Notes under the pieces: generated by a model
Told to the model about the DNA's origin: nothing
What the model saw: only the letters and a program-made list of their open reading frames with translations
Database searches by the model: none
In this document: positions 1 through 57,697 of the stretch, piece after piece
How the letters are laid out: each line of letters begins with the position of its first letter
How positions within the stretch are numbered: position 1 is the stretch's first letter
Translations under genes and position numbers: made by a program
NCBI GenBank assembly: GCA_028281535.1
Contig: JANQJS010000062.1
Location: 1-57,697, forward strand
DNA from: Sedimentisphaerales bacterium
GTDB taxonomy: Bacteria > Planctomycetota > Phycisphaerae > Sedimentisphaerales > SM23-30
Reading direction: 5' to 3'
DNA: 57,697 nucleotides

Positions 1-159
1 CTCGACGAATATCTCAGTATGCTAATGCAACGAGGTTTCCACACCTCCGACCTAATCGCCGCATTCAGCGGAATTATTATTGCAAGCATTTCTTCTATAG
101 CATTTGCAAAACATAATCTTGAACGAGAAAATAGTGAACCATCGGAAAACGCTGCCTAA
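1..159 (+). CDS. C-terminal fragment of a membrane protein, possibly VanZ-like
   Basis: An open frame runs from the first base to a TAA at 157-159 and gives the last 52 residues of a protein whose start lies outside the window. The visible part has an acidic DEY near the edge, a hydrophobic segment of about 18 residues (roughly residues 19-36) and a short charged tail. The layout of DE, then RG, then D, then a membrane helix resembles the end of VanZ-family proteins, but the fragment is too short to be sure. Its stop overlaps by 4 bases the stop of the convergent S9 peptidase gene. Confidence 0.55.
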   Translation, partial: LDEYLSMLMQRGFHTSDLIAAFSGIIIASISSIAFAKHNLERENSEPSENAA

Positions 160-2177
160 TTTTTTAAGTATTTATCAAACCAGCGTCTAATATGTTTGAG
201 TCTCACGATACGGCGATCTATTCGACCGCTACGAGATAAACCATGTGATTCTTCCGGGAATAAAACCAGTTCTGTATCCACGCCAAGTCGCTGCAATGAG
301 ATATAGACCTGTTCGCCCTGATCGATCGGACAACGAAAATCTTTCTCATTATGTATTACCAATGTGGGAGTACGTACATTACTAAAATGCTTGATAGGCG
401 AATGTTCCCAGTAATGTTCAAAATTCTCCCATGGAGGTTTGCCTTCAGCTTTCGAATGTTGAAATAACCAATTTACGTCAGAGGCTCCCCACTGACTTAT
501 CAAATTACTGACACAGCGTTGGGTCACCGCTGCTTTAAATTTATGTGTATGGCCAATAATCCAGTTGGTCATATAACCACCATAGCTGCCACCGGTGACA
601 CCGAGTTTTTTTGAGTCAATGTAAGGTTTTCGGCTGACCGCATTAGTAAAGGCCATGATATCTTCATAATCTTTTGTTCCCCATTGATTCAAAATGGCCT
701 TGGTATGCTTTTCACCATATCCAATACTGCCCCGAGGATTACAAAAGAAAACCACATATCCTTGCGCAGCCAGGTAATAGAATTCATGCATAAATACTTT
801 GCCATATTGAGCCATCGGTCCGCCATGAATTTCCAAAATCGCCGGATATTTTTTTTGAGAATTAAATCCGGATGGTTTCAAAATCCATCCCTGCAATTCG
901 TGGCCATCCTTTGATTTGAACCAAAGTTCTTCAACCTCGCCAAGCTCTCTTTTGTTGAGCAAGGATTGGTTGAGCTCTGTTAAGCATTTCGTTTCATCTG
1001 TTTCAAAATCCATAAACCAACATTGCCCGGGATCTTTGAAATCGCTACGAAAATATGTTGCCTTTAATTGAGTTTTATCAAAGTGCAGCCCGCCATACAG
1101 AGCTTGATCGCCAATGAGTAACTGGCTAACCTTGCCACGCTTAAAGACATCAATGGTTCTTAATAGGCTTTCACCTTTTTCGCTGGTTTGAAAAGTAATT
1201 TGCTGACTGTCCAGTGACCAGGTCGGTTTTGTATAAGGCGGCGTACCATGAATATCGTTAATGGTCCATGCAGAACACTCAATATCCAATGGGCCTGTTA
1301 TGTTTTTGGCAGATTGTTTGCCATCTGAACAAACAATCCAAACATTGGTATTGTTATACCATTGACCACGACCTTTTTGCGCCAGATAAGCGATCCATTG
1401 TCCATCAGGAGAAAAGACAGGATATCTTTTGTCGCCTGCTGGTGTTTTGATTTGTTTCATTTTTTTTGACATAAGGTTCATCACATATAATTCATGAGGG
1501 TCAAGCATGTTATCTGGATCCTCTTGCCGATTGGATAGAAATGCGATGTGTTTACCATCGGGTGACCAGGATGGTTGCACCTCTTCATAAATTTTGTGAT
1601 TGGTTAATTGCTGGGCTTTTCCTGTTTTTTCATTAATCAGCCATAAATGCCATCGCTCATGAGGCAGGTAGCCCACCCCATCATATTTATAAAAAACACG
1701 ATCATAATGTCGTGACACCAACCCAAGCTTTTTCTTATCCTCATCTGCTTCCATCTCTACCAGATCTGCGTCCTTTTTTTGAAATTCGCAGAGGATTTGT
1801 TTGCCATCAGGTGACCAGAGACATTGACCAAAACAGCCGGTCATATTCGTAAGCGGCCGCGCTTCACCGCCATGAAAAGGTATCATGAAAATTTGAAACT
1901 GTTTCTCATCCAATCGATTGGATAAAAAAGCGATCTGTTTTCCATCGGGTGACCAGGAAGGCGAATAATCCATTTGTTGACCATAAGTAAACTGTTGCGT
2001 TTTACCTGTACTTGTTGAGGTAATCCACAAATTGGAATATTTCTTCTGTGTTTTTCGATCAACCGTTTGAATGCTATAGACAATGGTCTCACCATCCGGT
2101 GAAATCTGAGCTCCAGAATTCACTTGTAATTGATAGAGATCTTCCGCCTTAATAACTTGCTTTTTTTCTTTTGACAT
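156..2177 (-). CDS. S9 family prolyl oligopeptidase (dipeptidyl/acylaminoacyl peptidase type)
   Basis: This is a serine peptidase with an N-terminal beta-propeller and a C-terminal alpha/beta hydrolase domain. The propeller (about residues 10-390) contains repeated TolB-like blades with motifs such as SPDGKQIAFLSN. The catalytic half shows GGSYGGYM with the nucleophile at Ser531, the acid in KDFRCP at Asp613, and SHG with His645, all counted from the ATG at 2177. A TTG three codons upstream extends the frame, but the ATG has a better upstream purine stretch. No signal peptide is seen, so it is probably cytoplasmic and trims short peptides. Length (673 aa) fits the S9C group. Confidence 0.95.
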   Translation of the reverse strand: MSKEKKQVIKAEDLYQLQVNSGAQISPDGETIVYSIQTVDRKTQKKYSNLWITSTSTGKTQQFTYGQQMDYSPSWSPDGKQIAFLSNRLDEKQFQIFMIPFHGGEARPLTNMTGCFGQCLWSPDGKQILCEFQKKDADLVEMEADEDKKKLGLVSRHYDRVFYKYDGVGYLPHERWHLWLINEKTGKAQQLTNHKIYEEVQPSWSPDGKHIAFLSNRQEDPDNMLDPHELYVMNLMSKKMKQIKTPAGDKRYPVFSPDGQWIAYLAQKGRGQWYNNTNVWIVCSDGKQSAKNITGPLDIECSAWTINDIHGTPPYTKPTWSLDSQQITFQTSEKGESLLRTIDVFKRGKVSQLLIGDQALYGGLHFDKTQLKATYFRSDFKDPGQCWFMDFETDETKCLTELNQSLLNKRELGEVEELWFKSKDGHELQGWILKPSGFNSQKKYPAILEIHGGPMAQYGKVFMHEFYYLAAQGYVVFFCNPRGSIGYGEKHTKAILNQWGTKDYEDIMAFTNAVSRKPYIDSKKLGVTGGSYGGYMTNWIIGHTHKFKAAVTQRCVSNLISQWGASDVNWLFQHSKAEGKPPWENFEHYWEHSPIKHFSNVRTPTLVIHNEKDFRCPIDQGEQVYISLQRLGVDTELVLFPEESHGLSRSGRIDRRIVRLKHIRRWFDKYLKN

Positions 2178-2232
2178 GATTCCCAAACCTGCAAATAATC
2201 ACTAGTGTAATTATTAAAATAAAAATTATAAC

Positions 2233-2264
2233 CACCAAGCATTCTTCGACGTGAACACTTGGTG
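2233..2264 (-). terminator. Hairpin downstream of the FKBP gene
   Basis: CACCAAG at 2233-2239 pairs with CTTGGTG at 2258-2264. Read on the minus strand, the stem is followed after a few bases by an AT-rich stretch with a T run. It lies just past the stop of the FKBP gene and could be a weak intrinsic terminator. The T tract is not immediate, so the call is tentative. Confidence 0.35.
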
Positions 2265-2300
2265 ATCGCTATATCAATATTTCACTTAACCTGAATTCGT

Positions 2301-2729
2301 TTATACAATCTCGACCAGGTTAATTTCAAAGGTTAAGTCTTTACCAGCCAATTGATGGTTGGCATCCAGGGTAATGGTTTCTTCAGCGACTTCGGTGACC
2401 GTTACGATAACATTCTGGCCATTGGGTTGTTCTAGTTGGAGCATTTGGCCTACTTGAGGATCCATCCCTTCGGGGATTTGAGTTTTTGGGACCTGCTGAA
2501 CGTATTCTTCGCGGCGTTGGCCATAGGCTTCATCAGCAACGATTGTGGTCGTCGAGGTAGCGCCAATCTCCATTCCGATCACAGCTTTCTCAAATCCAGG
2601 AATCACTTGGCCAGATCCTAAGGTGAATTGTAGCGGATCTTTGCCCTTTGAGCTGTCAAATGTCGATCCATCTGCTAGGGTACCAGTGTAGTGAATCTTT
2701 ACGGTATCGCCATCTTTTGCCGTCGTCAT
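2301..2729 (-). CDS. SlyD-type FKBP peptidyl-prolyl cis-trans isomerase
   Basis: The protein (142 aa) opens with an FKBP half-domain (KDGDTVKIHYTGTLADGSTFD, shown here in part) and the GSGQVIPGFEKAV segment. An insert-in-flap region follows around residues 70-115, and the protein closes with DANHQLAGKDLTFEI, the signature end of SlyD-like FKBPs. It probably acts as a cytoplasmic folding catalyst or chaperone. The long His/Cys metal-binding tail of E. coli SlyD is absent. The start is the ATG at 2729, preceded by AAAGGA at good spacing; an in-frame TTG five codons upstream overlaps that site and is unlikely. It follows the DapF-like gene by about 100 bases on the same strand. Confidence 0.93.
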   Translation of the reverse strand: MTTAKDGDTVKIHYTGTLADGSTFDSSKGKDPLQFTLGSGQVIPGFEKAVIGMEIGATSTTTIVADEAYGQRREEYVQQVPKTQIPEGMDPQVGQMLQLEQPNGQNVIVTVTEVAEETITLDANHQLAGKDLTFEINLVEIV

Positions 2730-2835
2730 TTTACATCCTTTCAATGACTAGGCGCTGCGCTGCCATTCCCGCCACTTGGAGAATTGATTTTTGGAGCAGA
2801 GAAGCACACATGTATGTCTATTTTATAGCCAACTT

Positions 2836-3678
2836 TTACAAGTTTTTCCAGAAATCTTTGGAAAAATGTCCAGAATAGACGAATTCAACACTTCCAGTCA
2901 TCCAAACGTCACCAGATAATTCTATTTGAATCCCAATTTTACCACCTGGCATCCTTACGGTTACATCAGAATCAACCAAACCTAATTGATATGCTGCACT
3001 TGCCGCTGCGCAGCTACTTGAGCCTGATGCCAAAGTATAACCTGCTCCACGCTCCCAAATCTCAATTTGAATGGTCTTGTGGTCAATCACTTTGAGCAAT
3101 TGCACATTAATTCGCTCAGGAAAATCAGCATGCGATTCAATGTGTGGCCCTAGTTTGCAGGCCAGCTCTTTTGATATTTCCTCCATTGGAATGACGCAAT
3201 GTGGATTTCCGATTGACAAACAAGTTACCTGATAGTTTTTTTCATTTACTACTAATGATTGACCGACCATTTCTCTTTTGTCGCCAGTAACTGGAATCTT
3301 TGTGCTATCGAAAGTAACTTTACCCATATTGATTTTGATGAGTGAACCGTCATTATTGAGTACTTCTACATCGACCAAACCGCCAATCGTTTGAATGGAA
3401 AATGTTTTTCCTTTTACCAAATTATTTTCATACAAATATCGTGAAAAAATCCGCAATCCGTTGCCACTTTTTTGGGCCTGGCTACCATCTGGATTGTAAA
3501 TTTTCAAACCCAACTTGCCATCGATATCGATTGGTCCAACCAATATACCATCTGAGCCAATGCCAAAATGACGATCACAAATCAACCGAATTTTTTCTAG
3601 CGATAAATCAGATAAACCCTCCATCGGATTTATCACAATATAATCATTCCCCAAAGCTTGATACTTGTAAAATTTCAT
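2836..3678 (-). CDS. DapF-family epimerase homologue lacking both catalytic cysteines
   Basis: The fold is clearly that of diaminopimelate epimerase: an N-terminal MKFYKYQALGNDYIVI, then NPDGS, GNG, IGNPHCV and ERGAGYTLASG in the expected order, 280 aa in total. In true DapF the two catalytic Cys sit in QCGNG and ACGTG. Here those positions read KSGNG (Ser71) and ASGSS (Ser218), so both halves of the thiol pair are Ser. The enzyme may have a different reaction, be inactive, or bind a ligand. The name dapF is therefore withheld. Its ATG directly abuts the TAA of the beta-propeller gene, with no Shine-Dalgarno sequence visible, so translation is probably coupled. Confidence 0.9.
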   Translation of the reverse strand: MKFYKYQALGNDYIVINPMEGLSDLSLEKIRLICDRHFGIGSDGILVGPIDIDGKLGLKIYNPDGSQAQKSGNGLRIFSRYLYENNLVKGKTFSIQTIGGLVDVEVLNNDGSLIKINMGKVTFDSTKIPVTGDKREMVGQSLVVNEKNYQVTCLSIGNPHCVIPMEEISKELACKLGPHIESHADFPERINVQLLKVIDHKTIQIEIWERGAGYTLASGSSSCAAASAAYQLGLVDSDVTVRMPGGKIGIQIELSGDVWMTGSVEFVYSGHFSKDFWKNL

Positions 3679-4788
3679 TTAAAAATACTTCACGCAAAAA
3701 ATGGGTGGTAGATTTGTGGACAATGTTTGCCAAGAGTCGCCTTGGTTGGTTGTGTACCAGAGTGAGCCTGTAGTGCTTCCCATAATGAGGTTGTTTCCTG
3801 AGTCATCAACATCAAGACTATGGCGGTAAATAATATCGTAAGCATGTTCTTGGGGCAAACCATCGGTTAAAATCTCAAACGACTTGCCGCCATCTTTGGT
3901 TCGTGTGACGACGAATTTTCCATCGACTGGAATTCTTAATTCGTCTTTAATCGCAGGCACAAACCAGGCTGTATTGGGATCGTTTGGATCAACGGCAACG
4001 ACAAATCCAAATACGGATGGTTTTACATCTTCGATTTCCTGCCAGGATTTTGAGCCATCGGTTGATTTAAAAATACCGTTGTGATGCTGTGACCAAAGGC
4101 AATCAGGTTGCGATTGACATTGCACAATAATATGTGGATCTTGACCATCGGGTATATTGGCCATCTCAGGTGGTAGATATGCGGCACGCATACCATGAGC
4201 GGCTTGTTGCCACGATTTTCCACCATCAGTTGTCATCATGACGCCACCACAGGAAATACCAACGCGAATGCAGTTGGCATCACGCGGGTCTACACAAATG
4301 GAATGGATACCTGGAAAATCGTAACCACCACCCACCCATTTTTTTCTCGATTCGTGATTCCACAATGATTCAACTAAATTCCATGTTTGGCCATGATCGG
4401 GTGAATGAAATAATCCGCCGGGAATAGTGCCACACCAAAGTGCGCCTTCATTTCTCGGATCGATGGCTAGCGACCAGATCATTTCCAGATTCCAGGGGAT
4501 TTCAATTTGTCGAACGGGACAAATAATGGCTTCAGCATCTTCTGGCTTAGGTGGATAAGCTGGTACGGTAATTTCCTGCCAACTTTTGCCTAGGTCTGTG
4601 CTGCGATGCAATTTGTTGCCAAAATGACCATGGCTCAATGCGGCATACATCGATTTATCTCTAGGATCAAAAAGTACTATTGGTACTTGTTCACCTAAAA
4701 AAACGGTTTGACTGATTTGCCAGGAATCATCATTTTTTTGGTAAATAAAAAGTCCTTTGCGTGTGCCGACCATAAATTTATCTGCCAT
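3679..4788 (-). CDS. BNR/Asp-box beta-propeller protein (sialidase-like fold)
   Basis: The 369-residue protein carries six Asp-box motifs of the form S/T-x-D-x-G-x-S/T-W or F: STDLGKSW, SPDHGQTW, TTDGGKSW, STDGSKSW, TKDGGKSF and TTNQGDSW. This predicts a six- or seven-bladed propeller like sialidases or sortilin. Databases often label this kind of protein exo-alpha-sialidase or glycosyl hydrolase, but I see no sialidase arginine triad or FRIP motif. There is no signal peptide, so it is probably cytoplasmic. It starts one base after the stop of the MoaD-like gene, and its ribosome site GGAGGA is made of the two glycine codons that end that protein. A stoichiometric pairing of the two products is likely. 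Confidence 0.88.
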   Translation of the reverse strand: MADKFMVGTRKGLFIYQKNDDSWQISQTVFLGEQVPIVLFDPRDKSMYAALSHGHFGNKLHRSTDLGKSWQEITVPAYPPKPEDAEAIICPVRQIEIPWNLEMIWSLAIDPRNEGALWCGTIPGGLFHSPDHGQTWNLVESLWNHESRKKWVGGGYDFPGIHSICVDPRDANCIRVGISCGGVMMTTDGGKSWQQAAHGMRAAYLPPEMANIPDGQDPHIIVQCQSQPDCLWSQHHNGIFKSTDGSKSWQEIEDVKPSVFGFVVAVDPNDPNTAWFVPAIKDELRIPVDGKFVVTRTKDGGKSFEILTDGLPQEHAYDIIYRHSLDVDDSGNNLIMGSTTGSLWYTTNQGDSWQTLSTNLPPIFCVKYF

Positions 4789-4789
4789 G

Positions 4790-5059
4790 TTATCCTCCTG
4801 AAAGTGCTTGCATAATATAAATATTATCTTCCGATTGAATTTTGTCCGTTAACGTTTTTCGATCTTTCGCAGCTTGATCATTGATAAATATATTTATATG
4901 TTTACGTACTTGTCCTTGGTCATCTAATATGTAGCTTCGAGCATTCGGATTATTGTTAAAAACATTTTCCAAAACATCATGCAATGATTGGCCATCAACT
5001 GACATTGGTGGGCATTCAATCAATCGCTGAATATTTTCTGTAAATGTTACGATAGCCAT
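4790..5059 (-). CDS. MoaD/ThiS-family ubiquitin-like protein with C-terminal Gly-Gly
   Basis: This 89-residue beta-grasp protein ends in ALSGG. The exposed terminal diglycine is needed in this family for adenylation and thiocarboxylation or conjugation. Internal features such as VDGQSLHDVLENVF, HINIFINDQ and EDNIYIMQALSGG match MoaD/ThiS sulfur carriers. No molybdopterin, thiamine or E1-like gene is nearby. The tight coupling with the Asp-box propeller gene suggests a dedicated partner, but the job is unknown. The start ATG abuts the TAA of the upstream gene (TAAATG), with GGAGAA in that gene's last codons as ribosome site. Confidence 0.9.
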   Translation of the reverse strand: MAIVTFTENIQRLIECPPMSVDGQSLHDVLENVFNNNPNARSYILDDQGQVRKHINIFINDQAAKDRKTLTDKIQSEDNIYIMQALSGG

Positions 5060-5464
5060 TTATTCTCCATAGAATTTGTATCGAATTTGAAGATTGCCGT
5101 TGGTGATATTTTCGGGTTGATAATTTATTTGGTACGAAGATTCTGTCCATGGGCCTCCGATTTTTAAATCGATGGGGCCTGAACTTAAAATGTGTTCTTC
5201 GGAAGATTCTTTTTCAGGGTTGGTGACTAACTTGGCGGTGCCATCCAGTTGGCCAGTTAAGTGAATAACAATGCCAGAGGCAAACCGGTTATTGCCTAGA
5301 TCGTTTTTGGTTAATGTGATTAATTGCGTTTCAGATAGATTTTCGACGCTGAGTGTATGGGCGTTTTTTTCAAAATCATTTTCGTAAAGATGTTTCACGA
5401 TGGTTGGCCAGAACCAAACGGCGGTAAATGCTAAAAAACCAATAATAAAAACAAACTTTTGCAT
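5060..5464 (-). CDS. Small membrane-anchored protein of unknown function
   Basis: The product (134 aa from the ATG at 5464) has one N-terminal hydrophobic helix at about residues 3-22 and a hydrophilic, beta-rich remainder that should lie outside the cytoplasmic membrane. I do not recognise the family. The start is supported by AAGGAAG six bases upstream; an in-frame TTG one codon earlier is less likely. The gene sits between a secreted transglutaminase and the MoaD-like gene with almost no spacing on either side, so it belongs to the same transcript. Its last codons supply the ribosome site of the next gene. Confidence 0.8.
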   Translation of the reverse strand: MQKFVFIIGFLAFTAVWFWPTIVKHLYENDFEKNAHTLSVENLSETQLITLTKNDLGNNRFASGIVIHLTGQLDGTAKLVTNPEKESSEEHILSSGPIDLKIGGPWTESSYQINYQPENITNGNLQIRYKFYGE

Positions 5465-5473
5465 CAATCTTCC

Positions 5474-6934
5474 TTACTTTCTAATTTGAATATCTTTGAT
5501 TTCAAATCGGCCTCCGTTTATGCCCATGCCTATAAAATCTTCGGGGGCGCCATCACCGGTGCTGATAGTAATATGAGCGGGTGTGTAACTTCCCAATATT
5601 CCAGTTGCATCTAGGCCAATCCATTGGTCATTAATAAATACTTGTGTCCAAACATGTCCCCCAAATATATTTTCATGACCTAAAAATTCTGTCGCATACA
5701 CATATCCGACAGCAACCCGAGAGGGGATTCCAACAGCTTGACAGAGTGCTGCAGTTAGCACGGCAGATTCAGAGCAATCGCCTTGTGGATGCTCAATGAT
5801 ATCAGACGCCGTTGCAAAGACAACTGATAAGTCAATTTTTTCTATATAGTTGAAAACGAAAGATTCAATTTTTTTCGCAGCTTCGCCGGCATCTTTGGTG
5901 TTTCCAATAACTTTCTGAGCCAGTTGGCGAACTTTTGCATGATCACTTTGAATGAATCTTGATGGCTTAAGTGCTTTGAGTGCTTCTGGGTTGTTGCCTT
6001 TATATGGAATGGATTGTCCTTTTGATAACATGGTTGGGCTGACTTGTAACATGATTTGCTGGTCCCTTTGGCCAAGTATTTTTTGATTATTATCCTGGTG
6101 GATTTGCCAAGGACGATCGTCTGTTAATTGCAACTTGTATGCTATCGATTTAATATCATTTATATTCTTTATCTCTTTAGGACTTTTTATGAAAAATTTT
6201 CCCAATATTTCTTTGGATGAATTTGGGCTTAACGCAATTTCTTTTTCGCAAGCGATTAAATTAAAATTCATTCCCATTTGGCTAATCGTCATCTTTAAAG
6301 GTTTATAATTGTCATCGAGGTAATTGGACGATTTGTAAATACCGCTTGGAAAATACATATTAATATCCACTCGTGTAAGCTCTTTGCTTTGCCCTAACAG
6401 ATCTACAGATTCTTTGCTTCTTACAATGACTTTTGACGAGACTGTTTGCATCAAATTAGGCGTAAAAAAATCAACGTTTAATTTGAGTCCTTCTTTTAAT
6501 GTTGTTTCTTTCGCCTTCTGTAGCATGCCTTCAACCATCACAGTGTTTTCTGTAAATGGTATTATTTTTGTTTGTGTTATGCCTCCCGTTTTGATGGTGA
6601 CGACCATTTCATTCTTGTCGTTCATCTTGCCTCGGCTTTGTACGCTAGAGAATCCCATATCCTGATCTAATTCAAATGCAATAGGCTTGCCGTCAAGTGT
6701 TTCGATTGAAAGTTCACTGACTTTCAAGCTTGCTTGCATGTCGCCACGCATCATAGAAAAATGTGAGGAATCTATTGTATGTACCTGGCCATTTTTTATT
6801 TCACGGCGATTGTAGGCATGTCCCACTTTTTGATCACCAATATATAGTGCGTACCAGATTTCGTCGACCTCAGCCGCAATTAACGTTGATGACGTAAAAC
6901 ATAGAAATAAATAAATACATATATTTTTTAGCAT
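5474..6934 (-). CDS. Secreted transglutaminase-like cysteine protein
   Basis: The N-terminus is a signal peptide (MLKNICIYLFLCFTSSTLIAAE). Residues 25-300 form a long beta-rich region and residues 325-460 hold a transglutaminase core. The triad is visible: Cys387 in GDCSES, His427 in GGHVW and Asp442 in GLDATG. Bacterial members usually act as peptidases or cross-linkers of surface polymers, so a periplasmic or surface role is expected; the substrate is not evident. The gene follows the PH-domain gene by 12 bases with a GAGGT ribosome site and leads into the small membrane protein gene, forming one operon. Confidence 0.92.
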   Translation of the reverse strand: MLKNICIYLFLCFTSSTLIAAEVDEIWYALYIGDQKVGHAYNRREIKNGQVHTIDSSHFSMMRGDMQASLKVSELSIETLDGKPIAFELDQDMGFSSVQSRGKMNDKNEMVVTIKTGGITQTKIIPFTENTVMVEGMLQKAKETTLKEGLKLNVDFFTPNLMQTVSSKVIVRSKESVDLLGQSKELTRVDINMYFPSGIYKSSNYLDDNYKPLKMTISQMGMNFNLIACEKEIALSPNSSKEILGKFFIKSPKEIKNINDIKSIAYKLQLTDDRPWQIHQDNNQKILGQRDQQIMLQVSPTMLSKGQSIPYKGNNPEALKALKPSRFIQSDHAKVRQLAQKVIGNTKDAGEAAKKIESFVFNYIEKIDLSVVFATASDIIEHPQGDCSESAVLTAALCQAVGIPSRVAVGYVYATEFLGHENIFGGHVWTQVFINDQWIGLDATGILGSYTPAHITISTGDGAPEDFIGMGINGGRFEIKDIQIRK

Positions 6935-6946
6935 TGTGTACCTCGA

Positions 6947-7468
6947 CTAAATATTTTCATTCTCTGTTATTGTTTTAACGATTATCTCGTGTGTCCCTAG
7001 TGGTTTTGGGCATAGGTGCCAAATGGCTTCTACTCCGCCGGTGCCTGCGGTGGTGAAGGCGATGTTGGCTAGGCCGAAAAACCTTAGTAGTAGTGGGAAG
7101 ACCTGAAAGGTGTTTTGGATTTTGCTGAGTTTGCATTGGAAGACCACGACCGTCAGGACGCCTGAGGTTTGTATGATTCTTCGGTCCGTTAGTACGTAGG
7201 CTCTGCTGGCCCATTGGAGTAGTGCAATGCAAACTCTGATGAAAATCGTTATGCCGCAACCAATGATCACATAGGTGCTCACGGGAGGTGATGTAAAGAA
7301 CATGGCAAGTAATGCCATGACTAAACAGATAGCGCCTATTCTCAACGAGAAAAATAAGACAAGCCATAGCGATGGCTTGATGGCGAAGATCACCTGTTCG
7401 TTCTGATCCAATAGTGAGTCAGGGATGAGCTTGACGGCCTTTTGGTTTTCTGTCAGGTCTTTTCCCAT
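6947..7468 (-). CDS. Membrane protein with bacterial PH domain (YdbS-like)
   Basis: The 173-residue protein has a short cytoplasmic start, then two adjacent membrane helices (about residues 33-52 and 57-78). A bPH2-type domain begins at RAYVLTDRRIIQTSGVL and continues through KLSKIQNTFQVFPLL, a pattern typical of YdbS/YdbT-like proteins. The role of these domains is poorly known; some take part in envelope stress or membrane-complex assembly. It is the first gene of the minus-strand operon that reaches the DapF-like gene. I see no clear Shine-Dalgarno sequence before the ATG. Confidence 0.82.
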   Translation of the reverse strand: MGKDLTENQKAVKLIPDSLLDQNEQVIFAIKPSLWLVLFFSLRIGAICLVMALLAMFFTSPPVSTYVIIGCGITIFIRVCIALLQWASRAYVLTDRRIIQTSGVLTVVVFQCKLSKIQNTFQVFPLLLRFFGLANIAFTTAGTGGVEAIWHLCPKPLGTHEIIVKTITENENI

Positions 7469-7561
7469 ATGTCTTTATTATAGTTTAATTTATTTCATAT
7501 TTCATGCTCCTTTCTTGGGTTTGTTTGTTAGGTTGTTTGGGTAGGATGGATTAAATAAATT

Positions 7562-7605
7562 CACCATCCCCATTTCGCCTTTGGCGAACTGAGGCTGCCA
7601 CCCGG
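7562..7605 (+). repeat. Module A hairpin repeat, copy 1
   Basis: This is one of four copies of a ~42-base unit that starts CACCATCCCC and ends GCTGCCACCC. The centre is TTCGCC-TTT-GGCGAA, a perfect 6-base-pair hairpin. The other copies read TTCACC/GGTGAA, so a base pair changed on both sides together (A-T to G-C). That covariation supports selection for the hairpin. This copy has no module B next to it. Confidence 0.85.
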
Positions 7606-7635
7606 TTTATTCCATTTGCTTGGGTGGGCTTTTTT
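7597..7635 (+). terminator. Terminator-like hairpin formed by the end of module A
   Basis: GCC-ACCC at 7597-7603 pairs with GGGT-GGGC at 7622-7629 with one bulged G, and is followed by TTTTTT at 7630-7635. It would stop plus-strand transcription, yet no plus-strand gene lies just upstream. It may insulate metY from readthrough or be fortuitous. Confidence 0.4.
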
Positions 7636-7821
7636 GATGCTAAACTCTTTTTTTTGGGGTACACTCCGTTGTGTGGTCCCTCTATATAAGGGGGCAAACC
7701 TCACAAATGCACCGATTTTTGAACATTTTTTTGGTAGTGGTGTATATAACTACTTGTAAGAGCAGAAGAAAAAAATTTGATGTTTTTTTATTTTTGATTT
7801 TAGGTACTACACAAACTGCAC

Positions 7822-7931
7822 CAGGCATTCGCCTGTTTTACCGCCGCGACAGACATTCGTCTGGATTACCGCCGCGATTGTTTTTTGGGAACCCGGCTCC
7901 GTTGTCGCCTGCGTTGTTGGCGAGATATGTT
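7822..7931 (+). repeat. Module B palindromic repeat, copy 1
   Basis: The unit begins with the palindrome CAGGCATTCGCCTG. It continues through ACCGCCG and the shared core GGGAACCCGGCTCCGTTG, and ends with a second hairpin whose stem is CGCC/GGCG before GCGAGATA. Compared with copy 2 it carries an internal duplication of the ATTCGTCTGGATTACCGCCG kind. Module A copy 2 follows 49 bases later in the same order as at 11 kb. Confidence 0.75.
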
Positions 7932-7980
7932 TGAGAAGGGTTAGAGGTAAAAAGTGAAAAAGTATAAATGGTTTGAAAGG

Positions 7981-8023
7981 CACCATCCCCATTTCACCTT
8001 CGGTGAACTGAGGCTGCCACCCG
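7981..8023 (+). repeat. Module A hairpin repeat, copy 2
   Basis: The unit runs CACCATCCCC, then TTCACC-TTC-GGTGAA, then CTGAGGCTGCCACCC. It ends 48 bases before the metY start codon, nearly the same arrangement as copy 3 before deoC. On the minus strand the outer CCTCA/TGGGG also pairs using one G-U, so the hairpin is longer as minus-strand RNA. Confidence 0.85.
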
Positions 8024-8071
8024 ATGTGGGAATGATGAATGAACAACAAATATAAATAAGGAAGATTTATT

Positions 8072-9373
8072 ATGACTGATACGAACTATCATGTGGATAC
8101 ATTGGCTTTACATGCGGGGCAAGAGGTAGATCCGGCGACGAATGCTCGGGCGGTGCCGATTTATGCGACGTCTAGTTTTGTGTTTAATGATACGGATCAT
8201 GCCGCGGACCTTTTTGCATTGAAAGAGTTTGGTAATATTTATTCGCGGATTATGAACCCGACCAATGACGTTTTGGAAAAACGACTCGCGGCACTCGATG
8301 GCGGTGCAACGGGGCTTGTCTTTGCCTCTGGTCAGGCGGCAATTAATGCAGCGATTTTGACCATTACGCATTCGGGACAAAACTTTGTTTCAGCCACCAG
8401 TCTTTATGGTGGGACCTGGACGCTCTTTACTCAGACGTTTAAAAATCTGGGAATTGAAGTTCGGTTCTTTGATCCGAGTAAACCTGAGACTTTAAAAGAT
8501 CTGGTCGATGAGAATACGCGTTGTGTTTATATTGAGTCGATTGGGAATCCTAAAAATGATGTTCCTGATTTTCAAAAAATCGCCGATGTGTCGCATGAGT
8601 TGGGTTTGCCGTTGATGTGTGACAATACGGTGATGACACCGGTGCTTTTTAAGCCGATTGAGCATGGTGCTGATATTGTTGTCTATTCTACGACAAAATA
8701 TATTGGCGGGCATGGTGCGCATATTGGTGGTGCGATTGTGGATAGTGGTAAATTTCCCTGGGCGGACAACCCAGACAAATGGCCAGAGTTTTGCAAGCCA
8801 GATGATGCCTATCATGGGGTTGTGTTTACTGAAGCTTTAGCTCCTATGGGGAATATCGCATTTAATGTGTATGTGCGAACGCACTGGCTGCGCGATACAG
8901 GTGCGTGTATGAGTCCGTTTGCATCATTTCTCTTTTTGATGGGATTGGAGACGCTTCATCTTCGCATGCAACGGCATTGTGAAAATGCCGAAGCAATTGC
9001 TTTGTGGCTGTCTTCGCATCCAGCGGTAGAGTGGGTGAATCATCCGAGTTTGGCGGATCATCCGGATCATGTCAGTGCCAAGAAGTATATGCCTAATGGT
9101 GCGGGTGCGATTATAGGCTTTGGAATTAAAGGTGGTAAGGATGCTGGGATTGCGTTTATTAATAGTGTGAAGCTGGCTAGTCATTTAGCAAATATTGGTG
9201 ATGCAAAGACATTGGTGATTCATCCTGCTTCTACAACACATCAGCAATTAACACCTGATGAACAGGAAGCGACGGGTGTGACGCCTGAGTACATTCGGTT
9301 GTGTGTTGGGATTGAGCATGTGGACGATATAAAGGCTGATCTGGATCAGGCATTGAAGGCAGCGCAAGGTTAG
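8072..9373 (+). CDS. metY: O-acetylhomoserine sulfhydrylase (PLP-dependent)
   Basis: This 433-residue Cys/Met metabolism enzyme should convert O-acetylhomoserine plus sulfide to homocysteine in methionine synthesis. It shows the family start DTLALHAGQEVDPATNARAVP, the YSRIMNPTNDVLEKRLAALDGG region, and the PLP lysine at Lys209 in STTKYIGGHG. Length is typical of MetY, which is longer than MetB or MetC because of an insert around residues 230-260. The ATG follows AAGGAAGA at good spacing. No SAM-responsive leader was recognised upstream; the upstream DNA is repeat sequence. It is monocistronic or followed only by the GxxExxY cassette. Confidence 0.95.
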   Translation: MTDTNYHVDTLALHAGQEVDPATNARAVPIYATSSFVFNDTDHAADLFALKEFGNIYSRIMNPTNDVLEKRLAALDGGATGLVFASGQAAINAAILTITHSGQNFVSATSLYGGTWTLFTQTFKNLGIEVRFFDPSKPETLKDLVDENTRCVYIESIGNPKNDVPDFQKIADVSHELGLPLMCDNTVMTPVLFKPIEHGADIVVYSTTKYIGGHGAHIGGAIVDSGKFPWADNPDKWPEFCKPDDAYHGVVFTEALAPMGNIAFNVYVRTHWLRDTGACMSPFASFLFLMGLETLHLRMQRHCENAEAIALWLSSHPAVEWVNHPSLADHPDHVSAKKYMPNGAGAIIGFGIKGGKDAGIAFINSVKLASHLANIGDAKTLVIHPASTTHQQLTPDEQEATGVTPEYIRLCVGIEHVDDIKADLDQALKAAQG

Positions 9374-9390
9374 AATGCAGAAAGGCAGTT

Positions 9391-9909
9391 TTTAACCACA
9401 GATTTCGCAGATTAACACAGATTTTTTAAAGGCAAATTTTATTTTTTTATTATGAGTGCTCGAGATCCTAAGACTTATGCGATTATTGGTGCAGCTATGA
9501 AAGTTCATGGTGAATTAGGGCCTGGTTTTTTGGAAGCTGTTTATCATGATGCGTTGGCGATTGAATTAGATCAACTTGATATTTCTTTTGGGCAAGAAGT
9601 GGAATTACCCATTTTTTATCGAGATATAAAGATAAAGAGTAAATATAAAGCTGATTTTATTTGTTTTGACCGTTATGTTTTACTGGAAATAAAAGCTATT
9701 AAAAGTTTGTCTCAAGTGGAAGATGCTCAAATAATTAATTACTTGAAGGCCACTAAAGTCCCTGTTGGACTATTAATAAATTTTGGGGTAGGATCATTAC
9801 AGTTTAAACGTTTTATTTACGATAAAGATACAAACAAGGTGTCAAATGAAATAAATTGATTTTAGAATTTGTTTTAATCTGTGTAAATCTGTGAAATCTG
9901 TGGTTAAAA
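9391..9909 (+). mobile_element. Inverted-repeat cassette carrying a GxxExxY gene
   Basis: An imperfect inverted repeat of about 34 bases brackets the GxxExxY gene. The left arm at 9391-9424 contains TTAACCACAGATTTCGCAG and the right arm at 9876-9909 contains its complement CTGTGAAATCTGTGGTTAA. Each arm is itself built of repeated CACAGATT units. The cassette lies just after the metY stop. A second copy of the same ends without the gene sits at 12072-12227. The arrangement is like a small mobile or mobilisable cassette, but there is no transposase and no clear target duplication. Confidence 0.7.
9452..9859 (+). CDS. GxxExxY family protein
   Basis: The 135-residue protein has the defining motif GFLEAVY at residues 25-31 within HGELGPGFLEAVYHDAL. 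Later it shows a nuclease-like core with ADFICFDRYVLLEIKAIK (an acidic residue, then E-x-K) and a VGLLINFG strand. The E-x-K pattern resembles PD-(D/E)xK-type folds, though activity for this family is not established. It is the only gene within the inverted-repeat cassette. Its codon use looks more AT-rich than metY, in line with an acquired element. Confidence 0.88.
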   Translation: MSARDPKTYAIIGAAMKVHGELGPGFLEAVYHDALAIELDQLDISFGQEVELPIFYRDIKIKSKYKADFICFDRYVLLEIKAIKSLSQVEDAQIINYLKATKVPVGLLINFGVGSLQFKRFIYDKDTNKVSNEIN

Positions 9910-9964
9910 TGGATTTTGTATTTTCTTCGTGCCCTTTACTCGCATCGTAGTAAAAAAGGCATGG

Positions 9965-9984
9965 ATTCCCGCCTTCGCGGGAAT
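9965..9984. repeat. Short GC hairpin repeat (ATTCCCGC-GCGGGAAT)
   Basis: A perfect 8-base-pair stem ATTCCCGC/GCGGGAAT with loop CTTC lies between the GxxExxY cassette and the next gene. The sequence and its flank (GGATTCCCGCCTTCGCGGGAATGAC style) are like a dispersed palindromic repeat known from many bacterial genomes. Only one copy is visible in this window. Confidence 0.6.
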
Positions 9985-10038
9985 GACAGTGGTGAGATGT
10001 TACAATTAAGTAGAGTAAGTGGATAAGAAAGTAATTAT

Positions 10039-11175
10039 ATGAAAGTGATAGTGACGGGTACAGTTGGGTTGGATAAGCAGCCTTATTTGGAAGAGGTTCG
10101 GCAGCGGGCGTATGATGATCATCGTGGGTTGGAGATATTTCATGTTGGGGAGATGATGTATGCCGAAGCGCCGGATGTAGCGGATGGGCGAATTCTTGAT
10201 GTGTCGTTGGCTCGGTTGCAGTCACTTCGTCGGAGTGTCTTTAAGGATGTGTTGAGTCAGGCGGAAAAGTCTGAGAATATTATTATTAATACACATGCCA
10301 CGTTTCGATGGCGACATGGTTTGTTTCCGGCTTTTGATTTTGATTTGTTGGCTAAACTTGATGCGGATATGTATATTTGTTTGATTGATAATGTGGATAC
10401 TTTGCATGCTCGGCTTGAGCGGGATCATCAGATTAATCATTCTTTGAAAGATTTACTGGTTTGGCGGGAAGAAGAAACGTTGGCAACGGAACTCATGATG
10501 AAGGGCTGCAGTTTGAAACGATCGGTGAAGAAAAAGCCAGCTCGATTTTTTCTGCAGGCTCGTGGTCATAAACTATCTACCAGTGAGATGGTTTATCGAA
10601 TGATTTTTACGCCTGAAGTGCCGAAAGCTTATATTAGTTTTCCCATGACGCATGTGGCGGATATGCCAGAGATCCTTAAAGAGATTGATGTGTTCCGTCA
10701 TGAGATAGCCGATCATTTGGTGGTGTTTGATCCGGCTGACTTAGAAGAACAGCAGTTATATGCTGATGCATTAAAGGCTAGCGAAAATGGTCAGCGGGTG
10801 ATGGAGATTGAAGTGCTTAACCAGATCTTGCGGTTTGATATTGCAGAACTTTTGAGTGTGGGCAGTGATTTTCATGCCCAGATTTATGCTCGTGATTTTA
10901 TGCTCATTGATCAGGCCGATATGATTATCAGTTATATTCCGCAGATGCCGAATGGCAAACCAGGTTTATCGTCGGGAGTTGAGCGTGAATTGCAACATGC
11001 TCATGAAGGGGGTAAGGATGTTTATATTATTTGGCGGCCTGATACGGAGCCCTCACCTTTTGTGACTGAAACGGCGACCAAGGTGGTCAAGAGTAGCCAG
11101 GAGTTAATTGGGTATTTTGAGGAGAGGGGATTTATTAATAAGCAGCAAGGCGGTAAACAGGCATCATTATTTTAG
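10039..11175 (+). CDS. Kinase-like / nucleoside deoxyribosyltransferase-like fusion protein
   Basis: Residues 1-180 look like an adenylate-kinase type P-loop domain. The loop reads GTVGLDKQ (residues 7-14), keeping Gly and Lys but with Gln where Ser/Thr is normal. It is followed by a NTHATFRWRHG strand and a helical lid region. Residues 205-350 resemble the nucleoside 2-deoxyribosyltransferase or dNMP N-hydrolase fold: KAYISFPMTH, the QADMIISYIPQ strand, and GVEREL with a candidate nucleophile Glu315 before GKDVYIIWRP. The next gene is deoC, so the product could release deoxyribose 5-phosphate. That role is inference; the fold assignments are moderately sure. A module B repeat begins directly after its TAG. 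Confidence 0.8.
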   Translation: MKVIVTGTVGLDKQPYLEEVRQRAYDDHRGLEIFHVGEMMYAEAPDVADGRILDVSLARLQSLRRSVFKDVLSQAEKSENIIINTHATFRWRHGLFPAFDFDLLAKLDADMYICLIDNVDTLHARLERDHQINHSLKDLLVWREEETLATELMMKGCSLKRSVKKKPARFFLQARGHKLSTSEMVYRMIFTPEVPKAYISFPMTHVADMPEILKEIDVFRHEIADHLVVFDPADLEEQQLYADALKASENGQRVMEIEVLNQILRFDIAELLSVGSDFHAQIYARDFMLIDQADMIISYIPQMPNGKPGLSSGVERELQHAHEGGKDVYIIWRPDTEPSPFVTETATKVVKSSQELIGYFEERGFINKQQGGKQASLF

Positions 11176-11254
11176 CAGGCATTCGCCTGTTCTACCGCCG
11201 TGATCGTTTTATGGGAACTCGGCTTCGTTGCCGCCTGCTTGGTTGGCGAGATAG
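11176..11254 (+). repeat. Module B palindromic repeat, copy 2
   Basis: The unit starts on the base after the TAG stop of the fusion gene: CAGGCATTCGCCTG, then CTACCGCCG, GGGAACTCGGCTTCGTTG and CGCCTGC with GGCGAGATAG. It differs from copies 1 and 3 by scattered substitutions. It could act as a 3-prime hairpin for the upstream transcript. Confidence 0.75.
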
Positions 11255-11299
11255 GTTTAGATGGTAAGAATATATGAAAAGTAAAAAAAGTTTGAAATT

Positions 11300-11341
11300 C
11301 ACCATCCCCATTTCACCTTCGGTGAACTGAGGCTGCCACCC
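11300..11341 (+). repeat. Module A hairpin repeat, copy 3
   Basis: The sequence is identical to copy 2 over the 42-base core (CACCATCCCC, TTCACC-TTC-GGTGAA, GCTGCCACCC). It lies 34 bases before the deoC start codon and 45 bases after module B copy 2. Confidence 0.85.
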
Positions 11342-11375
11342 AGTAGTAATTATTACGTATTTTAAAAGGTAACAA

Positions 11376-12056
11376 ATGAATAAGCTGGCTTCTTATATTG
11401 ATCATACTTGTTTAGCGCCGGAGGCGGGGCAGGCAGAGATTGAATTGCTTTGTGAGCAAGGGATGAAGTATGGGTTTGCGGCGGTTTGTGTGAATATCAA
11501 TCATGTGAAGCTTACTCGAAGGATATTAGAGGGCGATGGTGTGGGGCAAGCTCTACATGTTTGTGCGGCGGTGTCCTTTCCGTTGGGTGTTTTGCCCATG
11601 GCCTTAAAACGGACTGAGGTGCAGTATGCGATTGAGCATGGTGCTACCGAAGTGGATATGCCGGTATATTTACCTGCCGCGAAAGCGAAGGATCGTGATT
11701 ATTTAATGAAAGATCTTGCTGCGTTAGCTGAGCCTTGTCAGGAAGCTGGCGTTGTTTCGAAATTGATTTTTGAAACAGCGTGTTTGGATATTGATTCGAA
11801 GATATTATTGTGTGAGTTGGCGAATGAGTTAGGGATTGATTTTTTGAAGACATCTACCGGGCTTCATAAGGCGGGTGGTGCGACGATTGAAGATGTAAAG
11901 CTATTGAGTGAGCATCGAGGGGGTTGTAAAGTTAAAGCGTCGGGTGGGATTCGGACGGTTGAGGATTTTAAAGCGATGATTGATGCGGGGGCGGATCGTA
12001 TTGGGACCTCGAGTGGGGTTGCGATTGTTGAGGCGCTGAAGACGGCTCAGAGTTAG
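11376..12056 (+). CDS. deoC: Deoxyribose-phosphate aldolase
   Basis: DeoC cleaves 2-deoxyribose 5-phosphate to acetaldehyde and glyceraldehyde 3-phosphate in deoxynucleoside breakdown. The 226-residue protein starts LASYIDHTCLAPEA, has the EVDMP acid motif, the Schiff-base lysine at Lys158 in FLKTSTG, and the second active-site lysine at Lys187 in KVKASGGIR, followed by GADRIGTSSG. The length is normal for short bacterial DeoC. It follows the kinase/deoxyribosyltransferase-like fusion gene on the same strand with a 200-base repeat-filled gap, so co-transcription is possible but not shown. Confidence 0.95.
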   Translation: MNKLASYIDHTCLAPEAGQAEIELLCEQGMKYGFAAVCVNINHVKLTRRILEGDGVGQALHVCAAVSFPLGVLPMALKRTEVQYAIEHGATEVDMPVYLPAAKAKDRDYLMKDLAALAEPCQEAGVVSKLIFETACLDIDSKILLCELANELGIDFLKTSTGLHKAGGATIEDVKLLSEHRGGCKVKASGGIRTVEDFKAMIDAGADRIGTSSGVAIVEALKTAQS

Positions 12057-12071
12057 AAAACAGAAATACAG

Positions 12072-12227
12072 TTTTAACCACAGATTGCACAGATTTATAA
12101 AGGCAAATTTTTATTCTGTGTATTGTTTAATCATGTTTTCATTTCTTAATTTATCCGCAATCTTTGTATTTAATTGCATATTATTGTATTGAATTTAATC
12201 TGTGTAAACTGTGTAATCTGTGGTTAA
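12072..12227. mobile_element. Gene-less derivative of the GxxExxY cassette
   Basis: The left end at 12072-12096 (TTTTAACCACAGATTGCAC) and the right end at 12195-12227 (CTGTGTAATCTGTGGTTAA) match the arms of the 9391-9909 cassette. The inner left flank AAAGGCAAATTTT is also shared. The inside is only about 100 bases of AT-rich DNA with no trace of the gene that I can see. It sits just past the deoC stop, in the same relation as the full cassette to metY. This looks like a non-autonomous deletion form. Confidence 0.65.
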
Positions 12228-12361
12228 GCTTTTGGGTTTTTTGCTGTGAAATATGGTTATTGACGCTTGTGAGTTGATCGGGTATCATACGATATTCCAC
12301 GGTTTTTGAGGGGTGTAATTAAAGGTTTAATAGTAACTTACGGATAATGTTTGGAAAGAAA

Positions 12362-14152
12362 ATGCTTAAGCGAACGCATAATTGTGGCGAATTGACAAAA
12401 CAAAACGAAGGCCAGGAAGTGATCCTTTCAGGCTGGGTAAACTCTTATCGTGATCATGGCGGTCTGGTTTTTATTGATCTTCGTGATCGAGCTGGTTTAA
12501 CCCAGTTGGTCTTTAATCCAGAATCGCATCCACAGGCTCATGAAGTGGCCCGTAGTTTACGTGATGAATGGGTCATTGCCGCTAAGGGAGCGGTTCGTCA
12601 GCGTGGCGAAGGGTTGACCAATCCAAAACTTGCAACGGGTGAAATTGAAGTTGATATCGTTGAGCTTGAGATTTTGAATAAAGCATTGACCCCTCCGTTT
12701 GAAGTTACATCATCCAATCAAGTGAATGAAGAACTTCGCTTACGCTACCGTTACATTGATTTGCGTCGTGAAGAAATGCAAAAGATTTTCAAAGTGCGTA
12801 ATCAAGTGACCAATATTGTTCGCAGTTATCACCAAGAAAATGGTTTCATGGAAGTTGAAACGCCGATGTTGGCTAAGTCAACGCCTGAGGGAGCGCGTGA
12901 TTTTCTTGTACCATCGCGTTTAACAGCGGGGGCGTTTTATGCGTTGCCTCAATCACCTCAATTGTTTAAGCAGATTTTAATGATCAGTGGTTTTGATCGT
13001 TACTTACAAGTGGTGAAATGTTTTCGTGATGAAGATCCTCGTGCTGATCGCCAGGTGGAATTTACGCAGGTTGACCTGGAAATGAGTTTTGTTGATATGG
13101 ACGATGTGATTGGCATTACCGAAGGGTGCTTTGCTAAAGTCTGGAAAGAGATTTTAGACATTGATCTAGAGTTGCCATTACCTCGAATGAGTTATAAGCA
13201 GGCGATGGATGATTATGGTGTCGATCGGCCTGATATTCGTTTTGAGATGCTACTCAAAGATATCACAGATATTGGTGCGGCCTCAGAATTTAAAGTCTTT
13301 AATTCTGTTGCTAAAGGCGGCGGCATTATTAAGGGGCTTTGTGCTCCAGGGGCTGCGACATTTTCACGTAGCGATATTGAAAAAGGTCTTACTGATTTTG
13401 TAGCAGATTATGGTGCTAAAGGTTTGGCCTGGTTTAAAGTGACTGATGAAGGTGGCAAGCCAGAGTTGACCAGTAATATTGCCAAATTCTTTACGGATGA
13501 GCAGCGCCAGGAAATGATTAGCCGTTTTGGAGCAAACATTGGCGACTTGGTATTAATGGTTGCTTCGGATGAAGGAACAGTCAATAAATCTTTAGGAGCT
13601 CTTCGTTGCAAGCTGGGTGAAGATTTGGGCTTGTGCAAAGAAGGTGATTACAAATTTGTTTGGGTCGTTGACTTTCCACTTATGGAATACAATCCAGATG
13701 AAAAACGTTGGGATAGTTTGCACCATCCATTTACGGCACCTGTTCCAGAAGATTTGGATAAGTTGGACGATAACCCAGAAGGAATTTTATCACAAGCATA
13801 TGATATTGTATTGAATGGTAACGAAGTTGCCGGGGGTAGCATTCGTATCCATCAACCTGATGTGCAGGCAAAAGTATTTAGCCTTCTTGGTATTTCAGAC
13901 GAGATGGCTGAAGAGCGATTTGGATTCTTTTTGAAAGCGTTGGAATATGGTACGCCGCCACATGGTGGTATTGCCTGGGGACTTGATCGTTTGACGATGA
14001 TCCTGACAGGTACCGATAATATTCGCGACGTGATTGCTTTTCCAAAAACGCAAAAAGGTCAGTGCTTGATGACGGATGCGCCGTCGGGTGTTGATCCCGC
14101 TCAGTTGGATGAACTGTCTATTGCGATAAAAGCTGCCAAGCCCAAACCATAA
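12362..14152 (+). CDS. aspS: Aspartyl-tRNA synthetase
   Basis: This class II synthetase charges tRNA-Asp. The anticodon-binding OB domain is at residues 1-110 ([29 protein letters not shown]). Motif 2 contains [11 protein letters not shown], a GAD insert spans about residues 290-410, and motif 3 is [10 protein letters not shown] near the C-terminus. That is the full-length bacterial type (about 596 aa). I prefer the ATG at 12362 because GGAAAG lies just before it and the product starts like other AspRS. An in-frame ATG at 12347 would add five residues. A region of about 130 bases between the gene-less cassette and aspS probably holds the promoter. Confidence 0.96.
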
Positions 14153-14618
14153 TTTACTTATCGGGCTACTACAAATCCTTATTTGGTATTAACGCATTGT
14201 CTATGCGCATAAAAAAAGGTTGGTGTCTGCAGCACCAACCTAAAGCGTCCTGGCTATTGGGTGTTTATTCTGTTTCACCTGCTAACCAAATCCCGTCCGG
14301 AAAACACCGGTTGTTTAAAATGTATCGTCTTTTTCACAACGCGGATTAAGGGATTTTATATTAAGTTTTTGATCATTTACCTGACGTAAAATGGGACCAA
14401 AAATTTTGTTCAATCCGGGGGTTTAAGTTATGGTTCCTTCATCATAACTTTTTGTTTCCGACATTAACGCGGTGACAATTCTATCGACCAAAGTGTGGAT
14501 CTAAGGCAAAATTTTAACCTCTTTTTTTTCTTAAAGAGTTGGTTAAATCCGCTTTTTTAAATGCCGATAAATAAGAAGTGTTTTTTCGTAAGAATGGTTT
14601 ATTTTATCGGAACTGAAA
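14153..14618. other. 466-base gap between aspS and the protease gene
   Basis: No credible gene is seen. It contains the strong hairpin at 14218-14240. A second imperfect hairpin near 14514-14554 (TTAACC/GGTTAA outer stem, TCTTT/AAAGA inner stem) is followed by a T run at about 14559. That second hairpin could be an attenuator or terminator upstream of the protease gene. Confidence 0.5.
14218..14240 (-). terminator. Strong hairpin with T run on the minus strand
   Basis: GGTTGGTG and CACCAACC form a perfect 8-base-pair stem around a 7-base loop. Seven A residues precede it, so on the minus strand the stem is followed by TTTTTTT, the form of an intrinsic terminator. It would block antisense transcription entering aspS. 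On the plus strand it could still stabilise the aspS 3-prime end. Confidence 0.6.
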
Positions 14619-15995
14619 ATGACTGATCCACATGCGACTCATCCTTCACTATGGCGACGTACACCTTTGTTAACCAGTGTGTTTGTCATATCCATTTTGA
14701 TTTTATGTTTATTATCATTACGACAACATCGTCAACTTCAGTCGATAAAAGAGCTTCAGCATCAGAAACTGTCTGAGCAATCCAATACAACGTATCAATT
14801 GATAACACATTTGGTCAACCTTCAAGATGAATTGGATCATCAGATTCAAGGGATCGCGCAAAAGCATGTAGATCAGCGATTGCCTGATGTAGAAAAAATG
14901 CAGCGACAGGATTTTAAAAATATCAAAACGACACTTAATGAATTAACTCAGAAAATACATTTATTAAAAGCAAACCAGCAAGAAGAAAATAAAAATACTT
15001 CTGCTACTTTGCTTGCCAAATTGGGTGAGCTCACATTACAGGTAGAGCAATCAAAATCACAGGTACAACATATACTCAAAGAATACCGTCGATCAGAAGA
15101 TATCGTTGCTCAGATCTCCGGTGGTGTTTGTTTGATTCAAGGGGAATATGAATTTGTTGATCCTGAATCTAAAAAACCTTTGCGTTATATGACGCCAGAG
15201 CCCGGCAGTGAATTTTCTACAGAATCGATGGCAGATATTATGAATGAATTTCATCCTGTAGGAATCGATGGTAAAGGCGATGCTTTATCGGTCCAATATA
15301 CTGGTACAGGATTTTTGATTGATCGAGATGGATTTATCTTAACGAATAAGCATGTGACTCAACCTTGGGAAGTTTCTAAAGATTATCAACATATTCTTGT
15401 TGCAGGTTATGTGCCTCAATTAAAATTATTTCGCTGTTTTTTTCCTGGTCATGAAGAGCCCTTTGAAGTTGATGTCGTCAGTTTGCATGACTCGGAAGAT
15501 ATCGGTTTACTCAAAGCGAACTTACGAGATGAGCGATTGCCGGTATTAGAATGTTCTTTGGATCGTGATCATCTGAAAGTTGGTCAAACTGTGATGATTG
15601 TGGGATATCCGACAGGATTTGATGTTTTACTGGCGCGTATGAACGAAGATCGTTTAGAGGAAATCATCGGCGGTGATGGTGTCAATTTTGATACCATGGC
15701 GCGTCGTATGGCGTCACGTGATTTGATTTGGCCGATTGCTACCCAAGGAATTTGTGGTCGTGTACATGGCGGAAAAATTGTCTATGATGCTCAAACCGCG
15801 ATTGGAGGATCGGGTGCACCTGTTTTGGGTAGCGATGGCAAAGTCGTTGGTGTGAATACCGCTTTGATGAAAGGGTTTTCTGGTTCGAACTTTGGTATTC
15901 ATATCGAAAAAGGAATTCGATTGCTGAAAGAATATAAACAAAGCTTTATGGTGCCTTCCATAGCCGAAACAAATCGGAAACCTCATTCTTTTTAA
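14619..15995 (+). CDS. Membrane-anchored trypsin-like serine protease
   Basis: A single membrane helix (about residues 17-34) is followed by a coiled-coil rich segment (35-165) and a trypsin-like domain of the HtrA/S1C kind (210-440). The triad is visible as His245 in TNKHV, Asp294 in DSEDIG and Ser398 in GGSGAPV. No PDZ domain follows, unlike DegP/DegS, and the coiled coil in front is unusual. The protease domain should face the periplasm or equivalent compartment. Possible roles are envelope quality control or regulated cleavage, but no target is visible. Confidence 0.85.
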   Translation: MTDPHATHPSLWRRTPLLTSVFVISILILCLLSLRQHRQLQSIKELQHQKLSEQSNTTYQLITHLVNLQDELDHQIQGIAQKHVDQRLPDVEKMQRQDFKNIKTTLNELTQKIHLLKANQQEENKNTSATLLAKLGELTLQVEQSKSQVQHILKEYRRSEDIVAQISGGVCLIQGEYEFVDPESKKPLRYMTPEPGSEFSTESMADIMNEFHPVGIDGKGDALSVQYTGTGFLIDRDGFILTNKHVTQPWEVSKDYQHILVAGYVPQLKLFRCFFPGHEEPFEVDVVSLHDSEDIGLLKANLRDERLPVLECSLDRDHLKVGQTVMIVGYPTGFDVLLARMNEDRLEEIIGGDGVNFDTMARRMASRDLIWPIATQGICGRVHGGKIVYDAQTAIGGSGAPVLGSDGKVVGVNTALMKGFSGSNFGIHIEKGIRLLKEYKQSFMVPSIAETNRKPHSF

Positions 15996-16148
15996 GAGAT
16001 ACATTTCTAATAGCATTCCAAGCTTACTCTATCTATCTTTAATAGCCACTTCAGCAAAAATGGCCAAATAGTGTTTAAAACTGGTGCAATCATCCGATAG
16101 TGGAAGAAGATGGTAAATAATATATTCATATAAGGTTAGGAACATTTA

Positions 16149-16379
16149 ATGGAATGTCCATTTATCAATAAGAATTTTGCGAAATGCAGCCAGGTACTCA
16201 ACATCCAGAATTTAGAAGGGGCATACCAGATGTGTACGGACAATTATCATCGATGTCCGATTTACCGAAAGATGCGCATGGCACAAGCAGAACTGGTCAG
16301 TACACCGCTGGTTGCAGCCTGCTCTGAGACTTCTGTTAAAAAACATGCCTATTTAACACTTTCAGGTGCCATGAAGTAA
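16149..16379 (+). CDS. Small four-cysteine protein
   Basis: This 76-residue protein has four Cys at 3, 13, 29 and 36 (MECPFI, KCSQ, MCTDNYHRCPIY), a spacing that suggests a zinc or iron-sulfur site. A fifth Cys at 59 is in a different context. I do not recognise a named family. The reading frame is intact and an AGGAAC stretch precedes the ATG, although at longer than ideal spacing. It lies between the protease gene and xerD on the same strand and could be co-transcribed with xerD. Confidence 0.65.
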   Translation: MECPFINKNFAKCSQVLNIQNLEGAYQMCTDNYHRCPIYRKMRMAQAELVSTPLVAACSETSVKKHAYLTLSGAMK

Positions 16380-16410
16380 ATTATGTTTCTTGAGAATTCG
16401 TGGGCCAGCT

Positions 16411-17349
16411 ATGCAGAGAAAATCAAGCACATCCTCTAAAAAGAGATTAGAGTCAACCTGGCCCGGTAACCAATTACCTCATTTTCTTAATTACTTGCGA
16501 ATCGAATGTGGTCTGGCTGATAATACCATCATGGCCTATGAGCGAGACTTAACGCGATTCAGTCAATATTGCCGTAAGCAGAAATGCCATGATCCAAGTC
16601 ATGTGAGCTTGCTATTTCTTCAAGGGTTTACCAAGTCATTGGTGGAACAACATCTTTCGACCAGTACAATTGCACGTCATGTGTCGGCTGTAAAAATGTT
16701 TTTAAAATATCATGTTTTGAGTGGGAATTTGAAAGATGATATTTGTGCGGAGTTGGATTCGCCTAAAACGATGCAGAAGCTGCCCCGAGTGCTAGATAAA
16801 AAGCGTACGTTAAATTTATTAACCTCACTGGATGAGAAGGATCCTTATTATGTGAGAGATCGGGCTCTTTTGGAGTTGTTGTATGCAACGGGGATGCGAG
16901 CTTCGGAGGTGTCTAATATCACGGTGGGGGATTTGAATTTTCAAATTGGTTATTTGCGTTGTATTGGTAAAGGACAAAAAGAGAGAATCATACCTATCAA
17001 TAAAACGGCATTGGCTTTGTTGAAAACCTACCTGGATGATCTCAGACCGAGCTTATTGAAAAAGAAGCCAACAAAAAATGTTTTTCTTTCGCGAACAGGC
17101 GAAGCGTTGAATCGCATTGAAGTTTGGCGAATTGTGCAACGAGCCGCCAAGCAGGCGGGTTTGGTGGGTAAGGTAACGCCACATACACTACGACATTGTT
17201 TTGGTTCTCATTTATTACAAGGTGGTGCGGATCTTCGTAGTGTGCAGGAAATGCTGGGGCATGCGGATGTTTCTACGACGCAAATATATACGCATGTAGA
17301 TCAGGAGCATTTAAGAGCGGTTCACAAACAATTTCATCCTAGAGGATAG
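16411..17349 (+). CDS. xerD: Tyrosine recombinase XerD
   Basis: XerD-type recombinases resolve chromosome dimers at dif with XerC. The N-terminal SAM-like domain (LPHFLNYLRIECGLADNTI) is followed by a catalytic domain with Arg163 in GMRASE, His258 and Arg261 in HTLRH, His284 in LGHAD and the nucleophile Tyr293 in IYTHV. It ends with HKQFHPRG, the typical XerD tail. Numbering is from the ATG at 16411; an in-frame TTG at 16390 would add seven residues. XerC is not in this window. XerD rather than XerC is judged from the LPRVLDKKR linker and the tail. Confidence 0.9.
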   Translation: MQRKSSTSSKKRLESTWPGNQLPHFLNYLRIECGLADNTIMAYERDLTRFSQYCRKQKCHDPSHVSLLFLQGFTKSLVEQHLSTSTIARHVSAVKMFLKYHVLSGNLKDDICAELDSPKTMQKLPRVLDKKRTLNLLTSLDEKDPYYVRDRALLELLYATGMRASEVSNITVGDLNFQIGYLRCIGKGQKERIIPINKTALALLKTYLDDLRPSLLKKKPTKNVFLSRTGEALNRIEVWRIVQRAAKQAGLVGKVTPHTLRHCFGSHLLQGGADLRSVQEMLGHADVSTTQIYTHVDQEHLRAVHKQFHPRG

Positions 17350-17355
17350 TATACG

Positions 17356-18015
17356 CTAGTTTGGTTGGTCGAGTCGGTCGGCTAATTCAAGCAGGATTTT
17401 TTGCCAATTGTCTGTCAGATCTGCAAATTCATAATCAAGGGTATCGCCTAGCAAGACCAGGTCACCTGATTCTAAAGATTCTTTCATTTGCATTAAGATT
17501 TCAGCGAGATGGTCAATGTGTTCTACCAGCATTTTCGTTTTTTGGCCTGAACCATTGTTTGAACTTTGATCGATACTGATGATTTCAATATTGGTTAAAT
17601 CGAGATCCAGAAGGCGTGAGACACTGCTGATGGATTCTTGAATGCCACCCCATAAATTCAAATAGGGTGGTAACAGTTTCATGGCTCCTTCGCTTTGCCC
17701 TTGTTGCAGTTGTTTAACAACTTCATTTCGATCATTAACACTTTCAGCTAACCCTTCGGAAAGAATTCGTAAACTGTTTGAAGCGAGAAGTCGTTTATTG
17801 GGAGCGTCTATGCGGGCTTCGCCAAATTCGCTGGCGGGACGATCTTTCCATTCAGAAAGCAATTGCGCGCTGAGTGGTTCACCGTCGATCCAGATAGATG
17901 AAATGACCGAGTCATTGCTGACCTTTTCATCCTGAATGATTTTCAGGGCTGTACCGAGAGTGGCATCTTGGTGTAGATCTGTATCCAATTCGCTGCCATT
18001 GATGACAATTTTCAT
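17356..18015 (-). CDS. Hypothetical protein, 219 aa
   Basis: I do not recognise this family. From the ATG at 18015 the product begins KIVINGSELDTDLH with a beta-strand rich first 60 residues, a linker, and then mostly helical sequence to the end. There is no signal peptide or membrane segment, so it is probably cytoplasmic. A TTG at 18051 extends the frame by 12 residues, but the ATG gives a cleaner domain start. The gene converges on xerD with a 6-base gap. Confidence 0.75.
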   Translation of the reverse strand: MKIVINGSELDTDLHQDATLGTALKIIQDEKVSNDSVISSIWIDGEPLSAQLLSEWKDRPASEFGEARIDAPNKRLLASNSLRILSEGLAESVNDRNEVVKQLQQGQSEGAMKLLPPYLNLWGGIQESISSVSRLLDLDLTNIEIISIDQSSNNGSGQKTKMLVEHIDHLAEILMQMKESLESGDLVLLGDTLDYEFADLTDNWQKILLELADRLDQPN

Positions 18016-18051
18016 AGACTGAGTGATCCTGACTTTAACTACTTTATTCAA

Positions 18052-18481
18052 TCACGCTTAAGTCGGTTTTAAATATTATCGGACATTATGGCATATTTTA
18101 TCCAACATTTGAATAGTTTTGCTGTTATTTTTTATAAAAGTTTTATTTGTATGTACTTATGCGATATTTTGGTTGTGAGAATCTATCGGATATCCGCGTT
18201 TTTGTTGTTAATAACGGCTTATTTGCTTTGAGATGCTGTCATTCAGAGCTAGGAGTCGATAGGGGGCTGGGTCAGCAATATCTTAGAAATAGCTCTAATT
18301 TAATTGAAAAAAAGTGTCTAAAGGTCTATGATATTATTGTAATGAAAGGCAACGACTGGGGGGTCATAAATGCCACGACGATTTATATACCGACTGAGAT
18401 ATCTATCCAAAAGTAGCTAATGATTCATGATGAATTTAACGCTGCGAACAAGTGAATTAATTCTGGTAAAGGTGAGTTTGA
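18052..18481. other. 430-base gap upstream of the giant secreted protein
   Basis: The divergent gap contains a plus-strand frame at 18147-18416 with poor composition and no ribosome site, which I reject. It presumably holds promoters for both flanking genes. At the right end AAAGGTGAG precedes the TTG start of the secreted protein. Nothing else stands out. Confidence 0.5.
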
Positions 18482-21400
18482 TTGGAATCAAACATAATAA
18501 AAGTTTGTTTGTTGAGTCTGCTTGTCTCCATTTTTGGGATTAGTAGTCAACGTTGTGTTGCGGCAACGTCTGTCAATCAGCATGAGATCACTTGGACTTT
18601 TGATGGTGACTATACGGTTGGGCAATTTGTTAATGGCGATTGGTGGGTTTTGGATACTGGTTCTGGTGTTGTCATTTCCTCTGTTAGTCCCGCGCCAACC
18701 AGTGGTGCTCGTTCCAAGCATGGTTCGGTTGTTAATCCAGTTAATAGTAAAGAACAGGGTTACGATTCAGCCATTCCTTATGCAACGTATGATAGTAGTT
18801 TACGTGTTAATTATCCATATACACTGCATGCGGGAGAATCACTGGTTTCAGTGAATAGTCTTGCGGATAATCAAATAGGTAGTAGTAATCCATATATTGA
18901 TTTAATTAAAGTGAAATTGGTTCATGGACCTCATATTCTTAAGACTGCGGCTGTACTGACATGTGTGGGCAGCATTCCACCTGCGGATGCATTTCGCCCA
19001 GCTTATGCAGGAACGACCAAAACCATTTATCGGCAAAGTGATATTAATTATGCTTTGCTGCCTCGATTGTTGCCTCAGCAATTTATAGATGATCCTTCCT
19101 ATGATTTTGAGGATATTCGTGCAGGTAATCGAGGGCGTGTTAAAAGTGTTGGGACGGTGGCCGATCAATATCATCGCTATTTTAGTCGTCCATGGTTATT
19201 GCATATCACGGACTTTATTGGGCGAGGTTCGCATCCTGTAGAGAATATGCCTAATTATCATGCACAGGTGTATCAGCTTATTCAGGAAGCGGCGGCGCTT
19301 TTGATTTGTGATTTGGATTATATGTATCAATCTCAGGAAATGGATAAATTACTTATTCCATTTTTACAGTTGGGAATTGATACACATGCAGTGACTAGTA
19401 TGCCAGGTACAGCGGATAGTTCTGTTGCAAAGTGGCCTGTAATTATGGCAGGTTTGTTGTTTGATGACAATGCCATGAAGAATACGTCATATGATTTTCG
19501 AACGGAGTGGATGACTTATTATGGTCCAAATCGTGAAAGTTCGATTGATAGTTCATTAATTCCTTTTGGTATGGGCCATACGGGTTATGTGCATCCATCG
19601 GGGTCTGTACCACTTTATAGGCAAGATCCAGGAAATCTTGAACATGAGCATTTGGATCCAGATACGGAATGGAACCTGGTTCCTAGTGGTGGTGGATCAA
19701 AGCGAGAATCTTATCGAAAAATTAATTCGCCTGGGTGGGTGGGTGTTGCCTTGGCAGCTAAAAATATGCAGGCGGAATTGTATTGGAATCACCAGGCATT
19801 TTTTGATTATGTGGATCGTTGGATGGATGAAGAAGATGTGGGAGGGCAATTTACCATATCGAAATTTGTTGATCGAATGTGGCAAACGCATCGAGGTGGT
19901 TTATCTGGCGTTATTAACTATTATGATTTTAGTATTTTAGAAAACTATTGGTTGCAGGTTCCCTGTAATGCACCTGAGTGGTGCGAAAATTTTGATATCA
20001 ATCGTGATGGATTAGTCGCAATTGCTGATTTGATAAATTTTGGTCAGCATTGGTTGCAAGGTGTTCCGCCGACAGTAATCGCACCACCTGAAAATTGTAA
20101 TGTGTTTGGTGCGGTAGACGTTTTTGAAGATACACCTTTTTATGGAACCAATGTTGGAGCTAGTGGCGATGATGTAACGTTATGCGGTGAAAATGATCCG
20201 AATGGTGTTTGGCATAAATATCGACCGACATTGAGTGGTCGAATAGAAATTCAGCTTTGTGGAAGTGATTTTGAAACGACGGTTGCCATATTTGCTGAGT
20301 GTGGAGACATTCACTTAAAGTGTTCAGATGCCTCAGCAGATTATTTTTGTGACTATCAACCCAAAATGTCGTATGATGTCATAAAAGATGAAATTTATTT
20401 AATTCGTGTTGCAGGAGTCAATCAACAGACTGGCAATTACATTTTAAATATCCCCAAGCCAACTCCACCTCCCGCCAATGATTTATGTACCAATGCGATT
20501 GCCGTTAATGACACGCAATTTTATAACGGAACGAGTTATCTTGCCGATGGTCAGCCTTTAGCGGGTTTAGGATATGATGATCCGAACGACGTTTGGCATA
20601 CCTATGTTCCAGCGATTAATGGCGAGGTGACCATGCATTTGTGCGGCAGTTCATTTGATACGACCTTAGCCGTGCTGGATAGTTGCAACGGCACTGTTTT
20701 AGCCAGTAACAATGATTCGCTTGGTTGCGAAGAGCAATCAGAATTGGTCATGAATGTGGTTGCTGGTACAACCTACTATGTTCGTGTTGCTGGAGCTAAT
20801 CAAGAGGTTGGGGATTATATTTTGACCATTACCCCTCCGGTTGCTCATCCGGTAAATGATCAATGTGTTACTGCTACGGAGGTCTTTGAAGAACAAATCT
20901 ATCAAGGTACGATTAATGCTGCTACAGGAAGCGATATATCATCATGTGGAGACAATGATTTTAAGGATGTCTGGCATCGTTATAGTCCATCTCAGACGGG
21001 AATGGTTACTGTCAGTTTGTGTGATAGCGAATTTGATACCACATTAACCGTGTTTGATGGTTGTGGTGGCAATGAAATAGCCTGTAATGATGATTTCTGT
21101 GGTATTCAATCAGAATTGCAGTTTAATGCACAGTTCGGACAAAATTATTATATTCGCGTAGCGGGTTTTGATATTTTAGAAGGTGCCTATCAATTATACA
21201 TTTCTCAGCCAGATCCACCTCCACCCCCACCAGCGAATGATCTATGCGAGGATGCTATAACGGTGATTGAAGATGTGCCACTGGTTGGAACGACATTGTA
21301 TGCCTCTGGCAGTCCAATTACCAGTTGTTCAAACAGTGATCCGAATGATGTTTGGTATCGATATATTCCATCGATTACTGGTAAAGTTGATATGGATTTA

Positions 21401-22363
21401 TGTGGAAGTGATTTTGATACCACACTTGCGGTTTTTGATAGTTGCCAATCCTCAGAACTTGCCTGTAATAAAGATAATTATGTCTGTTTGTTTTATCCAT
21501 ACGATAGATCAGCACTTAGTTTAAATGTCATCGCCGGAATGGAATATTTTATTCGAATTTCTGGTCATGATCAGGAGGTTGGACAATTTACGTTAAATGT
21601 TGGTACGCCGTTAGCACCGCCTGCTAATGATGATTGTCAGAATGCACTTGTTGTTAATGTGGATCAAACTTATACGCGATCAAGCGTTCTTGCCTCAGGC
21701 TCACCTTTGGCAGGCGTGGGATATAATGACCCGAACGATGTTTGGCATTCACTTACCGTACCCTCCAGTGGTACGATTGTTGTGAATACATGTGGCAGCA
21801 ATTTTGATACGACCTTAGCAGTCTTTGATGGTTGTGGTGGAAATTTATTGGTTGCTAATAATAATTCTGATAATTGTCAGAGTCAATCTGAAGTTCAGTT
21901 GAATGTGACAGGTGGGGCTACTTATTATATTCGTGTTGCCGGAGCGAACCAGCAAGTGGGTGATTATACGTTGAATATATCCCCCGTTATCCCTACAGGA
22001 AATCATGATGCTTGTAATAATGCTATGCCTGTTTACGAAGGATTTGATTTAGTGAATACCAATGTTGGTGCTTCAGGAAGTGATCTCAGTTCATGTGGTT
22101 TAAATGATACGAAGGATGTCTGGCATGTGTTTGTGCCTAATTCAACCGGTAGTTATACATTCGATGTTTGTGGTCAGGATTTTCAGGCAACGCTTTCAGT
22201 ATTCAATCAATGTGATAATGCGGGTTCTCAACTGGGCTGTGATTCATTTGACTGCGGTTCTGGTTCAGAAATTAATCTGACATTAACCGCCGGGGTGCCC
22301 TATTATCTTCGTGTGGCTGGTTTGTCCCAGTCTGTGGGGACTTATATGTTATCTGTTGATTAA
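18482..22363 (+). CDS. Giant secreted protein with dockerin and six repeated C-terminal domains
   Basis: The 1293-residue product has a signal peptide ending near CVAAT (residue 28) and a ~460-residue N-terminal domain I cannot assign. One dockerin-type calcium segment follows (DINRDGLVAIADLINF, about residues 504-525), then six tandem domains of about 115-125 residues each from residue 538 to the end. Each repeat carries NDPNDVWH-like, LCGSDFDTTLAVFD-like and YYIRVAG-like motifs and two to six Cys. They resemble bacterial pre-peptidase C-terminal (PPC) domains. The start is TTG, backed by AAAGGTGAG six bases before it. It is probably a surface or extracellular-complex protein. Confidence 0.88.
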   Translation: MESNIIKVCLLSLLVSIFGISSQRCVAATSVNQHEITWTFDGDYTVGQFVNGDWWVLDTGSGVVISSVSPAPTSGARSKHGSVVNPVNSKEQGYDSAIPYATYDSSLRVNYPYTLHAGESLVSVNSLADNQIGSSNPYIDLIKVKLVHGPHILKTAAVLTCVGSIPPADAFRPAYAGTTKTIYRQSDINYALLPRLLPQQFIDDPSYDFEDIRAGNRGRVKSVGTVADQYHRYFSRPWLLHITDFIGRGSHPVENMPNYHAQVYQLIQEAAALLICDLDYMYQSQEMDKLLIPFLQLGIDTHAVTSMPGTADSSVAKWPVIMAGLLFDDNAMKNTSYDFRTEWMTYYGPNRESSIDSSLIPFGMGHTGYVHPSGSVPLYRQDPGNLEHEHLDPDTEWNLVPSGGGSKRESYRKINSPGWVGVALAAKNMQAELYWNHQAFFDYVDRWMDEEDVGGQFTISKFVDRMWQTHRGGLSGVINYYDFSILENYWLQVPCNAPEWCENFDINRDGLVAIADLINFGQHWLQGVPPTVIAPPENCNVFGAVDVFEDTPFYGTNVGASGDDVTLCGENDPNGVWHKYRPTLSGRIEIQLCGSDFETTVAIFAECGDIHLKCSDASADYFCDYQPKMSYDVIKDEIYLIRVAGVNQQTGNYILNIPKPTPPPANDLCTNAIAVNDTQFYNGTSYLADGQPLAGLGYDDPNDVWHTYVPAINGEVTMHLCGSSFDTTLAVLDSCNGTVLASNNDSLGCEEQSELVMNVVAGTTYYVRVAGANQEVGDYILTITPPVAHPVNDQCVTATEVFEEQIYQGTINAATGSDISSCGDNDFKDVWHRYSPSQTGMVTVSLCDSEFDTTLTVFDGCGGNEIACNDDFCGIQSELQFNAQFGQNYYIRVAGFDILEGAYQLYISQPDPPPPPPANDLCEDAITVIEDVPLVGTTLYASGSPITSCSNSDPNDVWYRYIPSITGKVDMDLCGSDFDTTLAVFDSCQSSELACNKDNYVCLFYPYDRSALSLNVIAGMEYFIRISGHDQEVGQFTLNVGTPLAPPANDDCQNALVVNVDQTYTRSSVLASGSPLAGVGYNDPNDVWHSLTVPSSGTIVVNTCGSNFDTTLAVFDGCGGNLLVANNNSDNCQSQSEVQLNVTGGATYYIRVAGANQQVGDYTLNISPVIPTGNHDACNNAMPVYEGFDLVNTNVGASGSDLSSCGLNDTKDVWHVFVPNSTGSYTFDVCGQDFQATLSVFNQCDNAGSQLGCDSFDCGSGSEINLTLTAGVPYYLRVAGLSQSVGTYMLSVD
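20095..22360 (+). repeat. Six tandem PPC-like domain repeats within the secreted protein
   Basis: The repeats begin near 20095, 20473, 20850, 21231, 21615 and 22003. They diverge at DNA level but keep a common protein pattern with W-H after the DPNDV motif and YYxRVAG near the end. Proline-rich linkers (PTPPP, PPPPPP) separate several of them. Repeats 2 and 5 are most alike (both have LAGxGYxDPNDVWH), which suggests block duplication. Confidence 0.85.
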
Positions 22364-22462
22364 CAATGGTATAGCACATTTCTATTGCCCGAGCTCAACC
22401 TATCAATTGGTCAAATTGTTTTGTGATGAATACCCAGGTCTTCTTTTTACTTCAACGTATAA

Positions 22463-23872
22463 TTAGAAAGCCAGATTTCCCTTCATTGCTTTTCTTTTTA
22501 ATATAGCATAATACAATCCCCATATGATCGCTGGTGTTAATAAGACGACTGCAGGTGCCTTTTTCATGATGTCAAAGTTATGTTGGTCGGCTAGCACTTC
22601 GGATATAGGAAAAATGGGCAAAATGAATGCGGGTAATACCCATAAAAGGGAATATCGAGGGGTCATTATTTTTATTATGAAACCTAATGGAATGGCTGTC
22701 AACGGAATGAGCAGAAGTGTGATTCTATCGATGGTAAATGAATTAGGTGTAAATTCATCTGCTATGAGAGGAACTAAAGGTTGTATGCAACCATAGTATA
22801 AACTCATTGAAAATATAAAAACAATCATCCAGAAAAAGGTATAGGCCCATGCTAAAATCAATGTCGAAATAAATTTTTCTTTTCGACCTGAAGGCAGCAT
22901 AAGCGATGAGTATATAGGGGGATGGCTTTTAAATGGAATAAATGCCATGATGCAAAATAGAAAACAAGTAAATATGTTAATGGGTCCTGTGAGTTTTGGA
23001 GTACTTTGGAGGTGCTGTTCCAGCATAACCATAATCGTAATTACAATAAAAGTAAACAGGCATCGACCTTTTAACATGCTGTTAAGCTTAATAAGGGTGT
23101 ATAGGGAGCCAGATAATATGGCCTTATAATTACTGATATGATTTTGAATGAATTCAAACCATTTCTGATCTAACGTTGTTATGTCGCATGGGTTGTTTCT
23201 GACACTTTTGGCTATGGCCTCAGAGTGATTATGTGGTTTTTGTCTTGATGGAGATGAGTAATATATATTTGGCATTACTCTGCCAAAATACAATCTTGCT
23301 ATATTATTGTTTTCCAAATATTTCCAACAAATGATGGTTGCCAGTAATCCACTAAAGATATTGGTTAGTGGATATTTCTTTAGGAAAAGAATGATAATAT
23401 CTACGTTTAATGTCCATGAGATTGATATTACAAAAAACAAGATAATCAATAGAGCTTTTACTGTCATTTTAACATTATCAATCAGGTTAAATAGCATGCC
23501 AAAATAAAATACACATAAGCCATGTGAAAATGTTGAGCCAAAAAGCAGGGCCTTTTGTGATAAATCCATATTTTCTTTGGATATGAATAATAAGCTCATT
23601 ATAAAACTTACTATGATTCCCGTAGCGATGAGGAATGTTCTTTTTATTTTACGGTGTTGTGGTAATAGATAGGAAAATGGTTTAGACATGACTTCAATTT
23701 GTAAGACCGTTGCCATAACACCTGCGAATGCGATTAGAAAGAAAAACGAATATAAATTCGGAAGTTTGTCGGTCGTAACATGTGATAGGATATGAGGTAT
23801 AAAGATAAGATAGATCAAATACATCCATCGTTTTTGATAATAGAATTTAAAATTATGTAGTAAGGCATTCAT
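22463..23872 (-). CDS. Multi-pass membrane protein, probable ABC-2 type permease
   Basis: The 469-residue protein has about ten to twelve hydrophobic helices spread over its length and little soluble sequence apart from a ~60-residue loop near residues 190-260. It is the last gene of a GntR, ABC ATPase, membrane protein operon, an order known from YtrA/YhcF-type loci that respond to cell-envelope agents. The sequence itself shows no motif that proves transport. GGAG lies seven bases before the ATG and the gap to the ATPase gene is 18 bases. Confidence 0.8.
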   Translation of the reverse strand: MNALLHNFKFYYQKRWMYLIYLIFIPHILSHVTTDKLPNLYSFFFLIAFAGVMATVLQIEVMSKPFSYLLPQHRKIKRTFLIATGIIVSFIMSLLFISKENMDLSQKALLFGSTFSHGLCVFYFGMLFNLIDNVKMTVKALLIILFFVISISWTLNVDIIILFLKKYPLTNIFSGLLATIICWKYLENNNIARLYFGRVMPNIYYSSPSRQKPHNHSEAIAKSVRNNPCDITTLDQKWFEFIQNHISNYKAILSGSLYTLIKLNSMLKGRCLFTFIVITIMVMLEQHLQSTPKLTGPINIFTCFLFCIMAFIPFKSHPPIYSSLMLPSGRKEKFISTLILAWAYTFFWMIVFIFSMSLYYGCIQPLVPLIADEFTPNSFTIDRITLLLIPLTAIPLGFIIKIMTPRYSLLWVLPAFILPIFPISEVLADQHNFDIMKKAPAVVLLTPAIIWGLYYAILKRKAMKGNLAF

Positions 23873-23890
23873 CTTCTAACTCCTCATTGT

Positions 23891-24778
23891 TTAGTTAATC
23901 ATCGATTTATAAATATCTTCGAGGCTCATGGGTTGAGTCGTTAGTTTACAATGGATGGCATCTGCTTGCTGTTGAAGAGACGCCATATTTGCATTTTTAA
24001 TATTAAATATCACCTTGGATTCATTTCTCTGCAGATCGATGCAGTTTTCGAACGGGAGTCTTTCAGGAATTGGTCCGTTCATCGATGTCAGTATGACTTT
24101 GAAGAAGGATTCTCTTAGGTCATCAAACGGTTGATTGCATATCATTGATCCTTTTTCCATCATAACCACATGGTCAATAATTTTTTCAACATCACTCAAA
24201 ATATGTGATGCGATGATAACGGTTCGATCTTGATCTTGAATAGTATCCATCAACAAATCGAGGAATTTAGCTCGAGCGATCGGATCGAGCGCTGCTGCAG
24301 GTTCGTCAAGAATCAGTAGTTGGGGCTCAAATCCAATAGCAATCAATGTGGCAAGTTGCTGTCGCACGCCAGGTGATAATGTGCCTACTCGTTTTTTTAG
24401 TGGCAGATCAAAATCTTTGATGAACGTTTCTTCCAGTTTATGATTCCATGTGTTGTAATAACTGCTGACATAACGTATATGTTGTTCAACCGTCATCCAG
24501 TCAAGCAGTTCGCCCTCCTGGTGTACATAGCCAATTTGAGAAAGTTGCTCGGGCCCGAGATCTTTTGCTTGGACACCCAGTGTTGAACATTGTCCCTGAT
24601 CTGGAAGGTAAAGTCCGATGATATGTTTTAAGAGTGTGCTTTTACCGCTGCCATTGGCGCCGAGTAGACCAATGATTGATCCAATGTGAATGTCTAAATC
24701 AATCTGGTCGAGTGCCAATGTTTTTCCAAATCGTTTACTAATTCTGTCGAGTTTGACTAATGTTTCTATTCCACTCAT
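23891..24778 (-). CDS. ABC transporter ATP-binding protein
   Basis: The 295-residue ATPase has Walker A GANGSGKST at about residues 40-48, a Q-loop near GYVHQEGE, the signature as LSPGVRQQ instead of LSGGQ, Walker B LLILDEPAAALDP, and a switch His in ASHILSD. The ~70-residue tail after the nucleotide-binding domain is typical of the CcmA/YtrB group. The start is the ATG at 24778, which follows the GntR stop by one base (GGGTAACATG), so the two are translationally coupled. It should power the downstream membrane protein. Confidence 0.93.
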   Translation of the reverse strand: MSGIETLVKLDRISKRFGKTLALDQIDLDIHIGSIIGLLGANGSGKSTLLKHIIGLYLPDQGQCSTLGVQAKDLGPEQLSQIGYVHQEGELLDWMTVEQHIRYVSSYYNTWNHKLEETFIKDFDLPLKKRVGTLSPGVRQQLATLIAIGFEPQLLILDEPAAALDPIARAKFLDLLMDTIQDQDRTVIIASHILSDVEKIIDHVVMMEKGSMICNQPFDDLRESFFKVILTSMNGPIPERLPFENCIDLQRNESKVIFNIKNANMASLQQQADAIHCKLTTQPMSLEDIYKSMIN

Positions 24779-24779
24779 G

Positions 24780-25166
24780 TTACCCTCGCTTTTTATTTTT
24801 CTGATATAGGTTCTTAAATATCTCGATCGCTTCCTGCTCGGGGACATCAAATTGCACGGCCATCGTGGCGGCTTTATCAAATACTTGTTGAAGCTTTTGG
24901 GTTTTGATTGATTCTGTTATCTTTTCTTTCATGGGCGCGATGAACAGCCCAATACCTCGTTTTCGCTCGACCAGCCCGTCTGATTCCAACAAGTTATATG
25001 CTTTACTGATCGTCATGGGATTCACGCTAAGTTGTTTCGCCAAATCTCTAACCGAGGTCAGTTGGTCGCCCGTGTTTAGATGGCGACTCAATACCTGTTG
25101 TCGAATCTGCTCGACAATCTGCTTGTAAATGGGAACGCCACAATGATGATCAATATCTAATAGCAT
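24780..25166 (-). CDS. GntR-family regulator, YtrA type
   Basis: This is a short GntR protein (128 aa) with an N-terminal winged helix (IYKQIVEQIRQQVLS, GDQLTSVRDLAKQLSVNP, then AYNLLESDGLVERKRG). A short helical tail replaces a large ligand domain, the form seen in the YtrA subgroup that controls ABC operons. The ATG at 25166 has AAGGAT upstream; a TTG one codon earlier is less likely. A perfect 10-base palindrome lies 11 bases upstream of the start, so autoregulation is likely. Confidence 0.92.
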   Translation of the reverse strand: MLLDIDHHCGVPIYKQIVEQIRQQVLSRHLNTGDQLTSVRDLAKQLSVNPMTISKAYNLLESDGLVERKRGIGLFIAPMKEKITESIKTQKLQQVFDKAATMAVQFDVPEQEAIEIFKNLYQKNKKRG

Positions 25167-25176
25167 CAATAATCCT

Positions 25177-25202
25177 TACTGTATTACTATACTAATACAG
25201 TA
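25177..25202 (-). promoter_or_regulatory. Palindromic operator for the GntR operon
   Basis: TACTGTATTA at 25177-25186 and TAATACAGTA at 25193-25202 are exact reverse complements around a 6-base spacer. The site overlaps the expected -10 region and untranslated leader of the GntR/ABC operon. YtrA-type regulators bind such inverted repeats and repress their own operon, so this is the likely binding site. It could also affect the divergent comM promoter. Confidence 0.7.
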
Positions 25203-25386
25203 TACACTGTTGTGGAGACAAAGCAAATGCATTTTCCAAATATAAGGTGCTTTTTTTAAGGTAAAATTTTAACTATATAATTTTAAAAGGTTTAAAACAT
25301 TTTACTTGCGAGCGAGATTTGGCGCTTTATAATGACTTTTGGTTAAGATACGAGTCGAAGATAACGGACAATGGGAGGTTTTCTTC

Positions 25387-26916
25387 ATGTTAGCCAGGGT
25401 CCATAGCGCCGCGATTGTAGGTATTGAAGCGCGTGTTTGTGAAGTTGAGGTCGATGCCGGGCAGGGTAGTTTTGATCGATCGACCATTGTTGGTCTGCCG
25501 GATGCCGCGGTGAAAGAAAGTGAAGATCGCATGCGCAGTGCGATCTTAAATTGCGGCTACAGTTTTCCCAATGAATCAAGCGTGATTAATCTGGCACCTG
25601 CAGATATCAAAAAGGAAGGCCCCAGTTTTGACTTACCCATCGCATTGGGAATGTTATTGGGACAGGGGGTCTTTCAAAGTGAAATTTTATCCAAGTGTTT
25701 GGTGGCAGGTGAACTTGCGTTGGATGGTCGTGTGCGCAGTATCAAAGGCGCACTATCCATGGCGATTTTGGCAAGAGACAAAGGATTTAATTATATACTC
25801 ATCCCTGCAGAGAATGCGACCGAAGCGGCGGTGGTTCAGGATATTCATGTAATTCCTATTGCCTCTCTTACTGAAGCTGTGGGATTTTTATCTGGTCAGC
25901 TTCCACTGGAGCCAACGCTTATTGATATTGATGCTGTGTTTGAGCAGGCTTGTCAGCATGAAATTGATTTCTCGGATGTGAAGGGGCAGGAAAATGTTAA
26001 ACGCGCTTTGACTATTGCTGCGGCAGGCAATCATAATATTCTGATGATTGGTCCTCCTGGTACTGGCAAAACCATGTTGACCAAACGATTGCCGACGATC
26101 TTACCTGCTTTATCATTAGAGGAATCACTTGAAACCACACGCATCCATTCGGTGCTTGGATTACTCAAAGATAACCAACCATTATTGGCCACACGGCCTG
26201 TGCGCACGCCTCATCACAGTGCCAGTGGCCCTTCTTTGGTTGGCGGGGGTACGGTACCTAAGCCGGGTGAACTTTCATTAGCACATAATGGTTTGTTATT
26301 TCTGGATGAATTTCCTGAGTTTAATCGAACGGTTTTGGAAACGATTCGTCAGCCATTGGAAGATGGTTCTGTGACGATTGCTCGAGCGGCTGGGACCTTG
26401 ACCTTCCCTGCTAATATTATGTTGGTTGCTGCGATGAATCCTTGTCCTTGTGGCTACTTAACAGATACAAAACGAAAATGTAAATGTACACCCAATCAGG
26501 TCGAACGATATTTGAGTAAAATTTCCGGACCATTGGTGGATCGGATTGATATTCATGTGGATGTACCCGCTGTTGCTTTCAATGAATTAACCAGTGAAAA
26601 AGAGGGAAGTGGATCAGGGCAGTTACATCTGGATGTGAATAAAGCACGTGCATTTCAAAAACAACGATTTACCGATAAGGCCATTCGTGCCAATAGTCAG
26701 ATGAGTAGCCGTCAAGTTAGAGAGTATTGTAAATTGGATGAAGAAGGCACCATGATGATTAAGCAGGCGGTGTATGAATTAGGCTTAAGTGCCCGCGCTC
26801 ATGATAAAGTTTTAAAAGTGGCTCGCACGATTGCGGATGTGGAAGAAAGTCAAAATGTTCAAGCAACTCATATAGCTGAAGCAATTCAGTATCGACGGTT
26901 GGATCGCAATCTTTAA
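25387..26916 (+). CDS. comM: ComM/YifB-family Mg-chelatase-like AAA+ ATPase
   Basis: The 509-residue protein begins LARVHSAAIVGIEAR, the normal ComM start, followed by a Lon-protease-like fold domain and an AAA+ module. Walker A is GPPGTGKTM, the sensor region contains MNPCPCGY, and the tail holds the YRRLDR end typical of the family. ComM helicases act in branch migration during natural transformation in some bacteria. The ATG at 25387 has GGGAGG upstream. An in-frame TTG at 25339 would add 16 unlikely residues. The stop overlaps by 4 bases the stop of the convergent response regulator. Confidence 0.94.
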   Translation: MLARVHSAAIVGIEARVCEVEVDAGQGSFDRSTIVGLPDAAVKESEDRMRSAILNCGYSFPNESSVINLAPADIKKEGPSFDLPIALGMLLGQGVFQSEILSKCLVAGELALDGRVRSIKGALSMAILARDKGFNYILIPAENATEAAVVQDIHVIPIASLTEAVGFLSGQLPLEPTLIDIDAVFEQACQHEIDFSDVKGQENVKRALTIAAAGNHNILMIGPPGTGKTMLTKRLPTILPALSLEESLETTRIHSVLGLLKDNQPLLATRPVRTPHHSASGPSLVGGGTVPKPGELSLAHNGLLFLDEFPEFNRTVLETIRQPLEDGSVTIARAAGTLTFPANIMLVAAMNPCPCGYLTDTKRKCKCTPNQVERYLSKISGPLVDRIDIHVDVPAVAFNELTSEKEGSGSGQLHLDVNKARAFQKQRFTDKAIRANSQMSSRQVREYCKLDEEGTMMIKQAVYELGLSARAHDKVLKVARTIADVEESQNVQATHIAEAIQYRRLDRNL

Positions 26917-27566
26917 TGTTCTGTAGAGGTTAAGCCTTCACGAATGGCATATTTGGTGAGTTGAGCAATGTTGTCAATTTTTAATTTCTTCATGATATGT
27001 ACTCGATGTGTTTCAACCGTTTTTGGGCTGATGTTACATGCTTGGGCAACGCCTTTGGTAGATTTACCTTCAGCGAAGAGTTGCAGAATTTCACATTCGC
27101 GTCGGGTTAAAATCGAGTGCACTGAAAAATCCATTCCATCAAGGTTATTCATGATATCTTCAATATTAATATCCGTGATGTCCGGACTTAAATAATGTTT
27201 ATTGTTCATCACCAGTTTAATGGCTTGGGTTAATTCTGTGAAAGGGCAGTGTTTTAACAGATAGCCACTCGCACCTGCTTTGAACATTTCGATAACGAAC
27301 CGTTTGTCAGGTTGCATAGTTAAGGCAATGACCTTCATTTCTGGAATATTTCTAAGCAATTCACGCGTCGCATTGATGCCATTTAAATCGGGCATCGCCA
27401 CATCAATGATTGACAGATCTGGAAAAACTTGATCAGCCAGTTCAATAGCTTGTTTGCCATTTTCTGCTTCGCCGACGACAACTAAATCAGCCTGTTTTTC
27501 TAGAAGAGATTTTAATCCATCTCGAAAGATCTGATGATCATCTGCAATTAAAATTTTAAGTGCCAT
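26913..27566 (-). CDS. NarL/FixJ-family response regulator
   Basis: The receiver domain (residues 1-125) has the phosphoacceptor Asp55 in IIDVAMPD, DD near residues 10-11 and the conserved Lys in the LLKHC strand region. A LuxR-type HTH follows (TRRECEILQLFAEGKST, ISPKTVETHRVHIMKKL). Total length (217 aa) is normal. It begins right at the stop of the sensor kinase gene (TAAATG), so the two are a cognate pair. Confidence 0.95.
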   Translation of the reverse strand: MALKILIADDHQIFRDGLKSLLEKQADLVVVGEAENGKQAIELADQVFPDLSIIDVAMPDLNGINATRELLRNIPEMKVIALTMQPDKRFVIEMFKAGASGYLLKHCPFTELTQAIKLVMNNKHYLSPDITDINIEDIMNNLDGMDFSVHSILTRRECEILQLFAEGKSTKGVAQACNISPKTVETHRVHIMKKLKIDNIAQLTKYAIREGLTSTEH

Positions 27567-30254
27567 TTAATAACCCCCATGGTCTAGATGAGCGTTTAAA
27601 GTAATAGTGGTTCCTTTTTTGAGTGTAGATTCTATCTTCAGGTTGCCACCAAGGTATTTTAAACGCTCTCGAATATTAAACAAACCAAAACCGCTTTTTT
27701 TTCGGTCCATCGATTGTAATTTATTTATATCAAATCCAATGCCATCATCTTTAATATTGATTTGAATCAGATCGTTTATTTTTTGAATATTAATTTGGAT
27801 AGAGGATGCCTGGGCATGTTTTATCGTATTAATTAAAACTTCTTGAACAGACTGATATAAGGTAATTCGCGTTTCTTCGCTCAAAGGTTTATCAAGAGCA
27901 TCGTCTAACAATTGGCATTGAATACCATGTTTTTTTTCTGTATTTTCAAGTAGGCGTTCAATGGCTGCTTCCAAGCCAAACTCGTACAACTCAGGTGGGC
28001 TTAAATCCAACATCAATTCGCGAGAAAAATGGATCGACTTTTCGATCGTATCGATGACGTCTTGAACAATGATCTGATGTTGATCTGAAACATTATGACT
28101 GAGTTCGCTTAATTTCATACTGGAAATAGCTAGTAGTGCTCCCAATTGATCATGAAGTGCCGTTGCGATACGTCGTCTGGATTTTTCTTCTGTCAGCGAA
28201 AGTTCAGAAGCCAGAGAACGAAGTTTTTCCTGGTTTTCAAGTAATTTTAGATCAGCTTCTCTTCGATCCGTGATATCTCGATCAACGCCAATATAACCTT
28301 TCAATTGATTCGTTTGAGGATCAACCAATGCAACGGCATGGCTTTCCAAATATCGATACTGTCCATCTTTATGCTGCCATCGAATGACCCAGTCTTTCCA
28401 GCTCTGTTTTTTTTCGATGAGATCAGGTAAAATAGCTTCAATCGTTTTTCGATCATCGGGATGCATAAAGCTTAAACTGCTTTTTCCAATGATTTCATCG
28501 ACGCGATATCCAAGAATATTTTCAATCGCTGAGTTACTGAAGACGTGTACACCTTCGGTATTGATTTCCCAAATCCATTCCTGAGTGGTTTCCACGATCG
28601 AACGATATTTTTCTTCGCTGACACTTAATGCCTGATCAGCGACTTTAACATTGAGTGCATTCACAAAGACCTGGCGAATCATTTTTAATAAATTGATTTC
28701 ATCTTCTGTCCATTGTTTTTTATTTGTATCGCCAAATCCCATAAAGCCGATAATTTTTCCTGTTGAAATAATGGGAATGTCAATCACCGCATTTAACCCC
28801 AGGCTTTTTTGGATACCTTTTTCTACACTGGCATCTGGTGGCAGATCATCTACCGAATTAACAATGACCATTTCATTCGCTCTAATTTGATTCATCCACC
28901 AGGGCATGGCCGTTGCATCCAGATTTTTTAATTCGGCCAAATCCCCTTTGATCGCATCTGTTGACCAATAATGTGTCATCGAAAAATGATCGCCATCATC
29001 ACTAAAGAAGAACAAATAACCCATTGCTACATTTGCAAAGCGGCCAATTTCTCCGAGCGCATCGATGATGGTCTGATCCACTTGATTGGGTGAGATATTA
29101 ATAAACCGTGTTGAGATTTCTAAAATCAATCGATCAAAGTCCGCACGGTACCGAATCGATTCTTCAGCCAGCTTGCGATCCGTGATATCTCGGCCTACAG
29201 ATTGATATTCAATAATTCTTCCGAGTGGGTCAAAGACACCTCGGTCGACCCATTGATTCCAGGCAACACTGCCATCACTGCGGAGCACACGATGTTCATC
29301 AACGACGAGCGGATTTTTGGGAGTAATCGATTTGATTTTCTTTTTTATTTTGTTTAAATCTTTTTCATAGATTTGAGAAAAGAAACTTTTACCTATCAGT
29401 TCTTCTCTTGGGTAACCAAAATATCGACAATAGCTTTCATTGACAAAAGTGCGCACGCCATCAGGTAACCAACGGACAATAAATTCCGTTTGATCTTCAA
29501 CAACATTTCGGTAGCGTAATTCACTATTAATCAGAGCTTTTGATGTCAAAGAATAACTTCGATGCATTAACATCAACGCTAAAGGGATGAGAATAACAAT
29601 GACACCGACACCAAATCCCCAGGGACTGGCCGCTTCTGTTGCCAGGTGTTCTATTTCTTTGATAGGTATGTGAACCAGGATGCCATGATTAAGCGTATTT
29701 GAGTAGCTGAATCCGACAACTTGTTTTTGGCCTGAAAGTGTAATATTTTCGCCCCAATATTCTTGCTGATTCTTGAGTAGATCACCAATTGTCTTGCAAT
29801 GCGTATTGTTTTCTGTTGTATCTAAAGGAAGATCAGTGACGATGCCACCTTCCATATTTTCATTTGCTGTGCAAACGACCATCTTTCCATGAGGATCGAC
29901 CACGCAAAGAAATGCCTGGGTCGAAGACTGCTCAAGTTGGTCCCATAAATGTTTGATCTGAAAAAAAGAAAAGGCGTCAAGGTTGTCTGTGTCGGTTTGG
30001 GAGGTATAGGGATAATTAGCAATACTCCGAGCGACGGTCAGGTTTCGTTTGGCAGCCTGTTGAAAGAAGATCTGTCGGCTCATATGATACGCTAACCAGC
30101 CAACGAGAATGGATGTGATAATGGCAAAAATACCGACAAGTATTGCTAAAAGGGCTGGGCGATTATATTGTTTGTTAGGATACATTGAATATGAACCACT
30201 TGTGTCATGTGACAAGTTTGAATGTGGTGTATCCTGCGATATCGTTTGGTCCAT
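27567..30254 (-). CDS. Membrane sensor histidine kinase with PAS and GAF domains
   Basis: The domain order (895 aa from the ATG at 30254) is a membrane helix at about 35-57, an extracytoplasmic sensing region of about 150 residues, and a second helix at about 212-228. These are followed by PAS, GAF and PAS domains, a HisKA_3 dimerisation helix with His701 in ALHDQLGA, and a HATPase_c domain ending with FGLFNIRERL. This is the NarX/DegS type that phosphorylates NarL-type regulators. An upstream GTG at 30308 is an alternative start, but GGGTGG precedes the ATG. The signal is not evident. Confidence 0.94.
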   Translation of the reverse strand: MDQTISQDTPHSNLSHDTSGSYSMYPNKQYNRPALLAILVGIFAIITSILVGWLAYHMSRQIFFQQAAKRNLTVARSIANYPYTSQTDTDNLDAFSFFQIKHLWDQLEQSSTQAFLCVVDPHGKMVVCTANENMEGGIVTDLPLDTTENNTHCKTIGDLLKNQQEYWGENITLSGQKQVVGFSYSNTLNHGILVHIPIKEIEHLATEAASPWGFGVGVIVILIPLALMLMHRSYSLTSKALINSELRYRNVVEDQTEFIVRWLPDGVRTFVNESYCRYFGYPREELIGKSFFSQIYEKDLNKIKKKIKSITPKNPLVVDEHRVLRSDGSVAWNQWVDRGVFDPLGRIIEYQSVGRDITDRKLAEESIRYRADFDRLILEISTRFINISPNQVDQTIIDALGEIGRFANVAMGYLFFFSDDGDHFSMTHYWSTDAIKGDLAELKNLDATAMPWWMNQIRANEMVIVNSVDDLPPDASVEKGIQKSLGLNAVIDIPIISTGKIIGFMGFGDTNKKQWTEDEINLLKMIRQVFVNALNVKVADQALSVSEEKYRSIVETTQEWIWEINTEGVHVFSNSAIENILGYRVDEIIGKSSLSFMHPDDRKTIEAILPDLIEKKQSWKDWVIRWQHKDGQYRYLESHAVALVDPQTNQLKGYIGVDRDITDRREADLKLLENQEKLRSLASELSLTEEKSRRRIATALHDQLGALLAISSMKLSELSHNVSDQHQIIVQDVIDTIEKSIHFSRELMLDLSPPELYEFGLEAAIERLLENTEKKHGIQCQLLDDALDKPLSEETRITLYQSVQEVLINTIKHAQASSIQINIQKINDLIQINIKDDGIGFDINKLQSMDRKKSGFGLFNIRERLKYLGGNLKIESTLKKGTTITLNAHLDHGGY

Positions 30255-30730
30255 CTTAATTACCACCCAATTTAACGTTAGCCAAAGTTTGATTTTGAAG
30301 TGGGGCACTGGCTAAGAAGCTTTTGTCGTTCAGATTTACTAAAGATCATAACTTTGACGAGGTTTCACAATAATGGTCCGGCCTAAAGGTTTAGTCATTA
30401 TTGATCTATATACTAAATCACATAGTTTTTCTCACTTCAATAAAAATATCAGAGATCTATTTTAAAATGATTCTAAAGATTTAATGTAAAACTGATTACA
30501 ATTTTAAATTAAACTCGATGAATGATTTTACGATTGAAAATCTAGTGTGGTTCATTGTCTGCTATCCCAATATTTCAATAAATGGTGATTTTAATACTGA
30601 TATCACACTATAAACGCCCTATAACTTGCGGGTCGGGTCCTATAATTTATTATGCGGGTGTTAATTCATACAATTTACCTAGGTTAAACGACAATGTTAC
30701 AGGAATTAATAATTTACCCCTTGTTTTTTT

Positions 30731-30758
30731 TTGTTTTGGATTATATTTGAGGTATACT
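30731..30758 (+). promoter_or_regulatory. Candidate sigma-70 type promoter for the PEP-CTERM gene
   Basis: TTGTTT and TATACT are separated by 16 bases, close to the -35/-10 consensus. The promoter lies about 90 bases upstream of the PEP-CTERM start codon. A short inverted repeat GGTAT/ATACC overlaps the -10 box and could bind a regulator. Confidence 0.4.
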
Positions 30759-30785
30759 GTAGGCATACCACAATGGGAACCAAAG

Positions 30786-30805
30786 GTTTTACTTGGGGGT
30801 AAAAC
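30786..30805 (+). other. Leader hairpin of the PEP-CTERM gene
   Basis: GTTTTAC and GTAAAAC form a 7-base-pair stem around TTGGGG, followed by an AT-rich stretch. It lies in the predicted leader and ends 45 bases before the start codon. It may be a partial terminator or a stability element. Confidence 0.35.
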
Positions 30806-30850
30806 AATACTTTTATTTTAGATTAGGTTTTTCTAGTCGGAGAGAGATAT

Positions 30851-31696
30851 ATGAGAACCTTGTTACTTTCGCTACTTTTATTGTGCGCGCTGAATCCTAT
30901 ACATGCCCAAGCCGCTTCTACCGATGAACCATTTACCCTTTTGTCTGAAGGAAAGATTTCCTTTAAGAAAGCTTCCCAGATTACAGGTCTGGTGGGGGCA
31001 ACTGGACAAATCAAATTAGCTGACCAGGTTCAGATTGTGGGTGATCTGTTTTCATCCAGTGATATCCTTGCAGCCAGTGGGGCACTGATTCAGGGAGACA
31101 CATTTACCAATGTGGATCTATCAGAAACATTACAGTCGATTAATATTTCCCCTATTCTTGGCAATTCAGTGGATAATGGTCCGCTAGAAGATATTCTTTT
31201 AGATAAATCTGGACAAACAACCTTAGATCCTGGAAATTTTGGTGATGTAAAATTAAAGAAGGATTCTATCCTAACATTGACCGCAGGAACCTATTTCTTT
31301 GATAATCTTAAATTGGCTAAGGGTGCGAAGGTGATTGCTGATACATCTCAAGGAGATGTTCTGGTTAATCTAATCCAGAAACTAAAGACCGCAAAGCAGT
31401 CAGAAATTACCCATGAAGGTGATTCTGATTTTATCATCTCTGTGGATGGTAAAATTAATATAGGAAAAGATAATAATATTGTCGCTGATATTGTCGGTTT
31501 GGATAAAATAAAGATTGGTAATTTCAGTTCAGTAAAAGGCCATTATTATAGCAGTTCAAATATCACTGTTGGTAAAGGTGTCACGGTTGAAACCCCAGAA
31601 GCAGAATCAACACAAGTTGTTATCCCTGAACCAGCGACCGTTTTGCTGCTGACGGCAAGTTTACCTCTACTGCGTTATCATAGACGTCGAGCTTAA
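30851..31696 (+). CDS. PEP-CTERM sorting-signal protein
   Basis: A signal peptide (residues 1-22, ending HAQAA) leads into a repetitive beta-helix like region rich in short hydrophobic strands (residues 30-260). The C-terminus is VIPEPATVLLL, a hydrophobic stretch and the basic RYHRRRA tail, which is the PEP-CTERM signal processed by exosortase. No exosortase gene is in the window. The product should be exported and anchored or released at the surface, perhaps in an extracellular matrix. GAGAGAG precedes the ATG. Confidence 0.85.
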   Translation: MRTLLLSLLLLCALNPIHAQAASTDEPFTLLSEGKISFKKASQITGLVGATGQIKLADQVQIVGDLFSSSDILAASGALIQGDTFTNVDLSETLQSINISPILGNSVDNGPLEDILLDKSGQTTLDPGNFGDVKLKKDSILTLTAGTYFFDNLKLAKGAKVIADTSQGDVLVNLIQKLKTAKQSEITHEGDSDFIISVDGKINIGKDNNIVADIVGLDKIKIGNFSSVKGHYYSSSNITVGKGVTVETPEAESTQVVIPEPATVLLLTASLPLLRYHRRRA

Positions 31697-31710
31697 GGAT
31701 TCGGTTTATC

Positions 31711-33117
31711 CTATAGCTTGACAGAGCCATTGAGCTTATTGAGCCCATTGAGTGCTGCGATTCGGTAGCCCTCGGCAAAGGTTGGGTAATTAAAGATTTG
31801 ATCCACGAAGTAGTTAATTCGTGCGCGAAAATCAATAGCCAGTTGACCAATATGAATCAGTTCGGTTGCACCTGAACCGATGATATGCACTGCAAGTACT
31901 TCCAGTGTTTCCGCATGGAATATTAATTTAAACATTCCCGATGTGTCCGCAGTAATTGGCCCACGACCTATTTCATAAAAGTAGGCTTTACCTACCTGAT
32001 AGTGAATACCTTTTTCTTTGAGTTGCTCTTCTGTTGGACCAATGGATGACACTTCAGGAATGGTGTAGATGCCATAAGGAAAAAATTCAGGAAACTGATG
32101 CGTTTTCAGTGCGAAAGCATTTCGTACAGCCAGTCGACCTTGCTCCATAGAAGTTGCCGCTAATGCCGGACTGCCAATGACATCGCCTGCTGCATATATA
32201 TTCGGGTTGGTCGATTGGAATAATGCATTGACCGAAATATACCCACGGTCAGTTAATTCGACACCCACATTATCCAGCTGCAATGAATCGGCATTAGCAA
32301 CCCGCCCCAACGCGGCAAATAAGCATTGAGCTTGCACGCGTTCACCACTCTCTAATAAAACTTCCGCTTGGTTGTCAGGTGTTTTGGTAATAGATACGAT
32401 AGGGTGGCCTAGTTTAAATTCTACCCCCATCTGCTGAATGTATTCAACAAAACGTTGAGATATTTCACGATCTAAAAGATCTAAAGGACGATCTTGCTTA
32501 TCGACCAAAATTACTTTTGTACCTAACGCTGCAAACATCGTTGCATATTCACTACCGATGATACCAGAGCCTAAAACCATCATGCTTTCTGGCAGATGAT
32601 CGATTTTTAATAACTGATCTGAATCTAGAATCGTATCTTTATCAAATGGTATATCGATGGGATTACGAGGACGAGATCCTGTACAAATCAACGTGCGATC
32701 TGTTTCTATCAGACATGTCGGTTGGTAATCATCATCAACCACTTCTATCAGGTGGTCGGTATTAAATCGAGCCAAACCAGAAATCAATTCGATACCATTC
32801 TTAGCAAACTGGCGGTTGATCAGAGCCTGCTCATCACTGAGAACTTTATGAAGTCGAAAGTTTAAATCGTTGATGGAAATGTTATCTTTCGTATTGCTGC
32901 GGCCATAATAGCTGCGCTCTAGAAATCCAGTCAAATCCAATACCGATTCTCGGAAGGTTTTTGATGGGATGGTACCGCTATGTAGGCAAGCGCCACCAAT
33001 ATCACAGGTCTTATCAACCAAAATTACTTTTTTACCTAATTTGGCAGCTTGAATCGCTCCCTTTTGACCGGCAGGACCGGAACCAATGACCACTAAATCA
33101 GCCTGGATGGATTTCAT
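31711..33117 (-). CDS. sthA: Soluble pyridine nucleotide transhydrogenase
   Basis: This flavoprotein of the pyridine nucleotide-disulfide reductase family exchanges hydride between NADPH and NAD. It shows the FAD motif GSGPAGQKGA, the NAD(P) motif GSGIIGSEYA, and ALGRVANADSL. The redox disulfide is broken: the motif reads GGACLHSGTIPSK, with Thr where dihydrolipoamide dehydrogenase has the second Cys. This is the known hallmark of SthA. The ATG at 33117 gives 468 aa, the usual length; earlier in-frame starts add 40 unlikely residues and cross a terminator-proximal region. Confidence 0.92.
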   Translation of the reverse strand: MKSIQADLVVIGSGPAGQKGAIQAAKLGKKVILVDKTCDIGGACLHSGTIPSKTFRESVLDLTGFLERSYYGRSNTKDNISINDLNFRLHKVLSDEQALINRQFAKNGIELISGLARFNTDHLIEVVDDDYQPTCLIETDRTLICTGSRPRNPIDIPFDKDTILDSDQLLKIDHLPESMMVLGSGIIGSEYATMFAALGTKVILVDKQDRPLDLLDREISQRFVEYIQQMGVEFKLGHPIVSITKTPDNQAEVLLESGERVQAQCLFAALGRVANADSLQLDNVGVELTDRGYISVNALFQSTNPNIYAAGDVIGSPALAATSMEQGRLAVRNAFALKTHQFPEFFPYGIYTIPEVSSIGPTEEQLKEKGIHYQVGKAYFYEIGRGPITADTSGMFKLIFHAETLEVLAVHIIGSGATELIHIGQLAIDFRARINYFVDQIFNYPTFAEGYRIAALNGLNKLNGSVKL

Positions 33118-33206
33118 AAACCTTCTCAAAACCCCCAATGTAGAAAAAACCAATAACGAGCACTCTTTGTAGTCAAAAGCGAGTGGGGGTACAAGTAAAA
33201 ACTCGA

Positions 33207-33255
33207 TTAAAAAAACAACCTTCTCACCAGTGCACATGGTAGAAGGTTGTTTTAA
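33207..33255 (-). terminator. Strong intrinsic terminator of the lipoprotein operon
   Basis: AAAACAACCTTCT (33212-33224) and AGAAGGTTGTTTT (33241-33253) are exact reverse complements. Inside, ACCA/TGGT adds four more pairs with one bulged C. On the minus strand the stem is followed by a T run, and it starts about 25 bases past the lipoprotein stop. It separates that operon from sthA. Confidence 0.85.
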
Positions 33256-33278
33256 AGGATTGATAAGTTTGCCTAGGT

Positions 33279-34064
33279 TTACTTTACAGATGATACTTGT
33301 GTGAGTGGACGTTTAAAGAGTGCAATGCTAGGTCGTTTTTGGCTAAATCCTACATTTTCGATGGTAAAACTTGTGCCAGGATCGTTACCTGTTGGATTCC
33401 ATCCAGGGTAGAATGTCATCTTGGCTGGAACTTTTAATCCTGATATTTCCTGCCACTCGTTAAAAACCCAGGTGACACGGTCAACATCTGGATTTTCAGA
33501 AACAGAATGGTGAATCAGGGCTAATTCGTTAGTTTGTGGATTAACCAAGATGATATATTCATCCTTTTCGGAATGACCAACACCGCTGGAGAAAGTAATT
33601 TTATAAGAGTTATAATCACTGCCACGGAAACTAAGTATACCATTATTAGATGCCTGTACACCTGGGTCACTAAATACGAATGGCATTCCTATAAAATAGA
33701 AGGAGCCTAAAAGGTAAAAGCGTGGCGGTAGACCTAATGCTTTGTCATTTGGCTGAGCCCATGCTTGTTGCCCATCATAGCCTGCTGTGAATAGGTGGCT
33801 ATCAATGCGATGTAGTCGTTGTTCTAGGTCAACGGTTGTTGTATTCGGTTGGGCAACTTGTTGGCTAAGTGGAAAACCATTGAGCGTATAAGTGAATGAT
33901 TTATGTTTTTTCCATTGACTTAATCCCCCATGGGCATCAAATGTTTTGGTTAAAGGGTGTGATGCTTGTTGTAATGGTGTGATGTTACAACCGACATTAA
34001 ATATGACCATGGTGACTAAAAGTGTTATGAAGACTAAGCTTCTTTTGACGTATAATGTTTTCAT
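33279..34064 (-). CDS. Predicted lipoprotein of unknown function
   Basis: The 261-residue protein has an N-terminal hydrophobic stretch followed by the lipobox-like VGC with Cys26. The mature part begins with KTFDAHGGLSQWKKHKSFTY. It is beta-rich throughout and ends in a segment on footprint-like WQEISGLKVPAKMTFYPGW. The overall form recalls LolA-like or outer-membrane lipoprotein beta-folds. The gene is downstream of the AhpD-like gene with a 50-base gap and shares its sigma-54 promoter and terminator. The function is not known. Confidence 0.78.
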   Translation of the reverse strand: MKTLYVKRSLVFITLLVTMVIFNVGCNITPLQQASHPLTKTFDAHGGLSQWKKHKSFTYTLNGFPLSQQVAQPNTTTVDLEQRLHRIDSHLFTAGYDGQQAWAQPNDKALGLPPRFYLLGSFYFIGMPFVFSDPGVQASNNGILSFRGSDYNSYKITFSSGVGHSEKDEYIILVNPQTNELALIHHSVSENPDVDRVTWVFNEWQEISGLKVPAKMTFYPGWNPTGNDPGTSFTIENVGFSQKRPSIALFKRPLTQVSSVK

Positions 34065-34114
34065 TACTTCTATCCTTTTGTGTTTTGGTTTTTAAATTTG
34101 ATACAATTTAAACG

Positions 34115-34672
34115 TTAGTATTGTGCTATTGTTTTTGAAAGCTTTGGGGCCTTGGGAAAATCAATTTCTGTTTGAGTTGAAATATTAAATAAGTTTGTAA
34201 AAAGATTAAAAGAGACATTGCTAATAATTTCAGCAATGTTGCCATTGGAAAATCCAGCTTGTCGCAAAAGATCAAAATCATTTTGTGAAAGTTGGCCGTG
34301 TGTGTTTAAAAGTTTTTGTGCAAACTCGAGGGCGACATTTGTTTTTGGGTCTGTTGCTTGTCCTTGGCGAGCATCTTGAATGGTTTCATCGCTAAGGCCG
34401 ATTGACTGTCCGATGGCAGAATGGGCTGCAAGGCAATACTGGCACTCACTGGCTTGCGCTGTGACAAGGGCAATCTGTTCTCGCAACTGGCCTGATAGGG
34501 TGCCCTTGGAAAGGGCCTCAGATCCTGCTAGATAAAAGTTGAGTGCTGCGGGTGAGTGGGCTAAAACTTTCATCATGTTTGGGATCATGCCCAATTTTTT
34601 TTCCAGGCTGGTTAATTGTTGCTGAACTTTTTCGTTGGTTTGTTCTAGGGTGACAGGGTTGATGTTTGCCAT
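34115..34672 (-). CDS. Carboxymuconolactone decarboxylase/AhpD-like protein
   Basis: This 185-residue all-helical protein has the AhpD-type redox motif ECQYCLAAH with Cys77, Cys80 and His84, preceded by EQIALVTAQ. Family members are alkylhydroperoxidase-type or peroxidase-related enzymes that reduce peroxides by a CxxC pair. AAGGAGA lies seven bases before the ATG. The gene is first in the operon with the lipoprotein and has a sigma-54 type promoter about 57 bases upstream. The divergent neighbour is the probable activator. Confidence 0.9.
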   Translation of the reverse strand: MANINPVTLEQTNEKVQQQLTSLEKKLGMIPNMMKVLAHSPAALNFYLAGSEALSKGTLSGQLREQIALVTAQASECQYCLAAHSAIGQSIGLSDETIQDARQGQATDPKTNVALEFAQKLLNTHGQLSQNDFDLLRQAGFSNGNIAEIISNVSFNLFTNLFNISTQTEIDFPKAPKLSKTIAQY

Positions 34673-34728
34673 TGTTATTCTCCTTATAAATAATCGATTT
34701 AAAATTTATTGAACTTGGTAATCTTAAT

Positions 34729-34744
34729 AACAAAGTCCGTGCCA
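34729..34744 (-). promoter_or_regulatory. Sigma-54 (-24/-12) promoter of the AhpD-like operon
   Basis: Read on the minus strand the site is TGGCACGGACTTTGTT. The -24 TGGCACG is perfect, the spacing to the -12 element is right, and TTTGT replaces TTGC there. The predicted transcript starts about 45 bases before the start codon. The divergent gene encodes a sigma-54 activator with GAFTGA, which makes the call stronger than the sequence alone. Confidence 0.7.
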
Positions 34745-34812
34745 AAAGATGGAATGGTATATATCTTGTTGTTATATATTGTTTTATATTTGTTTTTATT
34801 TTTGTGTGTTTG

Positions 34813-34863
34813 TAACGAAATATCGTTAATAATGAAAATTCGTTGAAATATGACGATATTTCA
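34813..34863. promoter_or_regulatory. Two palindromic activator sites
   Basis: TAACGA-AATA-TCGTTA (34813-34828) and TGAAATAT-GACG-ATATTTCA (34844-34863) are perfect inverted repeats whose centres are 33 bases apart, about three helical turns. They lie about 70-120 bases upstream of the sigma-54 promoter, the usual place for enhancers, and directly in front of the activator gene. They are likely sites of the neighbouring regulator, giving activation of one side and autoregulation of the other. Confidence 0.65.
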
Positions 34864-34878
34864 TTATAGTGGGTATTT

Positions 34879-36507
34879 ATGGATTTACAGTCTTATCAAC
34901 AAATTGCCCTTATGGCCTCGCAGGAAACCGATTCCAGTATTGTCTTGCAAAAGATTGTTGCTGGCCTAATTGATTCGGGTGATCATGCATTAGCCAGAAT
35001 ATGGCTATTGCAACCTGGAGATATTTGCGACAGCTGTGAACTGAAAGGGGAATGCTTAGATCAAACCGAGTGTTTACATCTCGTTGCGAGTGCCGGGCGT
35101 TCTGTGGTTGATCCTGATACTCATTGGGATCATATTAAAGGAAGTCATCAACGATTTCCTATGGGCGCTCGGAAGGTTGGGCATATTGCAAAAACAGGAG
35201 AACCGCTGTTAATAGAAAAAATAATAGATAACTGTCGCTGGCTTCGCGATCCAGATTGGGCCCGGAGCGAAAAAATTAAATCGTTTGCTGGTCATCCTCT
35301 TAGGTTTCAAGGACAAGTCATTGGTGTGATAGCTATCTTTAGCCGACAAAAATTCAATATGAATGACATGGCGATTCTTAGCGGATTTGCCAGCCACGCC
35401 GCTGCTGCAATTGCCAATGCTCGAGCATTTGAAAATATCAAACAATTGCAAAAACAGCTCGAGTTAGAAAATACCTATCTGAAAGAGGAGATCGTTACCG
35501 AGCAATGTTGTGGTGATATTGTTGGGCAGAGTAATCCTTTAAAGGCAACGCTTAAGCAAATTGAATTGGTAGCACCGACAGATAGCAATGTGCTGATCAT
35601 GGGAGAGTCAGGTAGTGGAAAGGAATTAATTGCTCGAGCCATTCATAAAAACAGCCTGCGATGTGATCGACCGATGGTTAAGGTAAACTGTGGTAGTATT
35701 CCTCGTGAATTGTTTGAAAGTGAATTTTTCGGTCATGTTAAAGGGGCATTTACAGGTGCGATTGCTGATCGTATTGGTCGTTTCCAACTAGCAGATGGTG
35801 GGACACTTTTTCTGGATGAAGTAGGTGAAATTCCATTAGAGCTGCAAAGTAAGCTTTTACGTGTACTCCAAGAAGGCGAAATCGAACGTATTGGTGAGGA
35901 TAAAACGCGTCAAGTAGATGTTCGGATTATTGCCGCAACAAACCGTGATTTAAAAACCGAGGTTGATGATAAGCGTTTTCGTCAGGACTTATATTACCGG
36001 TTGAGTGTTTTTCCTGTTCACATTGTGCCTTTACGTGAGCGTAAGGAAGATATTGGAGAGTTAGCTCATCACTTAATTAAAGTTGTTAGTAAGCGATTAG
36101 GTATTTCTGAAAGACCGCTTAAGCAAAAGCACATTATACAATTACAAAAATATGATTGGCCCGGAAATGTCCGTGAATTGCAAAATATTATTGAGCGTGC
36201 CATCATTACTTCTCCTGGGAACCAATTACTTTTTGATTTACCAGAATTCAAAATGCCTAAGAAAACAACAACGGAAATCATAACGACAGACGAGCATGCA
36301 GAATCAATTTATACAGCACAGGAATTTAAGCAGCTTGAAAAGGAGAATATTCTTCGAGCTTTAAGACAAACCCGTTTCAAAATTTCTGGATATGATGGAG
36401 CTGCGAATCTTTTGCAGATGAAACCCACCACGCTTGCATCTAAAATTAAAAAATATCAAATTCAAAAACAACTCAACTATAATATGAACCAGGATATAAA
36501 AGGTTAA
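34879..36507 (+). CDS. Sigma-54 dependent activator with GAF domain
   Basis: The 542-residue protein has an N-terminal GAF domain (about 18-185) containing a four-Cys insert at Cys50, Cys53, Cys59 and Cys65. A linker helix and an AAA+ domain follow, with Walker A GESGSGKE (242-249), GAFTGA (289-294) and LFLDEVGE. A Fis-type HTH lies near residues 490-530. GAFTGA contacts sigma-54, so it should drive -24/-12 promoters. The Cys cluster could bind iron-sulfur or zinc and sense redox or NO-like stress; this is inference. The 3-prime end overlaps by 35 bases the convergent M50 gene. Confidence 0.95.
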
Positions 36508-37177
36508 TCATAAATAGGTGGATGGGATTGAAAAGATACTTGAATAGATTCCACGCGATAACCAAACCGATGATCGAAGCACCAGGTTGACTAATCAAGT
36601 CATTGTATCGTTGCAGGTCGCTACCTTTAATAAATAATCCCAAAACAGCACTGCCATCCAGCGGAGGTAAAGGGATAAGATTGAAAATAGTTAATACTAA
36701 ATTGAGTGTAAAAAAGATACTGACAAAGACTGCGATCGCATGGGGAGCTCCTTTTTCAGTCGCCTGAGTTACCATGCTATTCGAAATGGTATCAGGGGCA
36801 TAAAAGAAATCGGCGTTAATTCCGATGCGTATGATAATAAAGCAAATGAGAACGATCACAAAATTGGATGCCGGCCCTGCTAATGCCATCCAGGCTGCTC
36901 GCTTAGGGTATCTTTCTGCCCAATATGGATTGTAGGGAGCACTGGCCCACCCAACACACCAGCCTGCTAAAACATACGACAGTATAGGAACCAAAATCAT
37001 ACCGACAGGTTCACGTTGGATATGCGGGATAGGATTAAGCGTGACTTGTCCACCTTGATAGGCGGTGGAGTCACCAAGTTTTAATGCGGCAAGTGCATGG
37101 GCTGCTTCGTGCACCGTTGCTGAAAGCACAAAAGCTAAAAACCAGACTAAACCCAAACCAATATCATAACTATCCAT
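36473..37177 (-). CDS. Site-2 protease-like M50 membrane metalloprotease
   Basis: The 234-residue multi-pass protein has the zinc motif HEAAH at residues 23-27 within the first membrane helix. A second metal-ligand region follows with PLPPLDGS before the last helices. This is the compact SpoIVFB/YwhC-like group without PDZ or CBS domains. It should cut membrane-embedded substrates, perhaps an anti-sigma or signal protein. The start is the ATG at 37177; a TTG at 37216 would add 13 residues. Neither start has a clear ribosome site. Its last 11 codons overlap the end of the activator gene. Confidence 0.88.
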   Translation of the reverse strand: MDSYDIGLGLVWFLAFVLSATVHEAAHALAALKLGDSTAYQGGQVTLNPIPHIQREPVGMILVPILSYVLAGWCVGWASAPYNPYWAERYPKRAAWMALAGPASNFVIVLICFIIIRIGINADFFYAPDTISNSMVTQATEKGAPHAIAVFVSIFFTLNLVLTIFNLIPLPPLDGSAVLGLFIKGSDLQRYNDLISQPGASIIGLVIAWNLFKYLFNPIHLFMINLLYPGSYYS

Positions 37178-37273
37178 AATAAGGAGTAGTATGGATAGTA
37201 TTTGGATTAAAGTCAATAGTCCAATTAGCAGCTAGCTTCAAAATAAGAAACCAGCTGCTAATTGTCGGAAGGG

Positions 37274-38104
37274 TTATGCGAGACGTTTGCGTTTTCTAAT
37301 TAAATACAAGCCAGACAGACCCATTAATGACATCGTTGCAGGTTCAGGTATCTGTGCAATTTCAATTTCCGCTATCAATGTATCTGGGCTTATGATTTGT
37401 GATATAGAGCCCACAGGAGTAATGCTGCCATTAATCGAAGCGATGTAACTAGGATCTGACACAAAAATTTCAGAGATTGGATTGGTGGTGGAAACTTCAA
37501 ATGGTCCTGGTGTTATTAAAAAGGCTGCGCCACCATTGACAACATTATTGGATTCTGTACCAGCATCATAGATGTCTCGCCCAAAAATCTGTATAGTTAG
37601 TGGTCCAGTTGATTGGCCGGTGTTATCAAAAATTTGATAAGCCGTTGGGTTGCCATTGCCCACAAACAAATCATTGGTTGGAATGATCATTGAGGCAAAG
37701 CTAAAATACTGATTAAGGCTCGAATCGCCGACATCAAATGTAAAGGTTGTTTCTTCGCCTGGATCAAATGTTGGCACGGCGTTACCATTAGTCGATGCAA
37801 TGGTCGTGTCTTTTCCGCCAGCTAAGCCACTTGCACTGCCAGAAAAATCACTTGAAAGGATACCGGTGCCGCCTGTTTCAGCAAGCGTTTCTAGGCCACT
37901 AGAGGCAAATCCACCAGAATTAAACGTGTCAAATTGGCCATCGTGTGCAGCAATCCAAAATGGCGTCGCTGATAGACCACCCGGTAATAATACATTCCGA
38001 ATGGTTACATCAACACTGGCTGCATTGGCGCTATGTGTGAATGTTGTTGTGAAGATGAGTAGTAAAATCATAAAAAATGAAGATAAACGGGTTGCGCTTG
38101 CCAT
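37274..38104 (-). CDS. Spondin-domain PEP-CTERM protein
   Basis: From the ATG at 38104 (AGGAG seven bases before it) the protein (276 aa) has a signal peptide ending SANAAS. A spondin N-terminal-like domain follows with VTIRNVLLPGGLSATPFW, HDGQFDTFNSGG, LETLAETGG and SFASMIIPTNDLFVGNG. The C-terminus is IPEPATMSLMG, a hydrophobic stretch and the RKRKRLA tail. It should be exported and sorted by exosortase. The ECF sigma/anti-sigma pair lies upstream on the same strand with a 210-base gap. Confidence 0.88.
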   Translation of the reverse strand: MASATRLSSFFMILLLIFTTTFTHSANAASVDVTIRNVLLPGGLSATPFWIAAHDGQFDTFNSGGFASSGLETLAETGGTGILSSDFSGSASGLAGGKDTTIASTNGNAVPTFDPGEETTFTFDVGDSSLNQYFSFASMIIPTNDLFVGNGNPTAYQIFDNTGQSTGPLTIQIFGRDIYDAGTESNNVVNGGAAFLITPGPFEVSTTNPISEIFVSDPSYIASINGSITPVGSISQIISPDTLIAEIEIAQIPEPATMSLMGLSGLYLIRKRKRLA

Positions 38105-38317
38105 AGGATGGCTCCTCTCTCTCAAAATGGGTGATCCATTCATGGATGGATCATTGGGTCTCTCTTTTATTAATTGCCCTGCCTGTTTATTACTTCTCTG
38201 TATAAACTTTGCAGAGCACCATTATGGAAACTAAACAGAATCTTATTGCGCAATGATTGTGTTTTACGAAAGTGAGTCGTTGATTGGAGATGAAACCTTA
38301 CAAAATTATTTTAAATT

Positions 38318-38584
38318 TTATAATTTTGATAAAACTTTTTTTCGAATGCGTTCCCGTTGTTTGTCAGTGAGTTGAGCTAATTTTGTTAGATTAGATTTAA
38401 AAACGGACATAACACGTTTAATGAGTTCGAGTTGTTTTTTAAAACGTCGACAAGGCTTACAGATCATTACATGAAACTTAAGGGCTAGTCGATCTGATTT
38501 AGATAATGGTTCATCTTGCATACGAGTTAATAAAACGGATGCATCTTTACACTTTAGCGTTAAAATTTTGAATATGTTTGACAT
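38318..38584 (-). CDS. Small zinc-binding anti-sigma factor candidate
   Basis: This 88-residue basic protein has H-x3-C-x2-C at His38, Cys42 and Cys45 (KFHVMICKPC), plus an earlier Cys12. It is the layout of zf-HC2/ZAS anti-sigma domains. There is no membrane helix, so it would act in the cytoplasm. It begins three bases after the ECF sigma gene stop, which makes it that sigma factor's likely partner. Confidence 0.82.
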   Translation of the reverse strand: MSNIFKILTLKCKDASVLLTRMQDEPLSKSDRLALKFHVMICKPCRRFKKQLELIKRVMSVFKSNLTKLAQLTDKQRERIRKKVLSKL

Positions 38585-38587
38585 AAT

Positions 38588-39166
38588 TTAGTCCGAAAAC
38601 CAATTTTCTTCGAGGCATTGTCGCAGACTCATACGTGAGCGATGCAGTCGTACCCATAGATTAGACTCAGAAATATCTAAATCCTTACAAATTTCTTTAG
38701 AATCAACATCTGACATTTCCTTAAGGATGAAAGCCGATGCAATGGCACGGGGTAATTTCTTTAAGCATGCTTTAACCACCAGCATAAATTCTTTCTGACT
38801 AAAAAGCTCTTCTGGGTTGGCACGCCAGTCAGACAGTTTAACCTTCCATTTCTTTTTATTAAAAAAATGCGACTGAAAATCTTCGAGAATGTCGTCGATG
38901 TTTTCATCTGTTTCTCGATTGCTTTTTCGGTAGTAATCGGCGATTTTGTGTCGCAAAATACTAATGAGCCATGTTTGGATTGTTGATTTGCCAGAAAAAG
39001 AGTCTATGTTTTTCAGGGCTGCCAAAAAAGTTTCCTGAACCATATCTTCGGCAATATCACGTTGTTGGACTCGGGGCAATGCATACTTGTATAAAACATC
39101 ACTGTGAGCATCAATCCATTCATTAGGATCAATATCTTGTGTGCTTTTGGAGCTTAATTGTGTCAT
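38588..39166 (-). CDS. ECF-type RNA polymerase sigma factor
   Basis: The 192-residue protein has region 2 with DMVQETFLAALKNI and TIQTWLISILRHKIADYYR, a linker with a charged stretch, and region 4 with LPRAIASAFILKEM, DSKEICKDLDISES and NLWVRLHRSRMSLR. The ATG at 39166 is clear. It leads the small anti-sigma gene. The nearby PEP-CTERM gene may be a target, but no promoter match was established. Confidence 0.92.
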   Translation of the reverse strand: MTQLSSKSTQDIDPNEWIDAHSDVLYKYALPRVQQRDIAEDMVQETFLAALKNIDSFSGKSTIQTWLISILRHKIADYYRKSNRETDENIDDILEDFQSHFFNKKKWKVKLSDWRANPEELFSQKEFMLVVKACLKKLPRAIASAFILKEMSDVDSKEICKDLDISESNLWVRLHRSRMSLRQCLEENWFSD

Positions 39167-39390
39167 TCAGCGATACCTTCAGGCTCTGGATGCATTTTTT
39201 ATTTAGGAATAAAATGACATTCATTATTGGGGTGGTCGTAAGTTGATTGTAGAAAATCTTTACACCCCAAACAAGCAGGGATTAGGTATTTTTATATAAA
39301 ATATTAAGAATGACAAATTTTATAACTTTATTTTAGAATTATTGTAAGGTTTGTGGATAGAACAGCGACATATTCATTTGGATTTTAAAT

Positions 39391-40614
39391 TCATTGCCAT
39401 CCAAGTGTCAAAATGGTGAAATCATATAAGTCGATCATGTTGTCGCCATTTAAATCTCCATTGGCCCAGTTGCCGTTTTGCAACCATGATTCAGTTAAAT
39501 GTTCTAGATCGATGATATCTGTGACACCATCTAAATTTGTATCTCCCAAACTCGTTTGAAGAATCGTTTCAATGAGAAATGTAAAATCACTTTGATTAAC
39601 CAACGTATCATTGTTGATATCAAATGTCATATCTTGATTATTCATTTGAATGGCCGCGAGCAATAAATCAATATCTTCAGAGTCAACCGTTCTATCTGAA
39701 TTCAAGTCGCCAAGAAACATTGAACTGGGAGCATACACAATCGCGTTTGCCAAAATCTGAAAATTATTATTATTTGGATCATCTAAAGCGTGAGGTTGAT
39801 ATTCTCCCGGTTGGTAGCCTACAACAACGCCTTGCCAATTGGGAGCTTGATGCGTAAAGCCAAGAATATGCGAAGTGCCATTTTGGTTATAATTACTTCC
39901 AAATAGTATCTCAATGTTTTGAGCTGTTGGATTAATCTCAAAATTAATATACCTTTCATCTGGTGTGTTATTAAAAAAAGAATAATCTGCTAAGGGTATA
40001 TTTCTTGGTACATCACTATAAATAACATTACCTGTATACTCAATGCCATTGGTTGTAATAAAATGTTCAGGTGAAACATTAATCACATTTTGCCCTTCAA
40101 TAATATTCCATGGCACACTGCCAGTAGCAGTGACACCAATGATATCTTGGATGGACTCTTTGCCATTAGTTAAATAGGATCCATGATGAAATGATACAAT
40201 CCCTCCACCAGCGACTAGAAAATTTTCCACAGCTGATACAAATGCCGCTTGGTCTGCATTGTTTTGTGCAGGCGTGTCATCATTAGGAATTCGGTGCGCA
40301 AAATAAATTAAACAATCATAGGCATTAGGATCATCGAAAGGTAAGGTAAGCAGCGCTATCGCTTGATCAATATTGTTCGTGGCAATTTCGTGAACACTAC
40401 CCGCTAATTCACTGATATTTAGGCCGCTGCTTACATTCACTAACGCTGAAGATAAATCACCCGGTTGTGTGAGTTCATTATCTGGCAGGCCGTGAGGATT
40501 GACTTCGTCACTAATGATCAACAAGCGAAGCGGTTTGTGCAAAGGCAGCGTTGAACTAAATGTCATTTCGGCCAATAAGCCAAATACGATGATTGTTGAG
40601 AGTATCCATTTCAT
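39391..40614 (-). CDS. Secreted ThuA-like protein with dockerin repeats
   Basis: A signal peptide (KWILSTIIVFGLLAEMTFSS) precedes a ThuA-like class I glutamine amidotransferase-fold domain at about residues 30-300. Motifs include LRLLIISDEVNPHG, VSFHHGSYL and IIGVTATGSVPWNI. Dockerin-type segments follow: LNSDRTVDSEDIDLL, TNLDGVTDIIDLEHL and LNGDNMIDLYDFTIL, each with D-x-N/D-x-D calcium patterns. The start is the ATG at 40614 (407 aa). It should be secreted and could dock on a cohesin, but no cohesin is seen in the window. Confidence 0.85.
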   Translation of the reverse strand: MKWILSTIIVFGLLAEMTFSSTLPLHKPLRLLIISDEVNPHGLPDNELTQPGDLSSALVNVSSGLNISELAGSVHEIATNNIDQAIALLTLPFDDPNAYDCLIYFAHRIPNDDTPAQNNADQAAFVSAVENFLVAGGGIVSFHHGSYLTNGKESIQDIIGVTATGSVPWNIIEGQNVINVSPEHFITTNGIEYTGNVIYSDVPRNIPLADYSFFNNTPDERYINFEINPTAQNIEILFGSNYNQNGTSHILGFTHQAPNWQGVVVGYQPGEYQPHALDDPNNNNFQILANAIVYAPSSMFLGDLNSDRTVDSEDIDLLLAAIQMNNQDMTFDINNDTLVNQSDFTFLIETILQTSLGDTNLDGVTDIIDLEHLTESWLQNGNWANGDLNGDNMIDLYDFTILTLGWQ

Positions 40615-40821
40615 TGTCAAATTAAAACCTTGATTGAATTTACTCTATTGTATGGGATTGACGGCTGTGATCATAGCTAGAGATTGTTTTTTTGTCTGGT
40701 GGAGAGGGGTGTTTATTATATTGAATTATACGTACACGTGGCATATAATAATGCCCCCCCGCATGGAAGCTGGTTGTGTACAAAATAATTCAGTGTGTTC
40801 TCAGTTAGAAAGGAAATCATT

Positions 40822-41871
40822 ATGTTGTCTAAAACCCACTCCCTCGTCGTAAAATTAATTGTTCTCACATGCATATTTACTGGATGTGCTATGGCAGAGA
40901 AGAAGAACCCTAAAAATAATATCATCCTCCCTGATAACAAAGGGATTGTATATGATGGCTTTGAAGGTCCAGGAAAAGGCAAACATATCGTATTTGTTGT
41001 AGGTGATGAAGAATACCGTAGCGAAGAATCCATGCCTCAGATGGCAAAAATTCTTGCTAAGCATCATGGATTTAAATGTACGGTTCTGTTTCCAATAGAT
41101 CCAAAAAATGGAAAAATTAATCCCATGGTCCTCAATAATATCCCTGGCCTGGAAGCTCTGGAGGATGCCGATTTGATGGTGATTTATACCCGCTTTCGCG
41201 AATTACCAGATTCTCAGATGAAACGTATCATCGATTACACCAATTCTGGTAAACCCATTTTAGGGCTGCGTACTTCCACTCACGCATTCAGCTATGAAGA
41301 AAATCCGGATAGTAAATATGCTAAGTATCACTTCGAAAACGAAGACAAAGATTTTAGAGGCGGCTACGGTCGTCAGGTACTGGGTGAAACCTGGGTCAAT
41401 CATCATGGCGAACATGAAGAAGAAAGCACTCGAGGCATCATCGCTGAGGGCATGGAAAAACATCCAATCGTTCAGGGCTGCGATGACATCTGGGGCGCAT
41501 CCGATGTCTATGGCCTAACGACACTGCATGGCGATTGCAAACCATTGATCATTGGATTGTGTCTCAAAGGTATGAAGCCAACCGACAAAGTCAACAAACG
41601 TAAAAAGCCTGTCCCAGTGACCTGGCTAAAAAGCTATACCGGCGACAAAGGCAAAAAGGCTCGTGTATTTACCACCACAATGGGCCATGTCATGGACTTT
41701 ACCAGTGAAGGCACTCGCCGCATGATCGTCAATGGTGCCTATTGGTGTTTGGGAATGGAAGACAAAATTCCCGCAAAATCTAAGGTTGATATCGTAGGGA
41801 CTTACAACCCTACCTATATCGGCTATGGCGATTACAAGCGTGGGGTAGCCATCAAAGACCATAAAATGTAA
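40822..41871 (+). CDS. ThuA domain lipoprotein
   Basis: From the ATG at 40822 (AGGAAA upstream) the 349-residue product has a hydrophobic start and IFTGC with Cys22 as a probable lipobox. A ThuA/GATase-like domain follows: HIVFVVGDEEYRSEESMP, DLMVIYTRFRELPD, PILGLRTSTHAFSY, NHHGEHEEES and VFTTTMGHVMDF. Planctomycetes carry many such proteins, often in sugar-degradation loci; the reaction is not settled. Its neighbour on the other side of a 200-base divergent gap is the ThuA-dockerin gene. Confidence 0.88.
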   Translation: MLSKTHSLVVKLIVLTCIFTGCAMAEKKNPKNNIILPDNKGIVYDGFEGPGKGKHIVFVVGDEEYRSEESMPQMAKILAKHHGFKCTVLFPIDPKNGKINPMVLNNIPGLEALEDADLMVIYTRFRELPDSQMKRIIDYTNSGKPILGLRTSTHAFSYEENPDSKYAKYHFENEDKDFRGGYGRQVLGETWVNHHGEHEEESTRGIIAEGMEKHPIVQGCDDIWGASDVYGLTTLHGDCKPLIIGLCLKGMKPTDKVNKRKKPVPVTWLKSYTGDKGKKARVFTTTMGHVMDFTSEGTRRMIVNGAYWCLGMEDKIPAKSKVDIVGTYNPTYIGYGDYKRGVAIKDHKM

Positions 41872-42263
41872 TTTAAATCGAATTTTAGCGGATTTTTATC
41901 ACAAATATATCGTGAAATTTGAGGCCTATATAATCCATAAACCTAGATTTGCGACCGTTTTTGGTTGCTTTAAGTGTGTTTAAATAAAAGAGTTGTGGTT
42001 ATTTTTGTTTTTGGGTTTCTCTTGCCGTGACATTTATTAACAATGCCAGCCGAGTAAGAAAACGCTTGACTTATTGGCCTGATTTTTTACAATGAAATAT
42101 CTAAGCTTCATGTACAGAAAGTTATCCACTACATGGGTTTAGGGAGTTACAAGCGAGTTTGTAAGGATCTTACCTGTACCGCATTCACCTCAAATAATAA
42201 CTTGAGGAATTACCAGCCGGAACAATGGATTCAAAGTAATCAAAATTTATAAGGAGACTGGGT
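41872..42263. other. 392-base gap upstream of the coiled-coil protein
   Basis: No gene is seen. It contains a small hairpin around CTCAA-TTGAG near 42190-42207 and presumably the promoter of the downstream gene. AAGGAGA at its right end supports the TTG start at 42264. Confidence 0.45.
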
Positions 42264-43124
42264 TTGAGTTTTCTAACAAAAGTTTTTGTATTGTTAGTCT
42301 CACTGTTATCAATTTTCTTGAGTGGTATCGTTGTATCATTCGTTCTTAATACGAATAATTGGAAGATGGCATACGATAAAGAAGTGATCCGTTCAAGAGC
42401 TGCTCAAGTTCAGGCTGTCGTTGCAGAAGAGTCGTTAAGTAAGGGTTTGGCTCGTCGCGAAAATATCATCGCTCAATTAAATGATAAAATTATCCAGTTG
42501 GAAACCGTTAATAATAGCCTTGTAAGTGATATGGAAACATTGCTTCAGGAAAAAGCGATTGCAACCAACCAGAGTTTTACAGCAGTTACCCTGAGTGGTA
42601 CGCTTCGTGAAACCATTGACAATATGTACAAAGCTCAACAGGTGATCCAGAAAGATCTTCGCGAAGCTCATGAGAACATGTTGGTTGCTCAGAAAAATGT
42701 TACCGAATTGCGTCGCAGTAATATGGAGCTGACCGCAAATAACGATCAGTTGGAGTTGGTTCGCAAGCAACAAGTCGAGACAATTGCTCGGCTGGAAAAC
42801 GATCTTGACGCCCAGCTGCAAAGCCCAAAAGTCAAAGGTGAAGATTGGCTTGAGAAAAATGATAGTGTAACTCAACTTCCTATCTATGAAAGCGGTGTTC
42901 CTATTCGCGGACAAGTGACTGCCGTGGAGCAGGATTTGGCATCGATTTCCATTGGCTCATCTTCTGGTGTTCGTAAAAATATGAAATTCCTGGTCTATCG
43001 CAATGAGCAATATCTGGGTGATCTTCAGATTACCCATGTTGAGCCAAGCGAATCAGCCGGTCGTATCAATCTACGTCGCGGTCTGATCGTCAAGGGCGAT
43101 AGCGTTACTACCGGATTTAATTAA
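42264..43124 (+). CDS. Membrane-anchored coiled-coil protein of unknown function
   Basis: The 286-residue protein has one N-terminal membrane helix (residues 5-28), a long coiled coil (about 40-190), and a C-terminal small beta-barrel-like domain (VPIRGQVTAVEQDLASISIG, GVRKNMKFLVYR, LGDLQITHVEP). MreC-like proteins have a similar plan, but the domain does not look like MreC. The TTG start is backed by AAGGAGA seven bases before it. It is followed by a 53-residue membrane protein gene 32 bases later. Confidence 0.8.
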   Translation: MSFLTKVFVLLVSLLSIFLSGIVVSFVLNTNNWKMAYDKEVIRSRAAQVQAVVAEESLSKGLARRENIIAQLNDKIIQLETVNNSLVSDMETLLQEKAIATNQSFTAVTLSGTLRETIDNMYKAQQVIQKDLREAHENMLVAQKNVTELRRSNMELTANNDQLELVRKQQVETIARLENDLDAQLQSPKVKGEDWLEKNDSVTQLPIYESGVPIRGQVTAVEQDLASISIGSSSGVRKNMKFLVYRNEQYLGDLQITHVEPSESAGRINLRRGLIVKGDSVTTGFN

Positions 43125-43156
43125 TCAACATTTGATCATCTCCAGGAGATTTTGAT

Positions 43157-43318
43157 ATGCCAGATGGTAAGCGAAGCAAAAAAAGTAAGGGCCAAGATAA
43201 TGTCTATACTGGTTTGACGGGATTGGCGTTATTGACACTAATTGGTGCCGTTGCTGTTGTTTGTACAGTCGGTTTTAAATATTATGGTACCTTTTATGAG
43301 GTAATGAAAACCCCTTAA
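43157..43318 (+). CDS. Small single-helix membrane protein, 53 aa
   Basis: ATG at 43157 is preceded by CAGGAGA and opens a frame to TAA at 43316-43318. The product has a basic N-terminus (PDGKRSKKSKG) and one hydrophobic helix at about residues 20-41, then a short tail. It directly follows the coiled-coil membrane protein gene and could be its partner. The family is not recognised. Confidence 0.75.
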   Translation: MPDGKRSKKSKGQDNVYTGLTGLALLTLIGAVAVVCTVGFKYYGTFYEVMKTP

Positions 43319-43436
43319 TTCACAGGAGTTAGGGTTATAATCGCAATTCTGACAGGGGGGCTTGTCATTTGTTTTTATTCATTTCTGTGATATACTTTAA
43401 GTAGAAGCATTGCGTCTTTATCAATGGAGGTCTGTC

Positions 43437-43607
43437 ATGATGCACGATGGATTTATACATCGCTGGTTATCGCATTGGCATCTCACTCGTGAGGATTTGG
43501 TGGCATTTTTTCAGCAAGTGCTGGTCGATAAACGCACAATCACATTTCTTGAATTGCTGATGCTGGTTCTATTTTTCCTAATTATCTGCGTTGGATCGCT
43601 CAATTAG
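43437..43607 (+). CDS. Small membrane protein, 56 aa
   Basis: The ATG at 43437 has GGAGG six bases upstream. The product is amphipathic at first (DGFIHRWLSHWHLTREDL) and ends in a hydrophobic helix (LLMLVLFFLIICVG). A longer frame starts at 43410 but lacks a ribosome site. It could be a tail-anchored regulator or accessory subunit; I do not recognise it. Confidence 0.65.
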   Translation: MMHDGFIHRWLSHWHLTREDLVAFFQQVLVDKRTITFLELLMLVLFFLIICVGSLN

Positions 43608-43706
43608 CTAGTGTATCTGGTTGAGTGGTCGTTAGGGTAATACATCGTACCAGCATTCTTGGTAGCCAATGTGTTGGGTCTGTTTCAAGCTTTTATGTTG
43701 GTAGCT

Positions 43707-44069
43707 TTAGCTATATCTGCGATTTCTTTCGATGGAAACAGGTGAGCCACTGAAAGGTTCGTCGGCAGGAGTGACGTAGGGGCTAGTATAGGTGCTATCA
43801 GAGGAGCGGGCAGATGCATAATATGAGATTTTGGTTTTAGCAAAGCGGATCGCATTTTGTAGAGATTCAAAGGGGCCGGCCAGTCGTTGCTCCGTTGGAA
43901 ATACTGTTTTTTGCATGTAAACATAGTAAAAGCGATCATGTTCATCGATGCTGACATCTAAGCGGGGGACTGAAACGATATTGAGTGGCATGTCACTGCT
44001 GTTTTCTGTGTTCCAGACTTTAGCGACAATACGGTGATTGATGGAATCCTGCATCTTTTGGGTCCTCAT
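43707..44069 (-). CDS. Hypothetical protein, 120 aa
   Basis: The product is hydrophilic, with a middle part of alternating strands (IVSVPRLDVSIDEHDRFYYVYM), a helix (SLQNAIRFAKTKI) and a Ser/Thr-rich tail. No family is recognised. GAGG before an internal ATG at 44054 makes a start five codons in equally possible. The opposite frame at 43685-43957 is its shadow. Confidence 0.6.
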   Translation of the reverse strand: MRTQKMQDSINHRIVAKVWNTENSSDMPLNIVSVPRLDVSIDEHDRFYYVYMQKTVFPTEQRLAGPFESLQNAIRFAKTKISYYASARSSDSTYTSPYVTPADEPFSGSPVSIERNRRYS

Positions 44070-44246
44070 AAAATCTCTATTGAAATTAAGATCACTTCGT
44101 TTATCCTGAACTTTATTAGAAATATACGTTTTTAAGGTTAACCCTTGATCAGAGATTTGTTAGTATTTTGTTAACTCATTGGCCTTAAAACAGCTGTGAG
44201 TTTTCCGCGTTTAAGTTATATTATTTCCCTCTGTGGGGAGTGAATT

Positions 44247-44321
44247 ATGTTGTTTGGGCCGACCGAGCTTATTGTTATACTACTACTCGTATTTTTTATT
44301 TTTTGGATCATGAAGAAGTAA
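44247..44321 (+). CDS. 24-residue TatA-like membrane micropeptide
   Basis: ATG at 44247 follows GGGGAG at normal spacing and opens a frame of 24 codons to TAA at 44319-44321. The product, MLFGPTELIVILLLVFFIF followed by WIMKK, has the GPTELIVILL start and single membrane helix of TatA/TatE but stops before the amphipathic helix and tail. The next gene starts three bases after its stop, so the ribosome site and spacing support a real gene. Whether it works with a Tat translocase is unknown. Confidence 0.65.
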   Translation: MLFGPTELIVILLLVFFIFWIMKK

Positions 44322-44324
44322 GAT

Positions 44325-44618
44325 ATGTCTGAAACATTTGAAACTATCGAACAGGTTCGCCAGGCGAATATCAAAAATGGTTATGACTTTTTCGAAAAGA
44401 TCGGATCAGATCACGCCTGCATGAGAGTCGAGTCTTATTTGCTTGCTGGCAAGTATTTTATTTCATCAGAATTGGTTGAGTCTGATCAAACGAATCGAGA
44501 TCGCCTGTATACCGTCCGCCAAGTTAAACCAGATGGCCAGGTCGTCACTGTCGGGATATACCAAGAATACGAATCCATCAAAGCCGCACAAGATGCGATT
44601 ATGGCATTGGTGAAATAG
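44325..44618 (+). CDS. Hypothetical protein, 97 aa
   Basis: A soluble protein with an N-terminal helix (TFETIEQVRQANIKNGYDFF), then strands and a C-terminal helix (IKAAQDAIMALV). The family is not recognised. Its ATG is three bases after the TatA-like micropeptide stop, so they are probably translated together. Confidence 0.75.
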   Translation: MSETFETIEQVRQANIKNGYDFFEKIGSDHACMRVESYLLAGKYFISSELVESDQTNRDRLYTVRQVKPDGQVVTVGIYQEYESIKAAQDAIMALVK

Positions 44619-44681
44619 TATCAGATTATTTTGTTCCAAATTTTTATGCTTTCAGGACGTTTTAAATGACTCTTGTTTTCT

Positions 44682-47297
44682 TTAGGGGGAAACAATAAAG
44701 AAAGTTTCATTTCTAGCAGACCATTCTGTTTCTTTATAATAGCGAATAATGATCTGGCTACTTTGTGATAAAGTAAAAGGAGTCGTATATTCATTTGCAC
44801 TGATTGTATTAACGTTTCCTTCAGGCAATCTTGGGTCATTTCCATCTAATGTATAATAAATCACACCTGGGTCATTTGGATCGATGCCGGAGGCATTCAG
44901 TGAGATTTCAAATGTTGAGTTAATGTTGCCGCCTCTTTGGTTAAATTCGGGTGCGTTAATTGTTGGGTAAAACATTTCTGTTCGCAGTGCATCGATAAAG
45001 AATTCTCTGTTGGTGCTGATTAAATTATGCATTGTATCTACTTGGGTTTGCCAGTACTGCTGTTTTGTTCTTGTCGGTTGGCCTAGGCTTTCCAGTGCAT
45101 CCCCCCAGCGTGCAGATTCAGCGATCACAGCTTCTGATATATAATTGTTCAGCGTTTGCCATGATGTTTGGGCATTACCTGGAGCCAGCGGTCCCTCATG
45201 AAATAGATGTTGATAAGCTCGATCAGAAAACCGTGTCATAAAATCTTCATTCTGACGCAGAGCGTGCCATAATTTTGCAATCGGCAAGTTGCTGGTTTGA
45301 CCGTCTCGAAAATCCGGATGTACCCAAGCTTGGAAATCTGGATTGTTCACAGAGCCATGAGGTGCGTTCCAGGACCACTCGCCATCCCAAGCAAAATATT
45401 TCAAACCTGTGGCACCCAATGGCGAGGTATTCGATCGGTTTGACGCATACCAGTTATTGCCAGGCCAGTCGCTCACAGAAGCCCACCAATTTAAAATTAA
45501 ATAATCTATATAGTGATCCACATCCAGGTACTCTTCAAGCTCAGCATAGGCATTGGGATCTGTCATGTCCTGATTGGCGAGTGTTTGTGTTAGGTAATTA
45601 TATCGTTGATCGTTACCGCTTGAAAAATTGCCATGGTTACGTGCATGCCAATCATTGCGATCCCCTCCAAAATAACTCTCGGCGAAAAAGTGATCCGGCC
45701 GTTCAACCGCATTATATAGTCCCCAATACAAACCATTAATATAAAGATGGACGAATGTGCCATGAGCACCACTGCCACTCATTGCAATCTGACAATCACG
45801 ATAAAATTGATCCGTGGTGTAGCAGGTTTCGTTTGGATTCCAGTTTCTTGCCCAACTGCGATTATTGCCTGCACGCAAAATAAGGCGATCGACTTTATCC
45901 TCTGCCAATGCACCATTCAACGGAGCGGTTTCAAACAAATCGGTGTCAAAATTAGAATCGCCATAGATACTTCGGAAATTTAATCGCATGGACCTCTTAA
46001 GGCGTTTGTGGGAATGGGATTCAATGCCAGTATTCGCAAAATGATTCCGACTGGGATTATGTGCGTATAAGACTTCCACGAAGGCTTTCTTCTCTTGGTC
46101 CGTACCATCATAAAAACCGCTATTTCCAAAAATCTCACTTGGATCGACAGTGATCGACATGGTTGGAATGGCTTGCAGCCCGGTAATAATTGTTGTGCTA
46201 TAATTCGGATCATTCACTATGTCAGGATCCATTTCATAATCATGAACGGCTGACCCGCCACCACCAAGATCATAAATGTTATTCGCATAACCTGGAATCG
46301 TTGCAGGTTGGCTAATCACATCATTTAAAAAGAGATAGCTGTGTGTTTGCATTTCTGATGGTAAATAACCTGTTTTTGTCGCAATCGCTTTAATAACGGT
46401 GGTTGTGTTTATTTGAATTCCATTATTATAGACCAAGCTGGTTTCATCAGGTTCGCTTCCGTCAGTGGTGTAGTAAATAACTGTTCCGCTCGTTGAATTC
46501 GCTAAGCTAAGTTGAAATGGTTGGTTATAAAATCCTCGTGAATGGCTAAAAATTAATTCGCTCACTAAACCTGCGAATGCCGAACTATTTTGAACAGATG
46601 GTGTCGGAGGATCAAAATAAAATAAGTTGTTGGGGTCACTTGGCAGTCGGCCATATGATTTATTCGTTGTTTGAACAGGGTATGATGTGATATGATCAAT
46701 CAATGTCAGGCCATCGCTGGCAAAGAGTCCGATGTCTTCTCCTTGACTACTCAATTTAAAACCTAGATGAAGTGGCCCGTCTTGGGGGTCGTTGTCTGCC
46801 CAGATTAAAATAAAATCATTAGGCGCAACGGCTGTTTGCGATGAATGTCCGGTTGGGATTTGCCACTTGGTTGGATTGAGTAAATTATCCGTTAGATACA
46901 TTCCTCCTAAATCCAAAGGCACTTGGCCATAATTATAAATTTCAATCCAATCATCATCTTGACCTTGATCATCAAAATGTAAATTCTGATTGGAGGCTAA
47001 AAATTCATTTATCATCAGGGGAACGGTTGAGTTTAACCAGGTGGAGGATAATTCGGAAAAATCTGCGAGATCAAATGCACTAGAGGTTAGTTCATTAGGA
47101 TCTTGCGGTATGAGCCAGTTTTGGGCAAACAATTCGAGATCCTGTTGATTGGTAAGGCCATCAGAATTTAAATCCATCTGGCCGTTCGGGACAGCATATA
47201 AAATCATTGAAAGCGCAGAGATGGCCCCAAAAACAAACCATCCTATTGAGAAAGCTTGTTTTTTCTGACCTTTACACTTTGGATACATTCTGCTCAT
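44682..47297 (-). CDS. CotH-like secreted protein with dockerin and lamin-tail domains
   Basis: The 871-residue protein has a membrane helix or signal at about residues 15-38 and a dockerin-type region at 42-90 (LNSDGLTNQQDLELF). A lamin-tail-like domain follows at about 90-200 (INEFLASNQNLHFDDQGQDD, DDWIEIYNYG), then a chitobiase-C-like segment (YYTTDGSEPDETS). A CotH kinase-fold domain occupies about residues 355-770 with MRLNFRSIYGDSNF and YINGLYWGLYNAVERPDHFF. A second chitobiase-like repeat ends it (YYTLDGNDPRLP). The dockerin is at the N-terminus, not the usual C-terminus. Role unknown, probably surface-linked. Confidence 0.85.
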   Translation of the reverse strand: MSRMYPKCKGQKKQAFSIGWFVFGAISALSMILYAVPNGQMDLNSDGLTNQQDLELFAQNWLIPQDPNELTSSAFDLADFSELSSTWLNSTVPLMINEFLASNQNLHFDDQGQDDDWIEIYNYGQVPLDLGGMYLTDNLLNPTKWQIPTGHSSQTAVAPNDFILIWADNDPQDGPLHLGFKLSSQGEDIGLFASDGLTLIDHITSYPVQTTNKSYGRLPSDPNNLFYFDPPTPSVQNSSAFAGLVSELIFSHSRGFYNQPFQLSLANSTSGTVIYYTTDGSEPDETSLVYNNGIQINTTTVIKAIATKTGYLPSEMQTHSYLFLNDVISQPATIPGYANNIYDLGGGGSAVHDYEMDPDIVNDPNYSTTIITGLQAIPTMSITVDPSEIFGNSGFYDGTDQEKKAFVEVLYAHNPSRNHFANTGIESHSHKRLKRSMRLNFRSIYGDSNFDTDLFETAPLNGALAEDKVDRLILRAGNNRSWARNWNPNETCYTTDQFYRDCQIAMSGSGAHGTFVHLYINGLYWGLYNAVERPDHFFAESYFGGDRNDWHARNHGNFSSGNDQRYNYLTQTLANQDMTDPNAYAELEEYLDVDHYIDYLILNWWASVSDWPGNNWYASNRSNTSPLGATGLKYFAWDGEWSWNAPHGSVNNPDFQAWVHPDFRDGQTSNLPIAKLWHALRQNEDFMTRFSDRAYQHLFHEGPLAPGNAQTSWQTLNNYISEAVIAESARWGDALESLGQPTRTKQQYWQTQVDTMHNLISTNREFFIDALRTEMFYPTINAPEFNQRGGNINSTFEISLNASGIDPNDPGVIYYTLDGNDPRLPEGNVNTISANEYTTPFTLSQSSQIIIRYYKETEWSARNETFFIVSP

Positions 47298-47630
47298 ATT
47301 CTATGCAAGTATATACATACTAAGACATTATGTCTTTTGGTTTTGCGGGGAACGAACAATCCTTTGACCTTTAAATTTCATTATAGCAAAATTAGAAAAT
47401 AGATTCAAATAGTATTAGAGGCGGCGATAGGATGCTTAATTTAGGATAGATGTCTTTGCTGATGTGTTGCTGCCCAAATGAGCTAAACAGAGCGCGATTT
47501 AGCAGGCATTTTTTTAAATAACATTTTTTTAGTAACCTTTTCGTTATTTATGCATCTTATCATTATAGACATTTAAAACGACAATTCATCTATTTGTAGT
47601 AAGGTCGAATCTGCTAGGAAAGGGCTAGTT
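47298..47630. other. 333-base divergent gap
   Basis: The gap between the CotH-like gene and the coiled-coil secreted protein holds no gene or clear repeat. It is AT-rich near 47510-47590. Promoters for both flanking genes are expected but none stands out. Confidence 0.4.
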
Positions 47631-48671
47631 ATGTTTCATCAAAAATTGTTTATTTATGTATGTTTTGTATTGGGGCTATTCGGACAATCCTTAATCTGTG
47701 CAGAAGATACGGTACCATCTGAGTTTCTAATTGTCGATGTGCATGACGTCCATAAAATTCCTGACTTTAAATATGGGGCGCATGGCGTCATTCCAACCTA
47801 TTGTGTTCTTGTTGAATTTGAATCAGATGGGCATGGGATTCCCAGGATATTTCCTGAGCTGTATGATTTAATCGTGGCTAGCGAGGCAGGTCAAAAATTA
47901 AGTCAGGATCAATTGACATTATTATCTAAGGAAAGTGATGTGATTGTTTCTAATCGAAGGGCACATGGTCGGGTGGGATATACTCGAACTTACCTGTTGG
48001 GCGTTGATCGTAAAAATGCCGAACTAACGGCGAAAGCATTTCTTCAAGTTATGGCTGATAGAGCTAAGACTCGAAAGAATGAAAAAGTAAAAGAGAAAAT
48101 TAATCTTCAAGATACACTAAATAATGAGATCAAACTTTTAGAGCAGGCCGAAAAGGAAAAGTCTGATATCTTAGCCAAGTACAATGCCATTCTAGAAGAG
48201 GTCTATTATTCTTCTATGGAACAGGCTCGTGAGGTGGTCAAGCAATTAACAAGGCGTATCAATGAAATGAGTATTGATAAAGATGGCGCTGTTGCCAGTT
48301 TGAAGGCCGCGAATGAATTAGAAATTAAATTTAATCATAATCCTGTATTACAAGAGATTATTTATCCGGAAATCGTCAAGACGAAAATTTTATTAGCCAG
48401 CCTTGAAGCAAAAATTTCAAGTACTTCTCAGTTACGACAGCAGGCAAAGTCTTACTTGAGGCTAAGAAATCAGTTTCAGACTGCTAAGGACAAATCGACA
48501 CGTATCAAGAATAATATCAAACATAAGAAAGAACGATTACAGGAGATCTCTGAATATCTTGAAAAATATCAACCCTCTTTTAATCCGCCCAGGCTTTATG
48601 GTAATAAAATGGAGATGATGGAAGTCGGTTTTAGGCATAATGGTCGAGTGAGAAGGCCTGTACCTAAGTAG
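47631..48671 (+). CDS. Secreted coiled-coil protein of unknown function
   Basis: A signal peptide (residues 1-24, ending LICAED) precedes a small beta-rich domain (30-120) and then long coiled-coil helices from about residue 130 to 315 (many K/E-rich heptads). The tail is basic (RHNGRVRRPVPK). I do not recognise the family. The gene stands alone between two gaps. Confidence 0.75.
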   Translation: MFHQKLFIYVCFVLGLFGQSLICAEDTVPSEFLIVDVHDVHKIPDFKYGAHGVIPTYCVLVEFESDGHGIPRIFPELYDLIVASEAGQKLSQDQLTLLSKESDVIVSNRRAHGRVGYTRTYLLGVDRKNAELTAKAFLQVMADRAKTRKNEKVKEKINLQDTLNNEIKLLEQAEKEKSDILAKYNAILEEVYYSSMEQAREVVKQLTRRINEMSIDKDGAVASLKAANELEIKFNHNPVLQEIIYPEIVKTKILLASLEAKISSTSQLRQQAKSYLRLRNQFQTAKDKSTRIKNNIKHKKERLQEISEYLEKYQPSFNPPRLYGNKMEMMEVGFRHNGRVRRPVPK

Positions 48672-49061
48672 TTGACCTGAGTCGACTATTGGAAAAGAGA
48701 GTGGGGTATTAATAGAATTATTTTATATTTTATTAACAGGCTTTTCATGGCAGGTCCAATTGTAAAATAAAAAATGTTGGTGTTGTTTTTTGTCTGGCCT
48801 GGCTCTTTTAACTCTTCTATTTTCAATGAATAGTGCAATTGATATATTGTAACGTGCAGGTCCGATAGTGCGTTTTTAGCTCGCTATAGGGGATTTTTCT
48901 TGAATTCTTATCAAATACTGATACAATCTTAGCTAAGAGACATAAAGAAGGTTTCCTTTTTAGATAGCGGTTTTTATTCGTTTGTCTGGTCTCACTTCAC
49001 TTCGACCTTCTTTTTTGTTTCCTGTCCAGACATGCGGATGTTTGCATAAGGAGCTGATACT
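48672..49061. other. 390-base gap
   Basis: No gene is seen. AAAGAAGGT at about 48944 and ACCTTCTTT at about 49004 are exact complements with a 50-base loop, followed by a T run. This could be a terminator or an inverted repeat of another kind. AAGGAG at the right end is the ribosome site of the next gene. Confidence 0.4.
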
Positions 49062-49277
49062 ATGGTCATGATCAGTACGAAATCTCACCCAATGCCTCAC
49101 GGTCAAGCAGAACAACTTTCCAACGAATTGCATCTTCAGATTGATTGTTTACGTGCCATATTGGATATGGGTGTCTCTGATCAGGAAAATAAATCACTCG
49201 GGCTCAAAACGCTCGAAAAGATCGCTGTCAGCCATGAAGTGCTTTTAGATAATTATAAAAAGCAGCAGCATCACTGA
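49062..49277 (+). CDS. Small hypothetical protein, 71 aa
   Basis: The ATG follows AAGGAG by eight bases. The product is largely helical, with HGQAEQLSNELHLQIDCLRA and LGLKTLEKIAVSHEVLL, no signal peptide and no membrane helix. It could be a small adaptor or regulator; no family is recognised. Confidence 0.7.
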   Translation: MVMISTKSHPMPHGQAEQLSNELHLQIDCLRAILDMGVSDQENKSLGLKTLEKIAVSHEVLLDNYKKQQHH

Positions 49278-49465
49278 CAAAACGCTTTGAAAATTTCTTA
49301 GCGAGTTAGTTCAAAAATATACTTTGTGTCTTGGTTGGACTCAAAGGCATCAGTGTAGTAAGGGGTTTTCTTTATAAGGGTACGTCGCCTTTTCGGTTGG
49401 AATGTCTTTTCTCAACTTTTTTAAATAGGATGGTATTGTTTGATTTCTAGAAGATCGCTAACATT

Positions 49466-49783
49466 ATGATTATGTCAATACCATTATCAGAAAATACCGA
49501 GTTTTTATTACAGAATTTATTTTCTCCAGAGTTTGCTAGTCGGATAGGGCAGGCCCTACTGGATCAGGTAAGTGAGAATATTCCATTTTGTGATGAGACA
49601 AATTCCATTGAAATGGAACGCATTCGTTTTTCTGTGATTCGCTTGATTCATAATGATCCTAATCATTTTAAAGATGCTATTGAGTTAGCCTGTCGCGATT
49701 GGCGAGACTTATTCCTAGCAGCTGGCTTTGGCGAACCTACAGATCACCTTGATTGGTTTAACTCTATAAGAAAAAGTGAATAA
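49466..49783 (+). CDS. Hypothetical protein, 105 aa
   Basis: An acidic helical protein with motifs such as MERIRFSVIRLIHNDP and AIELACRDWRDLFLAAGFG. No family is recognised and no signal peptide or membrane segment is seen. The frame is intact from ATG at 49466; a second ATG two codons later is also possible. It converges on the sulfatase gene with a 33-base gap. Confidence 0.72.
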   Translation: MIMSIPLSENTEFLLQNLFSPEFASRIGQALLDQVSENIPFCDETNSIEMERIRFSVIRLIHNDPNHFKDAIELACRDWRDLFLAAGFGEPTDHLDWFNSIRKSE

Positions 49784-49816
49784 TACAATAAATCCAAACA
49801 AATCATTTTTTCTTAT

Positions 49817-51253
49817 TTATTGTATCCCTCCTGGCTCGCGTTTATTTGCAATTAATTCTTTTTCAAACGTATTGAGCCTGTTCTGCATTTGTTTGACGCG
49901 AGCTGGGTACTTTATTGCCACGTTATTTTTTTCAGAAATATCATCTTGGAGATTGAATAATTCGATTTCAGGTTTGTTATCTTCTTCAATATATTCAGGT
50001 TTCGCGAATCGGTATTTCCAATTGCCCATACGCACCGCTTCGATTTTACCTTGCTCATTGGAATAATAAAAAGCAGAGTGAGGCGTTTGGGTTTGAGGAT
50101 CCTTGAGTAGAGTAAGAATGTTTTGTCCATCAATGGTTCGGTCTTGAGGCATCTTTTCTCCAACGATGGCAGCAATCGTTGGTAGTAAATCAATGGTTGA
50201 AGTTAATTCAGAACAAACCTTGCCTTTGGGAATCTGGTTGGGCCAACGCATGATGCAGGGAACGCGCATGCCACCTTCATAAGTGGTAAACTTGCCATCA
50301 CGTAATGGTAACGCTATACCACCTTCTTTGCCATATTCTAACCATGGGCCATTATCTGAAGTAAAAACAACAAGCGTGTTTTCATCCAATTTAAGTTGTT
50401 TAAGCGTTTTTAAAATTTCACCAACGCTCCAATCGATTTCTTCAATGGTATCGCCATAAGCACCGGCTTTGCTTTTTCCCTTAAATCGATCAGTGGTAAA
50501 TAGTGGTACGTGCGGCATCGTATGGGGCAGGTATAAAAAGAAGGGCGTCTCTTTGTTTTTAGTGATAAACTCAATGGCTTTATCTGTATATCGCTTGGTA
50601 ATGGTTGTTTGGTCGCAAGGATATTCAATCACTTTTTCATTCTGCATCAATGGGACCCAGTTTTGTTTGGGCTCTTCTTTTTTATACCGTTCTGCTGTCA
50701 TCCCTTCTCGAAATATGACTTTATTTGAAAGTGGAATCCGAGGATCGAGATCCATGTCGTTGCTGTAGGGTATTCCATAAAAAGAATCAAATCCATGTTG
50801 GGTTGGTAAAAGTTCGCTTTGATGTCCCAGATGCCATTTGCCCACACAAGCGGTGGCATAGCCACGAGATTTTAATAGATCTGCGATCGTGATTTCTTTC
50901 GGGTTGAGCCCATAGGTACTTGCCGGGATAAAAACATCATCAATCCCCACACGGAGCGGATAGCACCCAGTTAATAGAGCTGCACGTGAGGGTGAACATA
51001 CCGGGCTGGCTGAATAAAAATCTGTGAAACGCATGCCTTCTTTTGCCATTTGATCCAAGTTAGGCGTTTTAATTAGAGGTGAACCAAAACATCCCACATC
51101 TTGATAACCTTGATCATCGGTAAAGATAATAATGACATTAGGTAATCGCTTTGCTGAGGAGGAATAGGCCTGTTTGACATTAGCTGCTAGGATGATCACG
51201 GCAGCAAATACGATAGTATAGGTAAGTTGAAGATAAGTGCGTTTTGTTTTCAT
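49817..51253 (-). CDS. Secreted arylsulfatase
   Basis: The 478-residue type I sulfatase has a signal peptide (to about residue 32), the metal site NVIIIFTDDQGYQDVG, and the formylglycine motif CSPSR with Cys86. Further active-site segments include GKWHLGH and FTSDNGPW. It removes sulfate esters from polysaccharides or other compounds outside the cytoplasm. The nearby GH51 arabinofuranosidase and XylR-type regulator suggest a sulfated arabinose-containing glycan, but that link is inference. A formylglycine-generating enzyme is not in the window. Confidence 0.94.
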   Translation of the reverse strand: MKTKRTYLQLTYTIVFAAVIILAANVKQAYSSSAKRLPNVIIIFTDDQGYQDVGCFGSPLIKTPNLDQMAKEGMRFTDFYSASPVCSPSRAALLTGCYPLRVGIDDVFIPASTYGLNPKEITIADLLKSRGYATACVGKWHLGHQSELLPTQHGFDSFYGIPYSNDMDLDPRIPLSNKVIFREGMTAERYKKEEPKQNWVPLMQNEKVIEYPCDQTTITKRYTDKAIEFITKNKETPFFLYLPHTMPHVPLFTTDRFKGKSKAGAYGDTIEEIDWSVGEILKTLKQLKLDENTLVVFTSDNGPWLEYGKEGGIALPLRDGKFTTYEGGMRVPCIMRWPNQIPKGKVCSELTSTIDLLPTIAAIVGEKMPQDRTIDGQNILTLLKDPQTQTPHSAFYYSNEQGKIEAVRMGNWKYRFAKPEYIEEDNKPEIELFNLQDDISEKNNVAIKYPARVKQMQNRLNTFEKELIANKREPGGIQ

Positions 51254-51491
51254 AGCTAACCAATCCTTTTCTAAGTACTGGGGTTGAAAGTGCTTATTTT
51301 TCTCGCTGGCAGTTTGGGGTAGTGAAAAAGAGAACTTAATGTCTCTATATCGCTTTAGCGCGAATTATAAGTAGTTTAACATGAAAAGTCAATTTCGAAA
51401 GAGTTGTTCTATTAACAGTTTATAATCAGGCTTTAACTCATAGAAATAATGAATATTGCTTAGTAACTAATAATTAAAGAGTCGTGCGGAC

Positions 51492-53114
51492 TTACTGAAT
51501 TTTATATGTAACAATTGATTTAGATGGAAGTGTCATTGTTAATGATTTGTTTTTGATTTTATAATCTTTGAAAATAACAGGCTTGATGTTTTTGGGTTTT
51601 TTAAAGGTGTTGTGTGCTCTCATGTCATTAGATGTTAGGATTTTTGCTGATGCATTTTTTATATTTCCGCCACGGAATTCACAGGTTAGTTTGACAGAGT
51701 CTTCTAGGTCGAGATTGCAGATTGATATGGTGATATTTCCATTTGTATCTTTAGTGCATGTCGCGGATAGTTGTGGAATACGATCTTTTTTGAATGGTTT
51801 CATTAAGTCCTCTTCATCTTCTTCGTATTCTCTATCTTTATTTTCTGCCACCTCTATTTCGTTGGTCTTTAAAGAAAATGACAGCAGCGTGGCATCTTGA
51901 TGGTCTTTATACATGTCAAAGACATGGTAGGTGGGTGTCAAAATCATTTTTTCATCTTTGGTTAAAATCATGGCTTGGAGTACATTAACTGTTTGGGCAA
52001 TATTGGCCATGTGGATACGATCACTGAACTCATGAAAGATATGAAAATGTACCGCAGCAATCATGGCATCACGCAGTGTATTTTGTTGATGGAGAAATCT
52101 TTCATTGGTTCCAGATTCAACCCCATGCCAGACTCCCCATTCGTCAATAAGCAAACCGATATTTTTGTCAGGGTCATATTTATCCATGATTGTTATATTG
52201 CCCTGGATATAGCCCTCTATGCTAAGGGCGTTTCGAATTAATCGGTACCATTCATTCTCATCGAAATCGATGGCTCGTTTGCCATCATTCCAGGTATATT
52301 GATGTAGGCCGATACCATTCATATGTTCACCGATCATTTTCATACAGGTTTCCATCCATTTAAACTCGACATCTTCATAAGCACCTGCTGCGATGCGATA
52401 AATTTCACTGTCAGGATAATCTCTCATATAGGTATTGAATTGTCGATAAATGTGCGAGTAGTAATCGGGAAACATGTGTCCGCCGCAGGCCATTGTTTCA
52501 TTACCGAGACCCCAGAATTTAACCTTCCAGGGTTTGTCTCTTCCATTTTTCTTTCGCAAATCTGTCATCGGACTTTTGCCTGAGAAATTAACATACTCTA
52601 CCCATTCGGCAGCCTCTCTAACAGAGCCGCTACCAACATTGACAGAGATAAAAGCTTCACATCCAACTTGCTCACATAGATCTAAAAATTCATGTGTGCC
52701 AAAGTGATTGTTTTCAGTGACACCACCCCAAAAAATATTAACAATGGATGGGCGATCTTCGCGTGGTCCGATGCCATCTTTCCAGTGATAGGTATCTGCG
52801 AAACAGCCACCTGGCCAGCGTAAAACTGGAACCTTGATTCTTTTTAATGCTTTTACGACATCATTGCGTATACCACGCGTGTTGGGGATGGGGCTATCTT
52901 CTCCAACCCAGATGCCTTCGTAGATGCAATGGCCCAAATGTTCTGCGAAATGGCCATAAATATTGCGATTGATTTTCTTGTCACCCTGATCGAGATGGAT
53001 CACTAAATGGCTCTCTGGTAATTTATTTGCCTGTGTATCATTGATTGCAAGCATTGCAGTAAATATGAGAAACATGAAAAAACGAAAGCTTTTCAATTTT
53101 GTCTGGCGTGGCAT
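51492..53114 (-). CDS. GH51 alpha-L-arabinofuranosidase, secreted
   Basis: The 540-residue enzyme has a signal peptide (to about residue 29) and a TIM barrel with [29 protein letters not shown], and the acid/base Glu206 in WGLGNE. The nucleophile is Glu325 in IDEWG. A beta-sandwich forms the last ~150 residues, with an unusual acidic stretch (EYEEDEEDL) in it. GH51 enzymes cut terminal arabinofuranosyl residues. The gene is divergent from the regulator, with palindromic sites in the gap. Confidence 0.94.
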
Positions 53115-53199
53115 AAATGTAACTCCTTTTTTAATGGAAAGATACGTGCTGTATGCTGGGCTCCCATGTTGTGGGATATCTACCTAGTATAATCATAAA

Positions 53200-53238
53200 T
53201 GGCATATAATTATAAACCAAAATACGTTATAATATAAC
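53200..53238 (+). promoter_or_regulatory. Paired operator-like sites in the regulator/GH51 gap
   Basis: TGGCATATAATTATAAACCA (53200-53219) and GTTATAATATAAC (53226-53238) are each near or exactly palindromic, with centres about 22 bases apart, two helical turns. They also share a direct repeat, TATAAACCA at 53211 and TATAACCA at 53233. A TATAAT box is at 53188-53193. They lie 25-63 bases before the regulator start and are plausible AraC/XylR-type binding sites. Confidence 0.5.
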
Positions 53239-53262
53239 CATTATGCGTTTTAGGGATTTTCT

Positions 53263-54405
53263 ATGAAACATATTTTGATACTCATTGATACCTCCAGAGG
53301 CTCCGGGAGAAAATTTCTGGTCGGTGTAGAAAAGTACACCGCAGGATTTACTCAATGGCAAGTGATCATCCGCCCGCCAGATTATTTATTAGGAAAAAAA
53401 TATCAATCAGATGCTTGGTTTCCATTAAAAAATATTGATGGCATACTTGTCCGTGATGCAGCTAGTACGCAAAGCATATTACGATTAAAAAAACCGAAAG
53501 TCGTTTACGATACACAACAGGAGGTAATGGCTAAAACATCATCGATCGTAACAGCATCACTAGATATTGGTCAGATGGCCGCAGAATATTTTGTTGGTTT
53601 AGGCTTTCGACATTTTGCCTATTGTGGCTTTAAGAAAATGACATGGTCTCAAAAACGCCATTTGGGCTTTAAGGAGAAATTGTCTAAACATGGCATAGAA
53701 ATCGTTTATGACTATGAGACAAATTTGCAACGTCAACATTATTTAAATGAACTTAAAAAAATAACCCAATGGCTAATGGCGTTACCTAAGCCACTTGCTG
53801 TTTTTGCATGTAACGATGATCGAGCCATACATATATTAGAAGCCTGTAAGGTTGCAGGGCTTGGTGTGCCTGAAGAGGTTGCCGTTTTGGGTGTTGATAA
53901 TGATGAGCTTGTTTGTAATCTTTCTTCGCCATCTCTTTCAAGTATTGAATTAGATTTTGAAAGAATAGGGTTTTTAGCTGCCCAGCATTTAGATAGACTT
54001 ATTCAAAAAAAAGAAAAGATAAAGCACTTTAGTTTATCTCCGAAAGAAATCATCAAACGTCAATCGACCGATACACTTGCAATTGCTGATGAGAGTGTTG
54101 TTTTAGCTCTGCGATATATTAGAGAGAATTTTTACAAATCGATTCAAGCTTTAGATGTTGTGAATGCAACAAGTTTTTCCCGGCGAGAATTGGAAAAGCG
54201 GTTTAAAACTTATACGAAAAATACCATTAAAGGTGAGATTGAAAGGTTGCGTATTGAGATGGTCAAAAAGAAATTACTCAATAGTTCTCAACCCCTTTAC
54301 CAAATTGCCAATGACCTGGCATTTACCGATCCAGAACATTTTTCACGATATTTCAAAAATGCCACCGGGAAAACCCCGCTTCAATTTCGTCGACAATATA
54401 GTTGA
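53263..54405 (+). CDS. XylR/AraC-type regulator with periplasmic-binding-like sensor
   Basis: The 380-residue protein has an N-terminal LacI/periplasmic-binding-like domain (KHILILIDTSRGSGRKFLVG, ACNDDRAIHILEACK, GVDNDELVCN) and a C-terminal AraC-type double HTH (about 280-380; PLYQIANDLAFTDPEHFSRY, FKNATGKTPLQFRR). This is the XylR arrangement that senses a sugar. The divergent GH51 and the sulfatase beyond it are likely targets. The gene converges with the CNNM gene with only a 4-base gap. Confidence 0.93.
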   Translation: MKHILILIDTSRGSGRKFLVGVEKYTAGFTQWQVIIRPPDYLLGKKYQSDAWFPLKNIDGILVRDAASTQSILRLKKPKVVYDTQQEVMAKTSSIVTASLDIGQMAAEYFVGLGFRHFAYCGFKKMTWSQKRHLGFKEKLSKHGIEIVYDYETNLQRQHYLNELKKITQWLMALPKPLAVFACNDDRAIHILEACKVAGLGVPEEVAVLGVDNDELVCNLSSPSLSSIELDFERIGFLAAQHLDRLIQKKEKIKHFSLSPKEIIKRQSTDTLAIADESVVLALRYIRENFYKSIQALDVVNATSFSRRELEKRFKTYTKNTIKGEIERLRIEMVKKKLLNSSQPLYQIANDLAFTDPEHFSRYFKNATGKTPLQFRRQYS

Positions 54406-54409
54406 TTTG

Positions 54410-55486
54410 CTAATCATTATTTTGTTTGTTTTCGTTTTGTTCTCTTTGGTATTGGCGTTGTCGTCTTTCGCCTAGTTGACGGGCTAGTTTACGCATGTCT
54501 TTGACGGCATCATATTCGTCGACAATTTCGACCCCTAGCAATGTTTCGATCACATCTTCTAGTGTGACGATACCTTCCGTACCGCCATATTCATCAACCA
54601 CAAGAAAGAGTTGATTGCGGTGTTTGACAAAATCATCCATGGTGGATGCCACAGTTTTGGTATCTGGTACTGGGTGGATGTTTCGCATGATGGTCTCGAG
54701 TGTGTCGCTGCCATTGCCATCGGAGTAAGCTTGTAAAATCTTATAGCGATTAACCAAGCCAATGATATCGTCTAGGTCTTTGTCATAAATCGGAATACGG
54801 CTGAAGCGAATAGGGCTCATCTTTTCAACGACATCGCCAATCTTTTCATCTTTCTTAAACGCAAGAACAACACTTCGAGGAGTGAGAATGTCTTTAACAC
54901 GAATATTTTTGAGTGCCAGAATATTTTGTATAATCTTATTTTCTTGAGATTGGAGTGCTCCTTCACTATGACCTAAATCGGCCACGGCTTTGACTTCTTC
55001 TCGAGAGATTTTGCTGTGTTTGCCATCAGGTGTGATCCAACTAGAAATTTTTTCAAGACACCATACCACAGGAAATAAGATTCTCATCAAGCCCAAAATG
55101 GTATAACCTGTAAAGGGAGCGAGCTGTTTGCAATAAGCAGCTCCCAATGTTTTGGGAATGATCTCTGAACCGATCAAGATGAGAATGGTCAAGATCGCCG
55201 AAGTGATAGCTAATGAACTGTCACCCCAAATTTTCTGGGCACTGGCACCGACGCCAGCAGCTCCAATGGTATGTGCAACTGTGTTAAGTGTCAGGATTGC
55301 TGCAAGTGGGCGATCAATATCTTCCTTAAGCTTCTTGAGAAGGTTTCCTGAACGTTGGCCTGCGCTGATAAGCGATTCAATATGTCCTCTGGACACACTA
55401 AGAAGGACTGCTTCCAACTGCGAGCATAAAAAGGATACTCCCATCGCAAGGCTAAAAAACAAGGCCAATTCCCATTTTGGATCCAT
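54410..55486 (-). CDS. CNNM/CBS membrane protein
   Basis: The 358-residue protein has an N-terminal DUF21/CNNM membrane domain with about three to four helices (residues 8-165, including IGSEIIPKTLGAAY). A CBS pair follows at about 195-330 (RVKDILTPRSVVLAF, FLVVDEYGGTEGIVTLED). The C-terminal CorC_HlyC domain of longer relatives is missing, replaced by a short Q/R-rich tail. Members are linked to magnesium or cobalt transport. The ATG at 55486 has GAGG seven bases before it. Confidence 0.92.
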   Translation of the reverse strand: MDPKWELALFFSLAMGVSFLCSQLEAVLLSVSRGHIESLISAGQRSGNLLKKLKEDIDRPLAAILTLNTVAHTIGAAGVGASAQKIWGDSSLAITSAILTILILIGSEIIPKTLGAAYCKQLAPFTGYTILGLMRILFPVVWCLEKISSWITPDGKHSKISREEVKAVADLGHSEGALQSQENKIIQNILALKNIRVKDILTPRSVVLAFKKDEKIGDVVEKMSPIRFSRIPIYDKDLDDIIGLVNRYKILQAYSDGNGSDTLETIMRNIHPVPDTKTVASTMDDFVKHRNQLFLVVDEYGGTEGIVTLEDVIETLLGVEIVDEYDAVKDMRKLARQLGERRQRQYQREQNENKQNND

Positions 55487-55536
55487 CAAATTACCTCAAA
55501 CATAAATTCAAATGAAACATATTATACGGGAAAATG

Positions 55537-56052
55537 TTATTGCGCATAGGTTTTTGTTAGATTGATACCTAAGGGCTTGGATAGTTTGACCAGGAACCAT
55601 TGTCCATAAGGTGAAAGGGCAGCACTGAATAATGCGCTAAATAACATTTCAAAAGATTGTCCTTTGTAATCTACCGTTGTAGAGCTTTTGAGTTGTTCTA
55701 CCAGAAAACTCAATTGATCTACAGCAAAGCAACTGACAAAAACGACGAACATGATGGCTAGCGGATGTTCCATATAGAGCCATTCACGCAGATAGATAAC
55801 TAAAAAGCCAACCAAGCCAAAGCTCAGGGCGTAGCCACCTAAAACGGAATCACAGCTTAAATCTTTAAGTAGCCCTAAAATCCAACAGGCGACGAGTGAT
55901 TCGGTATTGCCAATGCGAAAGACAAGGACTGCAGCGAGAATAAGTAAGAGGTCTGGAGCAATGCGTTGGGGACCCAAGCCAAAGATACGGCCAATACTGG
56001 TCTGAATAACCAGTAAGATAAAGACCAAAATAGCAAAGTTAACCCATCGCAT
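55537..56052 (-). CDS. mreD: Rod shape-determining protein MreD
   Basis: This 171-residue membrane protein has about five helices and the MreD pattern GLGPQRIAPDLLLILA, GLLKDL and GGYALSFGLVGFLV. It acts with MreB and MreC in the elongasome that places wall synthesis. It is third in the mreB, mreC, mreD order but is separated from mreC by a 183-base repeat-filled gap. Confidence 0.92.
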   Translation of the reverse strand: MRWVNFAILVFILLVIQTSIGRIFGLGPQRIAPDLLLILAAVLVFRIGNTESLVACWILGLLKDLSCDSVLGGYALSFGLVGFLVIYLREWLYMEHPLAIMFVVFVSCFAVDQLSFLVEQLKSSTTVDYKGQSFEMLFSALFSAALSPYGQWFLVKLSKPLGINLTKTYAQ

Positions 56053-56100
56053 TATTTTTTTCTCACCTATTATAATTGTTGGTGGCGTTTAATGTTTTTG

Positions 56101-56141
56101 CCATCCCCATTTCACCTGAGGTGAACTGAGGCTGCCACCCG
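56101..56141 (+). repeat. Module A hairpin repeat, copy 4, between mreC and mreD
   Basis: The unit is CCATCCCC, TTCACC-TGA-GGTGAA, CTGAGGCTGCCACCC. The stem matches copies 2 and 3 but the loop differs. It is inverted relative to the neighbouring module B (copy 3), unlike the pairs at 8 and 11 kb. It lies in the mre operon leader of mreD and reads opposite to transcription there. Confidence 0.8.
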
Positions 56142-56155
56142 AAAGTTCATCTTAT

Positions 56156-56235
56156 TGTCTCGCCTAAAAAGCAGGCGACAACGGAGCCGGGTTCCTTACA
56201 AACGATCGCGGCGTACTTAGGGAGGCGAACGCCTC
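56156..56235 (-). repeat. Module B palindromic repeat, copy 3
   Basis: Read on the minus strand it begins on the base after the mreC TAG: GAGGCGTTCGCCTC. It continues through the GATCGTTTG and GGAACCCGGCTCCGTTG core and ends in TCGCCTGC with GGCGAGAC. Like copy 2, it starts directly at a stop codon. It may act as a partial terminator or stabiliser inside the mre operon. Confidence 0.75.
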
Positions 56236-57132
56236 CTACCAGTTGGTGTTGACAATGACAACTTGTTTGAGTGTGTGTAAGTCAACTACGGGTTCGACTG
56301 ATATCTGCCACATCACGGGATTGATTTTATCTGGCTCGCATGATTTTACATAACCAATGACCATCTCAATGGGCAGTAATCTTGGGTCAGAACATGCCAT
56401 GACCGGATCACCAACTCGAATGTCATTACCTTTTACTTCAATCATTTTAACAGAAACTTCGCCCATGGGTAAACCTTCAAGAACGCCATTGGCTCTGCCT
56501 TCGTCCAGACGTTTAATACTTGGTTCCACCAGGACGGGTAGTCTAAAACCCGGGTCATTCACTAAACGCAATTTACTGGAGTGTTTTGAGACCGAATCGA
56601 TGCGACCTACGACACACATTTGGTAGACATCATCTTGAGATGTGGCATTGAGTCCTTGTTGATTTCGTTGAAACATACCCAGAACAATTTGTCCAACTTT
56701 GGCACCTTCAGCTTCACCTTGATTGAGATAAGCTTTGCGTCCTTTGATATCGCTGCCGACAACATCGGATAAAATAAACGAGACGCGTGACATGCCAAAG
56801 GTTTGGCGCAGACCAGCGAGTTTGCTGTTGCTATCTCTCAGTCTTTCAAGTTCTTTACTTAAATGAATGAGTTTGATCTCGTAAGTTTCTAATGCTTGAC
56901 GTAAATCTGTTTCGCTATCTGTGGCATACTCTTTATTATTGAAGGGGAGTTTTTCACTGACAGAAAGCGACCATTGACGCGCCTTATTACTAAAGGGTGA
57001 AAGCAGATCCGTGACAAGGTGATCGACGCGTTCTGTAAGGCTTTTGGGTAGTAAGACGAGAATAAAGGAGAATGCCATCAGCCACATGAAGACCTGCTTG
57101 CTGGTTACTGACAATTCATATTTTCTCGACAT
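56236..57132 (-). CDS. mreC: Rod shape-determining protein MreC
   Basis: The 298-residue protein has a membrane helix (about 13-29), a coiled coil (about 65-105) and the MreC beta domain with LNQGEAEGAKVGQIVLG, VVGRIDSVSKHSSKLRLVND and GNDIRVGDPVMACSDPRLLP. It links MreB to the periplasmic wall enzymes. mreB is 46 bases upstream on the same strand. Confidence 0.93.
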   Translation of the reverse strand: MSRKYELSVTSKQVFMWLMAFSFILVLLPKSLTERVDHLVTDLLSPFSNKARQWSLSVSEKLPFNNKEYATDSETDLRQALETYEIKLIHLSKELERLRDSNSKLAGLRQTFGMSRVSFILSDVVGSDIKGRKAYLNQGEAEGAKVGQIVLGMFQRNQQGLNATSQDDVYQMCVVGRIDSVSKHSSKLRLVNDPGFRLPVLVEPSIKRLDEGRANGVLEGLPMGEVSVKMIEVKGNDIRVGDPVMACSDPRLLPIEMVIGYVKSCEPDKINPVMWQISVEPVVDLHTLKQVVIVNTNW

Positions 57133-57178
57133 AACTCACATCCATGCAGGTTTTATTTAAGCCCCAATTGTTGATGGT

Positions 57179-57697
57179 CTAAAAGGAAGTATCCACGGAA
57201 TCCATGGTATCCTTCCACATTTCCAGATTTTCAAGGTAAACGCTGGTGCCTCGAGCAACGCAGGTAAGTGGGTCATCGGCGATCATGACCTTAAGGCCAG
57301 TTGCATTACTAATGATATCATCCAAACGTCTTAAAAGAGCACCGCCACCTGCTAGATAAATACCATTATCAATCAGATCGGCAGCCAGTTCCGGTTCGGC
57401 CCGTTCCAGCGTTCTTGTCACAGCATCGATGATCGCTGAAATGGGTTCTTTCAGAGATTCGCGAACTTCTTCGCTGGTAATCACAATTTTACGAGGCAAT
57501 CCGGAAATCGTATCACGCCCGGAAATTTCCATCGTCATTTCCTGTTCGAGTGGTGCGGCGGAACCGATTTGAATTTTGATCTGTTCTGCTCTGGCTTCAC
57601 CAATTAACAGGTTGTAAGTTCTTTTAAGGTGATTAACAATGGCTTCATCCATGTCATCACCTGCCACGCGGATCGATTCACGTACGCTGACATCTGC
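57179..57697 (-). CDS. mreB: Rod shape-determining protein MreB, C-terminal part
   Basis: The frame runs off the window end and gives the last 172 residues of an actin-like MreB. It shows SIRVAGDDMDEAIVNHLKR, IGEARAEQIKIQIG, NGIYLAGGGALLRRLD and LTCVARGTSVYLEN, all normal for the C-terminal two-thirds. It should polymerise under the membrane to guide wall synthesis. The GTG near 57667 is internal, not a start. Confidence 0.95.
   Translation of the reverse strand, partial: ADVSVRESIRVAGDDMDEAIVNHLKRTYNLLIGEARAEQIKIQIGSAAPLEQEMTMEISGRDTISGLPRKIVITSEEVRESLKEPISAIIDAVTRTLERAEPELAADLIDNGIYLAGGGALLRRLDDIISNATGLKVMIADDPLTCVARGTSVYLENLEMWKDTMDSVDTSF

Follow-up and report, generated by a model that had tools for sequence, protein, structure and literature searches.

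The window, a 57,697-nucleotide stretch of DNA from a Sedimentisphaerales bacterium, harbors a gene from a deep, distinct clade of diaminopimelate (DAP) epimerase (DapF), in which two serines probably act as acid and base in place of the catalytic cysteine pair. DapF is the textbook two-base epimerase with a Cys/Cys pair, whose thiols are taken as essential and are targeted by inhibitors. Considering all readings, a new catalytic variant of DapF is the likeliest. Whether the clade comprises a thiol-free DAP epimerase employing two serines in two-base proton transfer, which is the sole one in cultured species, among them Opitutus terrae, and which evolved once as an oxidation-proof DapF, appears to us an evenly balanced proposition. 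In the literature searched, mostly outside subscription journals, we found neither a published description of a Ser/Ser DapF nor an assay of any Ser/Ser member.

Serines at both catalytic positions of a DapF homolog

The gene and the two codons of interest are located in the window as follows:

2836..3678, minus strand: Ser/Ser DapF homolog of 280 aa, ATG start, stop codon at 2836-2838
3466..3468, minus strand: codon AGT for Ser71, replacing the first catalytic Cys (KSGNG aligned with MCGNG)
3025..3027, minus strand: codon TCA for Ser218, replacing the second catalytic Cys (ASGSS aligned with ACGTG)

The 280-aa protein matches the NCBIfam DapF model TIGR00652 with 246.7 bits over residues 1-272, the cut-off being 114.65 bits, and PF01678 matches in both of its halves. 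Divergent members of the Ser/Ser clade exceed the TIGR00652 cut-off as well. Alignment of the window protein with solved DapFs is colinear (top match 5ha4, E 8e-55), and Ser71 and Ser218 correspond to Cys73 and Cys217, respectively, in the numbering of the H. influenzae DapF. Judged by the classical hallmark of DapF, which is the catalytic Cys pair, the window protein is not a standard DapF.

The AlphaFold2 model of the window protein (mean pLDDT 91.9) displays the two similar alpha/beta domains of the DapF fold, and the best PDB matches to this model are all DAP epimerases, with TM values of up to 0.92. Helices 72-84 and 219-231 of the model start directly after Ser71 and Ser218, so that each serine lies at the N-terminal end of a helix, which is the location of the catalytic cysteines in DapF-fold enzymes. 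Weaker structural matches were obtained with PhzF (11-14% identity) and hydroxyproline dehydratase. The PhzF profile did not match the window protein, and profile searches yielded no proline racemase or 4-hydroxyproline epimerase family, for which the structural matches show 12-14% identity, far below DapF.

Alanine mutants of N15, N74, N85, N159, N194, E212, R213, and T223 of the C. glutamicum DapF are nearly inactive (PMC5296763). As indicated by the alignment, the matching residues of the window protein, N11, N62, N73, N158, N191, E209, R210, and S220, are conserved across the clade, so that all eight substrate residues tested by mutagenesis are retained, with S220 standing for T223; the DapFs of E. 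coli and H. influenzae likewise have Ser instead of this Thr (PMC5296763). Therefore, it is the catalytic pair that has changed, and not the binding site. The alignment, the profile match, and the kept substrate residues thus confirm the preliminary description, which had noted serines at both catalytic cysteine positions within an intact scaffold.

In the alignment of the Ser/Ser set we did not observe a conserved Cys in the columns near Ser71 or Ser218, which rules out a shifted cysteine as the catalyst. Two cysteines are conserved in this set, at positions 34 and 161, and both sites are often Cys in canonical proteins too. A pseudogene or a sequencing error was likewise ruled out: the reading frame is intact, the window protein departs from the rest of the Ser/Ser set in only two of 73 highly conserved columns, and the double change is present in 69 other sequences. 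The Ser/Ser change is neither chance nor decay.

The Ser/Ser proteins form one clade

Relatives were drawn from public genomes, a viral collection, and plasmids. The resulting 175 DapF sequences comprise 70 with Ser/Ser and 105 with Cys/Cys, and none of them is mixed. In a tree calculated without the two catalytic sites and the three columns on either side of each, the Ser/Ser set constitutes one side of a branch that has a support of 100/99 and is present in 200/200 bootstrap trees. The earlier supposition of a defined subfamily has thus held up in a clade test, which indicates a single origin of the double-Ser form.

The clade is marked by the signature P63, K70, I77, F78, Q193, A212, Y214, and S221. 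The residue preceding the first catalytic site is Lys in 97% of the Ser/Ser proteins versus Met in 98% of the Cys/Cys proteins. When compared with the known DapFs of H. influenzae, E. coli, and C. glutamicum (TIGR00652/PF01678), the Ser/Ser proteins resemble them in fold, in length, in sequence (34-35% identity), in the eight substrate residues, and in being the only DapF in most carriers; in contrast, they differ in both catalytic residues, in the Lys for Met before the first site, and in P63, I77, F78, Q193, and Y214. Carriers are found among the Planctomycetota (Phycisphaerales), the Verrucomicrobiota including Opitutae, the Lentisphaerae, and the Bacillota, together with one deltaproteobacterium.

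Serine is invariant at both sites in the clade, and at each site serine codons of the AGY as well as the TCN family are in use, which suggests selection on serine itself. A Lys70-Ser71 dyad that lowers the pKa of the serine was considered and is only suggestive, given that rare members carry Gln, Arg, or Ile at position 70; a role of Lys70 in the activation of Ser71 is thus speculation.

In addition, Ser/Ser homologs were observed on mobile elements. On a contig classed as viral (L072, 2923-3768), a Ser/Ser DapF gene is located slightly downstream of a serine recombinase gene, an arrangement that suggests mobility of dapF in Bacillota. The Agrobacterium vitis plasmid pRvVAT039a (L073, 7250-8849) carries a divergent Ser/Ser homolog with the motifs SGNG and SSGSG, surrounded by genes for the iron response regulator IrrA, a fatty acid desaturase, an iron-containing redox enzyme, and a 2OG-Fe dioxygenase; this homolog may be a specialized racemase. 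A phage or plasmid origin was rejected, as the matches in the phage collection are all at most about 35% identical and these two members give no general pattern.

Most carriers have no DapF besides the Ser/Ser protein

A search with TIGR00652 revealed no other DapF in 54 of 61 Ser/Ser genomes, a sole-copy set that comprises some draft assemblies and also single-contig genomes. A second match was obtained in seven genomes including the window genome, with those in G562 and G668 counted by profile match. In a sample of 240 Verrucomicrobiota genomes, 49 encode a Ser/Ser protein, and 46 of these are devoid of a second TIGR00652 match; outside this sample, Ser/Ser alone was found in eight more genomes. 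In the rest of the sample, DapF is present in 169 of 191 genomes, and all 30 sequences that were read are Cys/Cys. Fisher's test for the displacement between Ser/Ser and other DapFs gave a p of about 1e-28, a value that overstates independence because the genomes are related.

DapL yields LL-DAP, Ddh would bypass the epimerase, and the DNPR motif in MurE is the mark of meso-DAP ligases. Among the sole-copy genomes, 26 have a DapL that scores above the curated cut-off, and LysA was present in 13 of 14 genomes. Ddh was found in none of the 14 genomes tested, and control genomes having Ddh were detected by the same search. MurE with the DNPR motif was present in 25 of the 28 genomes examined. All these pathway features are combined in five genomes (G042, G053, G441, G442, and G446, the LysA of the latter being full length and below the curated cut-off). 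The presence of DapL, LysA, and a meso-DAP-type MurE together with the lack of Ddh where tested therefore suggests that the sole-copy genomes need a DAP epimerase, a step that the Ser/Ser protein would probably fill. Consequently, the new role that had initially been proposed for the Ser/Ser form is not favored, given its status as sole DapF, the accompanying DAP pathway genes, and the substrate residues it has kept.

One sole-copy genome (G547) consists of a single contig of 5,957,605 bp and encodes one Ser/Ser DapF and no other, together with DapL and a MurE with the DNPR motif. The genome of O. terrae PB90-1 was published at 5,957,605 bp (PMC5303756), a coincidence that is hard to explain unless both are the same genome. 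DAP has been detected in O. terrae cells by GC/MS at a level about tenfold below that of E. coli, by a method that is not described as separating LL from meso, and TLC of sister strains revealed no DL-DAP (PMC5303756).

Serines as putative acid and base

In the mechanism that we propose, Ser71 and Ser218 would face the substrate from opposite sides and would serve as general acid and base instead of the two cysteines, while the eight residues of the shared DapF pocket would bind the substrate. Many bacteria have no DapF other than this one. In terms of acidity, an alcohol falls far short of a thiol. The greatly reduced turnover of the engineered C67S and C209S variants of the histidine racemase HisR (PMC11602996) moreover speaks against a thiol-free enzyme of the DapF fold, as does the exchange of Cys for Ser by which DapF is stalled in crystallographic work (PMC12039745). 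However, in a native enzyme the surroundings of the serines can have adapted along with them, as suggested by the clade-specific residues.

The related proline racemase superfamily offers a natural precedent, since some of its 4-hydroxyproline epimerases naturally catalyze with one Ser and one Cys (PMC4113996). These enzymes share with the Ser/Ser clade the natural change from Cys to Ser and a related two-domain, cofactor-independent fold, and epimerase activity is kept there; in contrast, the identity is low (about 12-14%), the substrates are of the proline type, and only one Cys is replaced. The Ser/Thr cluster of the same superfamily comprises dehydratases and one member that epimerizes 3-hydroxyproline (PMC4113996). 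The histidine racemases HisR and CntK and the O-ureidoserine racemase DcsC are paralogs with the DapF fold that, according to the literature, have changed their substrate but kept Cys/Cys, unlike the Ser/Ser clade.

Alternatively, the Ser/Ser clade could bind DAP-like amino acids and perform other chemistry, be it another epimerization, a tautomerization, or a dehydration, with the sole-copy genomes using an unrelated epimerase such as the PLP-dependent DapF2. The slowing of DapF-fold racemases by Ser at these positions would fit, as would the dehydratases of the Ser/Thr cluster, the existence of DapF-fold enzymes with different chemistries, among them the more weakly matching PhzF and hydroxyproline dehydratase, and the dioxygenase cluster around the A. 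vitis homolog. There is also a candidate for the missing activity: DapF2, which has been proposed as the DAP epimerase of staphylococci and stands in for the canonical enzyme in genomes lacking it, is a PLP-dependent protein of the alanine racemase family with a fold unrelated to DapF (PMC9026213). We nevertheless regard other chemistry as unlikely. Every DAP-contact residue is retained, in Verrucomicrobiota the Ser/Ser form takes the place of Cys/Cys and vice versa in a nearly one-to-one manner, DapL is encoded in 26 sole-copy genomes, and a second, independent enzyme would be required in each sole-copy lineage.

The Ser/Ser gene in the window genome

The preliminary description had recommended a search for a second, canonical dapF in the same genome, and such a gene, encoding a Cys/Cys protein, is indeed present on contig C59 of the window genome (G000; positions 7155-8048 of locus L050). 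Its product contains an insertion relative to other DapFs. Flagellar-looking genes (flhA, flhB, and flhF-like) and a folD-like gene are located nearby, and the gene lies far from the lysine genes. The window genome also encodes DapL, LysA, and a MurE with the DNPR motif. In this genome, the Ser/Ser copy is thus accessory, beside a canonical DapF. It would be either redundant or used where conditions disfavor thiols. A disulfide bond that shuts the active site can arise in the canonical DapF of C. glutamicum (PMC5296763), and we hypothesize that the Ser/Ser copy of the window organism is used under oxidizing conditions.

The order to which the window organism belongs includes Ser/Ser carriers; the 12 members of its own family that were searched gave canonical-type matches only, or none. 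The tree places the window gene among Ser/Ser genes of Bacillota and of other Phycisphaerales. Because of this placement and the apparent lack of the Ser/Ser form in its own family, the gene was probably acquired horizontally.

Two genes are located upstream of dapF:

3679..4788, minus strand: BNR/sortilin-type beta-propeller (PF15902/PF02012), elsewhere annotated as exo-alpha-sialidase, directly upstream of dapF
4790..5059, minus strand: MoaD/ThiS-like protein with a Gly-Gly end (PF02597 and SAMP1 match)

The intergenic gaps among the three genes measure 0-1 nt. Upstream of moaD, and in the same direction, a gene for a transglutaminase-like secreted protein (5474-6934) precedes one for a 135-aa protein without a family match (5060-5467). 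A search of the 160 remaining genomes of the order did not find the propeller gene (E<=1e-40), and homologs with 50-53% identity are present in records of Pseudomonas, Burkholderia, and Cupriavidus. On three proteobacterial plasmids, from Pseudomonas, Mitsuaria, and Burkholderia, MoaD and propeller genes form a two-gene pair without dapF. Moreover, in the 11 further Ser/Ser loci that were examined, dapF never adjoins this pair. The MoaD-propeller unit looks horizontally acquired. Since the propeller is missing from the rest of the order and the pair stands alone in proteobacteria, this neighborhood says little about dapF, and we rejected the operon as uninformative with regard to dapF function. 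The coupling to a MoaD/propeller operon instead of lysine genes, which had been pointed out at the outset, is therefore correct as a description of gene position and fails as functional evidence, the more so as the canonical dapF is not beside lysine genes either.

It is improbable that the Ser/Ser copy of the window organism, as a special case, took on a new function within the transglutaminase/MoaD/propeller operon. This idea would account for the gapless junction between dapF and the propeller gene, and the canonical DapF would be available for lysine and cell wall synthesis; however, proteobacteria conserve the pair in the absence of dapF, no other examined Ser/Ser locus contains it, and the 71 of 73 clade columns that are kept give no sign of a changed pocket. 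Very improbable, finally, is a catalytically dead DapF kept for binding or regulation: both catalytic thiols are lost, and the E. coli DapF is reported to bind and stimulate RppH in a non-catalytic role (PMC4227774), but the substrate pocket is preserved throughout, 54 sole-copy genomes would then be left without a DAP epimerase, and it is Ser, not any small residue, that is invariant at both sites despite two unrelated codon families.

Implications

If the Ser/Ser proteins were inactive, many Verrucomicrobiota and Planctomycetota would have to contain an unrecognized DAP epimerase. If, on the other hand, the two serines serve as acid and base, the DAP step of the carriers should be insensitive to thiol-reactive and aziridine-type DapF inhibitors and to the disulfide formation known from C. 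glutamicum DapF. The DapF fold could then run an epimerization on alcohols, and the natural comparison of Ser/Ser with Cys/Cys proteins would render testable why such enzymes use cysteine.
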